Shown here: positions 1 to 64,000 of the stretch, piece after piece
How the letters are laid out: every line of letters starts with the position of its first letter
How positions within the stretch are numbered: position 1 is the first letter of the stretch
Assembly: GCF_030867095.1 (NCBI RefSeq)
Contig: NC_081828.1
Location: forward strand, 218,209,978-218,273,977
DNA length: 64,000 nucleotides
Source: Alligator mississippiensis
Lineage: Eukaryota > Chordata > Crocodylia > Alligatoridae
Direction: 5' to 3'
The notes under the pieces: generated by a model
What the model was told of the DNA's origin: nothing
Databases searched by the model: none
What the model saw: the letters and a program-made list of their open reading frames with translations, nothing else
Made by a program: the position numbers and the translations under genes

Positions 1-245
1 CTTAGCTTTCACTCCTATTTTGAGTATGGAAAAATACTTGAGCAATATTGTGTTGCAAAGAACTCAGCAAGCCCGCAGCAGGGCAGAGTGCTTGTGACGC
101 TCTGGATTCCTATTGGAAATCTCTGGGTTTGTTGTGTGAATCCCGTGTTGGTGTTTGCATACCTAACGTCTAATATTGCACAGCATCTCATGGATCCTTA
201 AAAGGATCTTGCAGTGAACCAGGGTGCCATGGGAATCACCAGTCT
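1..245 (+). mobile_element. Small non-autonomous hAT-type element (family H1), cut by the window edge
   Basis: The sequence matches the interior of three other copies in this window (24244-24786, 52577-52871, and on the minus strand 60087-60310). Shared text includes TTGCAAAGAACTCAG, a segment around CTCTGGGTTT and GTGTTTGCA, and a GCACC-rich 3' part. The 5' terminal repeat lies outside the window. The hAT assignment comes from the more complete copies, which begin CAGCGGTTCTCAACC. Confidence 0.6.
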
Positions 246-299
246 AGATCAGCAGCCAGAAACCTTTTCAAGCCGCAGGGCAGAACAGCATGGCTGCAG

Positions 300-1425
300 T
301 CCAACAAGGGCTAGGTGTCTTCTGCGGTGTAGCAGACAAAAGTACCAAGGTGGATACACAACTGGTTGGATCATTGTGCTCAATGAATAGTCATTAATGT
401 CTCATTGTCTAGTTGGGAAGACATATCAAAGGGAGTTCCCCAAGGGTGCGTCCTGGGTCCAGTATTGTTTAATATCTTCATTAGTAATTTGGAGGATGGG
501 ATCGAGCGTGTACTTAGCCAATTTGCAGATGACCTGCAACTAGGTGGAGTTGCAGACACTCTGGAGGGCAGGGCTGGGATTCAGAATGACCTTGATAAAT
601 AAACGGTCATAAATGGTTTGAAATCATAAACTACATAAATGGTTCAAAATCAAATGATGAGATTTAGCAAGAAGAGGTGCAAAATCCTGCACATAGGATG
701 GAACAATTGTATGCACAAATGCAGACTGGGGAACGACTGGCTCGACTGCAGGGAAGGACGGGGGGTTACAGTGGGACCATGAGCTGAATATGAGCCAACA
801 GCGTGCTCTTGTTGCAAAAAAACCCCAACAGCATCCTGGACTCTATAAATAGGAGTGTCACTTGCAAGTCAAGGGAAGTGATTTTTCCACTCGATTCAGC
901 AGTGGTGAGGCCTTCCCTGGAGTACGGTGTCCAGTTTTGGGCCCCGCACTTCAAGAAAGATGTGGACAGAGTCCAGGGGAGAGCAATAAAAATGATTAGA
1001 GGCTTGGGAAATGAGACTTACGAGGACAGGCTGAAAAAAATTGCATTATTTAGTCTGGAAAAAGAAAAGACCGTGGGGAGATTTGATAACAGTCTTCGAA
1101 TACCTGAAAGGTAGTTCTATAGAGAATGGAGATAGATTACTTTCTGTCTCTGCAGGGGACAAGACAAGGAACAATTGTCTGAAACCGAAGAGGTGGAAAT
1201 CTAGGTTGGAGATTAGGAAAGACATCCTCACTGCGGATGGTGCAGGACTGGAGCAGGCTGCCCAGAGAGGCTGTGGAGTCTCCATCCTGTAAAGGGTTTA
1301 GGAGCAGGGATGGTTAGCCTGGGATGGTTTAGACAGGGCTGATCCTGTCCTGAGGAAGGGGCAGGACTAGATGTGATCTCCTAAGGGCCCTGCCAGCCTG
1401 ACTTTGCTGTTATTCCATGATTTGT
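300..1425 (+). mobile_element. CR1 LINE, 5'-truncated, 3' end of reverse transcriptase plus 3' UTR
   Basis: Translation around 405-602 gives a reverse-transcriptase segment with GVPQGCVLGPVLFNIFISNL and FADD, the CR1 catalytic core. 803-1100 gives the CR1 C-terminal part (RPSLEYGVQFWAPHFKKDVD). The copy ends with the usual CR1 tail (GGCAGGACTAGATG-like) and stops at an ATTCCATGA-like repeat near 1422. Frames are interrupted and several stops are present, so this is an inactive copy. Confidence 0.9.
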
Positions 1426-3560
1426 CCTCATGCTGTCGGGAACGCCAGACAGACTCCTCTTGGGACCTTCTCACGGCACCTCGAGGGGGGCCAAGGATGC
1501 CGCTCTGTCCCTTTGCTGTGTGTGCGTGTTATCTGCTGGGGTGAAGAAAGGCCAGACGTTATCCTGTATCTGGAAGGCCGGGGGAGGAAATGCAAAGCCC
1601 GAGCAGTTTGGGAATCGAAGGCAATCCTCAGCTGATTCCCATTAGCTGGGAGCTAATGGGGCTGTTCCTGTGGGGATCCATGAACCTAGAAGCTTTTGCC
1701 TGTTGGTGCTTTCTCCTGTGCATCAGTGAGCACCAGCCCTCCGGTGTGGTAGAAGCATCCTTTCAAGCATGCCGATGCACATGGGCTATCGGGAGTGGAC
1801 CTGAGGAAATGACCACAGGGAGATTTTGTCTTTGCCCCCAGTGGGAGTCACTTCTGCATGAGCACAGAGGGCAGCTCACCTGCCGGCTCACGGGAGCATC
1901 TTTTTCTGGAGTCCTTATGCTTCCCTTTGCTCAGCCCTTCCCTGTGGGCACCCGGGATAACTCCTGGGCCTGGTAGCAGGACGTCCTGATCAGAGGAGGG
2001 AGCATGACACGATAATCCCAGAGCTGTATCAAGGTCTTGTTGCAACAGGTGCGGTATGAAGCACTGCCAGCCCCAGGCACTGCTGAGCAGGGACCAGCAC
2101 AGGGAGGATACGGTAGGTCCTAATCCTCCCGAAGAGAACGTGGTCTTTCGACACAGCCCTCTGCAGTCAGTACAGATCCTAGTCTACCTGCCAGGTGTCT
2201 GAGCGTGATCCTATCCCACCCTGCTCGAGTTCCTTGAAAGCCATAAACAGCGGATGAGTTGTTCTCCTCGCTGCTCCTTGTAACTTAGCCTCGTGGCTCA
2301 GATTACAGCGTGTTACAAAAATGGATGCATTAACGTGTTTTCAAGGACTTGAGCAGGGTGGAATAGGACCCGACTTGGGTTCCTAAGCCCACAGGCGAAC
2401 AGCTGGCCTGGTATTTCCCAAACCGGGTGCTGGATTTAGGAGCTGCTGGAATTGGGTTGGAAACTTCGTAATGTTTGACGCTCCGGTAAAAATATTTCAG
2501 AGGGATATTAACTGTTTCTGCTTGTTCTCAGCGTCCCCCTCCCATCTTATACCAGCGCGGCAACTCAGCCAGCCCAAATCGGTTCCCCTGCTGCAGCAGC
2601 AGTCCAGCACCCCAGGCCTCTGACCCTGCCCTCCTGTTTGCGGTCTCAGACACAGCAGGCTGTGTGTCCCTTTGGCGGACGTGATGCATTTGATGTCATC
2701 TCAGTTTGGAAAGGCTAAAGATAGGGACAAGGGCACAAAACGGAACAGACTTAGCCTGGAGTCCGGGGACCCCGCAGCTGCCAGCAAGTGAGTGAAAACT
2801 GCCCTTACAGCAGCGTTTCGTGTTTCTCCTTCAGATGACCCTCAGCCATCTGTCCGGCAGAGCCACGAACCAGACACCCCTACAATAGTCTCCAGGTGAA
2901 AGAGTTGGCTGCTGGTGCGAGTAGCACTTGGCAGCCTCACGATACCCCTTGCTGGGCTCTGGCCATCCTCCCAGTCTCCGCGAACACTTGATACCTCGAA
3001 TGACTGGCAGACAGAAGTGAGATAATAGTGACAGGAAAATGGAAGTGCATTCAGCCCCTGGCCTGTGGGGCTTGGCGATCGCACGGAGCCCTGGCATGGG
3101 GCTTGGCAGGGAATGCAGCCACTGGCATGGGCAAAAGGTGGGGGAGTTGCAAGGTGGCCCTGAAATGGAAGAGGATGGGAGGGAGGTGCAGGGGAAGCCC
3201 TGGATCGAGGGGGGTGGAGGAGCTCCTGGTGGGCTCAGCAAGCTCGGCTGGCAGGACTTGGCTCTGGCATGTGGGAGCCTCTGGCCCAGGCCCCAGCAGA
3301 CAGCACCGAAGGAGAAAGGGGCTGAGCTGTGCAGGAGCACTGCAAGGATGACAAGACGCGGTATCCTAGCATCCACCTTGCCACAGCCTGAAGGAGACCC
3401 CTGCCCAGGAACCATCCCCATCAGAGCACCACATAGTAAGCTCTTAGGGCAGGGGCTATCCTTTTGGTCTGAGTCTGGTGTATGACTGGGGCTCCAGGAC
3501 TTCCCATGGTGCATGCCATCATCATCATCATGAAGAAGGCTGTTCAGAGCTCTTCTGCAG
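1426..3560. other. No gene recognised
   Basis: Only short open frames on both strands, with no conserved motif and no convincing exon with paired splice sites. Frames at 2831-3514 (minus) and 3039-3485 (plus) overlap in GC-rich DNA and lack any recognisable domain. Confidence 0.5.
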
Positions 3561-3735
3561 GACCGTGACTTAGAAGCCTTGTGCTTTACTCCTGGTTTTG
3601 CCGCTGATCTACTGAATGGATTTGGGAAAGTCCCTTGACAGCTGGTGCCTCTGTTACCCCACGGGGAAACAGCAATGGGGCCCTCACCTGGGATCTGCCA
3701 CTGAGAAGCACTAGGTAAGAGCTGAGGCTAAGGTC
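3561..3735 (+). repeat. Old MIR / CORE-SINE fragment
   Basis: The order of short blocks follows the MIR consensus: a GGTTTTGCCGCTGATCTACTG-type block, TTTGGGAAAGTCCCTTGACA in place of the consensus TTGGGCAAGTCACTT, then GTGCCTCTGTTACCCC and AGCACTAGGTAAG. Divergence is high, as expected of an ancient SINE. Confidence 0.55.
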
Positions 3736-5560
3736 CCTGCGCTTGATTTCTGCAATATGGGACCAATATTTCTGCAAGTGGGGAATGATTTTGAGCATCT
3801 GGTTTGATTTCCTGAAGTGCTCTGCATCCCAAAGCATTGCCTGTTACTGCCAACCCTTGTCTCGGTACCCTGGCATGGGGAACTGAGCTTACAGATCTAC
3901 AGGTATCAGGATCCTTGCTGTGTGAGCTAAACTGCTCATAAAACCAGTTGTGACTGTGTGGGCCAGCTGCTCGGGCGGGCTGAGAGATGCTATAGGTATG
4001 AGTTATCTTACAGCCTTGGCATCGTTAGGGGCTTCAAAACTCCATCTTTTTGGCTTTGCAGGGAGGAAGGGGGAATCTCCTGCTGCAGGGAGAGAGACTA
4101 GGTCTTGGAGCAGAGGAGCTGGTCATTGTCCTGGGAGTGATGATGGCAGAGGAGGGTTGCGCTCAGGTAGGAACGGCTGCTGCCGGCTGAGCCGCTGCCT
4201 GGCAGACTAGGGATGTCCTGCACATCTAGTCCCTTCAGAGAGCGAGCTCCGTCTGCCAGCGCTAGTGTAACCTGCTGCACAAGCAGCAAGACAGCTGCTC
4301 TTTGATCTCTGACAACAGGCACCTCCAAAGCCTGCTAAGCAGAGGTCTGGCTAGCAAGCTCTGAGCGCTGGGCAGAGTTGCTGGAGAGCAGGGATTACCA
4401 CGCGCCAGAGGGCAGGGGTGGGACTCAGTCTTACCTGCACCCTCTCTAGTTGACACCTGTGCCCTGTGTGCCTGCTCCTAGCTCCCATGGTGCTGTTAAG
4501 AGTCCAGGGACAATTGATAGAGGATCCTCAGTTCTCCCTGCTTCCCCTATAAAACAGGAACCAGGCAGGACTCCTGCTACTGACTGTCCTGACAAAGCTC
4601 CAGGCCTTTTGCCCAGCTGCTGCACAGAGCATTTGCACTGCAAGGGGCTGCACTGGTCTCTCCCAGGATCTCGTCCCAGCTGCCAGCCAGGCCAGCGCTG
4701 CCCTAGACCCATACAGCAGTGCGGGTCCGGCCCCGGCCCCGGCTGTGACACCTGTGTGGTGTGAGCCTGAGAACCGTGTTACCTCCTGGGTCTACTTGGC
4801 ACCTGCCAGCTCCAGACAGGCCCTGAGGCTTGGGGCTACAGTGGGGCCAGCGGTTGTCTGGTGCAGGGATGAGTGCTCACTTGCTGTGGCTGAGCCTTTC
4901 TCTTGGGACAAAAGAGGGTGGAAGAAAAACCTGAGTGGGGTGTGGGAGCGAGGGTGGCTCCTAGGTATTGACAGAGGAGCTCCCCATCCAGCATGCATGG
5001 GCTCGAGTGCGTGCGCAGTGCGCGGGGACCAGGGATAGCTCTGCAGGCTGTGAGCTTTATGGACATGGGCTCTATCTCGCACGACTCCCCTTAAAATGGG
5101 GAGCCTGGATTTAGGTCCTGGCCTGGTCCCAACCTGGGGGTTGAGTTTTAAAGGGACCACTCCTGAGCTTCCCTCTTGGTCTGAACTGTGCCTCTACCCA
5201 GACCAGCGTCTTGGGCCCCGCAGGAGGTCTGATGGACTGACATTATCATGATTAGGTGCTAGGAATCGGCTTGGGTTTGGAGACTGTCTGGACCCAGGTC
5301 TAAGCCAGTGGCCCTGCTGCGCTGGTGCTGCTGCATCACTGACTCCCTCCTGTCTCGCCTGTCTGATCGGGTGTCTGCCTCGTTCGGCCCTGCGCTGTCT
5401 GGGTGCCGTGGGGCTCGCTCCCCATCACATGCTGCAGAGCTGGGTTCTGCTGGGAGCAGACACGGGGCAGGGGCTTCTCACACAACGAGAGCTGCCAGCA
5501 CTTTGCACTGCACAGCCAGCAGCCAGGACCTTGGACCATGTATTCAACCAGACCGGTGTC
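3736..5560. other. No gene recognised
   Basis: GC-rich stretch with many overlapping short frames on both strands. None shows a domain, and the competing frames over the same bases argue against coding. Confidence 0.45.
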
Positions 5561-5564
5561 TTCC

Positions 5565-5680
5565 ACGTTGCAGGGCAAAGGGGTTGGACAGGGCTGATCC
5601 TTCTTTAGGCTGGGGGTTGGACCAGATGTCACCTCTGGAAGTCCCTTCTAGCCCCACTTCTCTATGATTTTATGACAGTC
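5565..5680 (+). mobile_element. CR1 3' end fragment
   Basis: Contains the CR1 3' UTR signature GGGCTGATCC then GGGGGTTGGACCAGATG and a CTCTATGATTTTATGA tail. Confidence 0.8.
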
Positions 5681-5794
5681 CTCATCCCTCTGCTTTACCT
5701 GTGGCAGGTTAGGATGCTTTTGGTGCCTTTGGGCAATATGCCTTGTAGTTATGAGCCAGAGTTGACTGTTTAGTTTTAGGACTAGCTTAGGGAA

Positions 5795-5905
5795 GGGTTT
5801 ATATGGGGTGCTTTAGATTGTGATGGTCCCGCCTAAGGTAGGAGGTTGGACTTGATGACTTCTGGAGGTCCCTGCCAGCCCTGCTTCTCTATGATTTTAT
5901 TGTCA
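5795..5905 (+). mobile_element. CR1 3' end fragment
   Basis: GGAGGTTGGACTTGATGACT followed by TCTGGAGGTCCCTGCCAGCC and a TCTATGATTTTATTG tail, the CR1 3' end. It is a second piece about 230 bp after the previous one. Confidence 0.8.
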
Positions 5906-6840
5906 GATGCTAAAGGACGGGGCTGGGCTTGGGAGCAGGCTAGGTTTGTGTTTGCGTTTACGTTAGCCAAGGGGAAATGGCAGACTATTTTAAGGCAAAG
6001 CAAGGCTTTTTGCCTTCCTGGACCAAATGTTTGCGGCGCACAAGGGTGGAAAGGGGCTGGAGCTGTGTTCTTGGCTGAGGTCACCAAGCGGAGGGGCAGA
6101 GAGGAGGCAAGGCTAATGCCTGGGGATGCTCCCAATGAAAGGTGAAGGGGGCTGAGATGGGCTATCTCACTAAAGCACTGGGGGGACTTGGAGGGAGGTA
6201 CAGGAGAGAATGGAGCTGTGGGAGCCAAGGCTTTTGCAACAGGAGTAGTGGAAAGACCTGGGTTGTTGCTGCCCTGCTTTGTGACAGGAGTGCGGGGACC
6301 AGCAGCAAGGGCAGGTCATTCTCCTTTCCCTGCCCAGGGCACCCAACTGCCCAGCTGGATTTTCTGCCCTGGATGGAGCATTGATGGCCATGGATGGGGG
6401 AGTGACAGGATCTCCCTCATCTCTGACAGCAGACAATGCTCCCCATCTGAGCCCGGCTGGCAGACTTGGCATGATGGGAAGAGGAGCCAGCCTCATAGGC
6501 TGTGCACCCCAAAGACTGAAAGGCTTGAGATCCCATGCCCAAGAGCAACAGTGCGTGGCGGTGGCTGGCAAGTCTCTCTTGCAGGGGATGGGTGCCTCCA
6601 TCTGCCAGCTTGATTTGCCCATGTTTTACTATGGGGATTTCATAGGCTTCTGGGCTTTGCTGGTTGCCTCCCCCCTCGCTTCCAGCTGCATATGTCAGAG
6701 GGTTTTTAAGCCTTACTAAGATGCATTGGGTGTTGGCTGCAGCTAAAGCTAGGGACTTTAACCAGGCTGTGCCAATGCTTCTGCTGGGATTTAAAACAAG
6801 AGGTTTCTGGCTAGAGAGTCTTTCCTTTCTGCTTAGGGTC
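5906..6840. other. No gene recognised
   Basis: Overlapping frames of 100-150 codons occur on both strands near 6170-6620 but cancel each other, and no domain is seen. Confidence 0.4.
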
Positions 6841-7010
6841 AGACCGATGCTGCATTTGGGGTCAGGAAGGAATTTTACCCCATGTTCAGATTGGTACAGA
6901 CTAGGGGGGTTGGGGTTTGCCTTCCTCTGTAGCTGGGGTGTAGCCTCTACCTGGGATCTCTTGAGCGTACGTTAACAATCTTGTATACGAACAGGACGTT
7001 GGCTGCCGCG
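6841..7010 (+). repeat. Dispersed repeat (GGGGTCAGGAAGGAATTT family), copy 1
   Basis: Shares a long run of similarity with 9660-9835: GGGGTCAGGAAGGAATTT, TTGCCTTCCTCTGTAG, CTGGGATC, CTTGAGC and CAGGACGTTGGCTGCC. A minus-strand copy is visible at about 50150-50280. The class of the element is not known to me. Confidence 0.7.
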
Positions 7011-7029
7011 GTTCCCCTGCTTTCCCTCT

Positions 7030-8310
7030 CCTTTCACACAAATGGGAGGAAATCCCATTTTCATGCCATGTGTGAGAACAGCTTTGTCTCCCCAGCCCAC
7101 CTGGCTACAGGTGAGTCAAGTGCAAATGTTGGTCTGATCCTTGATGGTGGCAAGGATCCATTCAAGTCTGGGAAGAGCCACAGCTCCACGCAATGCCTCA
7201 GTGCTCTCAAGAGACCCCCCCAGAGGACAGGCTGCCTGGACACGGTGGAGAAGAGAAGGGGCTGCCCTCCTGGTTTATCTAACAGACTTCTTACCCTGTG
7301 CAAGAGAACTCCTTGGATTAACCCTGGGCACAGATTCCCAAGGGCAGCAGTGGATTCTGCATCCCTTGGGACTACCTCGCTGTGTATCGTGGCGTCCATG
7401 CGGCAGGGAGAGATCCATGCACAGAGTGCCAGAAGAGCCTTTACTCCATGTATTACCTCTGCCTGCATGGGTGGATACACATGGCACAAATGCCCTGCGT
7501 GGGAGAAGAGCTGCATCTCCTCAGCTCAGCCACAGTGCAGAAAAGCCACGTAATCCAGCCATATAAGCATTGGGCAAGGGATGGTTTTGGAGCCGTACCC
7601 TGCCTTCCTGCAGGGCTTGGACCAGACAACCTCAAGGTGCCTGGTCAGAATTGGGGAGTGTCACGCAGAGGGTGTCGTCCTCAAGCATGTTCCCTGCATG
7701 TGTGTGCAAACACTCAGCATGCAACACGTGTGTGGGGAAGGTTTATCTAACACGCTTCTTACCCTGTGCAAGAGAGCTCCTTGGATTAACCCTGGGCACA
7801 GATTCCCAAGGGCAGCAGTGGATTCTTCATCCCTTGAAGCCTTGACCTCCATGGGCTTCACAGAGAGACGACAGGCCAGAATGACCTGTTATACACAGTG
7901 GTCACACAGTCCCTGTGGCCTGTCCCTTGATGGACCTAACTTCCTTAGGAACATACCCAATAGGGAGAGGACCTGTCGATAGAAGGCCAAAGTGTTTCGC
8001 TACTGATGTCCAAATTGCAGCTCATGGGTCCCATGCCAGGACCACCTCTGTTCTAGTGGATGGTTTCCCGTTTGCACTGGGAATTACCTGATGTTTCCAG
8101 TGCAGATCCTGGGAAAGCCATAGCATTGATTGCTGGCTGTTCTGACTATCCCTGGCCAATTTCTAGTCACTACAAACACCTAATCCCCCATCCTTTAGCT
8201 GCCTTCCAACTCCTGAAGTGAAGATATATGTGGAAACTCCTCAGTGCAGCCGCAGTGCAGAAGAGCCATACAAACGAGCCATAGGAGCCTTGGATAGGGG
8301 CTGTTTGGGA
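7030..8310 (+). pseudogene. Decayed C2H2 zinc-finger gene relic
   Basis: One stretch (7418-7480) translates to CTECQKSLYSMYYLCLHGWIH, which has exact C2H2 spacing (C-X2-C-X12-H-X3-H). About 10 bases later another frame reads CPAWEKSCISSAQ, a finger with its second cysteine lost, joined by a shortened, frame-shifting linker. Upstream, near 7062-7107, CENSFVSPAHLATGE looks like half of another finger. A related decayed stretch lies near 8230-8300. No long open frame covers these pieces, so it looks like a dead zinc-finger array. It shares strand with the finger genes at 15.1-18.7 kb and 61.3-63.8 kb. The one perfect finger could be chance, but three finger-like pieces in order make that less likely. 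Confidence 0.45.
7278..7836 (+). repeat. Local duplication of an approximately 80-bp block
   Basis: The block starting GGTTTATCTAACA near 7278 and running through CCTTGGATTAACCCTGGGCA and AGGGCAGCAGTGGATTCT recurs near 7740 with few changes. The two copies lie about 460 bp apart within the zinc-finger relic. Confidence 0.85.
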
Positions 8311-9400
8311 GAAGACTCCTGCATTTCTACAGGGACTACAGAAGGATCTGACACTCTTGAGCAAATGGGCAACTAAATGGCAGATTGTAGTGTGGAGACT
8401 GACTAGTCACTAACCCAGTTGTATTCACAGGGTTTCCACTCCGCTATCTGCTGATTTGTATTACCCACCATGCCTTGGTGTTAGTATTGCAAACAGAAGG
8501 GATGTCCACCTTGTTAGTGGGTTCCCGCACTGCTAGCTCTCATGATGGGCTTTTTCTAGGGCTCCTCCTCCCCTACACCCTGGACCATCACTCACCCCAT
8601 TGATGTATTTAATGATCACTGGCCAACTATGGAGAATTGTCCATGTGATTTTCTTCTCACCCAATCCCTGGGTTTCTTTACAGGATCAGTCTCTGGTCAA
8701 GTCCAGGTCAACTGAACCATCAGTGAAAATTCAACGTAAATTAATAAGTAGTGTCTGATTCTGTATTAGATGAGCTTCCTACTCTCAAGGTAGTGCCAGT
8801 TGAAATTGAGTCCTTTATTATCCTGGATTACTCTCTTCTTGCTTAATTTCCTGGCCTTTGGCCTATCCAGCTGCTCAGGTTACTCCTGATGCAGGCCACA
8901 CCTGAATGTCCTTTTTTGTCTAAATCCCCTTGGTTAATTAACAGAACTCGTGCAGCACAGTCTGCCGTCAATCCTGCTACAGACTTTGTGTCCCTTTATT
9001 CACTCAGATTTGGAGCCCTCCTCAACACAGTCCTGGCTCCAGGCAGGTAAGTCCCTTCTTTTTAGGATTCTAACCCACCGTTTGCTGTCCTCAAACAGGC
9101 CTCTGAACCGTGATAAACAGACTTTCTGGCCTTAATTAGCCCCAATCTTTGACTGCTTTACCCACAGACTGAAGTACCCTGTTTTTGCCACCTCACTCTC
9201 TCACTCCTGCTTTTCCATCTAGACTTCATTGGCCACCTGTCGTGGAGGACCCACATCCCTTGCCCTCTTTGGGCTTCTGGATGTAATCCCTACCAGCTTG
9301 CCCTGAACTGGGACAGCAACGATCTCAGGAAACTTCTTGCATCACTTCTATTGTTTGGGATCCACCGTCTTCCTACACAGATGCAATTCAATATAGGTAG
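8311..9400. other. AT-richer DNA without a recognised gene
   Basis: No open frame above about 65 codons and no recognisable domain. An AATAAAGG-type signal reads on the minus strand near 8995, but nothing else supports a transcript end. Confidence 0.45.
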
Positions 9401-9406
9401 GTGTCA

Positions 9407-9580
9407 AGTGATGCTTGTGAATGGTTGTGGACTCTCTATCCTTGGAGGTGTTCAAGACCCGGGCAGACAAAGCCTTGGCTGGGATGATGTAGGTGGGGCT
9501 GGTCCTGCTTGGAGCAGGAGTTGGACTAGATGTGACCTCCTGAGGTCCTTTCCACCCTCATTTTCTATGAGTCTAAAAAT
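9407..9580 (+). mobile_element. CR1 3' end fragment
   Basis: CTTGGAGGTGTTCAAGAC, GGGATGATGTAGGTGGGGCT, GGTCCTGCTTGGAGCAGGAG and GTTGGACTAGATGTGACC are in CR1 order, ending in TTCTATGAGTCTA. Confidence 0.85.
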
Positions 9581-9659
9581 GAACCAAACTATACATGTAC
9601 TATGATGGTATGACTACACTATCACTATAGTAGCTGTTACCACACGGGAAAGAGATCTG

Positions 9660-9835
9660 GGAGTCACTGTGGGATCTGGGGTCAGGAAGGAATTTGACCC
9701 CAGGGTCAGACTGGTCTGGACTGCAGGGTTTTTGCCTTCCTCTGTAGTGGGGTGTGTGGTGTCTCCCTGGGATCCCTTGAGCATATATTAACAACCTTTC
9801 ATAGAAGCAGGACGTTGGCTGCCGTGGTTCCCCTG
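9660..9835 (+). repeat. Dispersed repeat (GGGGTCAGGAAGGAATTT family), copy 2
   Basis: Closely parallels 6841-7010 over its whole length, ending GCAGGACGTTGGCTGCCGTG. Confidence 0.7.
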
Positions 9836-9899
9836 TGGCAGATTTGGGTGTGATGTCTGGTGTTGTGGCAGAATTGACAGTAGTTTAACAAAGAAGTGA

Positions 9900-10000
9900 T
9901 ATGAGGGATTTGTATAGGATGGTTTGGATAGGGCTGATCCTGCCTCAGGCTCGATGTGACGTCTGGAGGCCCCTTCCAGTCCTACTTCTCTCTGATTCTC
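9900..10000 (+). mobile_element. CR1 3' end fragment
   Basis: GGATGGTTTGGATAGGGCTG, ATCCTGCC, then CTGGAGGCCCCTTCCAGTCC and a CTCTGATTCTCTC tail. Confidence 0.75.
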
Positions 10001-10004
10001 TCAA

Positions 10005-10740
10005 AACATCCGCTCAGTGCTCAGTGGCCATCCAAAAGGCAGCCTAATGTTAGGGATGATTAAGAAGGGAATTGTAAGCACAATGTAAAGTATCATCTGC
10101 CCTTTTATAAATCCACGGTGCATCCATGCCTTGAATCCTGTGCCCAGTTCTAGTCCCCACTGCTCACAAAGGATAGAGAAGAGCTAGAAAAGATCCAGAG
10201 AAGGGCAACAAGGATGATTAATGATAGGCCTGGCCTGGTCAGTTTAGAGAATAGACACTTGAGGTGGGGGCAGGAGAAGGGTTTACAAAATACCAAATGG
10301 TGACGAGAAAGTTAATAGGGATTTATTATTGACTCTCCCAATACAAGAATGAGGGACCACAGAATGAAACCAGTAAGTTGTAAGTTTAAAACGAACACAA
10401 GGAAGTTCTTTTCCACCCTATATGTTACTAAAGTGTGGAAGTCGTGGCCACCAGACATGGTGGAAGCTGAGAGCGTAGCCAGATTCACAGAAGGACTGGA
10501 CCTGTTCTTGGAGAAAAGTGGCATCAGTCACTACTGGGCACAGGGGTTAGGGGCACGGCCTCTGAATCAGGACTTCCTAGACTTTAAAAGCTGGGGGCGG
10601 CAAGCAGTAGAAACCCCCCTGGTCATCCCTCGTTCATGCTCCCTTCCAGCATCCGCTCTCTGCCCCTGTGTGACACAGGAGACCAGGCAAGTTGGACCTA
10701 TGGTCTGAGCCAGTAAATGGCGTTTCTTGTGTTCTTATGA
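10005..10740 (+). mobile_element. CR1-type LINE 3' part, second lineage (TTCTTATG tail)
   Basis: The order of blocks matches the turtle/crocodilian CR1 lineage with a TTCTTATG tail: CCTGTGCCCAGTTCTAGTCC, GATCCAGAGAAGGGCAACAA, GGTTTACAAAAT, AAACGAACACAAGGAAGTTC, then ACCTATGGTCTGAGCCAGTA and the terminal TGTTCTTATGA. A paralogous copy lies at 19640-20400, with minus-strand tail pieces at 33080-33180 and 63495-63583. Confidence 0.75.
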
Positions 10741-11240
10741 AAGCTCCCAAATATTCTTTCTTTGATTGTTGGCCCAAAAATGCTTCTTGCTTTCAGATAA
10801 ATCCACAGGGTCACAGAAAAGAGAACACCTCTGAACCTTTTAATTCCATCTATTCCACTGTTTGGAAACGAATCCATCCCTGAAGCTCTGGGGCGTGGAA
10901 CGGGAGATTGGAAATGAGCTATTTGGGTAAATGGGGTCATCTCTGGGCTTCTCTCTATGTAGATCTAGAGGTAACTAGTTATATGTCCCCATGTTAGCAT
11001 GTAATATTTCTCTGGCTCTTCGGTTAAGACAGCATATTGCACAGAGCAGGGATTTTGGTACAGAGAGACATATTCTTTCCCTAGTCTCTTTCCTAATAAA
11101 AAGCAGAGGATGCGTTCTTTCTTGATGAAGACTCATTCTTCTGCTTGTCAGGATTCAGCTGCTTTTCCAAACCAGGGGACGTTCCCGGGCAGTCATGGCC
11201 AAGGCTGCTGGCTTGCCTTTGGTTCATGGAAGTTGCTGAA
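10741..11240. other. No gene recognised
   Basis: Short frames only and nothing family-specific. Confidence 0.4.
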
Positions 11241-11244
11241 TCGA

Positions 11245-11330
11245 GGGTGGCAGGGCCCTCAGGAGGCTATATCTAGCGCAACTCCCTGCTCAAGGAAGGA
11301 TTGTTTCTGTCTGAACCATCTCTGACGGAT
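11245..11330 (-). mobile_element. CR1 3' end fragment
   Basis: Reverse complement of the CR1 tail: GGGCCCTCAGGAGGCTATAT followed by CAACTCCCTGCTCAAGGAAG. Confidence 0.55.
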
Positions 11331-11396
11331 CTAGCTCAGCGGCTGCATCGTCAGAGCACCTGACAAGAAGTCAGAACGTGGCATTGATGTCTGCAA

Positions 11397-11852
11397 CAGT
11401 GGTGCTCAACCTCCTGCGGGAGGAGCTGTCACCTGGACTGCAGATGGGGCTGGAAATCTGGCAGTGAGTGAGCGGTGGCAATTACTGCTGCCACTGCAGC
11501 CCCACCACCAAATTTCCAAGCCCTGCGGCTAGATGACACGGTGCCATGTGCTGGATTGCCACCCCAGGTGGCTGGCCCAATCTAGTGTGTGTGGGGTCAA
11601 AGTGGCAGCCCCTATCTGGCATATGCGGGGCTGGGACCGGGGCAGCAGGACCAGGGCTGTGGCAGGGGGCCCGATCCGGAGTGCACAGGCCTAGGGGTAG
11701 GTGACAGCCTGATCCAGCAAGCGTTGGGCCAGGGCAGCGGGCCCGATCTGGCACATGGGGCTGGAGTCCGATCCCATGCACTGGACCCAGCCCACGGACT
11801 GACCCCTCCACTGCTCATCCGCCCTGCATCCCAGAAAGGCTGGGCAACACTG
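11397..11852 (+). mobile_element. Non-autonomous hAT-type element, about 456 bp
   Basis: The left end CAGTGGTGCTCAACCT pairs with the right end AGGCTGGGCAACACTG as imperfect terminal inverted repeats. The flanking 8-mers GTCTGCAA and GGCTACAG agree at 5 of 8 positions, as a decayed 8-bp duplication would. The interior is GC-rich and carries repeated GGGCCCGATC- and TCTGGCA-type phrases. Confidence 0.55.
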
Positions 11853-11968
11853 GGCTACAGACTTAGCTCACTAGCAGAGGAAAAGGTCACAAAGGAATAG
11901 CGCCAGGGTGCTAAGAGACATGGTCTGCTCCAAACCCCGGGAAGAGATGGCACGGCTATCACCTATGT

Positions 11969-12383
11969 GAGTATCCAGGACCGCACAGGTGTAGGCTAAA
12001 CTAAGAGTCAGCCTTTGTGGGTAGAAAAGACTGGCGAGGGTTGCACATGGGATAGGGACAACAAGAGACCTGTATTGCACACAGTGTTCTCGCTTTCCTT
12101 TCTCCGGGAAAGTACAAGATGTCTAACACTATACGTGTAATATGTGTTTGATAGAAAATACTCAGGGTATATACTTTGTATATACTGTGTTAAAATGAGA
12201 TGACGAGCAATATGATATCAATTCCGATGTGTTTTATTATGTTATATTGAAATCTTATGTTGTATTATCTTTTGTGAGGCCTCTGTTGGGGGTCGTTTTG
12301 AGCCTTTTATTTATGGTTTGTTTTTCTAATAAAATGTTTAAAAGTTAAAAAAAAAAAAAAAAAAAAAAAGAATATCCAGGACC
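11969..12383 (+). repeat. Retrocopy of a polyadenylated transcript 3' end with flanking target-site duplications
   Basis: An AATAAA signal (near 12330) is followed about 10 bases later by 23 uninterrupted adenines (12347-12369). Directly after the poly(A), GAATATCCAGGACC (12370-12383) repeats GAGTATCCAGGACC at 11969-11982 (13 of 14 identical). This is the signature of target-primed insertion of a polyadenylated RNA. The inserted body (11983-12346, about 364 bp) is AT-rich with no open frame and looks like a 3' UTR. The source gene is unknown. Confidence 0.75.
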
Positions 12384-13039
12384 AAGTCACCCAGAGGTCT
12401 CATTTTCCTTCCTCCTACCAATCCTTTGCTTTCGTGGATGTTCCCGTCTTTGCTTGCTCTTCCCTTCATTCCTCCTGCTCCTTCTCTCTCTCACTCTTTC
12501 TTTGCCCTCATCTGGTTTTCCTGCTCTTCTCTCTGCTCGCTCTGATTTTGCCTGTGGAAAGCGCCGAGCCAGAGAGGAAAGTTTCACACTTTGTTCTGAA
12601 ACCCGAGAGACTGATGATTGTTCAACCCGTCCAGGAACAAGTCCCAATCCTGTGCATCCGTTGTCAAGAAATGCCAGCCTCCCGCTCTCATGAATTTTGC
12701 CTTCCAGCTGTGGTTTTCTCACAGAGCGCGGAGGACGTAGCTGCCCAGGCAAGCCGAGGTGACACAGTCAGGCCACGACGCTGTCAGCTGAACTCAGGTT
12801 GAGGTGATCTGGACTCCCTGTAATAATAGGAGGTTTTAGCTGTAATCAGGCAGAAATAAGCCATGAGTACAGCAGGCCAAAGAGAACTCCCTCTTCTATA
12901 TGAGAATGACTCCAAACTTTAATTAGTCTGTCATCATCAACCTGTGCAAAGCCAGGGTGCAAAATGGTGCACTTTATGTCAGCAGCAGGCAGGTCGCAAT
13001 GCCCCCAAATGTTCTGGATGACAAGAGGTCTCCTCACAT
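12384..13039. other. No gene recognised
   Basis: A pyrimidine-rich stretch (12405-12540) gives overlapping frames on both strands. None has a domain. Confidence 0.4.
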
Positions 13040-14330
13040 GCGGTCTAGATTTCATAGACATTAGGGCTGGAAGGGAGCTCGTAAGGTCATCAGGACCAGC
13101 CCCCTGCCCCAAGGGGCAGGAAGTCAGCTGGGGTTAAAGGATCCCAGCAAGATAAGCATCCAAATGTGTCTTAAAAGTGCCCAGAGCAGGTGCTTGCACC
13201 TCCTCTGGGGAGTCTGTTCCAGACCTTGGGGGCTCAGACAGTAAAGAAGTTTTTCCTTACGTCCAACCTAAAATGGTCTTGGAGGAGTTTGTGACCATTC
13301 GACCTTGTCATCCCCTGGGGCGCTCTGGTGAACAGGCGTTCCCCCAGATCCCGATGCACACCCCTTATATACTTATAGGCTGCCACTAAGTCATGCCTGA
13401 GCCTGCACTTCTCCAGGCTGAAGAGTCCCATGGCTCTCAGCTTCTCATCATAAGAGTTCGGGGTCGGACTCGATGATCTATTGAGGTCCCTTCCGACCCT
13501 AACATCTAATATCTATGAATCATAAGGCCTAGTCTCCTGCCTTCTGATCATGTGCGTGGCTCTCCTTTGCACTCTGTCAAGCTTCATCATGTCCTTCCTG
13601 AATAGTGGAGCCCAGAACTGGACGTAGTACTCCAGCTGTGGCCTCACCAAGGCCGAGCACAGCGGGAGGATGACATCCTGGGTCTTGCTTGAGATGCATC
13701 AGTAGATGCAAGCCAGAGTTTTGTTCACTTTGCCAGGTGCGGCATCGCATTGGTGGCTCTTGTTCATTTTGTGGTCAGCCTTGACCCCCAAGTCTCTTTC
13801 GGTTGTTGTGCTAGCGAGTGTAGCATTGCTGAGCCTATAAGCGTGATGTGGGTTTTTATTCCCGAGGTGGAGCACTTTGCATTTCTCTATATTGAATGCC
13901 ATCAGGTTTTCATCTGCCCACCTTGCAAGCCTGTTGAGGTCAGCCTGGATCACCAGCCCTTCCTCAAGTGTGGACACTCTTCCCTGAAGTTTGGTGTCAT
14001 CACTGAACTTGGCCAGTTTGCTTCTGACACCGGTGTCCAGGTCGTTTATGAAGACATTAAAGAGTACAGGTCCGTGAACGGAGCATTGGGGGATGCCACT
14101 GGTCACCGAGTGCCACGTTGATTCGGTTCCATCGACTACCGCTCTCTGGGTCCGACCTCGGGGCCAGTTCCCCAGCCATCGGACTTTGGAGTAGTCGAGG
14201 CTGCAGTTGCCCAATTTTTCCATGAGGACATCATGGGACACCAGGTCAAAGGCTTTTGTAAAGTCCAAATAAATGGTAATAACTTCTTTCTTTTTGTCCA
14301 GGTGATACATCACCTGGTCATAGAAGGAAC
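13040..14330 (-). mobile_element. CR1 LINE, 5'-truncated, with a long reverse-transcriptase frame
   Basis: The minus-strand frame 14313-13699 (204 codons) reads YLDFTKAFDLVSHDVLMEKL, GPVLFNVFINDLD and FSDDTKL, the CR1 reverse-transcriptase core, followed by WADENLMAFNIEKCKVLHLG. The catalytic YADD-type motif appears as FSDD. Downstream toward 13040 come the C-terminal part and the reverse complement of the CR1 tail (GGGCTGGAAGGGAGCTC at 13067). A shorter plus-strand CR1 tail is inserted in it at 13455-13518. Confidence 0.92.
13455..13518 (+). mobile_element. 64-bp CR1 tail nested inside the minus-strand CR1
   Basis: The plus-strand CR1 end (GTCGGACTCGATGATCTATT, then ATCTAATATCTATGA) interrupts the minus-strand CR1. 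It is flanked on both sides by ATCATAAG (13447-13454 and 13519-13526), a clean 8-bp target-site duplication. Confidence 0.85.
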
Positions 14331-14404
14331 TGAGTCTAGTTCAGGACTTAATTAGAAAGTGTATAACCATGTCTAATGTGACTCCTTCTTGCTGTGATTT
14401 AAGC

Positions 14405-14475
14405 CTGCCATCAGGCCGGGGGTTGGACTAGATGACCTCTGGAGGTCCCTTCCAGCCCTGCTTTATGACTCCATG
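14405..14475 (+). mobile_element. CR1 3' end fragment
   Basis: GGGGGTTGGACTAGATGACC and TCTGGAGGTCCCTTCCAGCC with a short TTATGACTCCATGA tail. Confidence 0.8.
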
Positions 14476-14476
14476 A

Positions 14477-14745
14477 CCTGTCCTCAGTGGATATGGGGAC
14501 CAGTTTGATAACCATCCCCTTGGCAGTAACCTTTCCCCTATTTGAAGATTGTTATCATGTCTCCCTTCAGTCTTCTCTTCCCTAAACTAACCCAGTTCTT
14601 CCAGCCTCTCCTGTAAGTTGTGTTTTCCAGGCCGTGGACCACTCTTGCACTCTTCTGGGATCTCTCTTGTCTCTGTCTCCAAGTGCTGTGCCCACAACTG
14701 GGTACAGGACTGCCACGTGTATGAGAGCCTCGTGGTTCTGAGTAC
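14477..14745 (-). mobile_element. CR1 fragment, C-terminal coding part
   Basis: The reverse complement of CR1 carries TTTGAAGATTGTTATCATGT, CTTCAGTCTTCTCTTCCCTA and CCCACAACTGGGTACAGGAC on the plus strand. It abuts the preceding plus-strand tail. Confidence 0.7.
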
Positions 14746-14799
14746 AAGCCACCATGATAAGTGTATAGGTCTCCCTTGTTGGGACTCTGGCACTTTCTT

Positions 14800-15120
14800 C
14801 TGAAGCCATGCTTGAATAACTGGGTGGACTGGCTTCCTGTGGCCAGGGATTCTCCAGCTGGCTTGCAAGTGGTTGCAGCCCCCCTGCCCTACCCATGCTG
14901 CTAAATGGAGCAAGGCATCCTGCCTAGATTTTGGACAGAAAGGCATGAGAATCACTGGGTTGGGGCAATTTCTGGAGTCCTATAAAGTTCACTTTTTTGG
15001 TTCCAGCATTCTGCAAATGCTTCTGAAGGCTCAACTCTTCTACTCCTGGAAGGAAAGTACTCCTGGAAGGAAAGGAGGCTTCCCCGTGGCTCCAGGGGAA
15101 CAAGGACTGGGCCGTGTGCC
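14800..15120. other. No gene recognised; region just before the first finger-gene exon
   Basis: No KRAB or other exon could be seen. A promoter could lie here, but no motif stands out. Confidence 0.35.
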
Positions 15121-18100
15121 ATGGATCAGAGGCAGAATCACTCAAGAGGATTATCTGACTCCCCTGAAGGTAGGCAGGGGTGGGTTGGGTGGCTGCTTCA
15201 TAACCGTTCAGCAGAGCGGGGGACCACTAAGCTGATTCAAACCCAGGGCATACCTCTGGCATCGCTCCGACCCCCAGCTGGGAAAGGATGGGGATCAAAT
15301 GGGTGAAAAGTGGATCTCATGGTGGGGAGCTTCTCCAGGCTGTCTGCATTTGGCGTGGCTCCCAGCTCTGCAGGGCTTCTGGAGAGCTGTGCCTATGCCG
15401 GACGCACCGGGGGTGTGCGATGGGACTGGGGGGAGTAGTGCGTGTGGAAACAAATCAGCACCCTAGGGTGCTAGGGGCTGGGTGCTGAGTGTGCTGCAGC
15501 TGTGCCCTTCCAGAGCAGCCTCTCTCCTGCCTGGCACCCTAGTACCCCTGGGTGCAAGCACTCCTGGCAGCACCTGCTCAGCCCGGACAGGTGGCATTTG
15601 TCCCTCCATGTGGGGCAGGTGGGCACGGGACCTGGGCAGTGATCAGCTCCTGCTGTTTTAGCTGGGGCTCCCTTCCGTTTCCTTTGGGGTAATCCTGTGT
15701 CTTGGGGTACGGGTGCAGCTGTGAATGAGGGGGAAGGGACTGAGCCAAAGGCTCCATCCACTTTAAGTGCCTGCTTCAGGCTCTTGCAGGCACGAGGTCC
15801 CTGAGCGGAGGACCTTGCCCTAAAGGGTATTCCCTCCAGCATTTGTGCCCCTTTGGGGAAGACCCCAGGGCCTACTGCCAGGGGAGGGTGCCCACTTCTG
15901 CTCCTAGCATGCTGTGACCTTGGAGGATCCCTGCAGGCACGTTGTCCTACAGAGGCCCCCTTCCAGGGAGGGCAACGAGCAGGCACACCTAAGCCTTTTC
16001 CTCCCTCAGGTGTGTCTGGGCTCTGCTCCCCTCCTCTCCCACTCTCAGTCCTATTTAATACACCCAGAAACAGAGTGCTGTCTTTTTGCAGACAGAGGAG
16101 AAGAGGTGCCTGCCAGTGGAGAGGGAGGACCCCCGGGCAGCAGCGTTTTCTGGAGGGGAAGCCCACCGCCTGAGAGGAGCCCAGAGTGCCCGTGCAGGTA
16201 GGAAGCTGAGATGGCCCCGCTGTGCGGGTACAGGACAGTCCCCTGGCTGCCAGACCTCAGTGCCTGCTGCAGCTTGTCCTCCCTCCAGCCCCAAGTAGAG
16301 CTTTCTCCTGAGCTCTGCTCAGGCTTCAGATCCAGGTACTTCAGCTCCACCCTCAGCAGCTAAAATCAGAGCTGAGACACCAACACAGCTGGTTTTGGGG
16401 GGGAACCTCAGGATTTGGAAGGTGTCAGAGGTTTGTGGGGGGGTCTATGCACCATGCAGAGGTTGATGATGGGCTGTCAGAGAGGAGGGATGGTCTGCAC
16501 CCTTTCTCTCTCCCTTGCACATTCAGGCACTGTTCCTGGAAAGCTGTTCTGTCCACAGCCCAGCAAGATACGGGGTCTGAGCCTGACCCCTGCAAGCAAG
16601 GTCATGGGGTCCTTCATCCCAGGCCCTAGCATGCAGAGGCAGTAGGGCCTGGGTGATGTCCAAGGCAGCAGCCATATTTTCCACAGCTCCGATCAAGAAG
16701 TGCTGATTGGAGTCCCAGGCTGCATGCATGGGCGAGGGTGGTGGGGGAAGCAAGCAGAACTGGCCGTGCTGGAGACAGCCAGGGTCTCCTTCCTGTGTGC
16801 AGACAGAGATCACATCTGGAGGGCTTCAGATGCCTCAGAAGGGATGTCCGTGCCCTCTGAAGTGCTCCTGAATGGGGTCCAAAACGAACCCCGGAGAAAA
16901 GAGCTCCTTTCTGGAAGCAACAAAATGATTTCTGTTCCTTGTGCATATTCTGCAGAGCATGCAGGAGGGCTCAGTCCTCCAGCTTCCTACAGTGCTCTGC
17001 TCTCCCCCTTTCCCTGCCCTGCAACAGAGGGAGCGGGGAGAATGGGGCTGACTGCCAGCGAGCGCTCTCCTGCATGCTCTCCCTCCCTTTACTGAGTGTG
17101 TAAGGCTCTTGTGCCCGCACAGCAGCTGTCCGTGCCACTTGTGGCCCCCGGGCTGCAGGCGGGATACCTCTGCTTTCGAGTACTCAGGAGCATGGGGCAG
17201 TCACACTTCCCTGCCCTGGTTCCCAAGGTGAAGCCGCTGGGTATGAATGGCACCTGTGCTGGGTTCCCCCACCTTCTTGCACAGGTGCTTGCTGCATGCA
17301 TGGCCAGGACACAATGGCCAGCAGGTCCCCCCAGCCCCGGGCTTGCCCGTCCTGCTGCTCATGGGTGTAGGGCAGAGTGACTTTTCCTGGCACTGGCAAA
17401 GCCTTGTGTAGGCAAGACAGCACACTCTCTGCAGGTCCTGTGGGTGTCCTGCTCGCCCGGGGTTTCAAGGCCTTGTCTTTAGTCCTGCCTGCAAAATATA
17501 TTGGTGACACAGGGTGATCAGTCCATCCCAGCCCTATCGGAGTACCCTGGCAGGGTCTGGAGAGGGGACCCTGGTGTACAGGTCACCTAGCAGAACCCAT
17601 CTCAAGAGACCTCCTTAATCCTCCCTGCTCTAGCGTGGTCTCCTTCACCTGCTACCGCCAGCCTGTGGTCATGGTCAGGGGGACCCCTCACCCCATATAC
17701 AGCTGATGTCCCTCCCCCGTCCTTTCACTGCCCAACAGAGACAATGGCATTTTGTTTTACTCCCATGTTAAAAACGTGGCTGCATTTGAACCCAAGCCCT
17801 TTGAGCTGCCCTGCAAAGGCAACGCCAGCAAGGCCCTGCGGGTTCTCAAGCGCTCTTGTCCCCGTTCCCAGCAGGCAGACGTAGGATGGCCTCTGCTTTC
17901 CAGGCCCGCATGTTGCAGGTTGCACAATGCCAGCCCCAGCCCTGGCTGGGGGCTGTTTTCTGCCCATCATCTGCATCCAGGCTGCCAGGGTCACTGCCAA
18001 AGCAGCCTCACATCTGCATCCTGCTGGAAAGCCAGCTGCTAGGGAGAGGAGCTGCTGTCCTTATGCCCTCCCACCCTTCAAATACCCTCTCTTCCTGCAG

Positions 18101-18746
18101 GTCTCGCCCTCTCCCTCATCTGGAGGAGGGCAAAGGGCCCTTCACGTGCCAGGGCTGTGGCAAGGGCTTCCAGCATCAAGTCACGCTCAAGATCCACCAG
18201 CGCACGCACACAGGGGAGAGGCCCTACTCGTGCGGTCAGTGCGGGGAGCACTTCTGCTACCAGCAGCATCACAAGGTGCACGTGCAGGTGCACCAGGGCT
18301 GGATGGTCTATGCCTGCAGCAAGGGCTTCACCATGGAGGGCGACCTCACGCGCCACTGGCGCACACGCACCGGTGAACGCCACTACCCCTGCCCCGACTG
18401 CGGCAAGCGCTTCATCTCCAGCTCCAAGGTGTGGGAACACCAGCACAGCCGCACTGGCAAGCGCCTCTACCCCTGTGCCATCTGCAGCAAGGCCTTCATG
18501 CACCAAAAGCCCCTCACTGTGCACCAGCACAAGCATCATGCCCCTGAGCTGGTGCAAGAGCCTGTGTGGGCCCAGCCCTGCTCCACCAGCCCAACACGGA
18601 GGCCAGTGCAGCCCCGAGCTGCCAGTGCGGGACTGGCCACAAGACTCAGAAGCCCCCAGGGAGGCAGCACTGGAAAGCAGCCACATCCATGTGCTCAGCG
18701 CAGCTCGGGCATCACGACCATGGTTAGGAGAACCAGCCAGAGCTGA
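15121..18746 (+). CDS. C2H2 zinc-finger protein (five-finger array, two fingers degenerate)
   Basis: Likely nuclear DNA-binding protein. The terminal exon starts at 18101 after TCTTCCTGCAG and runs to the stop at 18744-18746. It encodes five tandem fingers. Finger 1 (CQGCGKGFQHQVTLKIHQRTH), finger 2 (CGQCGEHFCYQQ, ending HVQVH) and finger 5 (CAICSKAFMHQK, ending HQHKH) keep C-X2-C-X12-H-X3-H. Finger 3 lacks its first cysteine and ends HWRTR, and finger 4 ends HQHSR, so both have lost zinc ligands. Linkers are TGERPY and close variants. A 69-residue tail without fingers follows. Two upstream exons fit in phase: 15121-15169 (ATG in a CCATGG context, starting MDQRQNHSRGLSDSPE, donor GTAGGC) and 16092-16197 (starting DRGEEVPASGEGG, donor GTAGGA). 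Splicing these to 18101 keeps the frame open (phases 1, 2, then continuous), giving roughly 267 residues. No KRAB or SCAN box was found, and no AATAAA downstream. The terminal exon is firm and the two upstream exons are inference. Two lost fingers suggest relaxed constraint or an early pseudogene. Confidence 0.65.
16200..18090. other. Intronic or unassigned DNA before the finger exon
   Basis: No repeat family recognised. A minor frame at 17752-18042 starts after an acceptor-like CCAACAG but has no domain. Confidence 0.35.
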
Positions 18747-18999
18747 GCCGAAGCCTCCTGACCCCCGGGAACGGGCTTCAAGTCCAAAAGGGTTTGTTAT
18801 AAAGAGGCAGTAGCTGACTGTTCCCTGTGGCCTCTGGGGACAGGGCGAGAAGTTGGGGGCTGAAACTGAGGGATGGGCCCCGGGGCCCGGTCCTGGCATG
18901 TGGGACTTCATCCAGCCCAGTCCCGCTCCTCTGGCCTGTGCAGCCAAAAGGTTGAGCACCAATGAATTAGACAAACTGGTTTCTCGTCAGGGATGACCC

Positions 19000-19055
19000 T
19001 AAGCAGAGCAGGGGGTTGGACTAGATGTGACCTCCAGCCCTGTCTTTGGGATCAT
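19000..19055 (+). mobile_element. CR1 3' end fragment
   Basis: GCAGGGGGTTGGACTAGATG then TGACCTCCAGCCCTGTCTTT. It meets the next, opposite CR1 tail to tail. Confidence 0.75.
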
Positions 19056-19059
19056 AGGA

Positions 19060-19570
19060 AAGCTGGGCTAGAAGGGACCTCGCAAGGTCACATCTAGTCC
19101 AGCGCCCTACTCAAGGCAGGAGCATCCCTGACTGAACCAGCCCAGCCAAGGGCCTGTCCAACCTGCTCCTGAAAACTCCCACAACTTCTCCAGGTGCCTG
19201 TTCCAAATTGCGACCACCCTCCGAGTCAGAGCACTCCTCCTCATCTCCACCCTGAATTTCTCCTGCTGCAGCGTGAGACCATTGCTCCCAGTCCTGTCCC
19301 CTACAGCCACAGAGAACAGCCCGTCTCCATCCTCTCCATTATCGCCCTTCAGGTATTTGAAGATTGTCCCTCAATCTTTTCCCCAGACTAAATAACCCCT
19401 GCTCTTCCAGCCTGTCCTCACCAGTCTGGCCTCCCAGACCCCTTCTCATTTTTGTTGTTCAGTGCTGGACTCTCCGATCTGTTCACTTCCTGAAGCGTGG
19501 GGCTCGACACCAGACACGGGACCCCAGGGAGGCCTCCCCAGTGCTGAAGAGAGCAGAAGAATCACATCCT
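19060..19570 (-). mobile_element. CR1 3' part, minus strand
   Basis: Reverse complement of the CR1 tail (GAAGGGACCTCGCAAGGTCA, CATCTAGTCCAGCGCCC), then the CR1 region read backward (CAGCGTGAGACCATTGCTCC, TATTTGAAGATTGTCCCTCA, GGCCTCCCCAGTGCTGAA). Confidence 0.85.
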
Positions 19571-19639
19571 TTGGTGTATACAAGTGAGTCTTTGTAGGAA
19601 CCACACCACCAATCTGTATTTCATCTGCATCTTAAGAGT

Positions 19640-20400
19640 CTATCTTCATTGGCACAGGCCCTCCAGGAGCTGCAGCCTGAAGGGAACGCTGTGCACTACA
19701 AGACATGCAGTGATGCCGTGTGATTTGCAAGCACCGGGGCTGGTCCATGCTGTGGGGACGCTTGGGAACCTGAATCCTGTGCCCAGGTCGGGTCCCCGCA
19801 CCTCCAAAAGGATAGAGAAGTACCCGAGAAGGGCAGCAAGGACGATGAGCGCTATGGAGGGGCTTCCATGTGAGGAGACACTAATGAGGCCAGGCCTGGC
19901 CAACTTAGACAAGAGACACTTGAAGGGGACAGGAGAAGGGTTTGCAAGACATTAAAGGGTGAAAAGAAAGTCACTAGGGGTTTATGATTGACTCTCTCTT
20001 CCCAGACAAAATTGAGGGGGGCACAGCATGAAATGAGCAGGCCGGCAGTTTAAAACTAGCAGAAAAAAGTTCTTTGTCACCCAGCATGGCCCTAAAGTGT
20101 GGAGCTTGTTGCCACCGGATGCGTTGGAAGCAGAGAGTTCAGCCAGATTCACCAAGGGATGACAAGTGCTTGGAGGAAAGGGGCATCGGGAGCTATTAGG
20201 CACAGGCGTGAGGGGCATCAGACCTGTCTGGACCTTTAACGCTGGGGGCTGCAAGCGGGAGAGGGACAGGGGAGAAACCCTGGGCAAACCCAGCCACTGT
20301 CCCCTTCAGCCTCCTCTCTCTGCCGTGTGACACAGGAGCCCGGGCAAGATGGACCTAGGGTCTGACCCAGCGCATGGCAGGTCTGACGTTTTCCTGCCCC
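19640..20400 (+). mobile_element. CR1-type LINE 3' part, second lineage, copy 2
   Basis: Same block order as 10005-10740: AATCCTGTGCCCAGGTCGGG, GAGAAGGGCAGCAAGGACGA, GGAGAAGGGTTTGCAAGACA, AGTTTAAAACTAGC and GACCTAGGGTCTGACCCAG. No open reverse-transcriptase frame remains. Confidence 0.75.
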
Positions 20401-20825
20401 GTGACTCCAGTCCCTTTGGGTCAGGGTCTCAGTGCTGCAGCATGAGCAGGCTCCAAGCCTGGTTTGCCTGGCAGGCTTCTGGCATCATTGCAGGAGGGTC
20501 AGGAAGGGTGAAGAGAGGATCACTGTGTGGCCTGGAGCAAGGGCACTGGTGCTAGGTGGTGGCACTAAGGATTCCTGGTGGCAATGGCCGTGGGGGTGCT
20601 GAGGGGGATGCTGGAAGCACTAGGGTCTGGCACGGGGTTCAGTGTGTAGATGGCCATTCATCCTTGGGAGCCGGGGCCGGGGCACATCTGATCCCACGCT
20701 TGTTCTACAAGGCTGGCTAGCGTGGCTGCGGAGCTCCCCTGCTCTCACACCAGGGCAGGAAGGGGGGGTCCAAGGCAAGAGGGAGTTTACCTCTTTCTTC
20801 CTCCCCCTAGGCTTCCCCAGCAGGG
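20401..20825. other. No gene recognised
   Basis: Only short competing frames. Confidence 0.4.
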
Positions 20826-20890
20826 TTGGTACTATATTTTCTCACATGCAACATGCCCTGGAATAAGAGACGCACGTTGGGGCAAGTGGA
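20826..20890 (+). repeat. ACTATATTTTCTCACATG-type repeat, copy 1
   Basis: TACTATATTTTCTCACATGC and GGAATAAGAGACGCAC resemble 23690-23750 (TACCATATTTTCTTGCATAC, AGAATAACATATGCAC). This looks like the end of a small DNA transposon. The family is not identified. Confidence 0.45.
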
Positions 20891-21029
20891 GGGTGCACAA
20901 GGTGAGGACACAGAAATGGAGGAGCTGTGGTAGGGGCCACAGGCACAGGGGTGTCCCCAGCACTGCTATCTCTTGGGTCTTCTGTCTACCCCAGGGAGCA
21001 AGAATGATGATTCCTTGTCAAATCCAAGA

Positions 21030-21665
21030 AAATGAGGGTTGGAGGGACCTCCGGAGGTCACATCTAGTCCAACCCCCTGCTCCAAGCAGGATCATCCCCA
21101 ACTACATCATCCCTGCCAAGGCTTTGTCTACCTGGGGCTTAAACACCTCCAAGGATGGAGAGTCCACCACCTCTCTGGGTAACTTCCAGTATTTCACCAC
21201 CCTCCTAGTGAGAAAGTTTTTCCTAATGTCCAACCTCAACTTCTCTTGTTGCAGCGTGAGCCCATTGCTCCTTGTCCTGTCATCTGCCCCCACTGAGAAC
21301 AGCCCAGCTCCATCCTCTGTGCAGCCCCCCTGCAGGGAGGTGAAGGCTGCTATTCAATCCCCCTCGGTCTTCCCTTCTCAAGACTAAATAAACCCAGCTC
21401 CCTCAGCCTCTCCTCACCAGTCCTGTGCTCCAGCTCTGAATCATTCCTGTTCCCCTCTGCTGGACTCTCTCCCACTTCTCCACCTCCTTTCTGTAATGGG
21501 GCCCACAGCTGGACACAGGACTCCAGATGTGGCCTCCCCAGTGCTGAATAGAGGGGAAGAATCACTGCCCTCCATCTGCCGGCAACGCTCCTGCCAATGC
21601 AGCCCAGGATGCCGGTCGCATTCTTGGCACCAAGGGCACACTGCTGGGCGCCCTCCCCACAAACA
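21030..21665 (-). mobile_element. CR1 3' part, minus strand, comparatively well preserved
   Basis: Begins with the reverse complement of the CR1 tail (GAGGGACCTCCGGAGGTCAC, ATCTAGTCCAACCCCCTG). It continues through CAGCGTGAGCCCATTGCTCC and TCCCACTTCTCCACCTCCTT to CGCATTCTTGGCACCAAGGG. It closely matches the reverse complement of 59050-59895, so the two are one subfamily. Confidence 0.9.
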
Positions 21666-23689
21666 AAAGAACATAACGCAGGATGTTAAAGCTACCTGCA
21701 AGTGGGTAATAAAGCCAGATCCCTGCCCCTGTGTGAGCCTCGACGACACCAACAAATGATGCCTGGCCAAGAAGCTGTCACCCCTCGGACAGCTTTGGGA
21801 TCTGTCACTAATTGAGACAACGCTGAGAGGTCTCAGGTATGTCATTGGTGTTAACTTGAGCATTTCATCTCACAAAATGAGTCCAGATCCTCAGCTTACA
21901 ATTTCTGGCACCCTCTGAGCGTGGGATGGGGGACAGGCATTACAAGCAGCTCGTTAAATTCAGGAGAGGCAAAGACAATCTTGTCACAACCTGCAATGAT
22001 GATCTTTCTCCCTGGGGACCCTAGGTAGGGAGCCAATGCAGGAGGTGCAGCAGGTTGCTTCTGCAGTGGGCAAAATGGCTGGACGGGATCAGGTATCCCC
22101 CTGTTCAATGCCGTCTTTTACAGAGCTCGTGCACCAAACAGCCTGTTGCTGTGAACGGAGCGGGGATCCACCGCCGGGATATTTGCTGGCTCAGAAAGCA
22201 TGTTCTGAGCGTCTTTCCACCCGTGCATGACCTGAAAGCATCATTTCTTTCTCTCTCTCTGCTCTTCGTCAGGGTTCAGCTCCCAGAGCTGCTCTGGCGG
22301 CCTGGGTTTCAGGCATGCCAGTCACCAAGTACGCGTCCCAGGCCCAGGCGGGGTGCGTGCCTATCTGAGCCGGGTGAGTTAATGCCAGCTGGGGGATGCA
22401 TGGCTGCAGCAGAAGCATCTTTGCTCTTCCTCTGCTCGCCCCTTCGCTCCCATGTGCAGCTGCCAGCAGAGCAGATCCCTGCCCCTCCATTTGCGTCCAG
22501 CCTTTAGTGAAGCTCCTACACCGCCACGATCCAGACTCACGAGCAACTCAAGTGGCTTGTGCTTTGGGTGGTGGCTCCTTTCATTTCACCAGTCACAACC
22601 ACCAACGGGGCGCTTGATTGTTCTTTGCCTCTGACATCCAGGAAAAGTGGATCCAGCACTAGGACGGAGTCGACATCATCAATACATTTCTTATCACGGG
22701 CCCCACATCTAAACCCCTGGCTTTACTTCACCGAGGCGGAGCTGGACACCGTTGACCAGGGGCTGTACTGCACAAGGTAGATGTCACTACCTCCTCATAA
22801 CTGGGATTTGATTAAAGACCCCAAGTGCGAGCTTGGTGAAGTCCCAACTATAGCTCACATCACAGGGTTGGTTTTAATCATTTTAATGGCTGCAATGCAG
22901 ACCTGCACAAGGTTACTGATCATGCTTTGCAATGGATCTCACATCTAAAACTCACTCCAGCCGTACCCCTCAGTGCCGGTGTGTATTGGTTTATGGGTTG
23001 TTCTGTCATGTGGTTGCTGTACAGTAGTCCATACAAATAAATAAAATCATTGTTTCCTCATCTCGCTCGAATGCAAGGAGGCTGTTGCATGCCGTGCTTG
23101 TGATGGGGGCTCTTCCGGGCAGCAGTGTGAGCAGGCTAGCTGAAATAATGACCACTTTTCGAGGCAACACGGGTAGGTTGTGCCACCCTCTTGCGGTCTG
23201 CTTCATGTCTTGTGCTCACGGTCCCAGACTGTACCATCCACTTGTCCAGACAGAGCGGGAGCTACCGGCAGAGCGGCAGAAGGAGCTGCATTTGGGTGTG
23301 ACGATGCTGATGTCCCCGGACGCCCGCAGACATTGTCACCGGGGCATGCAGACAGCATGCTCTCTTTGCGCTCCATGTTGAATCCTGCATGGTCCGTCTC
23401 CCTCTGTCTCTCTCGGTAGCTTGTCTTTTTATTCCAGAGTTAGAAAGTAGGACAAGAACAAAGGAGACTCCTGGCCAATGCCCTGAAGAACCGGACCCAC
23501 GCTGGGAGGCCTGATGGAGGGCAGAAGAGACCCTCACCTGGAGTGCTGAGCGGGGAGACGCCTGTTCAAGCTGTAGCACAGATCAGAAAAGCAGCCAGAG
23601 CAACCAAACCCAGCGCCGCTGAGTGTGACAGCGATGCCCACCAGTGCACAAGCCCTGTGGCTCACCGAGAAGGCCACAACTGGGTGAGA
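21666..23689. other. No gene recognised
   Basis: An exon-like stretch at about 22274-22374 has a pyrimidine-rich acceptor (TCTCTGCTCTTCGTCAG) and a GTGAGT donor. One frame across it is open, but no domain is seen and no partner exon fits convincingly. Confidence 0.35.
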
Positions 23690-23750
23690 AGATATACCAT
23701 ATTTTCTTGCATACAGTACATCCCAGAATAACATATGCACTGTATTTTTG
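23690..23750 (+). repeat. ACTATATTTTCTCACATG-type repeat, copy 2
   Basis: Paired with 20826-20890 by the blocks described there. Confidence 0.45.
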
Positions 23751-23770
23751 AAAGGCTGAATAGAGGATCA

Positions 23771-23846
23771 TAAAATCATAGAGAAGCGAGGGTGGAAGGG
23801 ACCTCCGGAGGTTATCTAGTTCAGCAAGATCATCCCTATTCAAACA
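23771..23846 (-). mobile_element. CR1 3' end fragment interrupted by a hAT insertion
   Basis: Reverse complement of the CR1 tail (ATCATAGAGAAGCGAGGGTG, GAAGGGACCTCCGGAGG), ending at the 8-bp duplication of the hAT element. Confidence 0.75.
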
Positions 23847-23854
23847 TCCTATAC

Positions 23855-24062
23855 CAGAGGTTCCCAAACTTTTTTGCAGATGCCCTTCCAGATTTACCAG
23901 CTGCCCATGTACCCCTACCAGCAAATGTTTTATATTTTAATGGCTTAAAATCCAAGTATTATTAGAATGAAAATTGAATCTGCCATTACACAATTTCCCC
24001 CCAGAGATGTCTTGTGGTACACGTACCCCAGGGGTACGCGTACCTCAGTTTGGAAACCCCTG
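23855..24062 (+). mobile_element. 208-bp non-autonomous hAT-type element with perfect 8-bp duplication
   Basis: The left end CAGAGGTTCCCAAACTTTTT pairs with the right end GTTTGGAAACCCCTG. TCCTATAC flanks both sides exactly (23847-23854 and 24063-24070). The interior has no coding capacity. Confidence 0.9.
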
Positions 24063-24074
24063 TCCTATACAAAT

Positions 24075-24190
24075 ACACAGATAGAGAAGAGGACTGGGAG
24101 GGCCCTCCAGAGGTTATCTAGCCCACCCCCCTGCCTGAGGCTGGCTCAGCCCTGTCCAAACCATAATCTAAACTCCCCATAAGACTACCA
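24075..24190 (-). mobile_element. CR1 3' end fragment
   Basis: ATAGAGAAGAGGACTGGGAG, GGCCCTCCAGAGGTTATCTA and GGCTCAGCCCTGTCCAAACC are the reverse complement of a CR1 tail. Confidence 0.7.
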
Positions 24191-24243
24191 CCGAGTGCTA
24201 CATAAGACTAGTAAAGAATAGAAGATCTTTCCTTGTAATAAGT

Positions 24244-24786
24244 TAGTGTTTCTTAATCCTTTTAAACCGGAGGCACCCACTTGTCGGACTTGAGGCACCT
24301 CTCGGAAAATGCCAGGTTTAAGTTTTCATTTCTTTTTTGACTACAGAAAAATAATAGAGCAGTTTTCCTGCTGTAAAGAAAAGGAAGACTCCAAGAAAAG
24401 GTATATTTAATACGCTGGATTCCTATTTGAACTCTCTGGGTTTATCCTGTGAATCATGTTTGGCTGTCTGCCTGTGCTAAGATTGCATGGCACCCTGCGG
24501 CACCCTTGGAAGGACCTTACGGTGCCCCGGGAGCGCTGTGGTCCCTGGCTGTAAGTACGGAGCAGCAGCAGAAAGTAGGGAGCGAGGCTGGGTCATTATG
24601 ATGTTCCCTGTGGATGCTGCAGGCTTTACCTTCAAAGCCTGTCTGTATGTCTGTCTTCCTTTCTTAAACAAGGTGTGTACCTTATTCTGAGGCATGCTGT
24701 ATGTGAGCAAATACGGTCATTTTTGGACTGGTGTGTTGCTAAACTCAGAACAGTTAGAAGCGGTCTTGAAATGTTGAGAACCGCTG
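24244..24786 (+). mobile_element. Non-autonomous hAT-type element, family H1, nearly full length
   Basis: The left end TAGTGTTTCTTAATCC and right end GTTGAGAACCGCTG are inverted repeats of the CAGCGGTTCTCAAC type. Internal blocks (GAAAATGCCAG, GACTACAGAAA, CTCTGGGTTTATCCTGTGAA, GGCACCCTGCGGCACCCTTG) are shared with 1-245, 52577-52871 and 60087-60310. The flanking 8-mers TAATAAGT and GTCTAGGT do not match clearly, so the copy is old or its ends are trimmed. Confidence 0.7.
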
Positions 24787-24834
24787 GTCTAGGTCGCGGT
24801 TCGTATGACTTTCTCATGCTTAGTAAAAACTTAG

Positions 24835-24958
24835 GTCGTGTTTTGTCTGGGATGGTTTGGATAGAGGTGACCCTGCCCTGGGCAGGGGGTTGGCCTAGCT
24901 GTGACGTCTGGAGGTCCCTTCCAGCCCTGCTTCTCCACGACTTGATGACTATGTGACG
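24835..24958 (+). mobile_element. CR1 3' end fragment
   Basis: GGGATGGTTTGGATAGAGGT, GGCAGGGGGTTGGCCTAGCT, then CTGGAGGTCCCTTCCAGCCC. Confidence 0.8.
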
Positions 24959-26570
24959 TAAGGGCATCCAAAACAGACTAGGAAGTAGCGAAACGCATTT
25001 CAGGTAGTCGTGACCTTAATGCAAGATGGAAGTTGGGGGAGTATCTCCTCAAGTATCGGGGGGCAGGATGCCTATAGCTGCCCTAGACTAGGTCAACTCC
25101 CCACTGGGGGAAGGCGATTAGAAGAGGAAGGGGGATGGCTTGTCATGCTCCAGAACGAAAGGAATCTGTATTAAAGCTGTGCTGACACACCGCGCAATGG
25201 GAAAGGAGTGCTATAGCTGCACCCCAAGTATGGCAGGGCGGCATGCCTTGCTGAACCGGTTAGGTGCCACCCTGCTTTAGCTTCTGCCACGCTCCGGACC
25301 AGCACGGCTACCACCTCTGCAGCTGCGCAGGACCTTATGAGAGGCATCCATCACAGAGAAACTGAACTGAAGGGGTCGGAAACCAATTCTGTTTACAAGG
25401 CAGGAACTCAAAGGAGCAGAAAGACCAACTTTCTCCAAGGCCGCAATGCCCTCTCGTGGACAGACCAAAATAGCACAGCTCTTCTGGACCGGCTGCCGCT
25501 GGACGTCACGGCTCAGCGACCAAAATCTGTCACGATCCAAGGGGAAGGCAAAATCTTTCGGATCTGATTTTTTGCGGGGGGTGAGACCTTCCTCCACCTT
25601 CACATCCCAAAGGCAACCGGTATGTATGCCCCTGTACAAGAAACAGGGTTCAGCGACCCCGGGCTTCCACGCTGCCTCCATGAAACATGGAAAATCAACA
25701 TCCGGAGCCTGAGTGCTTTGGGCACCAGTCTCGATGCCCACCGGCTTGTGTTAGCAGGGACCGCCTTACTCATTTAAGGCTGTCTGGCTGGGTTTACCTA
25801 CTCTTATAAAGGCTGGACCACGCCAACCGAAACTAGCTATAACTGGCCCCGTGGCTGCTCTGATGTCTGGGTCACATCCAGGCGCCTGCAATTCTGTCCA
25901 GTTCTCTGTTGCCACAGATAGGGCCAGGGCTGTGACATTGCAACCAGCTGCAGATCCAGCACTAATCCCCCCGGGAAGTTACAGGTTGTTATCACACACA
26001 GATGGAGCACATGTATGTACCACGATAGCGTTACCCCGCTGTTGTATCAAGGGCCCAGGGGCACGTCTGAGCTCACCGTGCGACTGGTGGCCTTGGTGGT
26101 CACTGTGTGACTGGTGGCCCAAATCATCCGTCTTAAAACCAGGAAGGCAAGGAAAGGCAGGGAGCATCCTAAAACCCCCATAACTCCACTCCGCAGGTTT
26201 GCGATGAGCCGGTAGTCATGGAAACGTGGGCACAGCTGGAGTAAAATATGCATGCGCGCGCGTGTGTGTGTGTATTGGGGGGGGGTCAACACTATTCCCA
26301 CTTCGTAGCCCTAAACCTCCCCATGCCCAAGGGCACCGAGGGACTCGGTGTCAGAGCCAGGACGAGCTTCCTCTCCCCAAGACGGCAGCGGAATTCATCC
26401 AGCAATGTCTTGGTGCTGACGGGAGGGAGAAGCCCTGTCTCTCCCCAGATGCTGCACAAGAGGGGACTGGCCTCGGTCCTGCGCTCTCGATTGCTCGGCT
26501 TCTAGGCTGGGACGGGTCCCAGTGCCCAGGGGACAGCGGACCTGGTTATCGCGACTGTGTGTAATTCCTG
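24959..26570. other. No gene recognised; one unassigned 154-codon minus-strand frame
   Basis: The frame 25741-25277 (minus) gives a coherent-looking protein (for example GVAEPCFLYRGIHTGCLWDV) without any domain I recognise. Its amino-acid mix is unlike the GC-driven shadow frames nearby. It could be a piece of an unidentified transposon or chance. A short (GC)n(GT)n run with a following G-run lies at 26250-26286. Confidence 0.35.
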
Positions 26571-28030
26571 ATGGAGCCGCTACCCTTCCCTGGCTGGGAG
26601 CCCCCCTGCACCAGCACCGTGCACTCGGTGCTTGCCAGCGAGCAGGGGCTTTCCTCCTCCGACTCCCAGCCAAGGAGGCGCAGCTGGTCGGACGGGCCCG
26701 GATACGCCGCGGACCGTTTCTCTCTGGGCTCCGAGCCAGGGGAGCTGCCCAGCGGTAACCACAGCAGGAGCTGTTTTCTCGTCGCACGCGGGCAACCGGA
26801 TCCAGGGATCACTTCCGGTGGTGGTCCCCGTTGGCATGGCAACCCCCGCCCCAGGGATGCTGCAGCCATAGGGTCCATTGGGGTTGGACGAGATGTGACC
26901 TCGGGAGCTGCCTCCCAGCCTCGCTTCTCTAGACTGGGACTTTGGCCGTTCTCGGGCCGGCTCCTTCCCCGCCTGCTCGCCCTTGGCCCGTGCCGCAGCC
27001 GGCGCAGGGGTCCCCGGGCACCCATCGTGCGGTGTCCACGTGGGACCGGCATCGCAGCCCAGGGAAGCCCCGGAGCAGGCAGCAGCCCGGAGGCTGGAGG
27101 AGAGGAAACTTCCCTGCGTTTTCCTGCCCAGCGTGAGCCACCGCCGTGCAAGAGGCCCCGCACCTCGGCTTCCAGCACAGCCCAGGGAGTCCCGCGACAG
27201 GCGCAGATGGATCTCCATGCCTTCCCTGCTGTGTGGCGGCTTCAGGCTGTTGCTGGCAGAGAAGCACAACCATTGGCATCGCCCCATGTGCCCCCGCTGT
27301 CCTGCTGCTCCTGCCTTGCTCCTAGCAGGCCGCGGTGCTCCGGTGCAGGCCGCTGGGCCCCGAATTGCTAGGCTGGCAGCGTTCATCATGTGCACTGCAT
27401 ATCCCTAGCGGCTTGCTCCCCTTTCTCTGTGCCCTCGCTCCCTGGCAGGGTGGCGAGAGAGTCACACACTGGACACTGTCCGACTCCCAGGCTACAGCAG
27501 CGTCCGAGCCCCGTGTCTGCACCCAGAGGCTCCAGGACCTCATGGTGGCTTTTGCTCTCACGTTTTTTCTCGCCCAGGGTTCAGGCCACGCCGGGGGCAG
27601 GGGCCAACCCAGCCCAACTGCGCGCTAGGATGAGCACCTTGCACTGAGGTGCAGCCACCTCTGGGGAGGAGAGCAGTGCAGAGTCCACCCCCGGGATGGG
27701 GAGGGAGATCTTGGTTGAAGGGCACCGTGCTCTCACAAAGCACCGGGACCTTCCCCATCCGTGCAGGACTCTTACGGCAACCTCCCACGGTGCACGCTGC
27801 ATGTGGCAGAGCCCTCTCGCCCTGTCCTTGCAGGGACTCCAGCCACAGCTCCGACACCTGGTGTGACGGCGGCATTTCCCCACGCCCCGATCGCCTTCCC
27901 CGGCAGCAAACGCCTCGCCTGGAACCCCCTGGGAGGACAGGACATGCAGGCTCATCTTTCACAGTTTCTTCCTCCTCACTGAGCACCAGGTGTCTGCGCA
28001 GGAGCCTTGCTGGCAACGACCCCAAATAAA
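26571..28030 (+). CDS. Weak gene candidate: GC-rich exons ending at an AATAAA
   Basis: Two exon-like pieces stand out. At 26571-26754 a frame from ATG reads MEPLPFPGWEPPCTSTVHSV and then a Ser/Arg-rich stretch to a weak donor (GTAACC). At 27834-28029 a strong acceptor (CCCTGTCCTTGCAG) opens a Ser/Arg-rich frame starting DSSHSSDTWCDGGIS and ending in a stop that overlaps AATAAA (28025-28030), a good polyadenylation signal. The phases of the two do not fit directly, so a middle exon would be required; several acceptor-like sites lie between. No known domain is seen. In this GC-rich DNA, long open frames occur on both strands (a 271-codon minus-strand frame covers the same bases), so openness itself is weak evidence. 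The location of the poly(A) signal and the residue mix are the only positive signs. Confidence 0.22.
26880..26935 (+). mobile_element. Short decayed CR1 tail
   Basis: GGGGTTGGACGAGATGTGAC followed by a CTTCTCTAGA end. It lies in the middle of the weak gene candidate and counts against coding there. Confidence 0.6.
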
Positions 28031-28059
28031 ACACCTCTTCATCAGAGGCTCCCAAAGCC

Positions 28060-28160
28060 CTTTGGCAAGGGGATGCAGGGCATAGAGTGAACCCTGTGCT
28101 GCAGGAGGGAAACTGAGGCAGATGTTCTCGAGGCCCCACAAGGACGCAGTGGCCGAGAGG
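28060..28160 (-). repeat. MIR / CORE-SINE-like fragment
   Basis: GGGAAACTGAGGCAGATG followed by CCCACAAGGACGCAGTGGCC resembles the reverse complement of the MIR segment containing CCTCAGTTTCC. A second GGGGAAACTGAGGC occurs at about 28357. Confidence 0.4.
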
Positions 28161-28644
28161 AAATAAAAAGCAGGCTTCTTGGCCCCCCAGCCTTGTGCCA
28201 GGCTCGCTGGCCCCGCCTGTCCACCCCACTCCCAACACCTGCCCCCCCAGGCTGCCAATGCTTCTCTGAGGCTACAGGATGGCCTACAAACCCTGTAACA
28301 AGCAACCCTGGAGGCTCTTTGGGTAGGAAGTGCAGGCAGGCGGTGTTGCAGGCTGGGGAAACTGAGGCTGGTGCTGCTGGAGTCCAACTGAGACCAGAGC
28401 GATTGCAGAACGAGGTCCCCTTGGCACAGGCTGGGGTTAGGAGCGGGCACGTGGATCTCCTCCTGGCCAAACCCCAGCGGCGCACGTCCCAGACCCTGCT
28501 GCCACCTCCTACCTGGGCTAGCGCGGCCCCGTCCTGGCTTCTGCCTGAGGATATGCGCCGTTCCCCGCAGCTGTTGGGAGACGGGGTTGGCAAGGCGGAG
28601 GAAATCGGGGGTTTGCACAACAAAACCTCCAGGCACAGGGTGTG

Positions 28645-28740
28645 CTCACCAGGCACGACCCAGCCAGAGACCAGTCGGGCCCTCAGGAGGTCACGTCCAG
28701 CCCAGCCCTTGCTCCCGGCTGGGTCAGCACCATCAACCAA
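28645..28740 (-). mobile_element. Decayed CR1 3' end
   Basis: CCCTCAGGAGGTCACGTCCA, then GCTGGGTCAGCACCATCAAC, reads as the reverse complement of a CR1 tail, but divergence is high. Confidence 0.4.
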
Positions 28741-30040
28741 ATCTCAGGGGCATCCAAACCCCAAGCCTCCGAGCTTGGGCCTGCACGCAGGACGCCTGCC
28801 AAAGGACTGGGAAGTATCTGGAGCCCCAGGCTGAAGAGTCTGGGGCGGAGGATACTTGCCGGTAGCGGGGCCACATCAGGCTTTTGAAAGATTCAAAGGA
28901 TATGGACCTGATCTGGCTAATTTGACCTCGTACATGAAAACATTTCCAAAAAAACCCCCAACCCATCTTAGATGGGGGTTGGTCCAACCTGACTTTGAAA
29001 ACTTGGGGACAACCCCCTATGCCATGCAAGGCAAACCCCCCCCCCACACCTTCTACTTGCCCCAGGTACAGCAGGGGGATGAGGGCTGTCCACGTCCTGG
29101 CGCTACCCGGCCAAGGAGGAGTTGGTCAGTACCGGCTCGAGAGACCCCAGGCTAAGGCCATGTCCCCATTGCAGAGCCAGGCACAACTCCCAGCCCAGAC
29201 CAGTCTGAGCCGGGGGGACAGGACCTGTGCAGGGTCACCTCGAAGGGTTTGTGCAGCAGCACTGAACGCAGTCGCTGTCCCTTCTCTCTCCATCTGGACC
29301 CTCAGGGCATCCAGTCCACCCAAGGCTGTCCTGGAGCACACCGCGTGGGGGGTGGCGACGGAGCCAATGCTGCCGTAGGCTACCCTGGGCACTGCCAACC
29401 CCAGCCTCACATGTGGCTTTGGACACGTCCAGACCCCGCTGCCAGCACCGGGGGTCAGGGAGCACTGAGCCCTGGGGCAGGCAGGTGGCCGTGCCCGAGC
29501 AGAGCCCAGCAGGCTCCCGCTCATCTCTGGCTGCTAGTGCCCAAGCTGGGCTGCGTCCCTGGCCCACATGGGACCGTCCCCAGCAAGACTGGAGCCAGCA
29601 TCAACACCGGATGGCACCTCCTGCAGCACCGCTTAGGCCTGGCATCACTGCCAGGACAGTGAGTCCAGGAGAGGAATATGGGGGGGTCTGGGGACACATG
29701 CTGGGCACCAGGAAGGGGCCGGGAGCCCCCTGCCCAGGGGAGGATGGGGGACGGCTCTGGACCTCAGCGCCAGGGGGAGCGGAAGGGGAGACAGGACTGC
29801 AGCCCAGACGGGTGCGGCGCCGCCCTCGCCAGCATGGAAGCCACACACGCTGGGGTCGGGTTTTGCTTTTTTTTTTTTTAAACAGAAGTTTATGGTTATA
29901 TGCAAATTAGGTCATTAAATGATTTGCATAAAATGTTCGCATGACAGCGACTAAGAGTTCCTAACTGCCCGCCCCCCAGAAGGTAGTAATCCTACTCGCA
30001 CTAGCACGCTTGCACATACGCCCCTGCTGGCATGCGCATG
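28741..30040. other. No gene recognised
   Basis: GC-rich DNA with competing frames on both strands. A run of 13 T lies at about 29867-29879. It lies downstream of the Myb/SANT gene stop and may include its 3' UTR, but no minus-strand AATAAA was found. Confidence 0.35.
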
Positions 30041-30490
30041 CGGCTCTGGGAGGCATGCTGGGCTTGTGCACACACACACATGCACGCACGCACACGCTCC
30101 ACTCTCAACCTTGCTGCACGCACACACCCACTAACGCCCCAGTACCTCGCTTTCACGACTGCCTCGCACCCGCACGCACACCCCACCGTGCTCCATGACA
30201 AGTTCGCTCTTGCACACGCCTGCTGGCCCCATGTGCATAGCCTGCCCCTAGGCTCGCCGCAGCTCGTGCTCACGGGCCTCTGTCCTCCACGTGCTCACGC
30301 AGCGTCCCAGCCTGGTCCCGAGCACCGCACAGCTGTGTCCTGCTGCCCCGCTGTGTCCTCTGATCTCACACGCCGCTACCACCCACTGGCTCAGACACGC
30401 TTCTGCACGCCCCCCCGCTCACACGCACACGCACGCATACCCAGCACACCCTGCCCATGCACACGCCACATGCCCACGCTCCTGCGCTCA
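30041..30490. repeat. Imperfect CA/CG-rich microsatellite tracts
   Basis: Repeated CACACA, GCACGCACGCACAC and TGCACACGC phrases, concentrated at 30065-30130 and 30410-30480, interspersed with unique sequence. Confidence 0.6.
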
Positions 30491-30556
30491 CATCCAGCCT
30501 CCGGGAGGTCTGTACATACACCAGGTCCTTGGTTTGGATCGAGTCCCAGCCCGCTC

Positions 30557-33500
30557 CTAGCTGTTGGTCAGGAAGAGCCGTCTGTGTTTGGAGGACGACC
30601 CGCGTGGCCGGCCCCGACGCCGGCCCCTGCCCCGGCCGCCGAAGGGGCTCCGGCCAGCCACGGAGGGCTCCCCCCAGGGGGCATTGCCTGCGGTGGGCAG
30701 GGGGAAGCCGCCCTCCGGCTTGGGCGGTTCCAGCAGCGGGTCGACAGCCGGGCCGGCCTCGGCGGGGGGGGCCTGGCTCTGGCGCGCGCTGGCCCGCTCC
30801 TGCCGCAGGTAGCGCAGCTCGTCGCGGATGTCCGTCAGGACGCCGAGCAGGCGGAACTGGAGCTCGCGGTCGCGGGCCCGCTCCTCGCGCTGCGTGGCAC
30901 GCTCCTCCTGCCACATGGCGAGCTCCTGGTGGTACAGCTGGTCCCACTGCTCCTCCAGGTCGAGCAGGCGGTGGATGTTAGTCCTCCAGCTCTCCCGGCG
31001 GCCGTCCCGCAGGCGGGAGCAGCCCAGCCCCCGTGGAGGCGCCGGGGCGGGGGTCGGGTCGCCCTGGGGCGAGGCGGACGAGGGCAGGGACTCCTCGGTG
31101 AGGGCGCTGTGCAGAGGGGAGCGGGCCGGGTGCTCCTCCTCCGGCTTCTCCCAGGCGGGCCCCATCAGTACCCTGGGCAAAGCGCCCATCTCGGTGCCCG
31201 GCCCGACGCCCTCCTCCTCCTCGGGCTGGGAGGAATCGAGCACCCGGCCCAGGGAGGGGATGTCAGAGACGCCCTCGTGGCCCCAGTCCGAGTGACCATC
31301 CACGTGGTTGAGCGCGTCCTCCGGCAGGGAGGTCACGGAGCCCTGCGAGTTGCACCGGCGGATGAGCATGGCCTGCCGCGATGCCTTCAGGTCTTCCTCC
31401 GCCGCGAGCTGGGGCTCCGGGCCGGGCGGCAGCGCCATGGCCCCGCCATGTGCTCCGTCCATCTCCCGGCCTTCCCGCTCTTCCTCTTCCGACATGGAGG
31501 CGTAGGAAACGAGGGACTCGTTGCGCAGGGACGGCGACATGGCTGACATCTCTGGGGTCCGCAGCTCCGGTCCCGACTCGGCTGGAACAGAACAGAGGCT
31601 GAGTCCCTGCTTCGAGGCTTTCGGTGCCGCTGGCTGAGCTCCCAACCCCTCTGCCTGCCCCCTCCCCTGGCTCTGGGCTGGACCCCAAAGAGCATCGTAC
31701 TGCCCCACTGGACCGGCACCATCTCGACCAGGATCCAGACGCTTCTGGAGCAACACAGCAGTAGGTAGAGGCAGGAGGCCTCCCCGCCATTGGCATCTCC
31801 TCCTCAGCCCCACAGCTCCCGAGGCTGGGGTCCCTGGTTTACATCCCTCCCCTTTATCATCCAGAGACAACTCAGGATGTTTGGGTTTAGACGCATGCAC
31901 TTCCAGCCTGCCCAGGCTCTGGGCTTCAGCAGCCTCCCACGGCAGCAAGCTCCTCCGGCAGTGGCACGTGGGTCCTTTGATCCGCTGGACAACGGCTGTC
32001 TTTTCGTTTCCTCCAACGCCCCCTTGTCGTGAGGTCACCCGGGGAGATGGAAGGAGAGTGAGCACCAAACTTCCCCTGGGATCGGAGGGAGAGAGGGCCC
32101 AACCAAAATCCTGCCCGGGCGCAGAAGACACGCACGCCGGAAGACGAGTCAGCCAGAGCTCGGCGCTCTGATCGCAGACCCTTGCCCCCACGTAAGCAGC
32201 GGGCAGCTTGGAGCCAAGGGGTACGTCTTCTCTCGACCTTGGCCCTAATGCATTCTTGGTGGGATCTCCCTGGGGCAGGGGAACAGCAGGGCCGGTGCCC
32301 TCAGGGCCGCACCAATTCCCCAGGTCTAATTCCCCGCCGGGTAGCGGCAATGCCCTCCGCTGCCGCATCTCTAGAGAGCATGCTGCACAGAAAAGCTGAT
32401 CCATCACCACCCTCTCTGTGCAGGCGCTCCGCTCTCTAGATATGCTGCCCATTGCTCGGAGGTCGCATCCCAGACAGCCCAATTAGCCATCACTTACCTG
32501 AGCTGCTCTGCCCTTCGCCGCGGCTGTATTCACAGATCACAGACGGGTCTGGGCTCTGGACCGCGAGCCGGGGCACGGCAGAGCCCTCCATGTCCGGCAG
32601 AGAGGACGGCTGCCCGTTGGTGTCTATATAGATGCTGGGGTGGCCGACTCCGGGCTGGAGGGACATGATCGAGTGCTTGGTCGCACCGGGGAAAAACAAG
32701 TCTGTGGAGCAAAGACAAAAGGACCTCAGAGGCCAATACTTTATCGAAGGCTGTTCCCGTGAGAGGCAGCGGGCCCGGATCCCTCTATGGGAACATCTGG
32801 GGACGAGACTGGCGCAGACATGACAATCATGCTGCCAAGCTACCCGTCTTGCCAGACCTGAAGTTTCTCTCTAGGCTTTGAGTTGTCCTGCAGCACCGAG
32901 ACCGTGCATCCTGCCACTCTACAAGGATGGTCCAAAAACAGAGGAGACCTCTCTCTAGCCAGCCTAGAGTGGTACTGGGTTGCCCAGGACACTCCTCATG
33001 GCTTTTCATTTGTTTTATATAAAAAAAGGCGCCCTGAATCTCAGACTGGGGCCTCCCTAGATTTTTACAGCACAAATTCAAACAAAACAACTGCCATGTC
33101 CTGGGTCAGACCATCGGTCCATCTTGCCCAGTCGTCTGTCTGTGTCGCACGGCAGCAGAGAGCACACGCCAAAAGGGAGAGATAACAGGGTAGGACCTGG
33201 GCTTTTCCCCCTTGTTCTCCCAGTTGCAACGTCCAGCGTGTCAGATCTAGGACAGCGGTTCCCAATCTGTGGTATGGGTACCACCACTGGTACGCAGACA
33301 ACCTGTCAGTGGTACGCATTAACAGATTTATTGTAATTACTTTAGATGACAAAAATTTGCTGGTGGTACTTAAGGTTGTATTTATTGTTTTAAAATTGGT
33401 GGTGTGCAATCTGTCAGAGTTTGGGAACTGCTGATTTAGCAAGTCCTGCAAACAGCAGTCTGGCCTCTGCTCTCACTGAAAGCCCCCAATCTGAGCGGAC

Positions 33501-35454
33501 AGGAGGCCAGCAAAGAAACAGGAAAATCAGGGTTGATCTTAATTTATATTTGCACTTGCTCCCTGAAGAGAGACCCTCTGAATAAGGCCTTTTTAAAAAT
33601 TTGCTTTCAATGTATTGAGAGTACGATTCTGGTTCAGCCCGTCTGGGACAAGAGCCAGGTTCTTCTCTTGGCTGTTGGTGGAAGGATGGATGAGATGAAA
33701 TCTTAAACAAGTGTTTCTTGAACTAGACTTAAATGCATAGTAACAAAAAGCAAATAAAAAAGCGTTTTTTGTTTTTTGAATTTATCCTGTCTGTTTAAAA
33801 TCGTGCTTCTTCTCAATGAAGCCTCAGACAGGGACAGTACTTCACCTCATCCCCAACTTCAGCAGGCTTCTCAACATCATTTAAGTACAGGATCAGCTTT
33901 ATGCTTAAGTACCACTGAAATGAATGGGACTCAGGGAGACACTGAAGTGTCTGGGTCAATGGGGATGGCCTTAAGGACATGATTACAATTTGGAATAAGA
34001 TAAGTACTCTGCCAAATCAGCATCTTCACCTGATGACAAATTCAAACAAAATCCCTTAGCCGGTGTCTTCTTTTTGGATGGGGAAGAAGAATTTATCAAT
34101 CCTGCTATAATCAGAGGGTTTCTCTTCTTTACAGAGCCAATTTGAGACCCTTGCAAATACAAGAATCCCCTTAACTCAGCCCATCGGGTATAGGCTGAGG
34201 CCCTTGCAAATACAAGAATCCCCTTAACTCAGCCCATCGGGTATAGGCTGAGGCCCTTGCAAATACAAGAATCCCCTTAACTCAGCCCATCGGGTATAGG
34301 CTGAGGCCCTTGCAAATACAAGAATCCCCTTAACTCAGCCCATTGTGTATAGGCTGAGGCCCTTGCAAATACAAGAATCCCCTTAACTCAGCCCATTGTG
34401 TATAGGCTGAGGCCCTTGCAAATGCAAGAAATCCCTTAACTCAGCCCATCGGGTATAGGCCGAGGCCCTTGCAAATGCAAGGAACCCCTTAACTCAGCCC
34501 ATCGGGTAGAGATCGAGGTCTCTGACAGCTCACGGCTGCAAACAACTGCTATAGGCAGGTCAAGTGGTCTCCAGCCATGCAGCTGCTCTCACTGCAGCCA
34601 GGCCGGCCCAAGAGGATTCCCCTCTGGGTCGCCGTAAAGGAGAGAGAATTAAAAAAAGGACAGAATTCCCTTATCCCAAAACGCCCCTTAAAAAGGGATA
34701 AAATCGTCCCACCGCAGGCCGGACTGGATGACCCGTCCAGGTCTCTCCCAACCCTACTTCCCTAGGAGCCCTCCCAGCTCACAAGTCGCCTGTGGAAGGG
34801 CCTGGGCACAGTAGGTTTAGGGGGTCCTAAAATCCCTGGAGAAACACAGTTCTGCTGACGCTGGGGTCGACGGCAACGTCCCCTGGCCGGGCTGTCTGAG
34901 CGCACGATCCCGCAGTGCAGGGGCCCTGCGCCACTGCAGGGACAAGGGAAAGGGAAAGGGGCTGGACTGGAAAACCAATTTAATTTGGCGGAGACCGGGC
35001 AAGACCGCGCGGTGCATGCATGCAACCCCTCGCTCTGCTCGCTGATGCGGGACCGCCTGCGCTCACCCGGGTCCCAGATAATCTCCGGCTCCGAGTCGTG
35101 GCTGGCCTGCAGGAAGGTGGAGGCCACCATCTTCTCCAGGGGCGTGAGGCGGGGTTTGTGGAGCGGGCCGCCGGCCCGGTTCATGGGGAGATGCTTCTTG
35201 GAGGTGATCTTCTTCTTGACGTCCAGCCGCAGGTCGCGCCACTTGTGCTTGAGGTCGTCGATGGAGCGCTCCGTGTAGCCCAGGAAGTTGACGCGGCTCT
35301 GGATCTGGGTCCACAGCTGCTTCCGGCGCACGGGGTGAGCCCGCAGGGCCTCGGACCCGTACAGGGCGCTGAAGTGCCGCACCACATTCCAGACCAGCGT
35401 CTCCGTCTCGTCGTTGGAGAAGTTGGCTTTCCTCTTGCGGCCCGACGCTGGCAT
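30557..35454 (-). CDS. Myb/SANT-like DNA-binding protein with coiled coil and AT-hook-like tail (three coding exons)
   Basis: Predicted 538-residue nuclear protein, read on the minus strand as 35454-35067, 32701-32498 and 31581-30557. All junctions follow GT-AG and keep phase: donor GTGAGC after codon 129, acceptor GCTCCACAG, donor GTAAGT, acceptor CTGTTCCAG. Residues 8-84 form a Myb/SANT-like domain of the Myb_DNA-bind_5 type: RKRKANFSNDETETLVWNVV, then LWTQIQSRVN and DLKHKWRDLRLDVKKK, with three conserved tryptophan positions. Residues 198-390 are Ser/Glu/Pro-rich, with the acidic run SEEEEREGRE. Residues 395-464 (HRLLDLEEQWDQLYHQELAM and on) are charged and heptad-like, probably a coiled coil. 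Residues 513-530 are Gly/Arg-rich with RRRGRPRG, an AT-hook-like motif. This layout is known for Harbinger-transposon accessory proteins and their domesticated relatives such as NAIF1. I infer a sequence-specific chromatin or transcription factor, not NAIF1 itself. An upstream in-frame ATG at 35655 would add 67 residues if a further acceptor near 35684 is used. Confidence 0.85.
32702..33079. other. Intronic DNA of the Myb/SANT gene, nothing recognised
   Basis: No repeat family or second gene seen here. Confidence 0.4.
33080..33180 (-). mobile_element. CR1-type tail, second lineage
   Basis: CCTGGGTCAGACCATCGGTC, then CATCTTGCCCAGTCGTCTGT, is the reverse complement of the tail seen at 10680-10740 and 20350-20400. 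Confidence 0.65.
33253..33433 (+). mobile_element. 181-bp non-autonomous hAT-type element
   Basis: The left end CAGCGGTTCCCAATCTG pairs with the right end TTTGGGAACTGCTG. The flanking 8-mers ATCTAGGA and ATTTAGCA agree at 6 of 8. It lies in an intron of the Myb/SANT gene. The interior repeats GGTAC-type phrases and encodes nothing. Confidence 0.8.
33434..34143. other. AT-rich intronic DNA, nothing recognised
   Basis: A T-rich run near 33765-33780 and no coding signal. Confidence 0.4.
34144..34515. repeat. 53-bp minisatellite, about seven copies
   Basis: The unit begins GAGGCCCTTGCAAATACAAG and contains CCCCTTAACTCAGCCCATCG and GGTATAGGCT. Starts fall at 34144, 34197, 34250, 34303, 34356, 34409 and 34462. 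Inner copies are almost identical and the last two carry shared changes (AAATGCAAG). It lies in the intron between the first two coding exons of the Myb/SANT gene. Confidence 0.95.
34715..34770 (+). mobile_element. Short CR1 tail
   Basis: GGCCGGACTGGATGACCCGT, then CCAGGTCTCTCCCAACCCTA and a short CTTCCCTAGGA end. Confidence 0.65.
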
Positions 35455-35700
35455 CGCCTGCGAGGCTGGAGGGCCACAATCCAACCGCGGTCCCCGCTCC
35501 TCCGGGTCAGCTGCTGGGGGAAACAGGGGGCTGCGTGAGCCGCAGGGACCCGCGGGCCCGGCGCCCGCCGGAGCGGGCCCGGGGGCCGCCCTGCCCTGCC
35601 CTGGGGAGCTCTGGAGCGCTGCTCCAGGGCGCCGCGCCGCAGGGGGGCAGCTCATGCCCTCGCCCCGGCCGGAGAGCACCTGAGAGGGGAGAAAAGGAGA
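35455..35700 (-). promoter_or_regulatory. Alternative 3' splice sites before the start codon of the Myb/SANT gene
   Basis: Read on the minus strand, TGTTTCCCCCAGCAG offers two AG sites three bases apart (exon starts 35513 or 35510), a NAGNAG pair. A second strong acceptor (TTTTCTCCCCTCTCAG) ends near 35684. Use of the second would include an in-frame ATG at 35655 and a Pro/Ala/Gly-rich N-terminal extension. Confidence 0.5.
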
Positions 35701-35787
35701 GGCTGGAGGTGCGTCGCCTGCCCCCAGCCGGCGACAACCCCCGTCCTCCGCTCCGGACCCAGCTCTGGATCAAGGCTGCGCAGCCTG

Positions 35788-36730
35788 CCTCAGCTTCCCC
35801 ACCTGCATAATGGGGGCAAGGGCCTCAGCTTCCCCATCCCTATAATGGGGGCAAGGGCCTCAGCTTCCCCACCTGCATAATGGGGGCAATGACCTCAGCT
35901 TCCCCACCTCTATAATGGGGGCAATGACCTCAGCTTCCCCACCTCTATAATGGGGGCAATGACCTCAGCTTCCCCATCCCTATAATGGGGGCAAGGACCT
36001 CAGCTTCCCCATCCCTATAATGGAGGCAAGGACCTCAGCTTCCCTATCTCTATAATGGGGGCAAGGACCTCAGCTTCCCCATCCCTATAATGGGGGCAAG
36101 GACCTCAGCTTCCCCATCCCTATAATGGAGGCAAGGACCTCAGCTTCCCTATCTCTATAATGGGGGCAAGGACCTCAGCTTCCCCACCTCTATAACGGGG
36201 GCAATGACCTCAGCTTCCCCATCCCTATAATGGGGGCAAGGACCTCAGCTTCCCCACCTGCATAATGGGGGCAATGACCTCAGCTTCCCCATCCCTATAA
36301 TGGGGGCAAGGACCTCAGCTTCCCCATCCCTATAATGGGGGCAACGACCTCAGCTTCCCCACCTCTATAACGGGGGCAATGACCTCAGCTTCCCCATCCC
36401 TATAATGGGGCAAGGACCTCAGCTTCCCCACCTGCATAATGGGGGCAATGACCTCAGCTTCCCCACCTCTATAATGGGGGCAAGGACCTCAGCTTCCCCA
36501 TCCCTATAACGGGGGCAAGGACCTCAGCTTCCCCATCCCTATAACGGGGGCAAGGACCTCAGCTTCCCCATCCCTATAACGGAGGCAATGACCTCAGCTT
36601 CCCCACCTGCATAATGGGGGCAATGACCTCAGCTTCCCCATCCCTATAACGGAGGCAATGACCTCAGCTTCCCCACCTGCATAATGGGGGCAAGGACCTC
36701 AGCTTCCCCATCCCTATAATGGGGGCAACA
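35788..36730. repeat. 35-bp minisatellite, about 27 copies, resembling a MIR 3' segment
   Basis: The unit is CCTCAGCTTCCCCAYCYSTA followed by TAATGGGGGCAAKGA. Variants (CCTGCATAATGG, CCCTATAATGG, TATAACGG) alternate along the array. The unit matches the widespread MIR/CORE-SINE segment CCTCAGTTTCCCCATCTG plus TAAAATGGGG. The array starts just upstream of the coding exon and ends at the CpG island, so it sits in the presumed first intron of the Myb/SANT gene. Confidence 0.95.
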
Positions 36731-37244
36731 CCCCCTGGCTCGGGGGCGGGGGCAGCCGGGGGTGACAGCCCTCCCCGGGGTGCTGCCGCGGCCCCCATTC
36801 GCGCGCGTCCCCCCCCCGCGGCCCGCGGCCTGCAGCGCGGCCGGCCCGCGCAGCGCTGAAGATGGCGCGCAGGGCCGCGCCGGGCCGGGCCGGGCCGGGC
36901 CGGGCCGGGGCGGCGGCAGGGCCGGGGCGGCGGCAGGGCCGGGGCCGGGCCGTACCTGGGGCCGGGCCGGGCCGCGCGGCGCTGCGCACAAAGCCGGGCG
37001 CGGGGCGGTGCGGCGGGGCGCGGGGGGGCGCGAATGGCTCCTGCCTCGGAGGAACTCGCCTTCATTTCCTCCCCCCGCCCGCGCGCCCTCCGCCGCCGCC
37101 GCCGCCCCCCGCGCAGCCGGCTCGCTGCTGCCCTCTGCGGGCACGCGCCGCCCGGAGGCTCCGCGCACCGCGCCGCACCCCGCGCCGCACCCCGCACCGC
37201 GCCGCGCCGCCTGGCACCGACGAGTCTGCAGCTTTCTCCTGCCC
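36731..37244 (-). promoter_or_regulatory. CpG island, probable promoter and 5' exon of the Myb/SANT gene
   Basis: Very GC- and CpG-rich, with GGGCC/GGCCGG runs at 36880-36980. On the minus strand, CCCCAG followed by GTACGG at 36956/36955 is a good donor for a 5' non-coding exon that would splice to the coding exon at 35513. AAGATGGCGCG at about 36858 (plus strand) resembles a YY1 site, a motif common near start sites; its orientation would suit plus-strand transcription, so a bidirectional promoter is possible. No TATA box was seen. Confidence 0.65.
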
Positions 37245-38521
37245 CCGCTTGCACGGGCCCCGAGAGGCGATGCCCCCAATCTCACGGGCCGCGAGAGGCA
37301 ATGTCCCCAGCTGCATGGGCAGCGAGCGGCAATGCCCCCAGTCACACTGGCCACAAGAGGCAATGTCCCCAGTTGCATGGGCAGTGAGCGGCAATGCCCC
37401 CAGTCACACTGGCCACAAGAGGCAATGTCCCCAATTGCAGGGGCAGTGAGAGGGGATGCCCCCACTTGCACGGGCCACGAGAGCTGATGTCTCCAATCTC
37501 ATGGGCCGCAAGAGGCAATGTCCCCAGCTGCATGGGCAGCGAGCGGCAATGCCCCCAATCTCACGGGCCGCAAGAGGCAATGTCCCCAGCTGCATGGGCA
37601 GCGAGCGGCAATGCCCCCAGTCACACTGGCCACAAGAGGCAATGTCCCCAATTGCAGGGGCAGTGAGAGGGGATGCCCCCACTTGCACGGGCCACGAGAG
37701 CTGATGTCTCCAATCTCATGGGCCGCAAGAGGCAATGTCCCCAGCTGCATGGGCAGCGAGCGGCAATGCCCCCAATCTCACGGGCCGCAAGAGGCAATGT
37801 CCCCAGCTGCATGGGCAGCGAGCGGCAATGCCCCCAGTCACACTGGCCACAAGAGGCAATGTCCCCAATTGCAGGGGCAGTGAGAGGGGATGCCCCCACT
37901 TGCACGGGCCACGAGAGCTGATGTCTCCAATCTCATGGGCCGCAAGAGGCAATGTCCCCAGTTGCATGGGCAGCGAGCGGCAATGCCCCCAATCTCACGG
38001 GCCGCAAGAGGCAATGTCCCCAGCTGCATGGGCAGCGAGCGGCAATGCCCCCAGTCACACTGGCCACAAGAGGCAATGTCCCCAATTGCAGGGGCAGCGA
38101 GAGGGGATGCCCCCACTTGCACGGGCCACGAGAGCTGATGTCTCCAATCTCATGGGCCGCAAGAGGCAATGTCCCCAGCTGCACGGGCCCCGAGAGGCGA
38201 TGCCCCCAATCTCACGGGCCGCGAGAGGCAATGTCCCCAGCTGCACGGGCCACGAGAGGCGATGCCCCCAGTCACACTGGCCACAAGAGGCAATGTCCCC
38301 AATTGCTGGGGCAGTGAGAGGGGATGCCCCCACTTGCACGGGCCACGAGAGCTGATGTCTCCAATCTCATGGGCCGCAAGAGGCGATGTCTCCAATTGCA
38401 TGGGGATGCCCCCAATCGCATGGGCAGTGAGAGGCAATGCCCCCAATTGCACGGGGACGCCCCCACTTGCACAGGCAGTGAGAGGTGATTCCCCCACTTG
38501 CACGGCCACGAGAGGCCAGGC
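37245..38521. repeat. 31-bp minisatellite with a 217-bp (7 x 31) higher-order repeat, about 41 units
   Basis: The basic unit is like GGGCCGCGAGAGGCAATGTC plus CCCAGCTGCAT (31 bp), alternating with variants such as GGGCAGCGAGCGGCAATGCC and TGGCCACAAGAGGCAATGTC. Between about 37360 and 38230 the same order of seven variants recurs every 217 bp, four times with very few changes. Toward 38380-38521 units shorten and decay. Because 31 and 217 are not multiples of three and stops are absent, several frames on both strands stay open for 80-200 codons. I do not consider these genes. Confidence 0.95.
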
Positions 38522-41030
38522 AGGGGTTGATCCCCTAGGTGCGCTGCCTGCAAGGGGTGCCCCTGTTCCTCTGATGGGTGCACCTTGCTGCTCCCCACCC
38601 CACCCCGGACATGGAGACGGCCACCTGCATCGTACATGCAGCGCTGAGCACACGCAGGCCCGATTTTGTATGCGGGTGGGTGGGCGCCTCTTGAATGCAG
38701 AAGTGTCAACGTGCAAAAAAGAAAAGCCCCCCTCCTCTGCGTGCAGAAAGTCAATGAAAGAGCAGTGGTTGCAAAGGTGGAAGATGGAGGAAAGAGCCGT
38801 GGAGCTACAAGACCCTCTGCCCGCTCCCAGGAGGGCTGCCGATGTTAAATCTTAATAGGAAACGTGTCTTCCCCCAAGCGGCTGTCTCGTCCCATCCCGT
38901 TACGAGAGTAGCCCCCATCTCCGATGCCCAGGGAAAGGAGAGGACCGGCACCGCGGGATCAGCCCCACTCATGAGTGCCGCTGTACCGGTGCCGAACGCT
39001 GCCTGTGCCTCAAGGGGACTGAAGCGTCCTGGTCCTGGGTGCCGCAACACCGGGAAAGTTGCATTCAAGATCAGGCCGCGACGTGGGGCACAACCTGCAC
39101 TGAAAACCAGGCCTGGCAGCAAGGCTGGAGGGCGAGCAGGCCAAGGGCATGTCCCCGTCGGGCTGAGCAGGGCTGGGGAGACCTGGCTGTGCCGTGGGAT
39201 GCTGGCTGGCCACGGGCGGCAGGTGGCACCACCGGGGACGGCGGCCGCATTTTGGGGCGACTGCGGAGAGCCAGGGCTGCTCGGGGGAGTGCAGCTGAGT
39301 TCGGACCGAGGCCCCGGGATAGATCAGCCCCGGGGTGCCAGGCCCAGCAGGTTAAGGGCATGCAGCAGACGTCGGTGCTTAAAAGCCCTAGGCAGGTCGG
39401 AGGGATCCACGTTTAGTTTTGCGAGAAGAACGCATCACCCATCCATCGCCGTGGCCTCGTGACCCCCAGGAGAGGTGCCAGCATGGACTGAACTCCCTGA
39501 GCCCAGGAGATAGCCCCTGAGGTGGGAAGGAAGGGAAAGAAGTAGTATGTCTGCAAGGCCAAGCCGTGGCCTTTGGTGCAGAGGGCATGGAGGTTAGCCC
39601 GGGACAGGGGAGCTGTTGCACTCGCGGCAGGGCTGGTCCTGGCCAGCTCCCCGGCTCAGTGTCGGAGCCAAGACACAGCCACGGGAGGCACGTCCCAAAG
39701 GCGTGGTTCTGGCACCCGTTACACAAGGCGAGAAACGCCCAGCCCAGCCCCGGTCTCTGGGGTAAGCAGGGACATACCAGGCCCCAAAGCCCCAGCATCA
39801 CCCTCTACACTGCTGCATCCCCTGCACAAAATCGGCTCCCAGCCCCGCTCTCAGGCTGCCCGCGTGACCTGTCCTTCCCTACAGCCTGTCACTTGCTGCC
39901 CGGCTCCCCCCGAGCTGGGTCCAAGCTGCCCTTCTCTGCCTGTTGCCCTGCACCGTGCAGGGGCATTACCGTGCATCCCTCCCCTGAGCAAAGCGCCCTC
40001 CCACCCAGAGCAGCAGACATGGGCTCCAGGGGGGCCGTCGCTGTAGCTAAAGTCCTAATGCAAAGTCTGGGATGAGCTTCAGATTCAGCAATTCCTGACG
40101 GACGTGTTGGGCTGAGTTAATCTGTGGACCTCTGCAGCTGTTCGTGCTTGTTGCCCGTTCCTTCGGGATGGTGTTTCTGTTTGGCATTTTCTTCAGATGC
40201 TCCAGTGCGTTAAGGGAATAGCAGTGGCAATAGCCACCGGGCTCAGCGGGGACAGGCTGTGGACATGAGGCAGGGCGAAGTTGGCCTCGACTGGGAAATG
40301 AGGGCCCGTGGATGCTAGCGAGGGCTCCTTTGGTGCAGCATGTCATTTCCAGGGGTGCTGCAGCCCTGGGGAGGCTGGCCAGGCCTGGTGGGCTGCCAGC
40401 ATGTCATCCAGCGCTTCCTTGCATGGTATGAGGGGCTACAGCAGTTGCATTGGCTCCTAAAAACCCCAGGTCTGGAAGGAAGCTCCAGGGTCACCGAGTG
40501 CAGCCCCTTGCACAGCTGTTCCTGCATCGGTGCCCTCACTGCAGCCGGGAGGTTGCTGCTCGAATAAGGGATGGAGAAAACCACTGCAAGGGACCGATCC
40601 CACTCCCGCAGCGAAACCCACCCCCGGGCAAGGAAGTGCATGCGAAACAGCCAGAGTCAGGATTTGCAGATCAGGCTGAGGGCACTGATTTCAACCCCAC
40701 GTTATTTTCCAAGCAGCAAATTGATTTCCAATGAGCCCTTCGGACTGCTTATGCGACTCTGCGGGGTAGAGCTGACCCTGCCTTGTGTCCTGCGGGCGCA
40801 CACGTAGGGCAGTACATGAGAGTTAGCCAACAGTGTCCAGAACAAGATCAGAAGGATGTTTAGCTGCCTTCAGGGTCTGCCTCTCTTCTGGGCTAGTGGA
40901 CCGGGGAGGTCAAGAAATGCCTGCAGGCTGAGAAAGTGCCACAAGTGGGGTCAACAAGCTGGGGACAAGCTTGGGTGTTTTAACTGCCTGGCAAAGGGCG
41001 AAAGGGAGGCACGGGGATAAAGGGGCTGCC
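38522..41030. other. No gene recognised
   Basis: GC-rich DNA with overlapping frames on both strands (for example 39566-40075 plus and 39388-39801 minus). No domain, no paired splice signals of note. Confidence 0.4.
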
Positions 41031-41034
41031 ATCT

Positions 41035-41095
41035 GGCAGATCCAGGTTTACTTCTCTGCTCGCTCACTGACCTTGAGCAAGTTGCTATGGGCCAG
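41035..41095 (+). repeat. MIR / CORE-SINE-like fragment
   Basis: TCCAGGTTTACTTCTCTGCT, CGCTCACTGACCTTGAGCAA and GTTGCT follow the MIR central core. Confidence 0.5.
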
Positions 41096-42060
41096 ACCCT
41101 AACTGCGCCAGGTAGATGTACAAGGGGACTGAGGTGGCTCCTCTTGGACCCTCCTGGCATCCCTGACAAACAACTCATGCAAAAAGTGGGTGGGTCGTTC
41201 CCCTCCTTGCTGCTTTTGCATGGCTTTGTCTCCAGGGCCTGGCAAAGGTGTCACCGGAGTCAGAAGCATGCGTGAGTTCCCAGGGTGGAGCAGAAGCACC
41301 CGTAAGCACCTAGGTCCACTCCTGCGCGCAGTGGACCTGGCCTGTGCTCTCCGGAGGAGCCAGGCGGCTTGCACTGTGCAATTCCTCGAAAGTTGCCACC
41401 AACTTTCCCCTGGGGTGATGGACGTGGGGGATGCCTGCACGTTGAGCCTGCTCTGACCAGCCTGGGTCACTGCGGTCACCACGAGCGGCTCTTCCTTCAG
41501 CTTGGGCACCTGTAAGTTGATGTCTGGCTGCTTGGTTATAGTGTTTCCCATCCAAATCAAGGAGCCGGCTGGGCTGAGCTGGGCTGGGCCAGCCGGGTCT
41601 CAAGAAAATAGTGACTCAAACCGTCCACTCCTCTATGGACATTTGTGGCAGCTAGAAGGCCCAAAACCCATACCTGGGGGACCCCAAAGGCAATCATAGC
41701 CACAAGCTCATCACGGGAGGCTGGCAGAGCTCAGCCTGTTGGCGGTCTGGTCTTGAATGGCTTCCAGTCCCGATTTCCCCGCGGACTTTGCCAGCCAGGG
41801 GAAAGGCTCGGGCATCTCAGTTCCAACAGCTCCAGGAGCGATGATGTGCCATTGCTGGGTGTGCATTTGTGGGGGAGGGAGCTGGGTTGGACCCCCCAGA
41901 CTCTGGAGCCTGACTCCACCTCTGCATTCAACCATGCCAATGCCTTCTGGCTAACGTTTCCCAATGGAGCAGGCCGGCAGACGGCCTAGGCTGGCGTGAG
42001 GCGACCCTGGGAATGCGTGACGAGAAGCAGCGAGATGGCTGGCATGAGTTGTAATACAGG
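41096..42060. other. No gene recognised
   Basis: Competing frames only. Confidence 0.4.
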
Positions 42061-42420
42061 CTTTTCAGTCTGGAGAAGACCGAGGGGATTGAATAGCAGC
42101 CTTTACCTCCCTGCAGGGGGTTGCACAGAGGATGGAGCTGGACTGTTCTCAGTGGGGGCAGATGGCAGGACAAGGAGCAATGGGCTCCAGCTGCAGCAAG
42201 AGAAGTTGAGGTACAGTATTAGGGAAAACTTTTTGGTGAAGCACTGGTACAGGCTTCCCAGAGAGGTGGTGGAGTCTCCCTCCTTGGAGGTTTTGAAGAC
42301 CCCAGTAGACAAAGCCGTGGCAGGGCTGATGTAGTTGGGGCTGGTCCTGCTTGGAGCAGGGGGTTGGACTAGATGTGACCTCCTGAGATCCCTTTCCACC
42401 CTTGTTTTCTAGGAGTCTAT
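42060..42420 (+). mobile_element. CR1 3' part
   Basis: CAGTCTGGAGAAGACCGAGG, GATGGCAGGACAAGGAGCAA, TTCCCAGAGAGGTGGTGGAG and GGTTGGACTAGATGTGACCT in CR1 order, ending CTAGGAGTCTATGG. Same subfamily as 21030-21665 and 59050-59895. Confidence 0.9.
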
Positions 42421-43190
42421 GGTGTTTCCCAGAGGTCTGATCCAGGCTGAAGGCCCCGTGGGGGTAGGGGGCCGCCCAGGCCAGTCACTGCCCCAGAGAT
42501 CTCTGGTTTAGGATGAACACAATCGGTGGATGAACGAGAGGGGGAAGAGGAGCAGACTGGACGGAAGCTGCAGTCACAGCTGCCTTGTAGGACTCCAGGC
42601 TGTGTGAGTCTCCAGGAGGCATCTGAAGAGGGGAACGAGCAGCCTTTGAGGGGGCCGTCTGGGGAAGGGGGTGCTGGCCCCGTGGCAGCCCCAGGGCCAG
42701 AATTTAGGTTATTTCAGTCCCCATCCCCAACCTGGGCTGCAGACAGCACCCAGGGAAAAACACCCTGACACATGCAGCTTATGGGGTGGGGGGCTGGAGG
42801 CAATCAGCAAGACCCCAAATCCTGGGATATTCCCATGGTATCCATAGATAGGGCGACGTAAGTGGAGAGCGCAGCAAAATAAAACATATTCAAGCAGGGT
42901 TAGTTTAATGCACCAAAAAGACTTTTAAAGCGGCGGGAATTCCCGTCTGTGCAAACACAAACGCAGTTGCGACGGGTGGCAAAAACGGGCAATCTCGTGC
43001 CGTCTACAAGTGCCCTTCAACCCCCCGCTCACCCCAGCGGAGATCGAGGACGTGGGAGGCCTTTCTGCTCGGTGCTGGCGTGTTTCCTCCCATGGTTCGA
43101 CAGGTCCATCGGAGCAGCAGAGCCCCCGTCCCACCCCCAGTAATTCCCCTGCCCATGCCCAAGGCCGGGATCCTGCCAAGCTCCTGGTCA
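42421..43190. other. No gene recognised
   Basis: Short frames only. Confidence 0.4.
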
Positions 43191-43195
43191 CATGA

Positions 43196-43440
43196 GCCGC
43201 CAGTCTCGGACAATGGGCCTACTCAGACGCTTAAAGTTAAGCACGTGATTGGCATTGGGGCTGGCGCGGGGGCCGAGGGCGCTGCCTCGCGGCCCTTTCT
43301 CTCTCTCTGCTGACGGCAGCAAGTCACCGAGGCGCTGATCCAGCAAAGCACTTAAACGGCTGCTTAATTTTAAGCATGTGAGCAGCCTGGTGGCACATGC
43401 TTAAGTGCTTTGTTGGCTCTGTGCCTAACGAAGCAGCAGG
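43196..43440. repeat. Palindromic dispersed repeat (TTAAGTGCTTTG / CAAAGCACTTAA), copies 1 and 2
   Basis: CGCTTAAAGTTAAGCACGTG at about 43230 is one half. GATCCAGCAAAGCACTTAAA, TTAATTTTAAGCATGTGAGC and CATGCTTAAGTGCTTTGTTG (43336-43416) make a nearly complete palindromic copy. Further copies lie near 44008 and 44680. Confidence 0.7.
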
Positions 43441-44004
43441 AAGCCGGGGTGGGGGCAGGCGAGGGGGGAGTTTGCAAAAGCTGGAGTGCTCCGAGCACGG
43501 CTCGTCACGGGTCGAGCGGGGTCCTGACATGCAGCAGCGACCGCAGAGGGGCTTCTGGGCGAGTTTCTCCGCAGGAGATTTCTGCCACGGTCTGTGCTGC
43601 AGGATCTGCGTTGCCAGTTAGGAAGAATAATGGTGGCAATAAGCCTTATCGGAGCTGGAGTTTATTCCCTCCCTAAAAACCTCCCCGCTGCACAAGGCTT
43701 GCCTCTTTCTGGTGCGCAGAAGCAGGCTGCAGTTTAGAAGGAGAAAGGGCTGGACTCTGCTTCTTGCAAACGGGGGAGGCACAATGGGGAATGGACGGTT
43801 TCACATGGGGAGGCAGATGCCCAAACGGGAATGCTGGCCTTGGGTCTTTGGCCCCTCTCGGCGATGCACGTTCCCTCCGCGGCTGCAAGCGATAACACCC
43901 CAGGCAGGTGCGCGTGAGCTGGCTTTGCGCTGGCCTTGAGGTCCTGCTGCCTGTCTGGTGCTTTGTCCCAGCAGCCTCTTGCAAGGCCGCACACTCTGGC
44001 CTCC

Positions 44005-44080
44005 GTCCAGCCAAGCGTTCAAGCCGGCGCTTAATTTTAAGCGTGTGAATAGTCCCTCACACAGACTTAAGTGTGTCCCT
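44005..44080. repeat. Palindromic dispersed repeat, copy 3
   Basis: CCAGCCAAGCGTTCAAG, then GCGCTTAATTTTAAGCGTGT, GAATAGTCCCTCACACAGAC and TTAAGTGTGTCC. Followed by GCAGGAAGCCAGGCTGGGTG, similar to the bases after copy 2. Confidence 0.65.
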
Positions 44081-44674
44081 GGCCGGGAGCCAACCCAGGC
44101 TGCAGGAAGCCAGGCTGGGTGGGGGCTTTGCTGAGCCCTGAGCTTGGTGGAGCTGAATTTTTATTTTCCCAGTGAAATCTGCTAAATGCTGAACTCAGAT
44201 CCCATGCTTCGTGGGTACAAGACACAACCCAAGGTACAACCCCGGCTGCATCTGACCCCAGCTTGCAAAGGGCCCCCCGTCTCTTCATTTCCCTTCCTGC
44301 ACCCCTGGGTGCGTATCTGAATCGGCTCGGGCAGCTCTGAACCACACGCTTCCCGCTGAGTGTGCAAGAAGTCCCCACGTGCGGGTCTGAGCACGCCGCT
44401 GAGCAGATGCCAGACCAAGCAGGCAGCAGAAGACGGGGGGTTTACCACCGAGGCGAGCGGGCATGCAGATGAATGGCACTGAACGTGCTGTTCCCGTGGG
44501 CGGGTGAAATCTGCTCCATGACTAATCAGGCCCCCACGGCGTTCCTCCGGGACCTGCCCACCCACAGCGCTGTCCTCACCAGGTGCGTGGATGCCCACAG
44601 GCCAGCTCTCTTCAAGGGCAGGTCTCCAGCGCCGTGCCTCCACCCGTGGGCTATCCAGGCGTGTCCTCTGGCTC

Positions 44675-44770
44675 CGATCCAGCGCAGCATGTCAGCTGGT
44701 GCTTAGCTTTGAGCACGTGAATAGCGCCTTAAGTGCTTTGCTGGATCCTGGCCTAGCTGAGCAGCAGGAA
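44675..44770. repeat. Palindromic dispersed repeat, copy 4
   Basis: GATCCAGCGCAGCATGTCAG, GGTGCTTAGCTTTGAGCACG, TGAATAGCGCC and TTAAGTGCTTTGCTGGATCC, followed by GAGCAGCAGGAAGC as in copy 2. Confidence 0.65.
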
Positions 44771-44775
44771 GCTGC

Positions 44776-45585
44776 CTTGGGATCGTGGCCGCCTGGACTC
44801 ACCCAGCTCCAGGAGGTTTTGCATGGTGCTCAGCTGCTGCCTCCTGTGTCTGTTGAGTAGCGACCTGGGCAGAAACCACGGCCGGGCAGCGCATCCTGGG
44901 GACCCGAGGAGGCACAGATGGATGGCTGGCACCGTAGGCATGGACAGAGAAGACTTGGAAGAGGGAATCTTTTGATCATGGGCCCCAACGTCACCCCTGA
45001 TTTGGGGTTTCTTGATGTGGACACCCCCGCAGAGAGACAGCCAAGGGCTTGGCTATATTATTGAAGCCCTTTGCTTGTCCTCTGGGGGTGGCTGCAGAAT
45101 ATTTGGGGCTGTCGCCTGCCTGCAGCTGGATGGGGAGGGCGCTACCCATGCCGCCACGGCTCTGGTAGTGCCCTCCCTATCCGGCCAACAGGCTGCACAG
45201 CTGGTGACGGAGTGGGCCCTCGGCTCCGGGGTAAAGGGAAGTGATCACAAACGAGCGATCACAGCTCTCACGCGCTGGACAGAGCACCCTGCCCCTGCCC
45301 CTGCCCCAGCTCGGGGAATGGATGGCCTTGGAGGTCCCTTCGAACCAGAGGCTCCCCCTCCTGCTCCTTTACACCCTGCTGGGGCCACAGGCTCAGCTGG
45401 TCCCGAGCTCCTTGGCACGGAGACAGATCCCTAAGTTGTAGGATCCACGGTCATCTCCTCCAACCCCACTGGGATCAGGGACCCCTGCGGGCAGGCACAG
45501 ACAGGCCCGTTCATCAGGGCAGCCGATCGCACCAGTACAAGATGCCTCTGTTGCGATGGGGGAGCGTTCTGCACTGGGCAGGAAC
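44776..45585. other. No gene recognised
   Basis: A 140-codon plus-strand frame at 45012-45434 has no domain. Confidence 0.35.
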
Positions 45586-45589
45586 TGGG

Positions 45590-45955
45590 ATGGGTCAGTC
45601 TGGAGAAGAGCGGACTGAGAGGGGATTTGATAAGAGCCTGCAGATACCTGAGGAGTAGTTACCTGGGGGACGGAGACGGACAGTTGTGCATGGCTGCAGG
45701 GAAGGGGACAATGGAAATGGGCTGAAATTGCAGCAGGGGACAGTTAAGTTGGAGACGAGGGAGAACCGTTATATGCGGAGGGTGGTTCAGCTGCCTAGAG
45801 AGACTGTGGGACCCCCCTCCTTAGAAATACTCACGAGCAGGTTGGACAGACACTTGGCTGGCATGGTTTGGGCAGGGCTGATCCTGCCCTGAGCCGGGGG
45901 TGGCCTCTGCGTGGCCCCCGGAGAGCCCCGCCGGCCCGGCTACTCTGCGATTCCA
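45590..45955 (+). mobile_element. CR1 3' part
   Basis: GGGTCAGTCTGGAGAAGAGC, TGCAGATACCTGAGGAGTAG, GGGCTGAAATTGCAGCAGGG and TGGTTTGGGCAGGGCTGATC are in CR1 order. The tail is decayed. Confidence 0.8.
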
Positions 45956-46084
45956 CAAATTCTCCACCGCTGGTCCTCCTATTTTTTTTCTTTGTTTTGA
46001 AATTTCATTTTTGGCGCCAAATCAGCTCCGAACTCTCTGGATGGAGCAGAGTTCAATTGTTCCCAACTGCGTGGCAGTCTTCTC

Positions 46085-46675
46085 CCTCCCAGGTACTTCA
46101 GCCTGGGGTTTCAGATGCTCCCACATCCATTGCAGCATCCAACCCTAACCCTAGCCCTAGCCCAAGCCTGGAGGCCTTGGAGTTTAAATGTCCCTTAGCC
46201 TCACTTGCCCCAAGCCGACAGGCTGAAGGAGCAAGCTAGAGGGAAAGCCCGAGAGCCATCCCCCATCGCCATCCATTGTGTAGCAGAGATCCTTGCACTG
46301 GGAGGCATTTGTAGACTCTCTCAGGGGTGCCTGCCCGCAGTGCAATGGGCAGGTCTCCACCCTCAGCTACGTCAGATCATTCAAGGCTGAGAAGAAGGGG
46401 AGTTTCCCCCTCCAGGTCAGTAAAACCACTTGCTGATTTTTAAAACAAATTAGTATAAATGCATTTCACGTTCCAGGTCAAATCAGCCAAGTCAGTTCCA
46501 AATCATATCGACCAAACAGAACTCAGTTGTCCCCAAAACCATACCCATTGAGCAGGCAGAACTCAATTTTTCTAAACACCATGTACGGCGCTAACAACCG
46601 GCAAGCATCCTCTGTCCCAGGTGCTCACTCTGGGACTTCAGATACTCCCAAATCCATCAGCAGGCATCCTACATG
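46085..46675 (+). repeat. Two copies of a short local repeat plus a telomere-like motif
   Basis: CCCAGGTACTTCAGCCTGGG, TTTCAGATGCTCCCACATCC (46089-46128) recurs as CCCAGGTGCTCACTCTGGGA, CTTCAGATACTCCCAAATCC (46617-46656). Between them lies AACCCTAACCCTAGCCCTAG (46141-46160), a short telomere-like run. Confidence 0.6.
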
Positions 46676-48790
46676 GAGCCCAAGCACAGAGGTTTTGGGA
46701 TTCGGATGCTCCCAGATACCCGCATTGCATTTGGATTTCACTTGCTGCTATGTGAACAGTGATGCCCGGTGCAGGATAGTGGGAACCGTCCAGCTGCCCA
46801 CCCTGGACTGCTCCCAGCCCTGTCCCCATGGCACGCGCCCTCCTGGCAGCACGATGCTGCCTCTCAGGCTCCCCTCCCCGCCGAGCAAGCGTGTCAGGTC
46901 CCTCTTCTCCAGACAGAGCCCCCGGGGGCTGACAACCAGCCAGGAGTGCTGGCAGCATCCAGGGAACCCCTCTGCAATCCTGCGAGCACGGCCGCAGCTG
47001 CTAGGGGAAGGATGGAGAGAGCACTGGGGCCGTGAACACAGCCGCCTGGAGCTCTCTATGGGTCGTGGCATGGGCAGACTGGTCTGGGGCCGGGCACCGG
47101 GGCTGGGGAGGGCCATGGAGATGCCAAAAGCAGGCTGGTATAGGGCTTTCTGGCCAGCGTCACCTCCCTAGGAGCTCACAGGAGGAAATGAAATGCCGGT
47201 AAAAAGACTGCCTGATGCAGCTCAGACGTTGCAGGGGCAATTGGAGGAGCCCCGAGTGAGCCCCCGGTGTCGGACTTGTCCCTTGTAGATGCAGGGGAGG
47301 GGGCAGTTGTGTAGCTGCTGGCGGTGGGGGGTAACCCCTGTGAGCGGCACCAGGCTCAGGGGCTGCTCTGCGTTAATCTGGGAGTCAAATCACCCCCCTA
47401 CGGCATCCCAGCTGTCTTCTTTGCACCCCCCAGCTGCACCTTTTGTTCTGCACAGCTCAGAATTGGGCCCTTCCACCTCGCTGTGCCTCAGTTTCCCCAC
47501 TGCTGGGACGACAAGGGCACCAAGGGATGGGACGGTGTGTGATAATAGTAGCTGAGCTGAGTCGGGGTCAAGAGGGCCAGGAACTGGCCTTGTGACATCA
47601 TCACACCACCTAGTACGGTGATGTCATTGTGCGGCTATGTTACATGTTAGGTTACATGTTAGGTGTCAGACCAGAGCACGGCCTGGATTAGCACGTAGGC
47701 TGCGCTGGCTGGAGGAGCTTGGAGCAGCGCTAGCCCCGGGCAGTCCGGCCATGCCTCCGATCGGCAGTCCCTGAGCTGTATGGAGAGGCATGGGGAGAGC
47801 CTGTGTGTCAGCTCCATACCAGCTGGTGAGACTGTGCGCAAAGGGGATGTCCATCCACGATCAGCACTGCTGGGGCAGTGCTCAGGGGCCTTCAACACAG
47901 GCTGGTGGTGCAGAGATGCAAGAGAGGAGCAGAAAGACCTGCACGGCTGCAGCAGCCTGAGCAACACGGACAGCAATGCAGAGTGAGTCCCCGCGCCTTG
48001 TGCAAGCCCCTGTTCCCGGTTTGGCTGAGACCATGGATGCACATGGGGACAGAAACCCCAGACCCCAACTATCGTGGTTTCCAGCCCGGCTTCTTCTTGC
48101 TTCTCTTCTTATCTGCAACTTTCCCAGAGGTACAGTGACGAGAACAGCCTCGCTGAGCTGCGATGGCAGAGTCAAACGGGTCTCGGTTCAGCCGCTGCCA
48201 AGTTACCCAAGAGCGTAGGGCATTGCACTCACACAGGTGCTCCCTCCCCTACATGCTGTTGAATTGATGCTTTCATGAGCACAGAGAACGGTGACGGCTC
48301 AGGTTGGAGAGACTTTACCAGCCCCTGGTCCTCCGATGAAGCTCATCAGAGCAGGATACAAGCCCCCTGAGTCTGTGTTAACATGGAAGAACAGGGCTGG
48401 ATCCCCATCTCATTAGCAGGGATGTGAATCCAAAGCCAATTAACAGAGATATTCAAGGATTACAGCTCAAGGTCCAAGTCTGTCTGTAGTCAAAATATCT
48501 AGTCTGTTCCTGGCAATAACGTCACGCAGGGAAAGGACCCGACCGTCTGCAAGTCGGGGTCTGGCGCCAAGGCCTATAGCCGTTGCTGAGGGGTTGGGGT
48601 CCTCATCTGGGACTCATTTGCGAGGGCCAGATGTGGGGGAAGCTGTACTTCTCCTGTTCTTCCATGATGCATAAAGGCAGGTTATAATGGAAAGTAAGGA
48701 CTCTGTGGGGCTGCTGCCTTGGCTGCAGTCATACGCGCACGACCGTACCTACACTGTGAAAGGCTGAAACTCTGCAGAGCTGTTTTCACA
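46676..48790. other. No gene recognised; one MIR-like piece
   Basis: CTGTGCCTCAGTTTCCCCAC at 47481-47500 looks like a MIR remnant. The 214-codon frame at 46527-47171 is opposed by minus-strand frames and lacks a domain. Confidence 0.4.
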
Positions 48791-48798
48791 GCTTAAAT

Positions 48799-48985
48799 CT
48801 GGGGCGGGCAATTATTTTGGGCAGAGGGCTGCTTACTGAGTTTTGGCAAGCCATCAAGGGCCGCATGACAGGTATCCCCGGGCAGATAAATATTAATTTT
48901 CTAAATTTTTTAGGGGTCCCGTGGGCCAGATACGATGGCCTGGCGGGTCACATCCAGCCCCTGGCCTGCATTTTGCCCACCCCTG
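48799..48985 (+). mobile_element. 187-bp non-autonomous hAT-type element with perfect 8-bp duplication
   Basis: The left end CTGGGGCGGGCAATTATTTT pairs with the right end TTTTGCCCACCCCTG. GCTTAAAT flanks both sides exactly (48791-48798 and 48986-48993). The interior has no coding capacity. Confidence 0.88.
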
Positions 48986-48993
48986 GCTTAAAT

Positions 48994-49920
48994 GCATCTG
49001 CTGCGGCAAGAAGTAATGGGGCCGATGGTGGCAAAGAACTGGTGAGCTGGCTAAATCTCAGCAATGGGGATGAAAACAGCACCTCCCTGAAGTCTCTTCC
49101 TCCCTCCCCCAGGTCATATCTTTTATTGGACTGCTTATATAGTTGGGAGAGATAGTGGCAAGGTGTCCAGTGCAAAGTGCCCTTCCTCGGCACCAGAGAC
49201 AGCCTCCTCTCAGCCCCCGGTGACTTTTGGTCAACCCCATCATGGACATACAGGTGGAGGCTGGGTTGTTACTACCTGTGGTGAAGCAGAGGAAGCAGGC
49301 CAGTTGAATGAGCCATAATGAGCCATTGGTCCATGGTCAGAAAAGCGAGTTTGTGCTCTCTGGAGAATGGGTGCAGGGGTCCCTTGAGGACATGGGCCGA
49401 GAGGTCAGATGTGCAGCAGCTGCTCTGTGAAAACTGCCCTCCCGCTGGTGCAGCTCATGCCTCGATTCCCCGATGGGACTAGGACCTGCCCCTGATGAGG
49501 ACAGTGCCCAGCCCCAGCCCCACACATAGGTGGAGGCCACGGGGCTGGTCCCTTGCTCAGCTCTGCTTGCGGAGCCGGGTGGGGAGCAGGCTCCCCAGTC
49601 CCCACCAGCAAGGAGCTCCCAGCACCAGCTCCGTGACCGTGGGGCCAGTGCTGGGAGACCCTTATCTCCCAGCCCAAGCTCTGTGGTTGCGGGACTCAGG
49701 CTGGGAGACCGTTATCTCCTAGCACCAGCTCTGCAGTGTGGGGCCAGCACCAGGAGTCTCTTATCACGATCTCGGAGCGGGGGCTTGGAGCTCCCTGCTG
49801 CCGGGGCAGGGGGACGTAGTCTCTTCCTGGGCTTTGGGGGCAGAGCCCGCCCTGGCAGCTCCCGGGGGCAGGGAGCAATCTCCCACCCCTTGATGGCTGG
49901 CTGACCGGGAGCAGATTTGC
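48994..49920. other. No gene recognised
   Basis: The 49500-49900 stretch repeats phrases such as GTGGGGCCAGYRCYRGGAG and CCTTATCTCCYAGC in loose tandem. No gene signal. Confidence 0.4.
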
Positions 49921-49924
49921 TCCT

Positions 49925-50118
49925 GGTCAGTCATCCACATGAACACTAGTGTGCCATTATGATTTAAAAGTAAATTTGCTACTTGCATTTGTAGGTAGTA
50001 AATTTACTCATGATTAGTGAGGTTCATGGCATAGTAAGCATGTGCACGTATAGACACACATGCTTACTTTGCAGTAAACTAAGCTACTGCGCAGTTAAAT
50101 GTCTCATGTAAATGCACC
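49925..50118. mobile_element. Possible MITE, related to 57797-58035
   Basis: Rich in TTACT, GCAGTAAAC, GCGCAGTTAAATG and similar phrases, bounded by CATCCACATGAACACTAG and TCATGTAAATGCACCC, which are weakly inverted. A similar phrase set fills 57797-58035. Confidence 0.45.
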
Positions 50119-50149
50119 CTGATACGCTTATTTGTAGGGTCTTAGACTC

Positions 50150-50280
50150 ACAGAAAAGCCAGGCCGACAGTCCATACCAAAGTGACCGTGGGGTAAAATT
50201 CCTCCCTGTCTTCAGCGCAACACCGGTCTGTGCCTGAGCGGGGGGACAAGACCCTTTAGCCAGGACCCCACAGTTTTAAG
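50150..50280 (-). repeat. Dispersed repeat (GGGGTCAGGAAGGAATTT family), minus-strand copy 3
   Basis: GTGGGGTAAAATTCCTCCCT is the reverse complement of the block at 6860 and 9672. The rest is decayed. Confidence 0.5.
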
Positions 50281-50589
50281 TCCCAGCAGGAGCACTGGCA
50301 CAGCCCAGTCACAGTGATGGGGGTGTTGCCTTGTGTTACTAATGCCCAGAAGCATTGGTTAGTGCTCTGATTTGCCCAGATGTGAAATGTTGGAGCAAAG
50401 CCAATCCTGTACCCAATGGATGGGCATCCCTGGAGCCCCAAATCCTCCTTGCCAAGAGCTCTGGAAACTCCCTTGCAAGTGGGACCCTGGCCTGCTCTGC
50501 TCACCCTCTGCCAGGCCTGGCTGGCACCATGCAAAGGACCTGGGACCTCCAGGACTGCACAGTTCCCAGCTCTGGTCACTGCCAGCTGT

Positions 50590-50985
50590 CAGATTTGATA
50601 GCTGCAGAAAAGGGTCCAGAGACAAGCAACACAACTAGCCACGGGGCTGGAAAGCAGATGTGCAGGGGGAGGCTGAGAGGACCGAGCACGTTCAGCTTGG
50701 AGAGGAAGCGATTGAGGGGATGGGGCAGCAGTCCTCATGCAGTCCTCCCCAGAAGGCAGGGGGAGGACGAAGCAGGACCTGTACCAATGGCTCCAAATTG
50801 CAGCCGAGTAGATTTAGGCGAGCCCTTCCTTGCTGTCAGAGCAGTGAGGGAGCGATGGCTCTCCTGCACTGGGGGTTTCCCTGGACCAGGATGCTTTAGT
50901 TGCAGCAGCCTGCATCTGTGCAGGGGCTCGGACCAGTCAACCTGCAAGGTCCCTTCCCACCTTGTGGGTCTTTGACGCTTGCCTT
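50590..50985 (+). mobile_element. Decayed CR1 3' part
   Basis: GTCCAGAGACAAGCAACACA, GAGGCTGAGAGGACCGAGCA, GTTCAGCTTGGAGAGGAAGC and TCGGACCAGTCAACCTGCAA follow CR1 order with high divergence. Confidence 0.55.
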
Positions 50986-52570
50986 TTCTCCTGCCCCTCA
51001 GGCCTGCTCTTCCCTGGTCAGCCCTTCTCTTGTCTCTGTGTTGGCCACTTTCCTGAGCCAGGCGAGGGCTTGGTCCTGCTCCCCATGCACTCCCCTGTCC
51101 ACCGAGGTGGGATGGGGACAGCAGTGAACACAACGCCATGTCTTTCTCAGTGTGCATCATTGCTCCCCTTGATGAGCAGCAACAGCAGCCCCAGCTCACT
51201 GCCTGCTGCAGCCTTTGAAGGGATTTACAGCATTAGGAGCCGTTCGTGCTGGAACGGATTAGCTCATGCACGCAGTGATCTGCCGTAGGGTCGGCAAGAT
51301 GCTGGGGGCCATGACGTGTGTTAAATATAGCTCTGCCTGCCTTTCTGGTAGCTGCATGGATCTGGTGGCCCCGGCTCTCTCAGGCATGGATGCTAGTCCT
51401 CTGCGCTGTTCACGGGGGAACTATAACTTGGAGATGAGCCGTACGAGGGGTTTTGTGTTTTGCCCCCTTCTTGTTTCATAAGTCCAGCTTAAGGTGAGTT
51501 TACCAGTTTAAGGTGAGTTCACCAGTCTAATGCTCCTGAGGAAAGGGAATGTATCTCTGCAATGTCACCATTAAATGTGTACTGAGGGCAGTGTCATTAT
51601 GTGGTCCATAATTTGATCAGGATTGCCACAGTCACACTTTGCACAACTCTGAATACACCACTTGTGCATCAAGTGACCACAGTGGCCATGCCCAGTTTGG
51701 ATCTACTTGAGAGCCTTCCTCATTTCCCCTTTCATTTAAATGCAGGAAATTCTCCCCCGGGAATACGCTGCAGCCTGCATTGCGCTGGAGACCTTGCAGG
51801 TGCTGAAAGCAAGACTGGAAAACAAGGAGACATTGCCCCTCTTGGTGCTGGGGAGGAAGGAGGGCACATCCTTCCTATTTCTCACCTTTGTTGCCTTCCC
51901 ATGGGGAAAGCAGCTGGGTGCTGGCAGCCCTCTGGATCAGGAAGAGGCAGAGGAGGGTTTCCCCATTTCAGGCACTTTGTGTTACTGTGGAAATGGCTCT
52001 GGCAGCACAGCGTCTAGACTAATCACCACACACATCCCAGCTCCCCCAGTCCCCATGGAAAGGAGCCTGAGTGCAGACTAGGCTGGGCTCTGACTGGGTG
52101 CGGGAGTCTGCACCGGTGACGTCCAGCTCCGGACAGGGTCTTCTGTCCTGCCTCCACCTCTGCTCCCAGCCCCAGTGGGCAGAGGGTGGAAGAAGAGCCA
52201 TTACTATCCTGTTCTGTAGGGTGTGGACACCCCAATCCTTGCACCGATCTCCTGGGAACAGGGGCTGGCCGAGGCCCACGCACCCAACCTCACAGTCCCC
52301 AAATGAAGGTGTTTTGGGGATGGTCTGGGGACAGCTGGCAGCGGTGGGTGACTTGCTGCAGACACTGGGTGGCAGCTGCTCTTGCCCACGGTCGTGTTTG
52401 GCAGGGGTTGGTTTGTCCCGGGAAGAACAGCCCGACACCAGAACAGCCCTCTTTATGGCGTCAGACAGGGGCTCGACTGAATGCCGACCAGCAGGCAGCG
52501 ATGGGAGACACGCAGCGTGAAGCAGGAGTGTGCACACACGTGGCGCTCAGCACGTAACATGTACTGTGCT
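50986..52570. other. No gene recognised
   Basis: A short duplicated phrase (TTAAGGTGAGTTTACCAGT at 51489-51507 and TTAAGGTGAGTTCACCAGT at 51508-51527) is the only structure noticed. Confidence 0.4.
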
Positions 52571-52576
52571 ATAAGC

Positions 52577-52871
52577 CAGCGGTTCTCAACCTTTTCAGAC
52601 TTAAGGCATGCCTGGATAGACTCGGGGGCCCCCTTGGAAAATGCCAGCTCTTTGTTTTCACTCTTTTTTGGACTACAGAAAGAGAACAGAGCTGTTTTTC
52701 CGTTGCAAAGAACTCAGGAAGACCTCCACGCCCGGTTTCTGTTTGCAATCTCGGAGTTTATCTTGTGAGCCGTGTTTGCACACCTAGCAGTGTGGGGCAC
52801 CCTGTGGCACCCTTGACGGGATCTCAGGCACCCCCAGGATGCTGTAGCACCCAGGCTGAGGATAAGTGCTG
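52577..52871 (+). mobile_element. Non-autonomous hAT-type element, family H1
   Basis: Starts CAGCGGTTCTCAACCTTTTC and ends GGCTGAGGATAAGTGCTG, a decayed inverted match. The interior matches 1-245 and 24244-24786 (GGACTACAGAAAGAG, GTTGCAAAGAACTCAGGAAG, GGCACCCTGTGGCACCCTTG). No clear flanking duplication. Confidence 0.75.
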
Positions 52872-54010
52872 TGAGCCCTATGTGACCACACCAGCGTCAC
52901 TGACAGCTCAGTTCTCCCTCCTGGGTTTTCCTCACCTAAGCAAGTGCGAAGGGTTTGGGATCAGACCCCCCGAGCCGGAGGTCTGTGACAGTGACTGTGT
53001 CACAGCCGGCCAAAGCAAGCCCCAGGACCTTCCCTTGCCTGACAGATGTGCCTCTGAATCTGACCTCGAGCCTCCTTCTAGCAGCCAAAAGCCGAGAAGG
53101 GCTGGGGTTGTGGGTGCAGCATGTCCATCCTGGCTCCCCCCAGGCAGGTGGAGGGAGCAGGAGAGATGGAGCCGGCAGGGTTGCTATTGCAGACCCATGG
53201 CGCTAGGTGGGGGGGAAGAGCCTCAGAGAAGCCATTTCCCAAGCAAAGCTGGGTGTGAGTCAGGCCCTGCCATTTCCAGGAGGGAGAAAGTGGGGGTGGG
53301 AGACCAGCAGAGCCCGGGAAATGGCTCGGGGGAGATGCTGCTCACCTCGACCGTGGTCCGGGGGCATGCCAGGACCGGGGATGCTCTAGCAGAGAGGCCC
53401 CCGTGAGCTGCAGCAGCTGTTTTTGGGGGGAAGCGCTCTCCCCAAGGCTGGAAGGACCCGTGCCCAGTCCTATAGGACACTGTCCTTGGTGCAGGACACG
53501 GCTTCTTCTTCTTTTGCATGACAGTGGCTGCCTGTGGGGTTGGGGAGCAAAGGCCCGGCATCTCCAGCCTCCTCTGCAGCAGGGAGCATCCCCCCGCGCA
53601 GCCCAGCGCTGGTGGGAAGGGAGGGTCCCTGGGGAAAGGTGGCACTTGGAGGTGAGAACCGGGGGCTGCAGGTGGAGGTTTCCCCTGCTGCAGGCTGGGG
53701 CTTCCTGGGGTCCCCTGGCTCTGAGCTGCAGGAGCCACCGCTCAGGGCCTTTACACTGGGGAATGGGAGTATCCCCACGCTGGTCTAATAAAAGATCTCA
53801 AATTTACCCAAAGAACCATGTCTGCCTATTTCTCTAGAAAGACACGTAATTGCAATCCCCACTTCTGCACTGTAAGGTGGGCGGGTGCACCATTAAATAC
53901 CCATGAATTGCTGAAAGCCGAAGCACTGCAGGATGGGTACCTAATGTCACGTGAATGTCATGTGTGTACAAGCTGGCTGCTGTCTGCAGAGATGTGATGT
54001 CTGCTCATTT
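52872..54010. other. No gene recognised
   Basis: Frames at 52765-53406 (plus) and 53223-53738 (minus) overlap and lack domains. Confidence 0.4.
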
Positions 54011-54012
54011 GA

Positions 54013-54030
54013 ACTACAACTCCCAGAAAG
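54013..54030 (+). promoter_or_regulatory. ZNF143/STAF-like binding motif
   Basis: ACTACAACTCCCAGAAAG is close to the vertebrate ZNF143 (STAF) consensus ACTACAATTCCCAGAATGC. A purine-rich stretch follows. No gene start was identified next to it, so it may be a decayed promoter or part of a repeat. Confidence 0.5.
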
Positions 54031-54195
54031 CCCCAGGAGCTGGGGGAAGGGGGGGAGAGAGCAGGGGGGAAAAGGAAAAGGAAGTTTCGAAACTGTTCGT
54101 TAAAGGTCACAATAGTGAGCAGTTCCTCTCTTGTAGTTGCGTATTGGTGCTCAGCTTTGCTTAAGGCTCTGCCTGTATAGGCTAGTAGCTTTTCC

Positions 54196-54260
54196 TTACC
54201 CTAGCCCTAACCTTAATCCTAACCCTAACCCTAATCCTAACCTTAATCCTAACCCTAAAC
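54196..54260 (+). repeat. Interstitial telomere-like tract (CCCTAA variants)
   Basis: About ten hexamers of CCCTAA and variants (CCTTAATCCTAACCCTAACC type), oriented CCCTAA on the plus strand. Confidence 0.9.
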
Positions 54261-54406
54261 CATTCAATTTGTGACAAGCCAGCTCCAACGCCAACATCAC
54301 TTGTACCAGTGTCCAACAAAAAGGGCGACAGGGTCATGTATTGTAACAGGAAGTGTGGGTTTCTTAATGCGGTTTTAAGATGTGGGCTGGAAAGTTTATG
54401 ATAGAG

Positions 54407-54410
<4 letters not shown>

Positions 54411-54464
<54 letters not shown>
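54411..54464. repeat. (TA)27 microsatellite
   Basis: Uninterrupted TA dinucleotides over 54 bases, about 150 bp after the telomere-like tract. Confidence 0.97.
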
Positions 54465-54468
<4 letters not shown>

Positions 54469-54639
54469 TCTATATAGAAACATATTTTAATAAAAAAACC
54501 CATGTGTGACAGGGTCAGGATATGCTAAAATAGGGGATGCCAGCAACCACCGCTTTAGCTTGATACAGGCATCTTGCCATTCCCGGGTCCAGATGAATTT
54601 TGCATTATTGAAGAGTTTATGTAAAAGACTCATGATCTG
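54465..54639. other. AT-rich DNA, nothing recognised
   Basis: Short stretch between the TA run and the next CR1. Confidence 0.4.
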
Positions 54640-55448
54640 GATCTGGACAGGTTACAGGGGCGGGCAGATGAGAGCAGGATGGGTTCAACACTGACAAGTG
54701 CACGGTGCTGCACCTGGGGAGGAAGACCCAGCAGCACATCTACAGGTGGGGAACTCCCTTCTCGTCAGTGCAGAGGCAGAACAGGATCTGGGAGTCATTA
54801 TTGATGCCAAATTGAACATGGGCCGACAGTGCGGGGACGCGGTCAGGAAGGTCAACCGCACCTTGTCGTGCATCCACAGATGCATCTCGAGCAGGGCCAA
54901 GGAGGTGATCCTCCCCCTCTACGTGACACTGGTCAGGCCGCAGGTGGAGTACTGCGTCCAGGTCTGGGCGCCGCACTTCAGGAGGGATGTGGACAGCATG
55001 GAGAGGGTCCAGAGGAGGTCACCCTCATGGTCAGGGGCAGCAGGACAGGCCCTACGAGGAGAGGCGACGGGACCTGAACCTGTTCAGCCTCCACAAGAGA
55101 AGGCTGAGGGGGTCTGGTGTTACAAACTAGTCAGGGGGGACCCTCAGGCATTGGGGAGTTCCTGTTGCCCCGAGCACTACTGGGGGTAACAAGGAACAAT
55201 GGCCAGAAATTGATGGAGAGTAGGTTCAGACTAGACATCAGGAGGCGCTACTTCACTGCCAGGGCGGCTAGGATCTGGAACCAACTTCCAAGAGAAGTGG
55301 TGCTGGCTCCTGCCCTGGCGGCTTTCAGAGGAGGCTGGATGAACACCTTGCTGGGGTCGTCTGACCTCAGCATCCTTTCCTGCCAGGGCAGGGGTTGGAT
55401 TTGATGATCTGCTCAGGTCTCTTCCAACCTTACAACTATGAAATGATG
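54640..55448 (+). mobile_element. CR1 LINE, C-terminal coding part and tail, another subfamily
   Basis: Translation gives DLGVIIDAKLNMGRQCGDAV, then RKVNRTLSCIHRCISSRAKE, then RPQVEYCVQVWAPHFRRDVD, the CR1 C-terminal pattern. The tail is GGGGTTGGATTTGATGATCT, then AACCTTACAACTATGAAATGATGG. Local frame breaks occur after about 55020. Confidence 0.9.
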
Positions 55449-55449
55449 G

Positions 55450-56165
55450 TAGCAAAATCTACCACAAACCTTCTCTAATCCGGGGCTGTGCAGCTCTGTT
55501 ACATTTTGAGGCCAGGTTTTAACAGCCTCCACCTGCTCTGAGTCTGTGCCTACCCCCTTTGTGGAGATCACGTGTCCCAGAAAGTTCACTTCCCTGCAGA
55601 AAAGCTGACATTGGACAGTTTTAATTTTTAAGTTGGCTTCCTTCAGCATCTTAAACACTGCTGTCCGTTTGCCAGCGCTCCTGAAAGGTTTGGCCTATCA
55701 CAAGGATACCATCCAGGTACACCAGGCAGGAGGTCCCCTGCAAATGCACTAACACGATACCCACGAGTCTCTGAAAAGTACTAGGAGCATTACATAACCC
55801 AAAAGGCATACTGTTATGCTCAAAAAGTCCCTTTTTAGCCCAAAAAGCTGTCTTAGGTCTGGGAGCATGTGCACCTGCCCACTGGCCAGCTCCAGGGTGC
55901 AGCACCATCAAGCTTTGGCCAGGCGGGCTAGTGTGTCTTCAATCCTAGGTAAGGGACAGGCATCCTTAGCGGTACCATCGTTCGGTCTTTGATAATCCAC
56001 ACAGACCTGCACACCTCCAGCTTTCTTCTGCACCAGCACCCCGGGGGCAGCCCGTGGGCTGAGAGGGCCTGAGGATACCTCCTTCCCCATCTCTTGCATC
56101 TGCTGATCATGCTCCAGGTAGAAACAGATGGTTACTCTTCTAGTCCCCTGCTTGACCGGTTGGCA
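55450..56165 (-). mobile_element. Ty3/gypsy LTR-retrotransposon fossil, reverse-transcriptase part
   Basis: A broken remnant. Minus-strand frames show the reverse-transcriptase core of this family, including PFGLCNAPSTFQR and VYLDGILV, with a neighbouring stretch VNFLGHVIS. It is broken in several places. The plus-strand CR1 that ends at 55448 bounds it on the downstream side. No LTR was found for it. It appears old. Confidence 0.85.
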
Positions 56166-56169
56166 TTGC

Positions 56170-58900
56170 CAGTATTCATCCGGTGCTTTGTTAAGCCTGT
56201 ATGATGGGATACATTAGGAACAAGCCTGTCATTTCTAAACAAGAGCCCATCTATTGCTGACAGCTCTGCTTCGACTGGTGATAAGGGCCGTGTACATATC
56301 TTGCTGGCCATCCTGCATTAATGGCTTGTATTTCCGTTTGTAAAGCCCAATCTTGTGCCGCGGTGAGTACGGTCTATGTTTTATCAGGAGCCAGGCACAT
56401 TTTCTTTAACAAACTGACGTGCACACCATCTTACTCTGGGTCTGGCTCTACTTCTGTTCTGTGAAAAGCTCTAGAGATATTTATCTGCCACCACTAGCTC
56501 TTTCCCTAGTTTATATTCTAATCTTAAATCTTGTAACTGCAATTGAAAAAACAGTCTCTGTGATCTTGGAGGTGTGTCAGGGCGTCTCCTCTATTTGCTC
56601 TTGCCGCCAGTGGCTTGTGATGTGTTTCAGGTAATAGTGGTCTCCCATGCCATGCAGGAAGATGTGGAACTGTTCATGTCCGTGCACCAGAGCTCAAGCC
56701 TCTTTTTCAACGTGTGCATACTGACACCAATTGTCATACCGACACAAATTTGTGCATACCGACCCTCAGTGTTAGTTAAAGCCCCGGATGCATAAGCTAT
56801 GGGTCTCCAATGCTCCCCACACTTCTGCATGGTCTACCTTAAAGGCATCTGTCGACAGTTTTGACACGCTGGAGTCTTTTGTAATAACTGGTTCAGGTTT
56901 CTAAACTTCCTATCGTGATGTCCTTCCAATAGCTACTGCTCATTTTTGTGCAGTAAAGCTCTACAGCGGCTGCGTTTTTTTGCATCAGATTAGATACAAA
57001 CTCCCCCGCAAAGTTTTCCGTGCCCAGAAACTTTTGCACTATTTACTAAAGGATGAACCCACGCTGTTGGTTCATCTCTTTCCTCAATATCTTCCTGAGC
57101 AGCCAGTTTCTCTATTCCTGCTTTCAGGCTTTATCTTAGAGCTAAAGGAAATTTTCTGGGGCGTGTATTGTAGGAGGATAGGGATCAGGCAGCTCAATCT
57201 TATTCTCGGTTCAGCTCCCCAAGCCCCTCAAATTTGAAATGTATCTTCAATTTTACTGTGCCCCTCTACAATATATATGCTCTGTATATAAGACCTAGTG
57301 TTTGACAGGCTTTAGCTCTAATATAGGTACATGTTTTCCACACTGAATTTTTTCTTGACCCTTTTTTACCTTTATCTCCAGCTCACAAGTGCCAACAGCA
57401 GGAATCAACTTCCCACTGTAAGCTCAGAGCCTTATCGGCTTTTTGCAAATACTTGCTTTCTTTCTCAGGGCCTTTACAATATAGCTGGGCATAGCACTGG
57501 CTTGTGCACCTGCGTCCAGCTTAAAAAGTCACAGGATTTCCATTTGTTTCCAGCATATTCCAGTCTTCTGATGAGACTATTCCTGCACACAGCTCCTCTT
57601 GATGGCTGCGGCAGTTCACTTTGCTTGCACGCCCTGTTCCTTCCCCTGCCTGCAGCCCGGTCCTTTGCACACGCTAGCAGAACGGTTCAGTCTTTTGCAT
57701 TCGTTGCAGTGTCGTTCAAAAGCAGGACTTTGCCGCGGTCCGTGTTTATTACCACGGTGTGCACGGCTCTTCATGCTGCTTTTCTTAAGCTCTCGCTGGG
57801 CGCGTCTACATGTTCATTAATGCTCAGTAGTTATTTGTGTACATTTAGTTTAGTACTTGCTTAATGAAATACTAAACGTGCAGTAACGACAGTTACTGTG
57901 CAGTAGTGCCGACGCACAGTTTTTTAGTGATGCTTTCTGTGCAGTAGTGTATTAACATGGTTTTTTGCCCAGCATGCTATTGCTCACTGTTATTAGGCTA
58001 CTGCTCATTAAGTGTCTTGTGTAGACGTGCACCCTGGCTGCATTTTTCAGGGCTCCCCTTGCAATTTCTGTTTTTGTTTCTGTTTTTTTCCTGGGAGGGT
58101 TTATTCTTCTGTCAACAATTTCAGCTTCTTTCTTTCCAAAGACTTCCTTCCGGTCTGTGTGATCTCTGCTGCTTTGCACACGCTGGCTGCTTTTCTTCTA
58201 GTCTGAGATCAGGATCCTCCGGCAGTCTTTTCCTGAGCGGCATGTCTCTGATCCCTCTTACGATCTGATCTCTAATGATGGAGTCTGAGTTCTCCAGAAT
58301 TGCAGGACCGGCTCAGCGGCCTGGGATACTTTTCAAATTCCCCACTGGATTCTCCTTCTTGTTGTGACCGCAGGTGCAAGCGCTGTCTTTCCATAGTCTC
58401 ATCCTAATTTTGGAGTGCGGACGCCTTAAACTTGTCGAGCACTGCCCCATAACCACCCTGCTCTGCTTGGCTCAGTTACAGACTTGTATACATCCAGGTG
58501 CGCCTCACCTACTACATTCAGAAAAGTAGCTACTTTTTGGTCACTTGGCTTCGCAGTGGCTCCATTCACCCCCATGCACAGATCGAGTTGTTGCTCAAGC
58601 TGCATGGCTGGAGAGTTTCAGCTCTGCTGCAGCCTGTAGTTGCTCCATTTTTAATTTTTTTCCTTAAAGCCCACTCTGTGCAATGCCTGTTCTTAACCAC
58701 TGCTGGTACCATGTGGTGTTGTGAGTTCAGCTCATTGAGTCAGGAACCACTTATACAAAGAGGGGTCTTTATTGCTGCTAATAGCACATACCACCCACCC
58801 CAGTGATCAGACTCTCTTTTCCAGCTCTGTCCAGCTCCACCTAGCTCGTAAAGCCATACAATCCTCATGCCCAATTATTGCACCTGAAAGAATGGGGGTG
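56170..58900 (-). mobile_element. Ty3/gypsy LTR-retrotransposon fossil with traces of LTR, gag, protease, RT start and RNase H
   Basis: A badly broken old copy, with well over ten interruptions. In minus-strand order: a possible 5' LTR end with AATAAAG near 58770 and a primer-site-like TGGTACCAGCAGTGG near 58705, a gag part near 58140-58480, zinc-knuckle-like cysteines near 57650-57740, a protease-like stretch near 57480-57560, a start of reverse transcriptase near 57050-57200, and an RNase H stretch near 56630-56840 (RPIAYASGALTNTEGRYAQI). A small MITE-like element lies inside the gag part (57797-58035). Because RNase H precedes the RT piece at 55450-56165, the two fossils are probably different copies. 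Confidence 0.8.
57797..58035. mobile_element. MITE-like element inserted in the Ty3/gypsy fossil
   Basis: GGGCGCGTCTACATGTTCAT at the left is loosely inverted with GTGTAGACGTGCACCC at the right. The interior is full of GCAGTAACGAC, TACTGTGCAGTAG and TTATTAGGC phrases as at 49925-50118. No coding frame. Confidence 0.55.
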
Positions 58901-59049
58901 TTGGCAGGGAGGCTGGAAGAGCTGGGCTACAAGGCAATGGAGGAGAACGATGATCGTCTGCTTTCACAGGGGTTGGAGGCCTGTCGATGATCCTGGGTAG
59001 GATTGAAGCTCAGCCCCTATACGTTGCTTGGTCATGAAAAGCTAAAGAG

Positions 59050-59895
59050 TTTTTACATGTGTCTGAATAGAGCTAGGATTCAGAGAGACCTCAACAAATT
59101 GGAGGATTGGGCCAAAAAACATCTCATGAGGTTCAGCAAGGACAAGTGCAAAGTCCTGCACTTAGGACAGTACAATCCCATGCACCAGTGCAGACTGGAG
59201 GATGACGGGCTGGGCAGCAGCTCTGCAGAAAAGGACCTGGGGGTGACAGTGGACAAGAAGATGGAGATGAGCCAGCAGTGTGCCCTTGGTGCCAAGAAGG
59301 TGAACAGCATCCTGGGTGCATTGGCAGGAGCGCTGCCAGCAGATCGAGGGCAGTGATTCTTCCCCTCTGTTCAGCACTGGGGAGGTCACATCTGGAGTCC
59401 TGTGTCCAGCTGTGGGCCCCCACTACAGAAAGGATGTGGACAAATTGGAGAGAGTCCAGTGGAGGACGATGAAAATGGTTGGAGGCTGGGGGACAGGACT
59501 GGTGAGGAGAGGCTGAGGGAACTGGGATGATTTAGTCTGGAGAAGAGAAGACCGAGGGGGATTGAATAGCAGCCTTCACCTCCCTGCAGGGGGGCTGCAA
59601 AGAGGATGGAGCTGGGCTGTGCTCAGTGGGGGCAGATGACAGGACAAGGAGCAATGGGCTCAAGCTGCAGCAAGGGAAGTTGAGGTTGGATATTAGGAAA
59701 AACTCTCTCACAAGGAGGGTGGTGAAGCACTCTCTGCCCAGAGAAGTGGTGCAATCTCCATCCTTAGAGGTTTTTAAGACCTAGTTAGACAAAGCCCTGG
59801 CTGGGATGATGTAGCTGGGGCTGGTCCTGCTTGGAGCAGGGGTTGGACTAGATGTGACCTCCTGGGATCTCTTCAACCCTTGTTGTCCGTGACTC
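59050..59895 (+). mobile_element. CR1 LINE, C-terminal part and tail, well preserved
   Basis: Translation from about 59062 reads RARIQRDLNKLEDWAKKHLM, then KDKCKVLHLGQYNPMHQCRL and EKDLGVTVDKKMEMSQQCAL. The non-coding part continues to GGTTGGACTAGATGTGACCT and TTGTCCGTGACTCTGTG. Matches the minus-strand copy at 21030-21665 and the plus-strand copy at 42060-42420. Confidence 0.92.
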
Positions 59896-60086
59896 TGTGC
59901 ATCCCTGTGCTTGAGTGCAGCATTCAAGGCATTTTAGAGGGAGCGCCGAAGGGTCTGATACTGGAGCGCGTGGGGAAATTGTTGTCACGTGCTTGCTGCA
60001 GAGCCTGCTGCTGGTCAGACAGCTCTTAATCCCCGCACGTGTCCTTGTGAACCTGCATCACAGGGCAGTTTGCACTTTCCTCTATG

Positions 60087-60310
60087 CCAGTCATTCCCAC
60101 CCAGGGTGCTGCGAGAGCCGTTTCAGGGTGCTGTGGGATGTCAGGCAGGATTAGGTGTGCAAACATCTACACATGAAAAACCCAGAGATTTCAAAGTGGC
60201 ATCCAGAGCATCACAAACACTTTGCCCCGTGTGGGCTGGCTGATCACTTTGCCATATGAGAATTGCTCTAGTATTTTTTCATAGTTGAAAAATGAGTGAC
60301 AGCTAAGAGC
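60087..60310 (-). mobile_element. Non-autonomous hAT-type element, family H1, minus strand
   Basis: Begins CAGTCATTCCCACCCAGGGT and includes TTAGGTGTGCAAACA, AAACCCAGAGATTTCAAA and AATTGCTCTAGTATTTTTTC, the reverse complement of blocks in 1-245 (GTATGGAAAAATACTTGAGC and on). Confidence 0.65.
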
Positions 60311-61290
60311 TGGCATTTCCTGAGGGAGCCTAACGATGGGAGTAAGGATGGCAGGATCGATCCCATCCTTAGGCCAGGTTCGCATTGCCTGGCTCCTGCA
60401 AGCTGAGCCACAACTAGCAGACCTGTATGAACATGATCGCCACGTCTCAGAGGCACCTGAAGCCAATCTTCACGGCAGGTGAGTTGGACCAGTTCACTGC
60501 TGATTTTAGGATCCTCATTAAGGAGCTCACCTGGGGCCTTGTTCAGGGCCTCTGCAGAGGAGCATGCTTTGCTTTGCTCCATCAAGGGTGGTGGGAACAA
60601 CCACGTGGAGGGGAAGAAAATGGGTGAGACTGCTTCAAAATGCAGAGCCCGGCAGAGCCGTAGCTTCTCATGGGCAGCGGGAACTCGTCTCGCTCGGTCT
60701 GTGGGAGGAGGAGGAGGATGAGGAGGAGGAGGGGGGCATGACTGGCAACCACCTGTGAGAGTCAATGGGGAACATGGGATGTGGTGGCAGTGAGGCAGGC
60801 ACGGTGCAACCGGGGCTGCGGGCAGAGGAAACCATCACGCATGTTTCTGCTGCTGGACGGTGAAGGGAGACTGCCTGCCCCTGAGCCTGAAACACCTGAT
60901 CGGCAGCACCTGCCTGGCCTGTCCTCTCCCGTCCATGGTAAGTGATGCCACAGCGGGGTAGGATGCAACAGCTGCTCAGTTATTGCAGCTTCTTTCCCAC
61001 TCCCGGTGGGATGCAGCTGGTGCACAAAGCAGAGGTGATTTGAAGGGGAAACTGCAGAACAAGACAACACCCCTCGCTGCTGCAACCACAGCCTGAGCCG
61101 CCCCCCGCCTTGCTGCCTGCCGCGGATGAGGATGGGCATGGGCTGGTGGGAGGCGCTGAGCTGGCCCAGCTGCAGCAGCACCCCTGCAGCTGATGGCTCT
61201 GTCTCCCTGCCCCATGCCCAGCTGTGCCCTGCCGGGAAGCTCTGCCTGGCTCACAGGTGGCCTCGGCAGTGCCCTGCTAGGTGCCAAGGG
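60311..61290. other. No gene recognised; upstream of the KRAB gene
   Basis: Contains a GA-rich run (60709-60735). No coding signal. The promoter of the KRAB gene may lie here but was not identified. Confidence 0.35.
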
Positions 61291-61296
61291 CCGGGC

Positions 61297-63840
<2,544 letters not shown>

Positions 63841-64000
63841 GTGAGGGGCACGACAAGTCTCTCACGGGGGTTGTAGAGAGGCAGCAGCAAGGCGCCAGAC
63901 GTCCATGCGTAGACCCTGAAATGGTGCAGAGTCACTTGGAGGAACTGGATGCCTTTAAGTCGGCAGGCCTGGATGAGCTCCATCCGAGGGTGCTGAAGGC

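Follow-up and report, generated by a model that had tools for sequence, protein, structure and literature searches.

A putative CpG-island promoter between two minisatellites in Alligator mississippiensis, one of them resembling the tail of a dispersed SINE

Results

The locus is located on a large contig (C5, NC_081828.1; 220,919,336 bases) of the Alligator mississippiensis genome, some 2.65 Mb away from the contig end, in a stretch of 64,000 nucleotides referred to here as the window; coordinates are positions in the window unless a contig is indicated. TRF, splitting of the arrays into units, and base composition placed three elements in a row, a 35-bp minisatellite, a CpG island, and a 31-bp minisatellite. 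The 35-bp array (positions 35788 to 36728, + strand) has a period of 35 and 26.9 copies according to TRF, and was split into 27 units, one of which is 34 bp long. The 31-bp array (+ strand) starts at position 37240 and extends to approximately 38510. TRF detected a period of 217 at 37240 to 38404 (5.4 copies, 96% matches) in addition to a period of 62, and a degenerate tail at 38354 to 38505. Splitting identified 37 regular units, and a loose motif count over the array and its tail gave 41. Both arrays are minisatellites, consisting of head-to-tail units of about 10–100 bp over at least 0.5 kb. The preliminary description of this DNA had proposed about 27 units of 35 bp ending at 36730, about 41 units of 31 bp starting near 37245, and a 500-bp CpG island in between, and this layout was recovered. 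It is highly improbable that the arrays are assembly artefacts, since the assembly comprises only 195 contigs for 2.35 Gb and is therefore probably based on long reads, which would individually span arrays of 0.9 and 1.3 kb.

The island (36730 to 37239) has a GC content of 0.85 and contains 91 CpGs, corresponding to an observed-to-expected (o/e) ratio of 0.99, versus 0.10 in the 35-bp array (7 CpGs per 942 bases), 0.45 in the 31-bp array, and 0.41 in the whole window. The GC content of more than 0.55 and CpG o/e ratio of more than 0.65 over 500 bp that define a CpG island are both exceeded. The island harbors GC boxes, one G3N1-7 quadruplex motif on the + strand, and no TATAAA motif. It also contains one YY1-like motif (AAGATGGCG at 36859, + strand), a possible sign of transcription starting on the + strand or of a bidirectional promoter. 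Two of the nine CpG-rich stretches called in the window flank the locus, at 34601 to 35850 and 38601 to 39450. Because such stretches are present on both sides, the two arrays may interrupt a single wider CpG-rich domain of nearly 5 kb, although the window as a whole is GC-rich and CpG-rich stretches abound in it.

A Myb/SANT-like domain is encoded by the minus strand (PF13873, Myb_DNA-bind_5; E 4.9e-19; 68.5 bits versus a Pfam cut-off of 21.7). Searches of PDB returned only weak matches, to plant GT-1 (E 0.016 and 0.14), the NCBIfam search gave no match above the cut-off, and there were 0 Rfam matches at the gathering score and 0 tRNAs. The domain would be carried by a coding exon at 35067 to 35679, which ends at the donor CGG/GTGAGC at 35066. 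Two pyrimidine-rich sites could serve as its acceptor, at 35680 (20 pyrimidines in the 20 preceding nucleotides) and at 35514, the exon thus running from about 35679 or about 35513 down to 35067. The in-frame reading starts with MPASGRKRKANF at 35454, the likely start codon, with an in-frame alternative at 35655. A further coding exon is probable at 32498 to 32699, with an open frame and the donor CAG/GTAAGT at 32497, its acceptor not being fixed. The last coding exon is probably located at 30557 to 31581, after the acceptor CTGTTCTGTTCCAG; it has no Pfam match. When the stretches 32699–32498 and 31581–30557 were joined at the splice signals, the frame stayed open to the final stop. A third minisatellite (34143 to 34508; 53-bp unit, 6.9 copies, 96%) is located in the predicted intron between the exon end at 35067 and position ~32699.

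The best minus-strand donor within the island is CAG/GTACGG, with the G of GT at 36955. It would terminate an exon 1 region at 36956 to 37239 and define an intron 1 extending from 36955 to 35681 if the acceptor at 35680 is used, or longer with the acceptor at 35514. With the former acceptor, the 35-bp array would occupy 941 of the 1275 nucleotides of intron 1. The only minus-strand ATG in the exon 1 region, at 37065, leads to a stop after 37 to 45 codons when spliced to any of three acceptor positions. Exon 1 would thus either remain untranslated or contain a short upstream frame. These features together suggest a non-coding exon 1 within the island and an intron 1 mostly taken up by the 35-bp array. 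The role of Myb/SANT promoter ascribed to the island in the preliminary description is in keeping with the minus-strand orientation of the gene, the donor at 36955 within the island, and the acceptors at 35680 and 35514, and we consider it to be the most natural reading. This assignment is challenged by the fact that the coding exon is itself covered by a CpG-rich stretch (34.6 to 35.85 kb), which could be the promoter instead; the 35-bp array would then sit upstream of the start.

The 35-bp unit resembles the 3' tail of a SINE that we take to be of the MIR/CORE type. The tail motif had 494 matches in the genome with at most two mismatches, versus 0 for the reversed control. Twenty loci cut from these matches (15 exact and five with one mismatch) shared a flanking consensus that extends the tail. 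Seven of eight units checked contained 24 of 28 tail bases, and the remaining unit 23 of 28, versus a best value of 20 in 300 dinucleotide shuffles of the array and of 19 in 20 shuffles of the window. Local alignment of the unit to the SINE tail gave a score of 40, whereas none of 400 permutations scored above 24. A profile built from the 20 loci recovered array units at single-unit E values from 0.0018 upward, only four of them falling inside the inclusion threshold, and the same profile scored higher elsewhere in the window, at 3559 to 3725 (E 9.5e-10) and 47470 to 47499 (E 0.00022). The 35-bp array thus qualifies as SINE-derived in that its unit matches part of a SINE dispersed in this genome more closely than expected by chance. 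A terminal unit of greater length, extending into the SINE, was not found, the profile match to the first unit beginning only 2 nucleotides before that unit, and no longer SINE remnant was recognized at the ends of the array. The match of the 35-bp unit to the tail of this dispersed, presumably MIR/CORE-type element, antisense to the gene, is newly described here. In the parts of the literature available to us, we found no earlier report of a MIR- or CORE-SINE-derived minisatellite at this locus or of one built from MIR tails, which does not establish its absence from print.

Paired copies of the first 13 bases of the tail yielded 54 exact matches genome-wide (reversed control, 0), distributed between this array (22), contigs C15 (12), C3 (9), and C1 (5), and single occurrences (6). 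The 12 matches at C15:8757334-8758251 form a tandem block with a spacing of 31–32 bases within runs. A second tandem block based on the same 13-mer is present at C3:300702729-300704015, where the nine matches are spaced near multiples of 52. At C1:450.87-453.13 Mb, five near-identical 62-base matches, in each of which two SINE-tail 13-mers enclose GC-rich sequence, are scattered over 2.3 Mb and probably represent a duplicated family. DNA searches with 513 bases of the 35-bp array and 435 bases of the 31-bp array each matched only the array itself; such searches skip very common words and were performed with part of each array, so the absence of further copies is not proven.

The 31-bp array has a distinct organization. 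Units seven apart differ on average at 1.1 of 31 positions, versus 5.5 to 9.3 at every other lag between 1 and 12, and are mostly identical in the middle of the array, revealing a higher-order repeat of seven units (217 bp). Derivation of this array from the same SINE tail was rejected, as 50 of 400 permutations gave an equally good match. Kinship of the two arrays was also considered. The comparison revealed an 18-bp likeness with a best local score of 26. Of 1600 column permutations, 28 attained this score, as did 5 of 407 background blocks from the window, where every second block and every second 35-bp unit variant were used. A first run had given 1 of 160 permutations as good, and certain comparisons of unit variants looked stronger (two of eight equaled by 0 of 100 shuffles), although these had been picked among variants. 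This marginal likeness was not accepted as kinship, and the earlier portrayal of the arrays as unrelated holds as far as tested.

Where units of the 35-bp array read CACCT instead of CATCT or CATCC, the splice-donor-like motif MAG/GTGGGG arises on the sense strand of the gene. Such a site is present once in each of 11 of the 27 units (35802 to 36676, minus strand). With an approximate donor frequency matrix, these sites scored 7.7 to 8.6, versus 8.2 and 8.6 for the predicted donors at 36955 and 35066. Sites scoring at least 7.6 numbered 58 on the minus strand of the window, 11 of them in the 0.94-kb array, and 52 on the plus strand, none of them in the array. The array contained no acceptor-like site, defined by at least 75% pyrimidines in the 20 nucleotides preceding CAG or TAG.

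The preliminary description also attributed a G/C strand bias and possible unusual structures to both arrays. The bias was observed for the 35-bp array (GC skew of -0.23) but hardly for the 31-bp array (-0.04). Unusual structures were not supported: the G3N1-7 quadruplex motif was found on neither strand of either array, single units folded no better than shuffled sequences (z -0.75, -0.02, and -0.56), and folding was hardly better than in shuffles for 93 bases taken from the 31-bp array (z -1.16; 29 of 200 as good). A loose pattern with long loops (runs of 4 G, loops of up to 31) occurred four times on the + strand and five times on the - strand of the 35-bp array, and 0 and seven times, respectively, in the 31-bp array.

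The surroundings of the locus are rich in GC (0.57 over 254 local kb versus a mean of 0.48 in the 20 SINE-centred loci elsewhere) and in arrays of at least 300 bp (eight in 254 kb versus one in 60.6 kb of SINE-centred loci). Two more arrays are located just left of the window, at C5:218208885-218209781 (46 bp × 19.8) and C5:218207152-218207687 (58 bp × 9.4). Random placement of eight arrays flanked an island on both sides within 250 bp in 0.55% of trials, in a post hoc comparison with unmasked arrays. Seven of the eight local arrays were within 1 kb of an island before masking (P 0.0036) and six of eight, for 3.1 expected, when arrays were masked (P 0.04), the two tests having used different island-calling settings. 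Omitting the two arrays studied here reduced the proportion to four of six (P 0.14), and further omitting a zinc-finger exon gave four of five (P 0.07). A general link between minisatellites and islands was therefore not supported. Elsewhere in the window, we observed an interstitial telomere-like repeat, (CCTAAC)n, at 54194 to 54258, with (TA)27 nearby at 54411 to 54464; open frames encoding C2H2 zinc fingers at 17805 to 18746 and 62755 to 63840 (both + strand); and a reverse-transcriptase fragment (RVT_1, E 9e-15) at 13699 to 14340 on the minus strand, presumably of a CR1-type LINE.

Discussion

Our analysis points to a CpG-island promoter of a minus-strand Myb/SANT gene accompanied by two minisatellites that arose independently, the 35-bp one from a SINE tail, with both arrays most likely devoid of a dedicated function. 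We regard this reading as a whole as probable. The 35-bp array would have formed from an old MIR/CORE-type SINE located in intron 1 in antisense orientation, whose conserved 3' tail was duplicated locally in tandem through slippage or unequal exchange. Upstream of the island, the 31-bp array would have grown from a separate seed and been homogenized recently as the 7-unit block. If array length varies, the likeliest consequence would be a modest effect in cis on promoter activity or first-intron processing, as for other promoter VNTRs.

A stronger role was envisaged in the preliminary description, in which the arrays would act as regulatory VNTRs and expression of the Myb/SANT gene would depend on their copy number. 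Their position next to a promoter-like island and the precedent of MAOA, which has two VNTRs near its promoter (PMC12776774), speak for this role, which the low CpG o/e ratios of the arrays, the lack of canonical quadruplex motifs, and their ordinary hairpins render rather unlikely; an effect of copy number on expression is plausible in view of such precedents. The arrays might alternatively be by-products of meiotic breaks at the island, in a lineage that may lack PRDM9 and in which repair expands repeats near promoters and CpG islands. PRDM9 has been reported to be absent in birds and crocodiles, and species without it to recombine at promoter-like features (PMC5519329). The proximity of six of the eight masked local arrays to an island is consistent with this origin, but the tendency weakens without the studied arrays, so the link with PRDM9-free recombination is only an idea. 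Our search for SSXRD returned 0 matches in the genome, which does not show the absence of PRDM9 since none of 14 control genomes was matched either. By eye, neither array displays polarity toward the island, the 31-bp array being most homogeneous in its middle and the 35-bp array least homogeneous at its island side. An origin in meiotic breaks accordingly appears doubtful.

The donor-like sites raise the additional possibility that the 35-bp array provides decoy or alternative 5' splice sites in intron 1, its length setting the binding of U1 snRNA or the end of exon 1. Eleven units offer sites that score like the predicted real donors on the sense strand, and the antisense orientation of the tail is that of 60% of exonized MIR sequences (PMC6822395). 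However, all 11 sites derive from the copying of just two unit variants and are not independent events. Their number is thus a consequence of array growth, and the array lacks an acceptor-like site. A decoy function is thus improbable, and we give very little credence to its most elaborate form, an antisense SINE tail amplified into a ladder of 11 donors downstream of the exon-1 donor, with array length acting as a dial for U1 binding or alternative exon 1 usage. The repeated donor-like site in the putative first intron, the use of which is unproven, would nevertheless be the one unusual feature of what is otherwise an ordinary VNTR-flanked promoter.

Returning to the preferred reading, of a promoter flanked by arrays without dedicated function, the 35-bp array is a SINE-tail-derived array of an already known kind, as exemplified by the SINE-derived satellites (sSats) of squamates, which are likewise tandem arrays built from part of a SINE (PMC10702118). 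The sSats are preferentially subtelomeric, and the 35-bp array likewise lies toward a contig end, at a distance of about 2.65 Mb. In comparison to Squam1-3, the 35-bp array differs by its unit of only 35 bp, the putative assignment to a MIR/CORE tail, the lack of a longer terminal SINE unit, and its restriction to one short locus, although minor sSat variants without the longer terminal unit have been noted (PMC10702118). The MAOA gene similarly combines a promoter VNTR with a second, more distal one (PMC12776774); here, one array is probably intronic, and length variation and an effect on expression are only candidate properties. The dodecamer repeat of the CSTB promoter is also a minisatellite at a promoter, with a 12-base unit and a known expansion disease (PMC7730309), to which nothing comparable is known for the present arrays. 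Human GC-rich subtelomeric minisatellites such as CEB1 (PMC3486850) resemble the alligator arrays in composition and location toward a chromosome end, the latter arrays differing by the lack of the G3N1-7 motif.

Together, these observations suggest that, within a single genome, tandem arrays have arisen on more than one occasion from the conserved tail of an ancient SINE. They also suggest that the first intron of a gene with a promoter island can host a SINE-tail array, in the orientation that is reported to be the more frequent one in MIR exonization. If the length of the array varies, the locus would offer a simple natural test of the effects of intron 1 VNTRs on splicing or expression.
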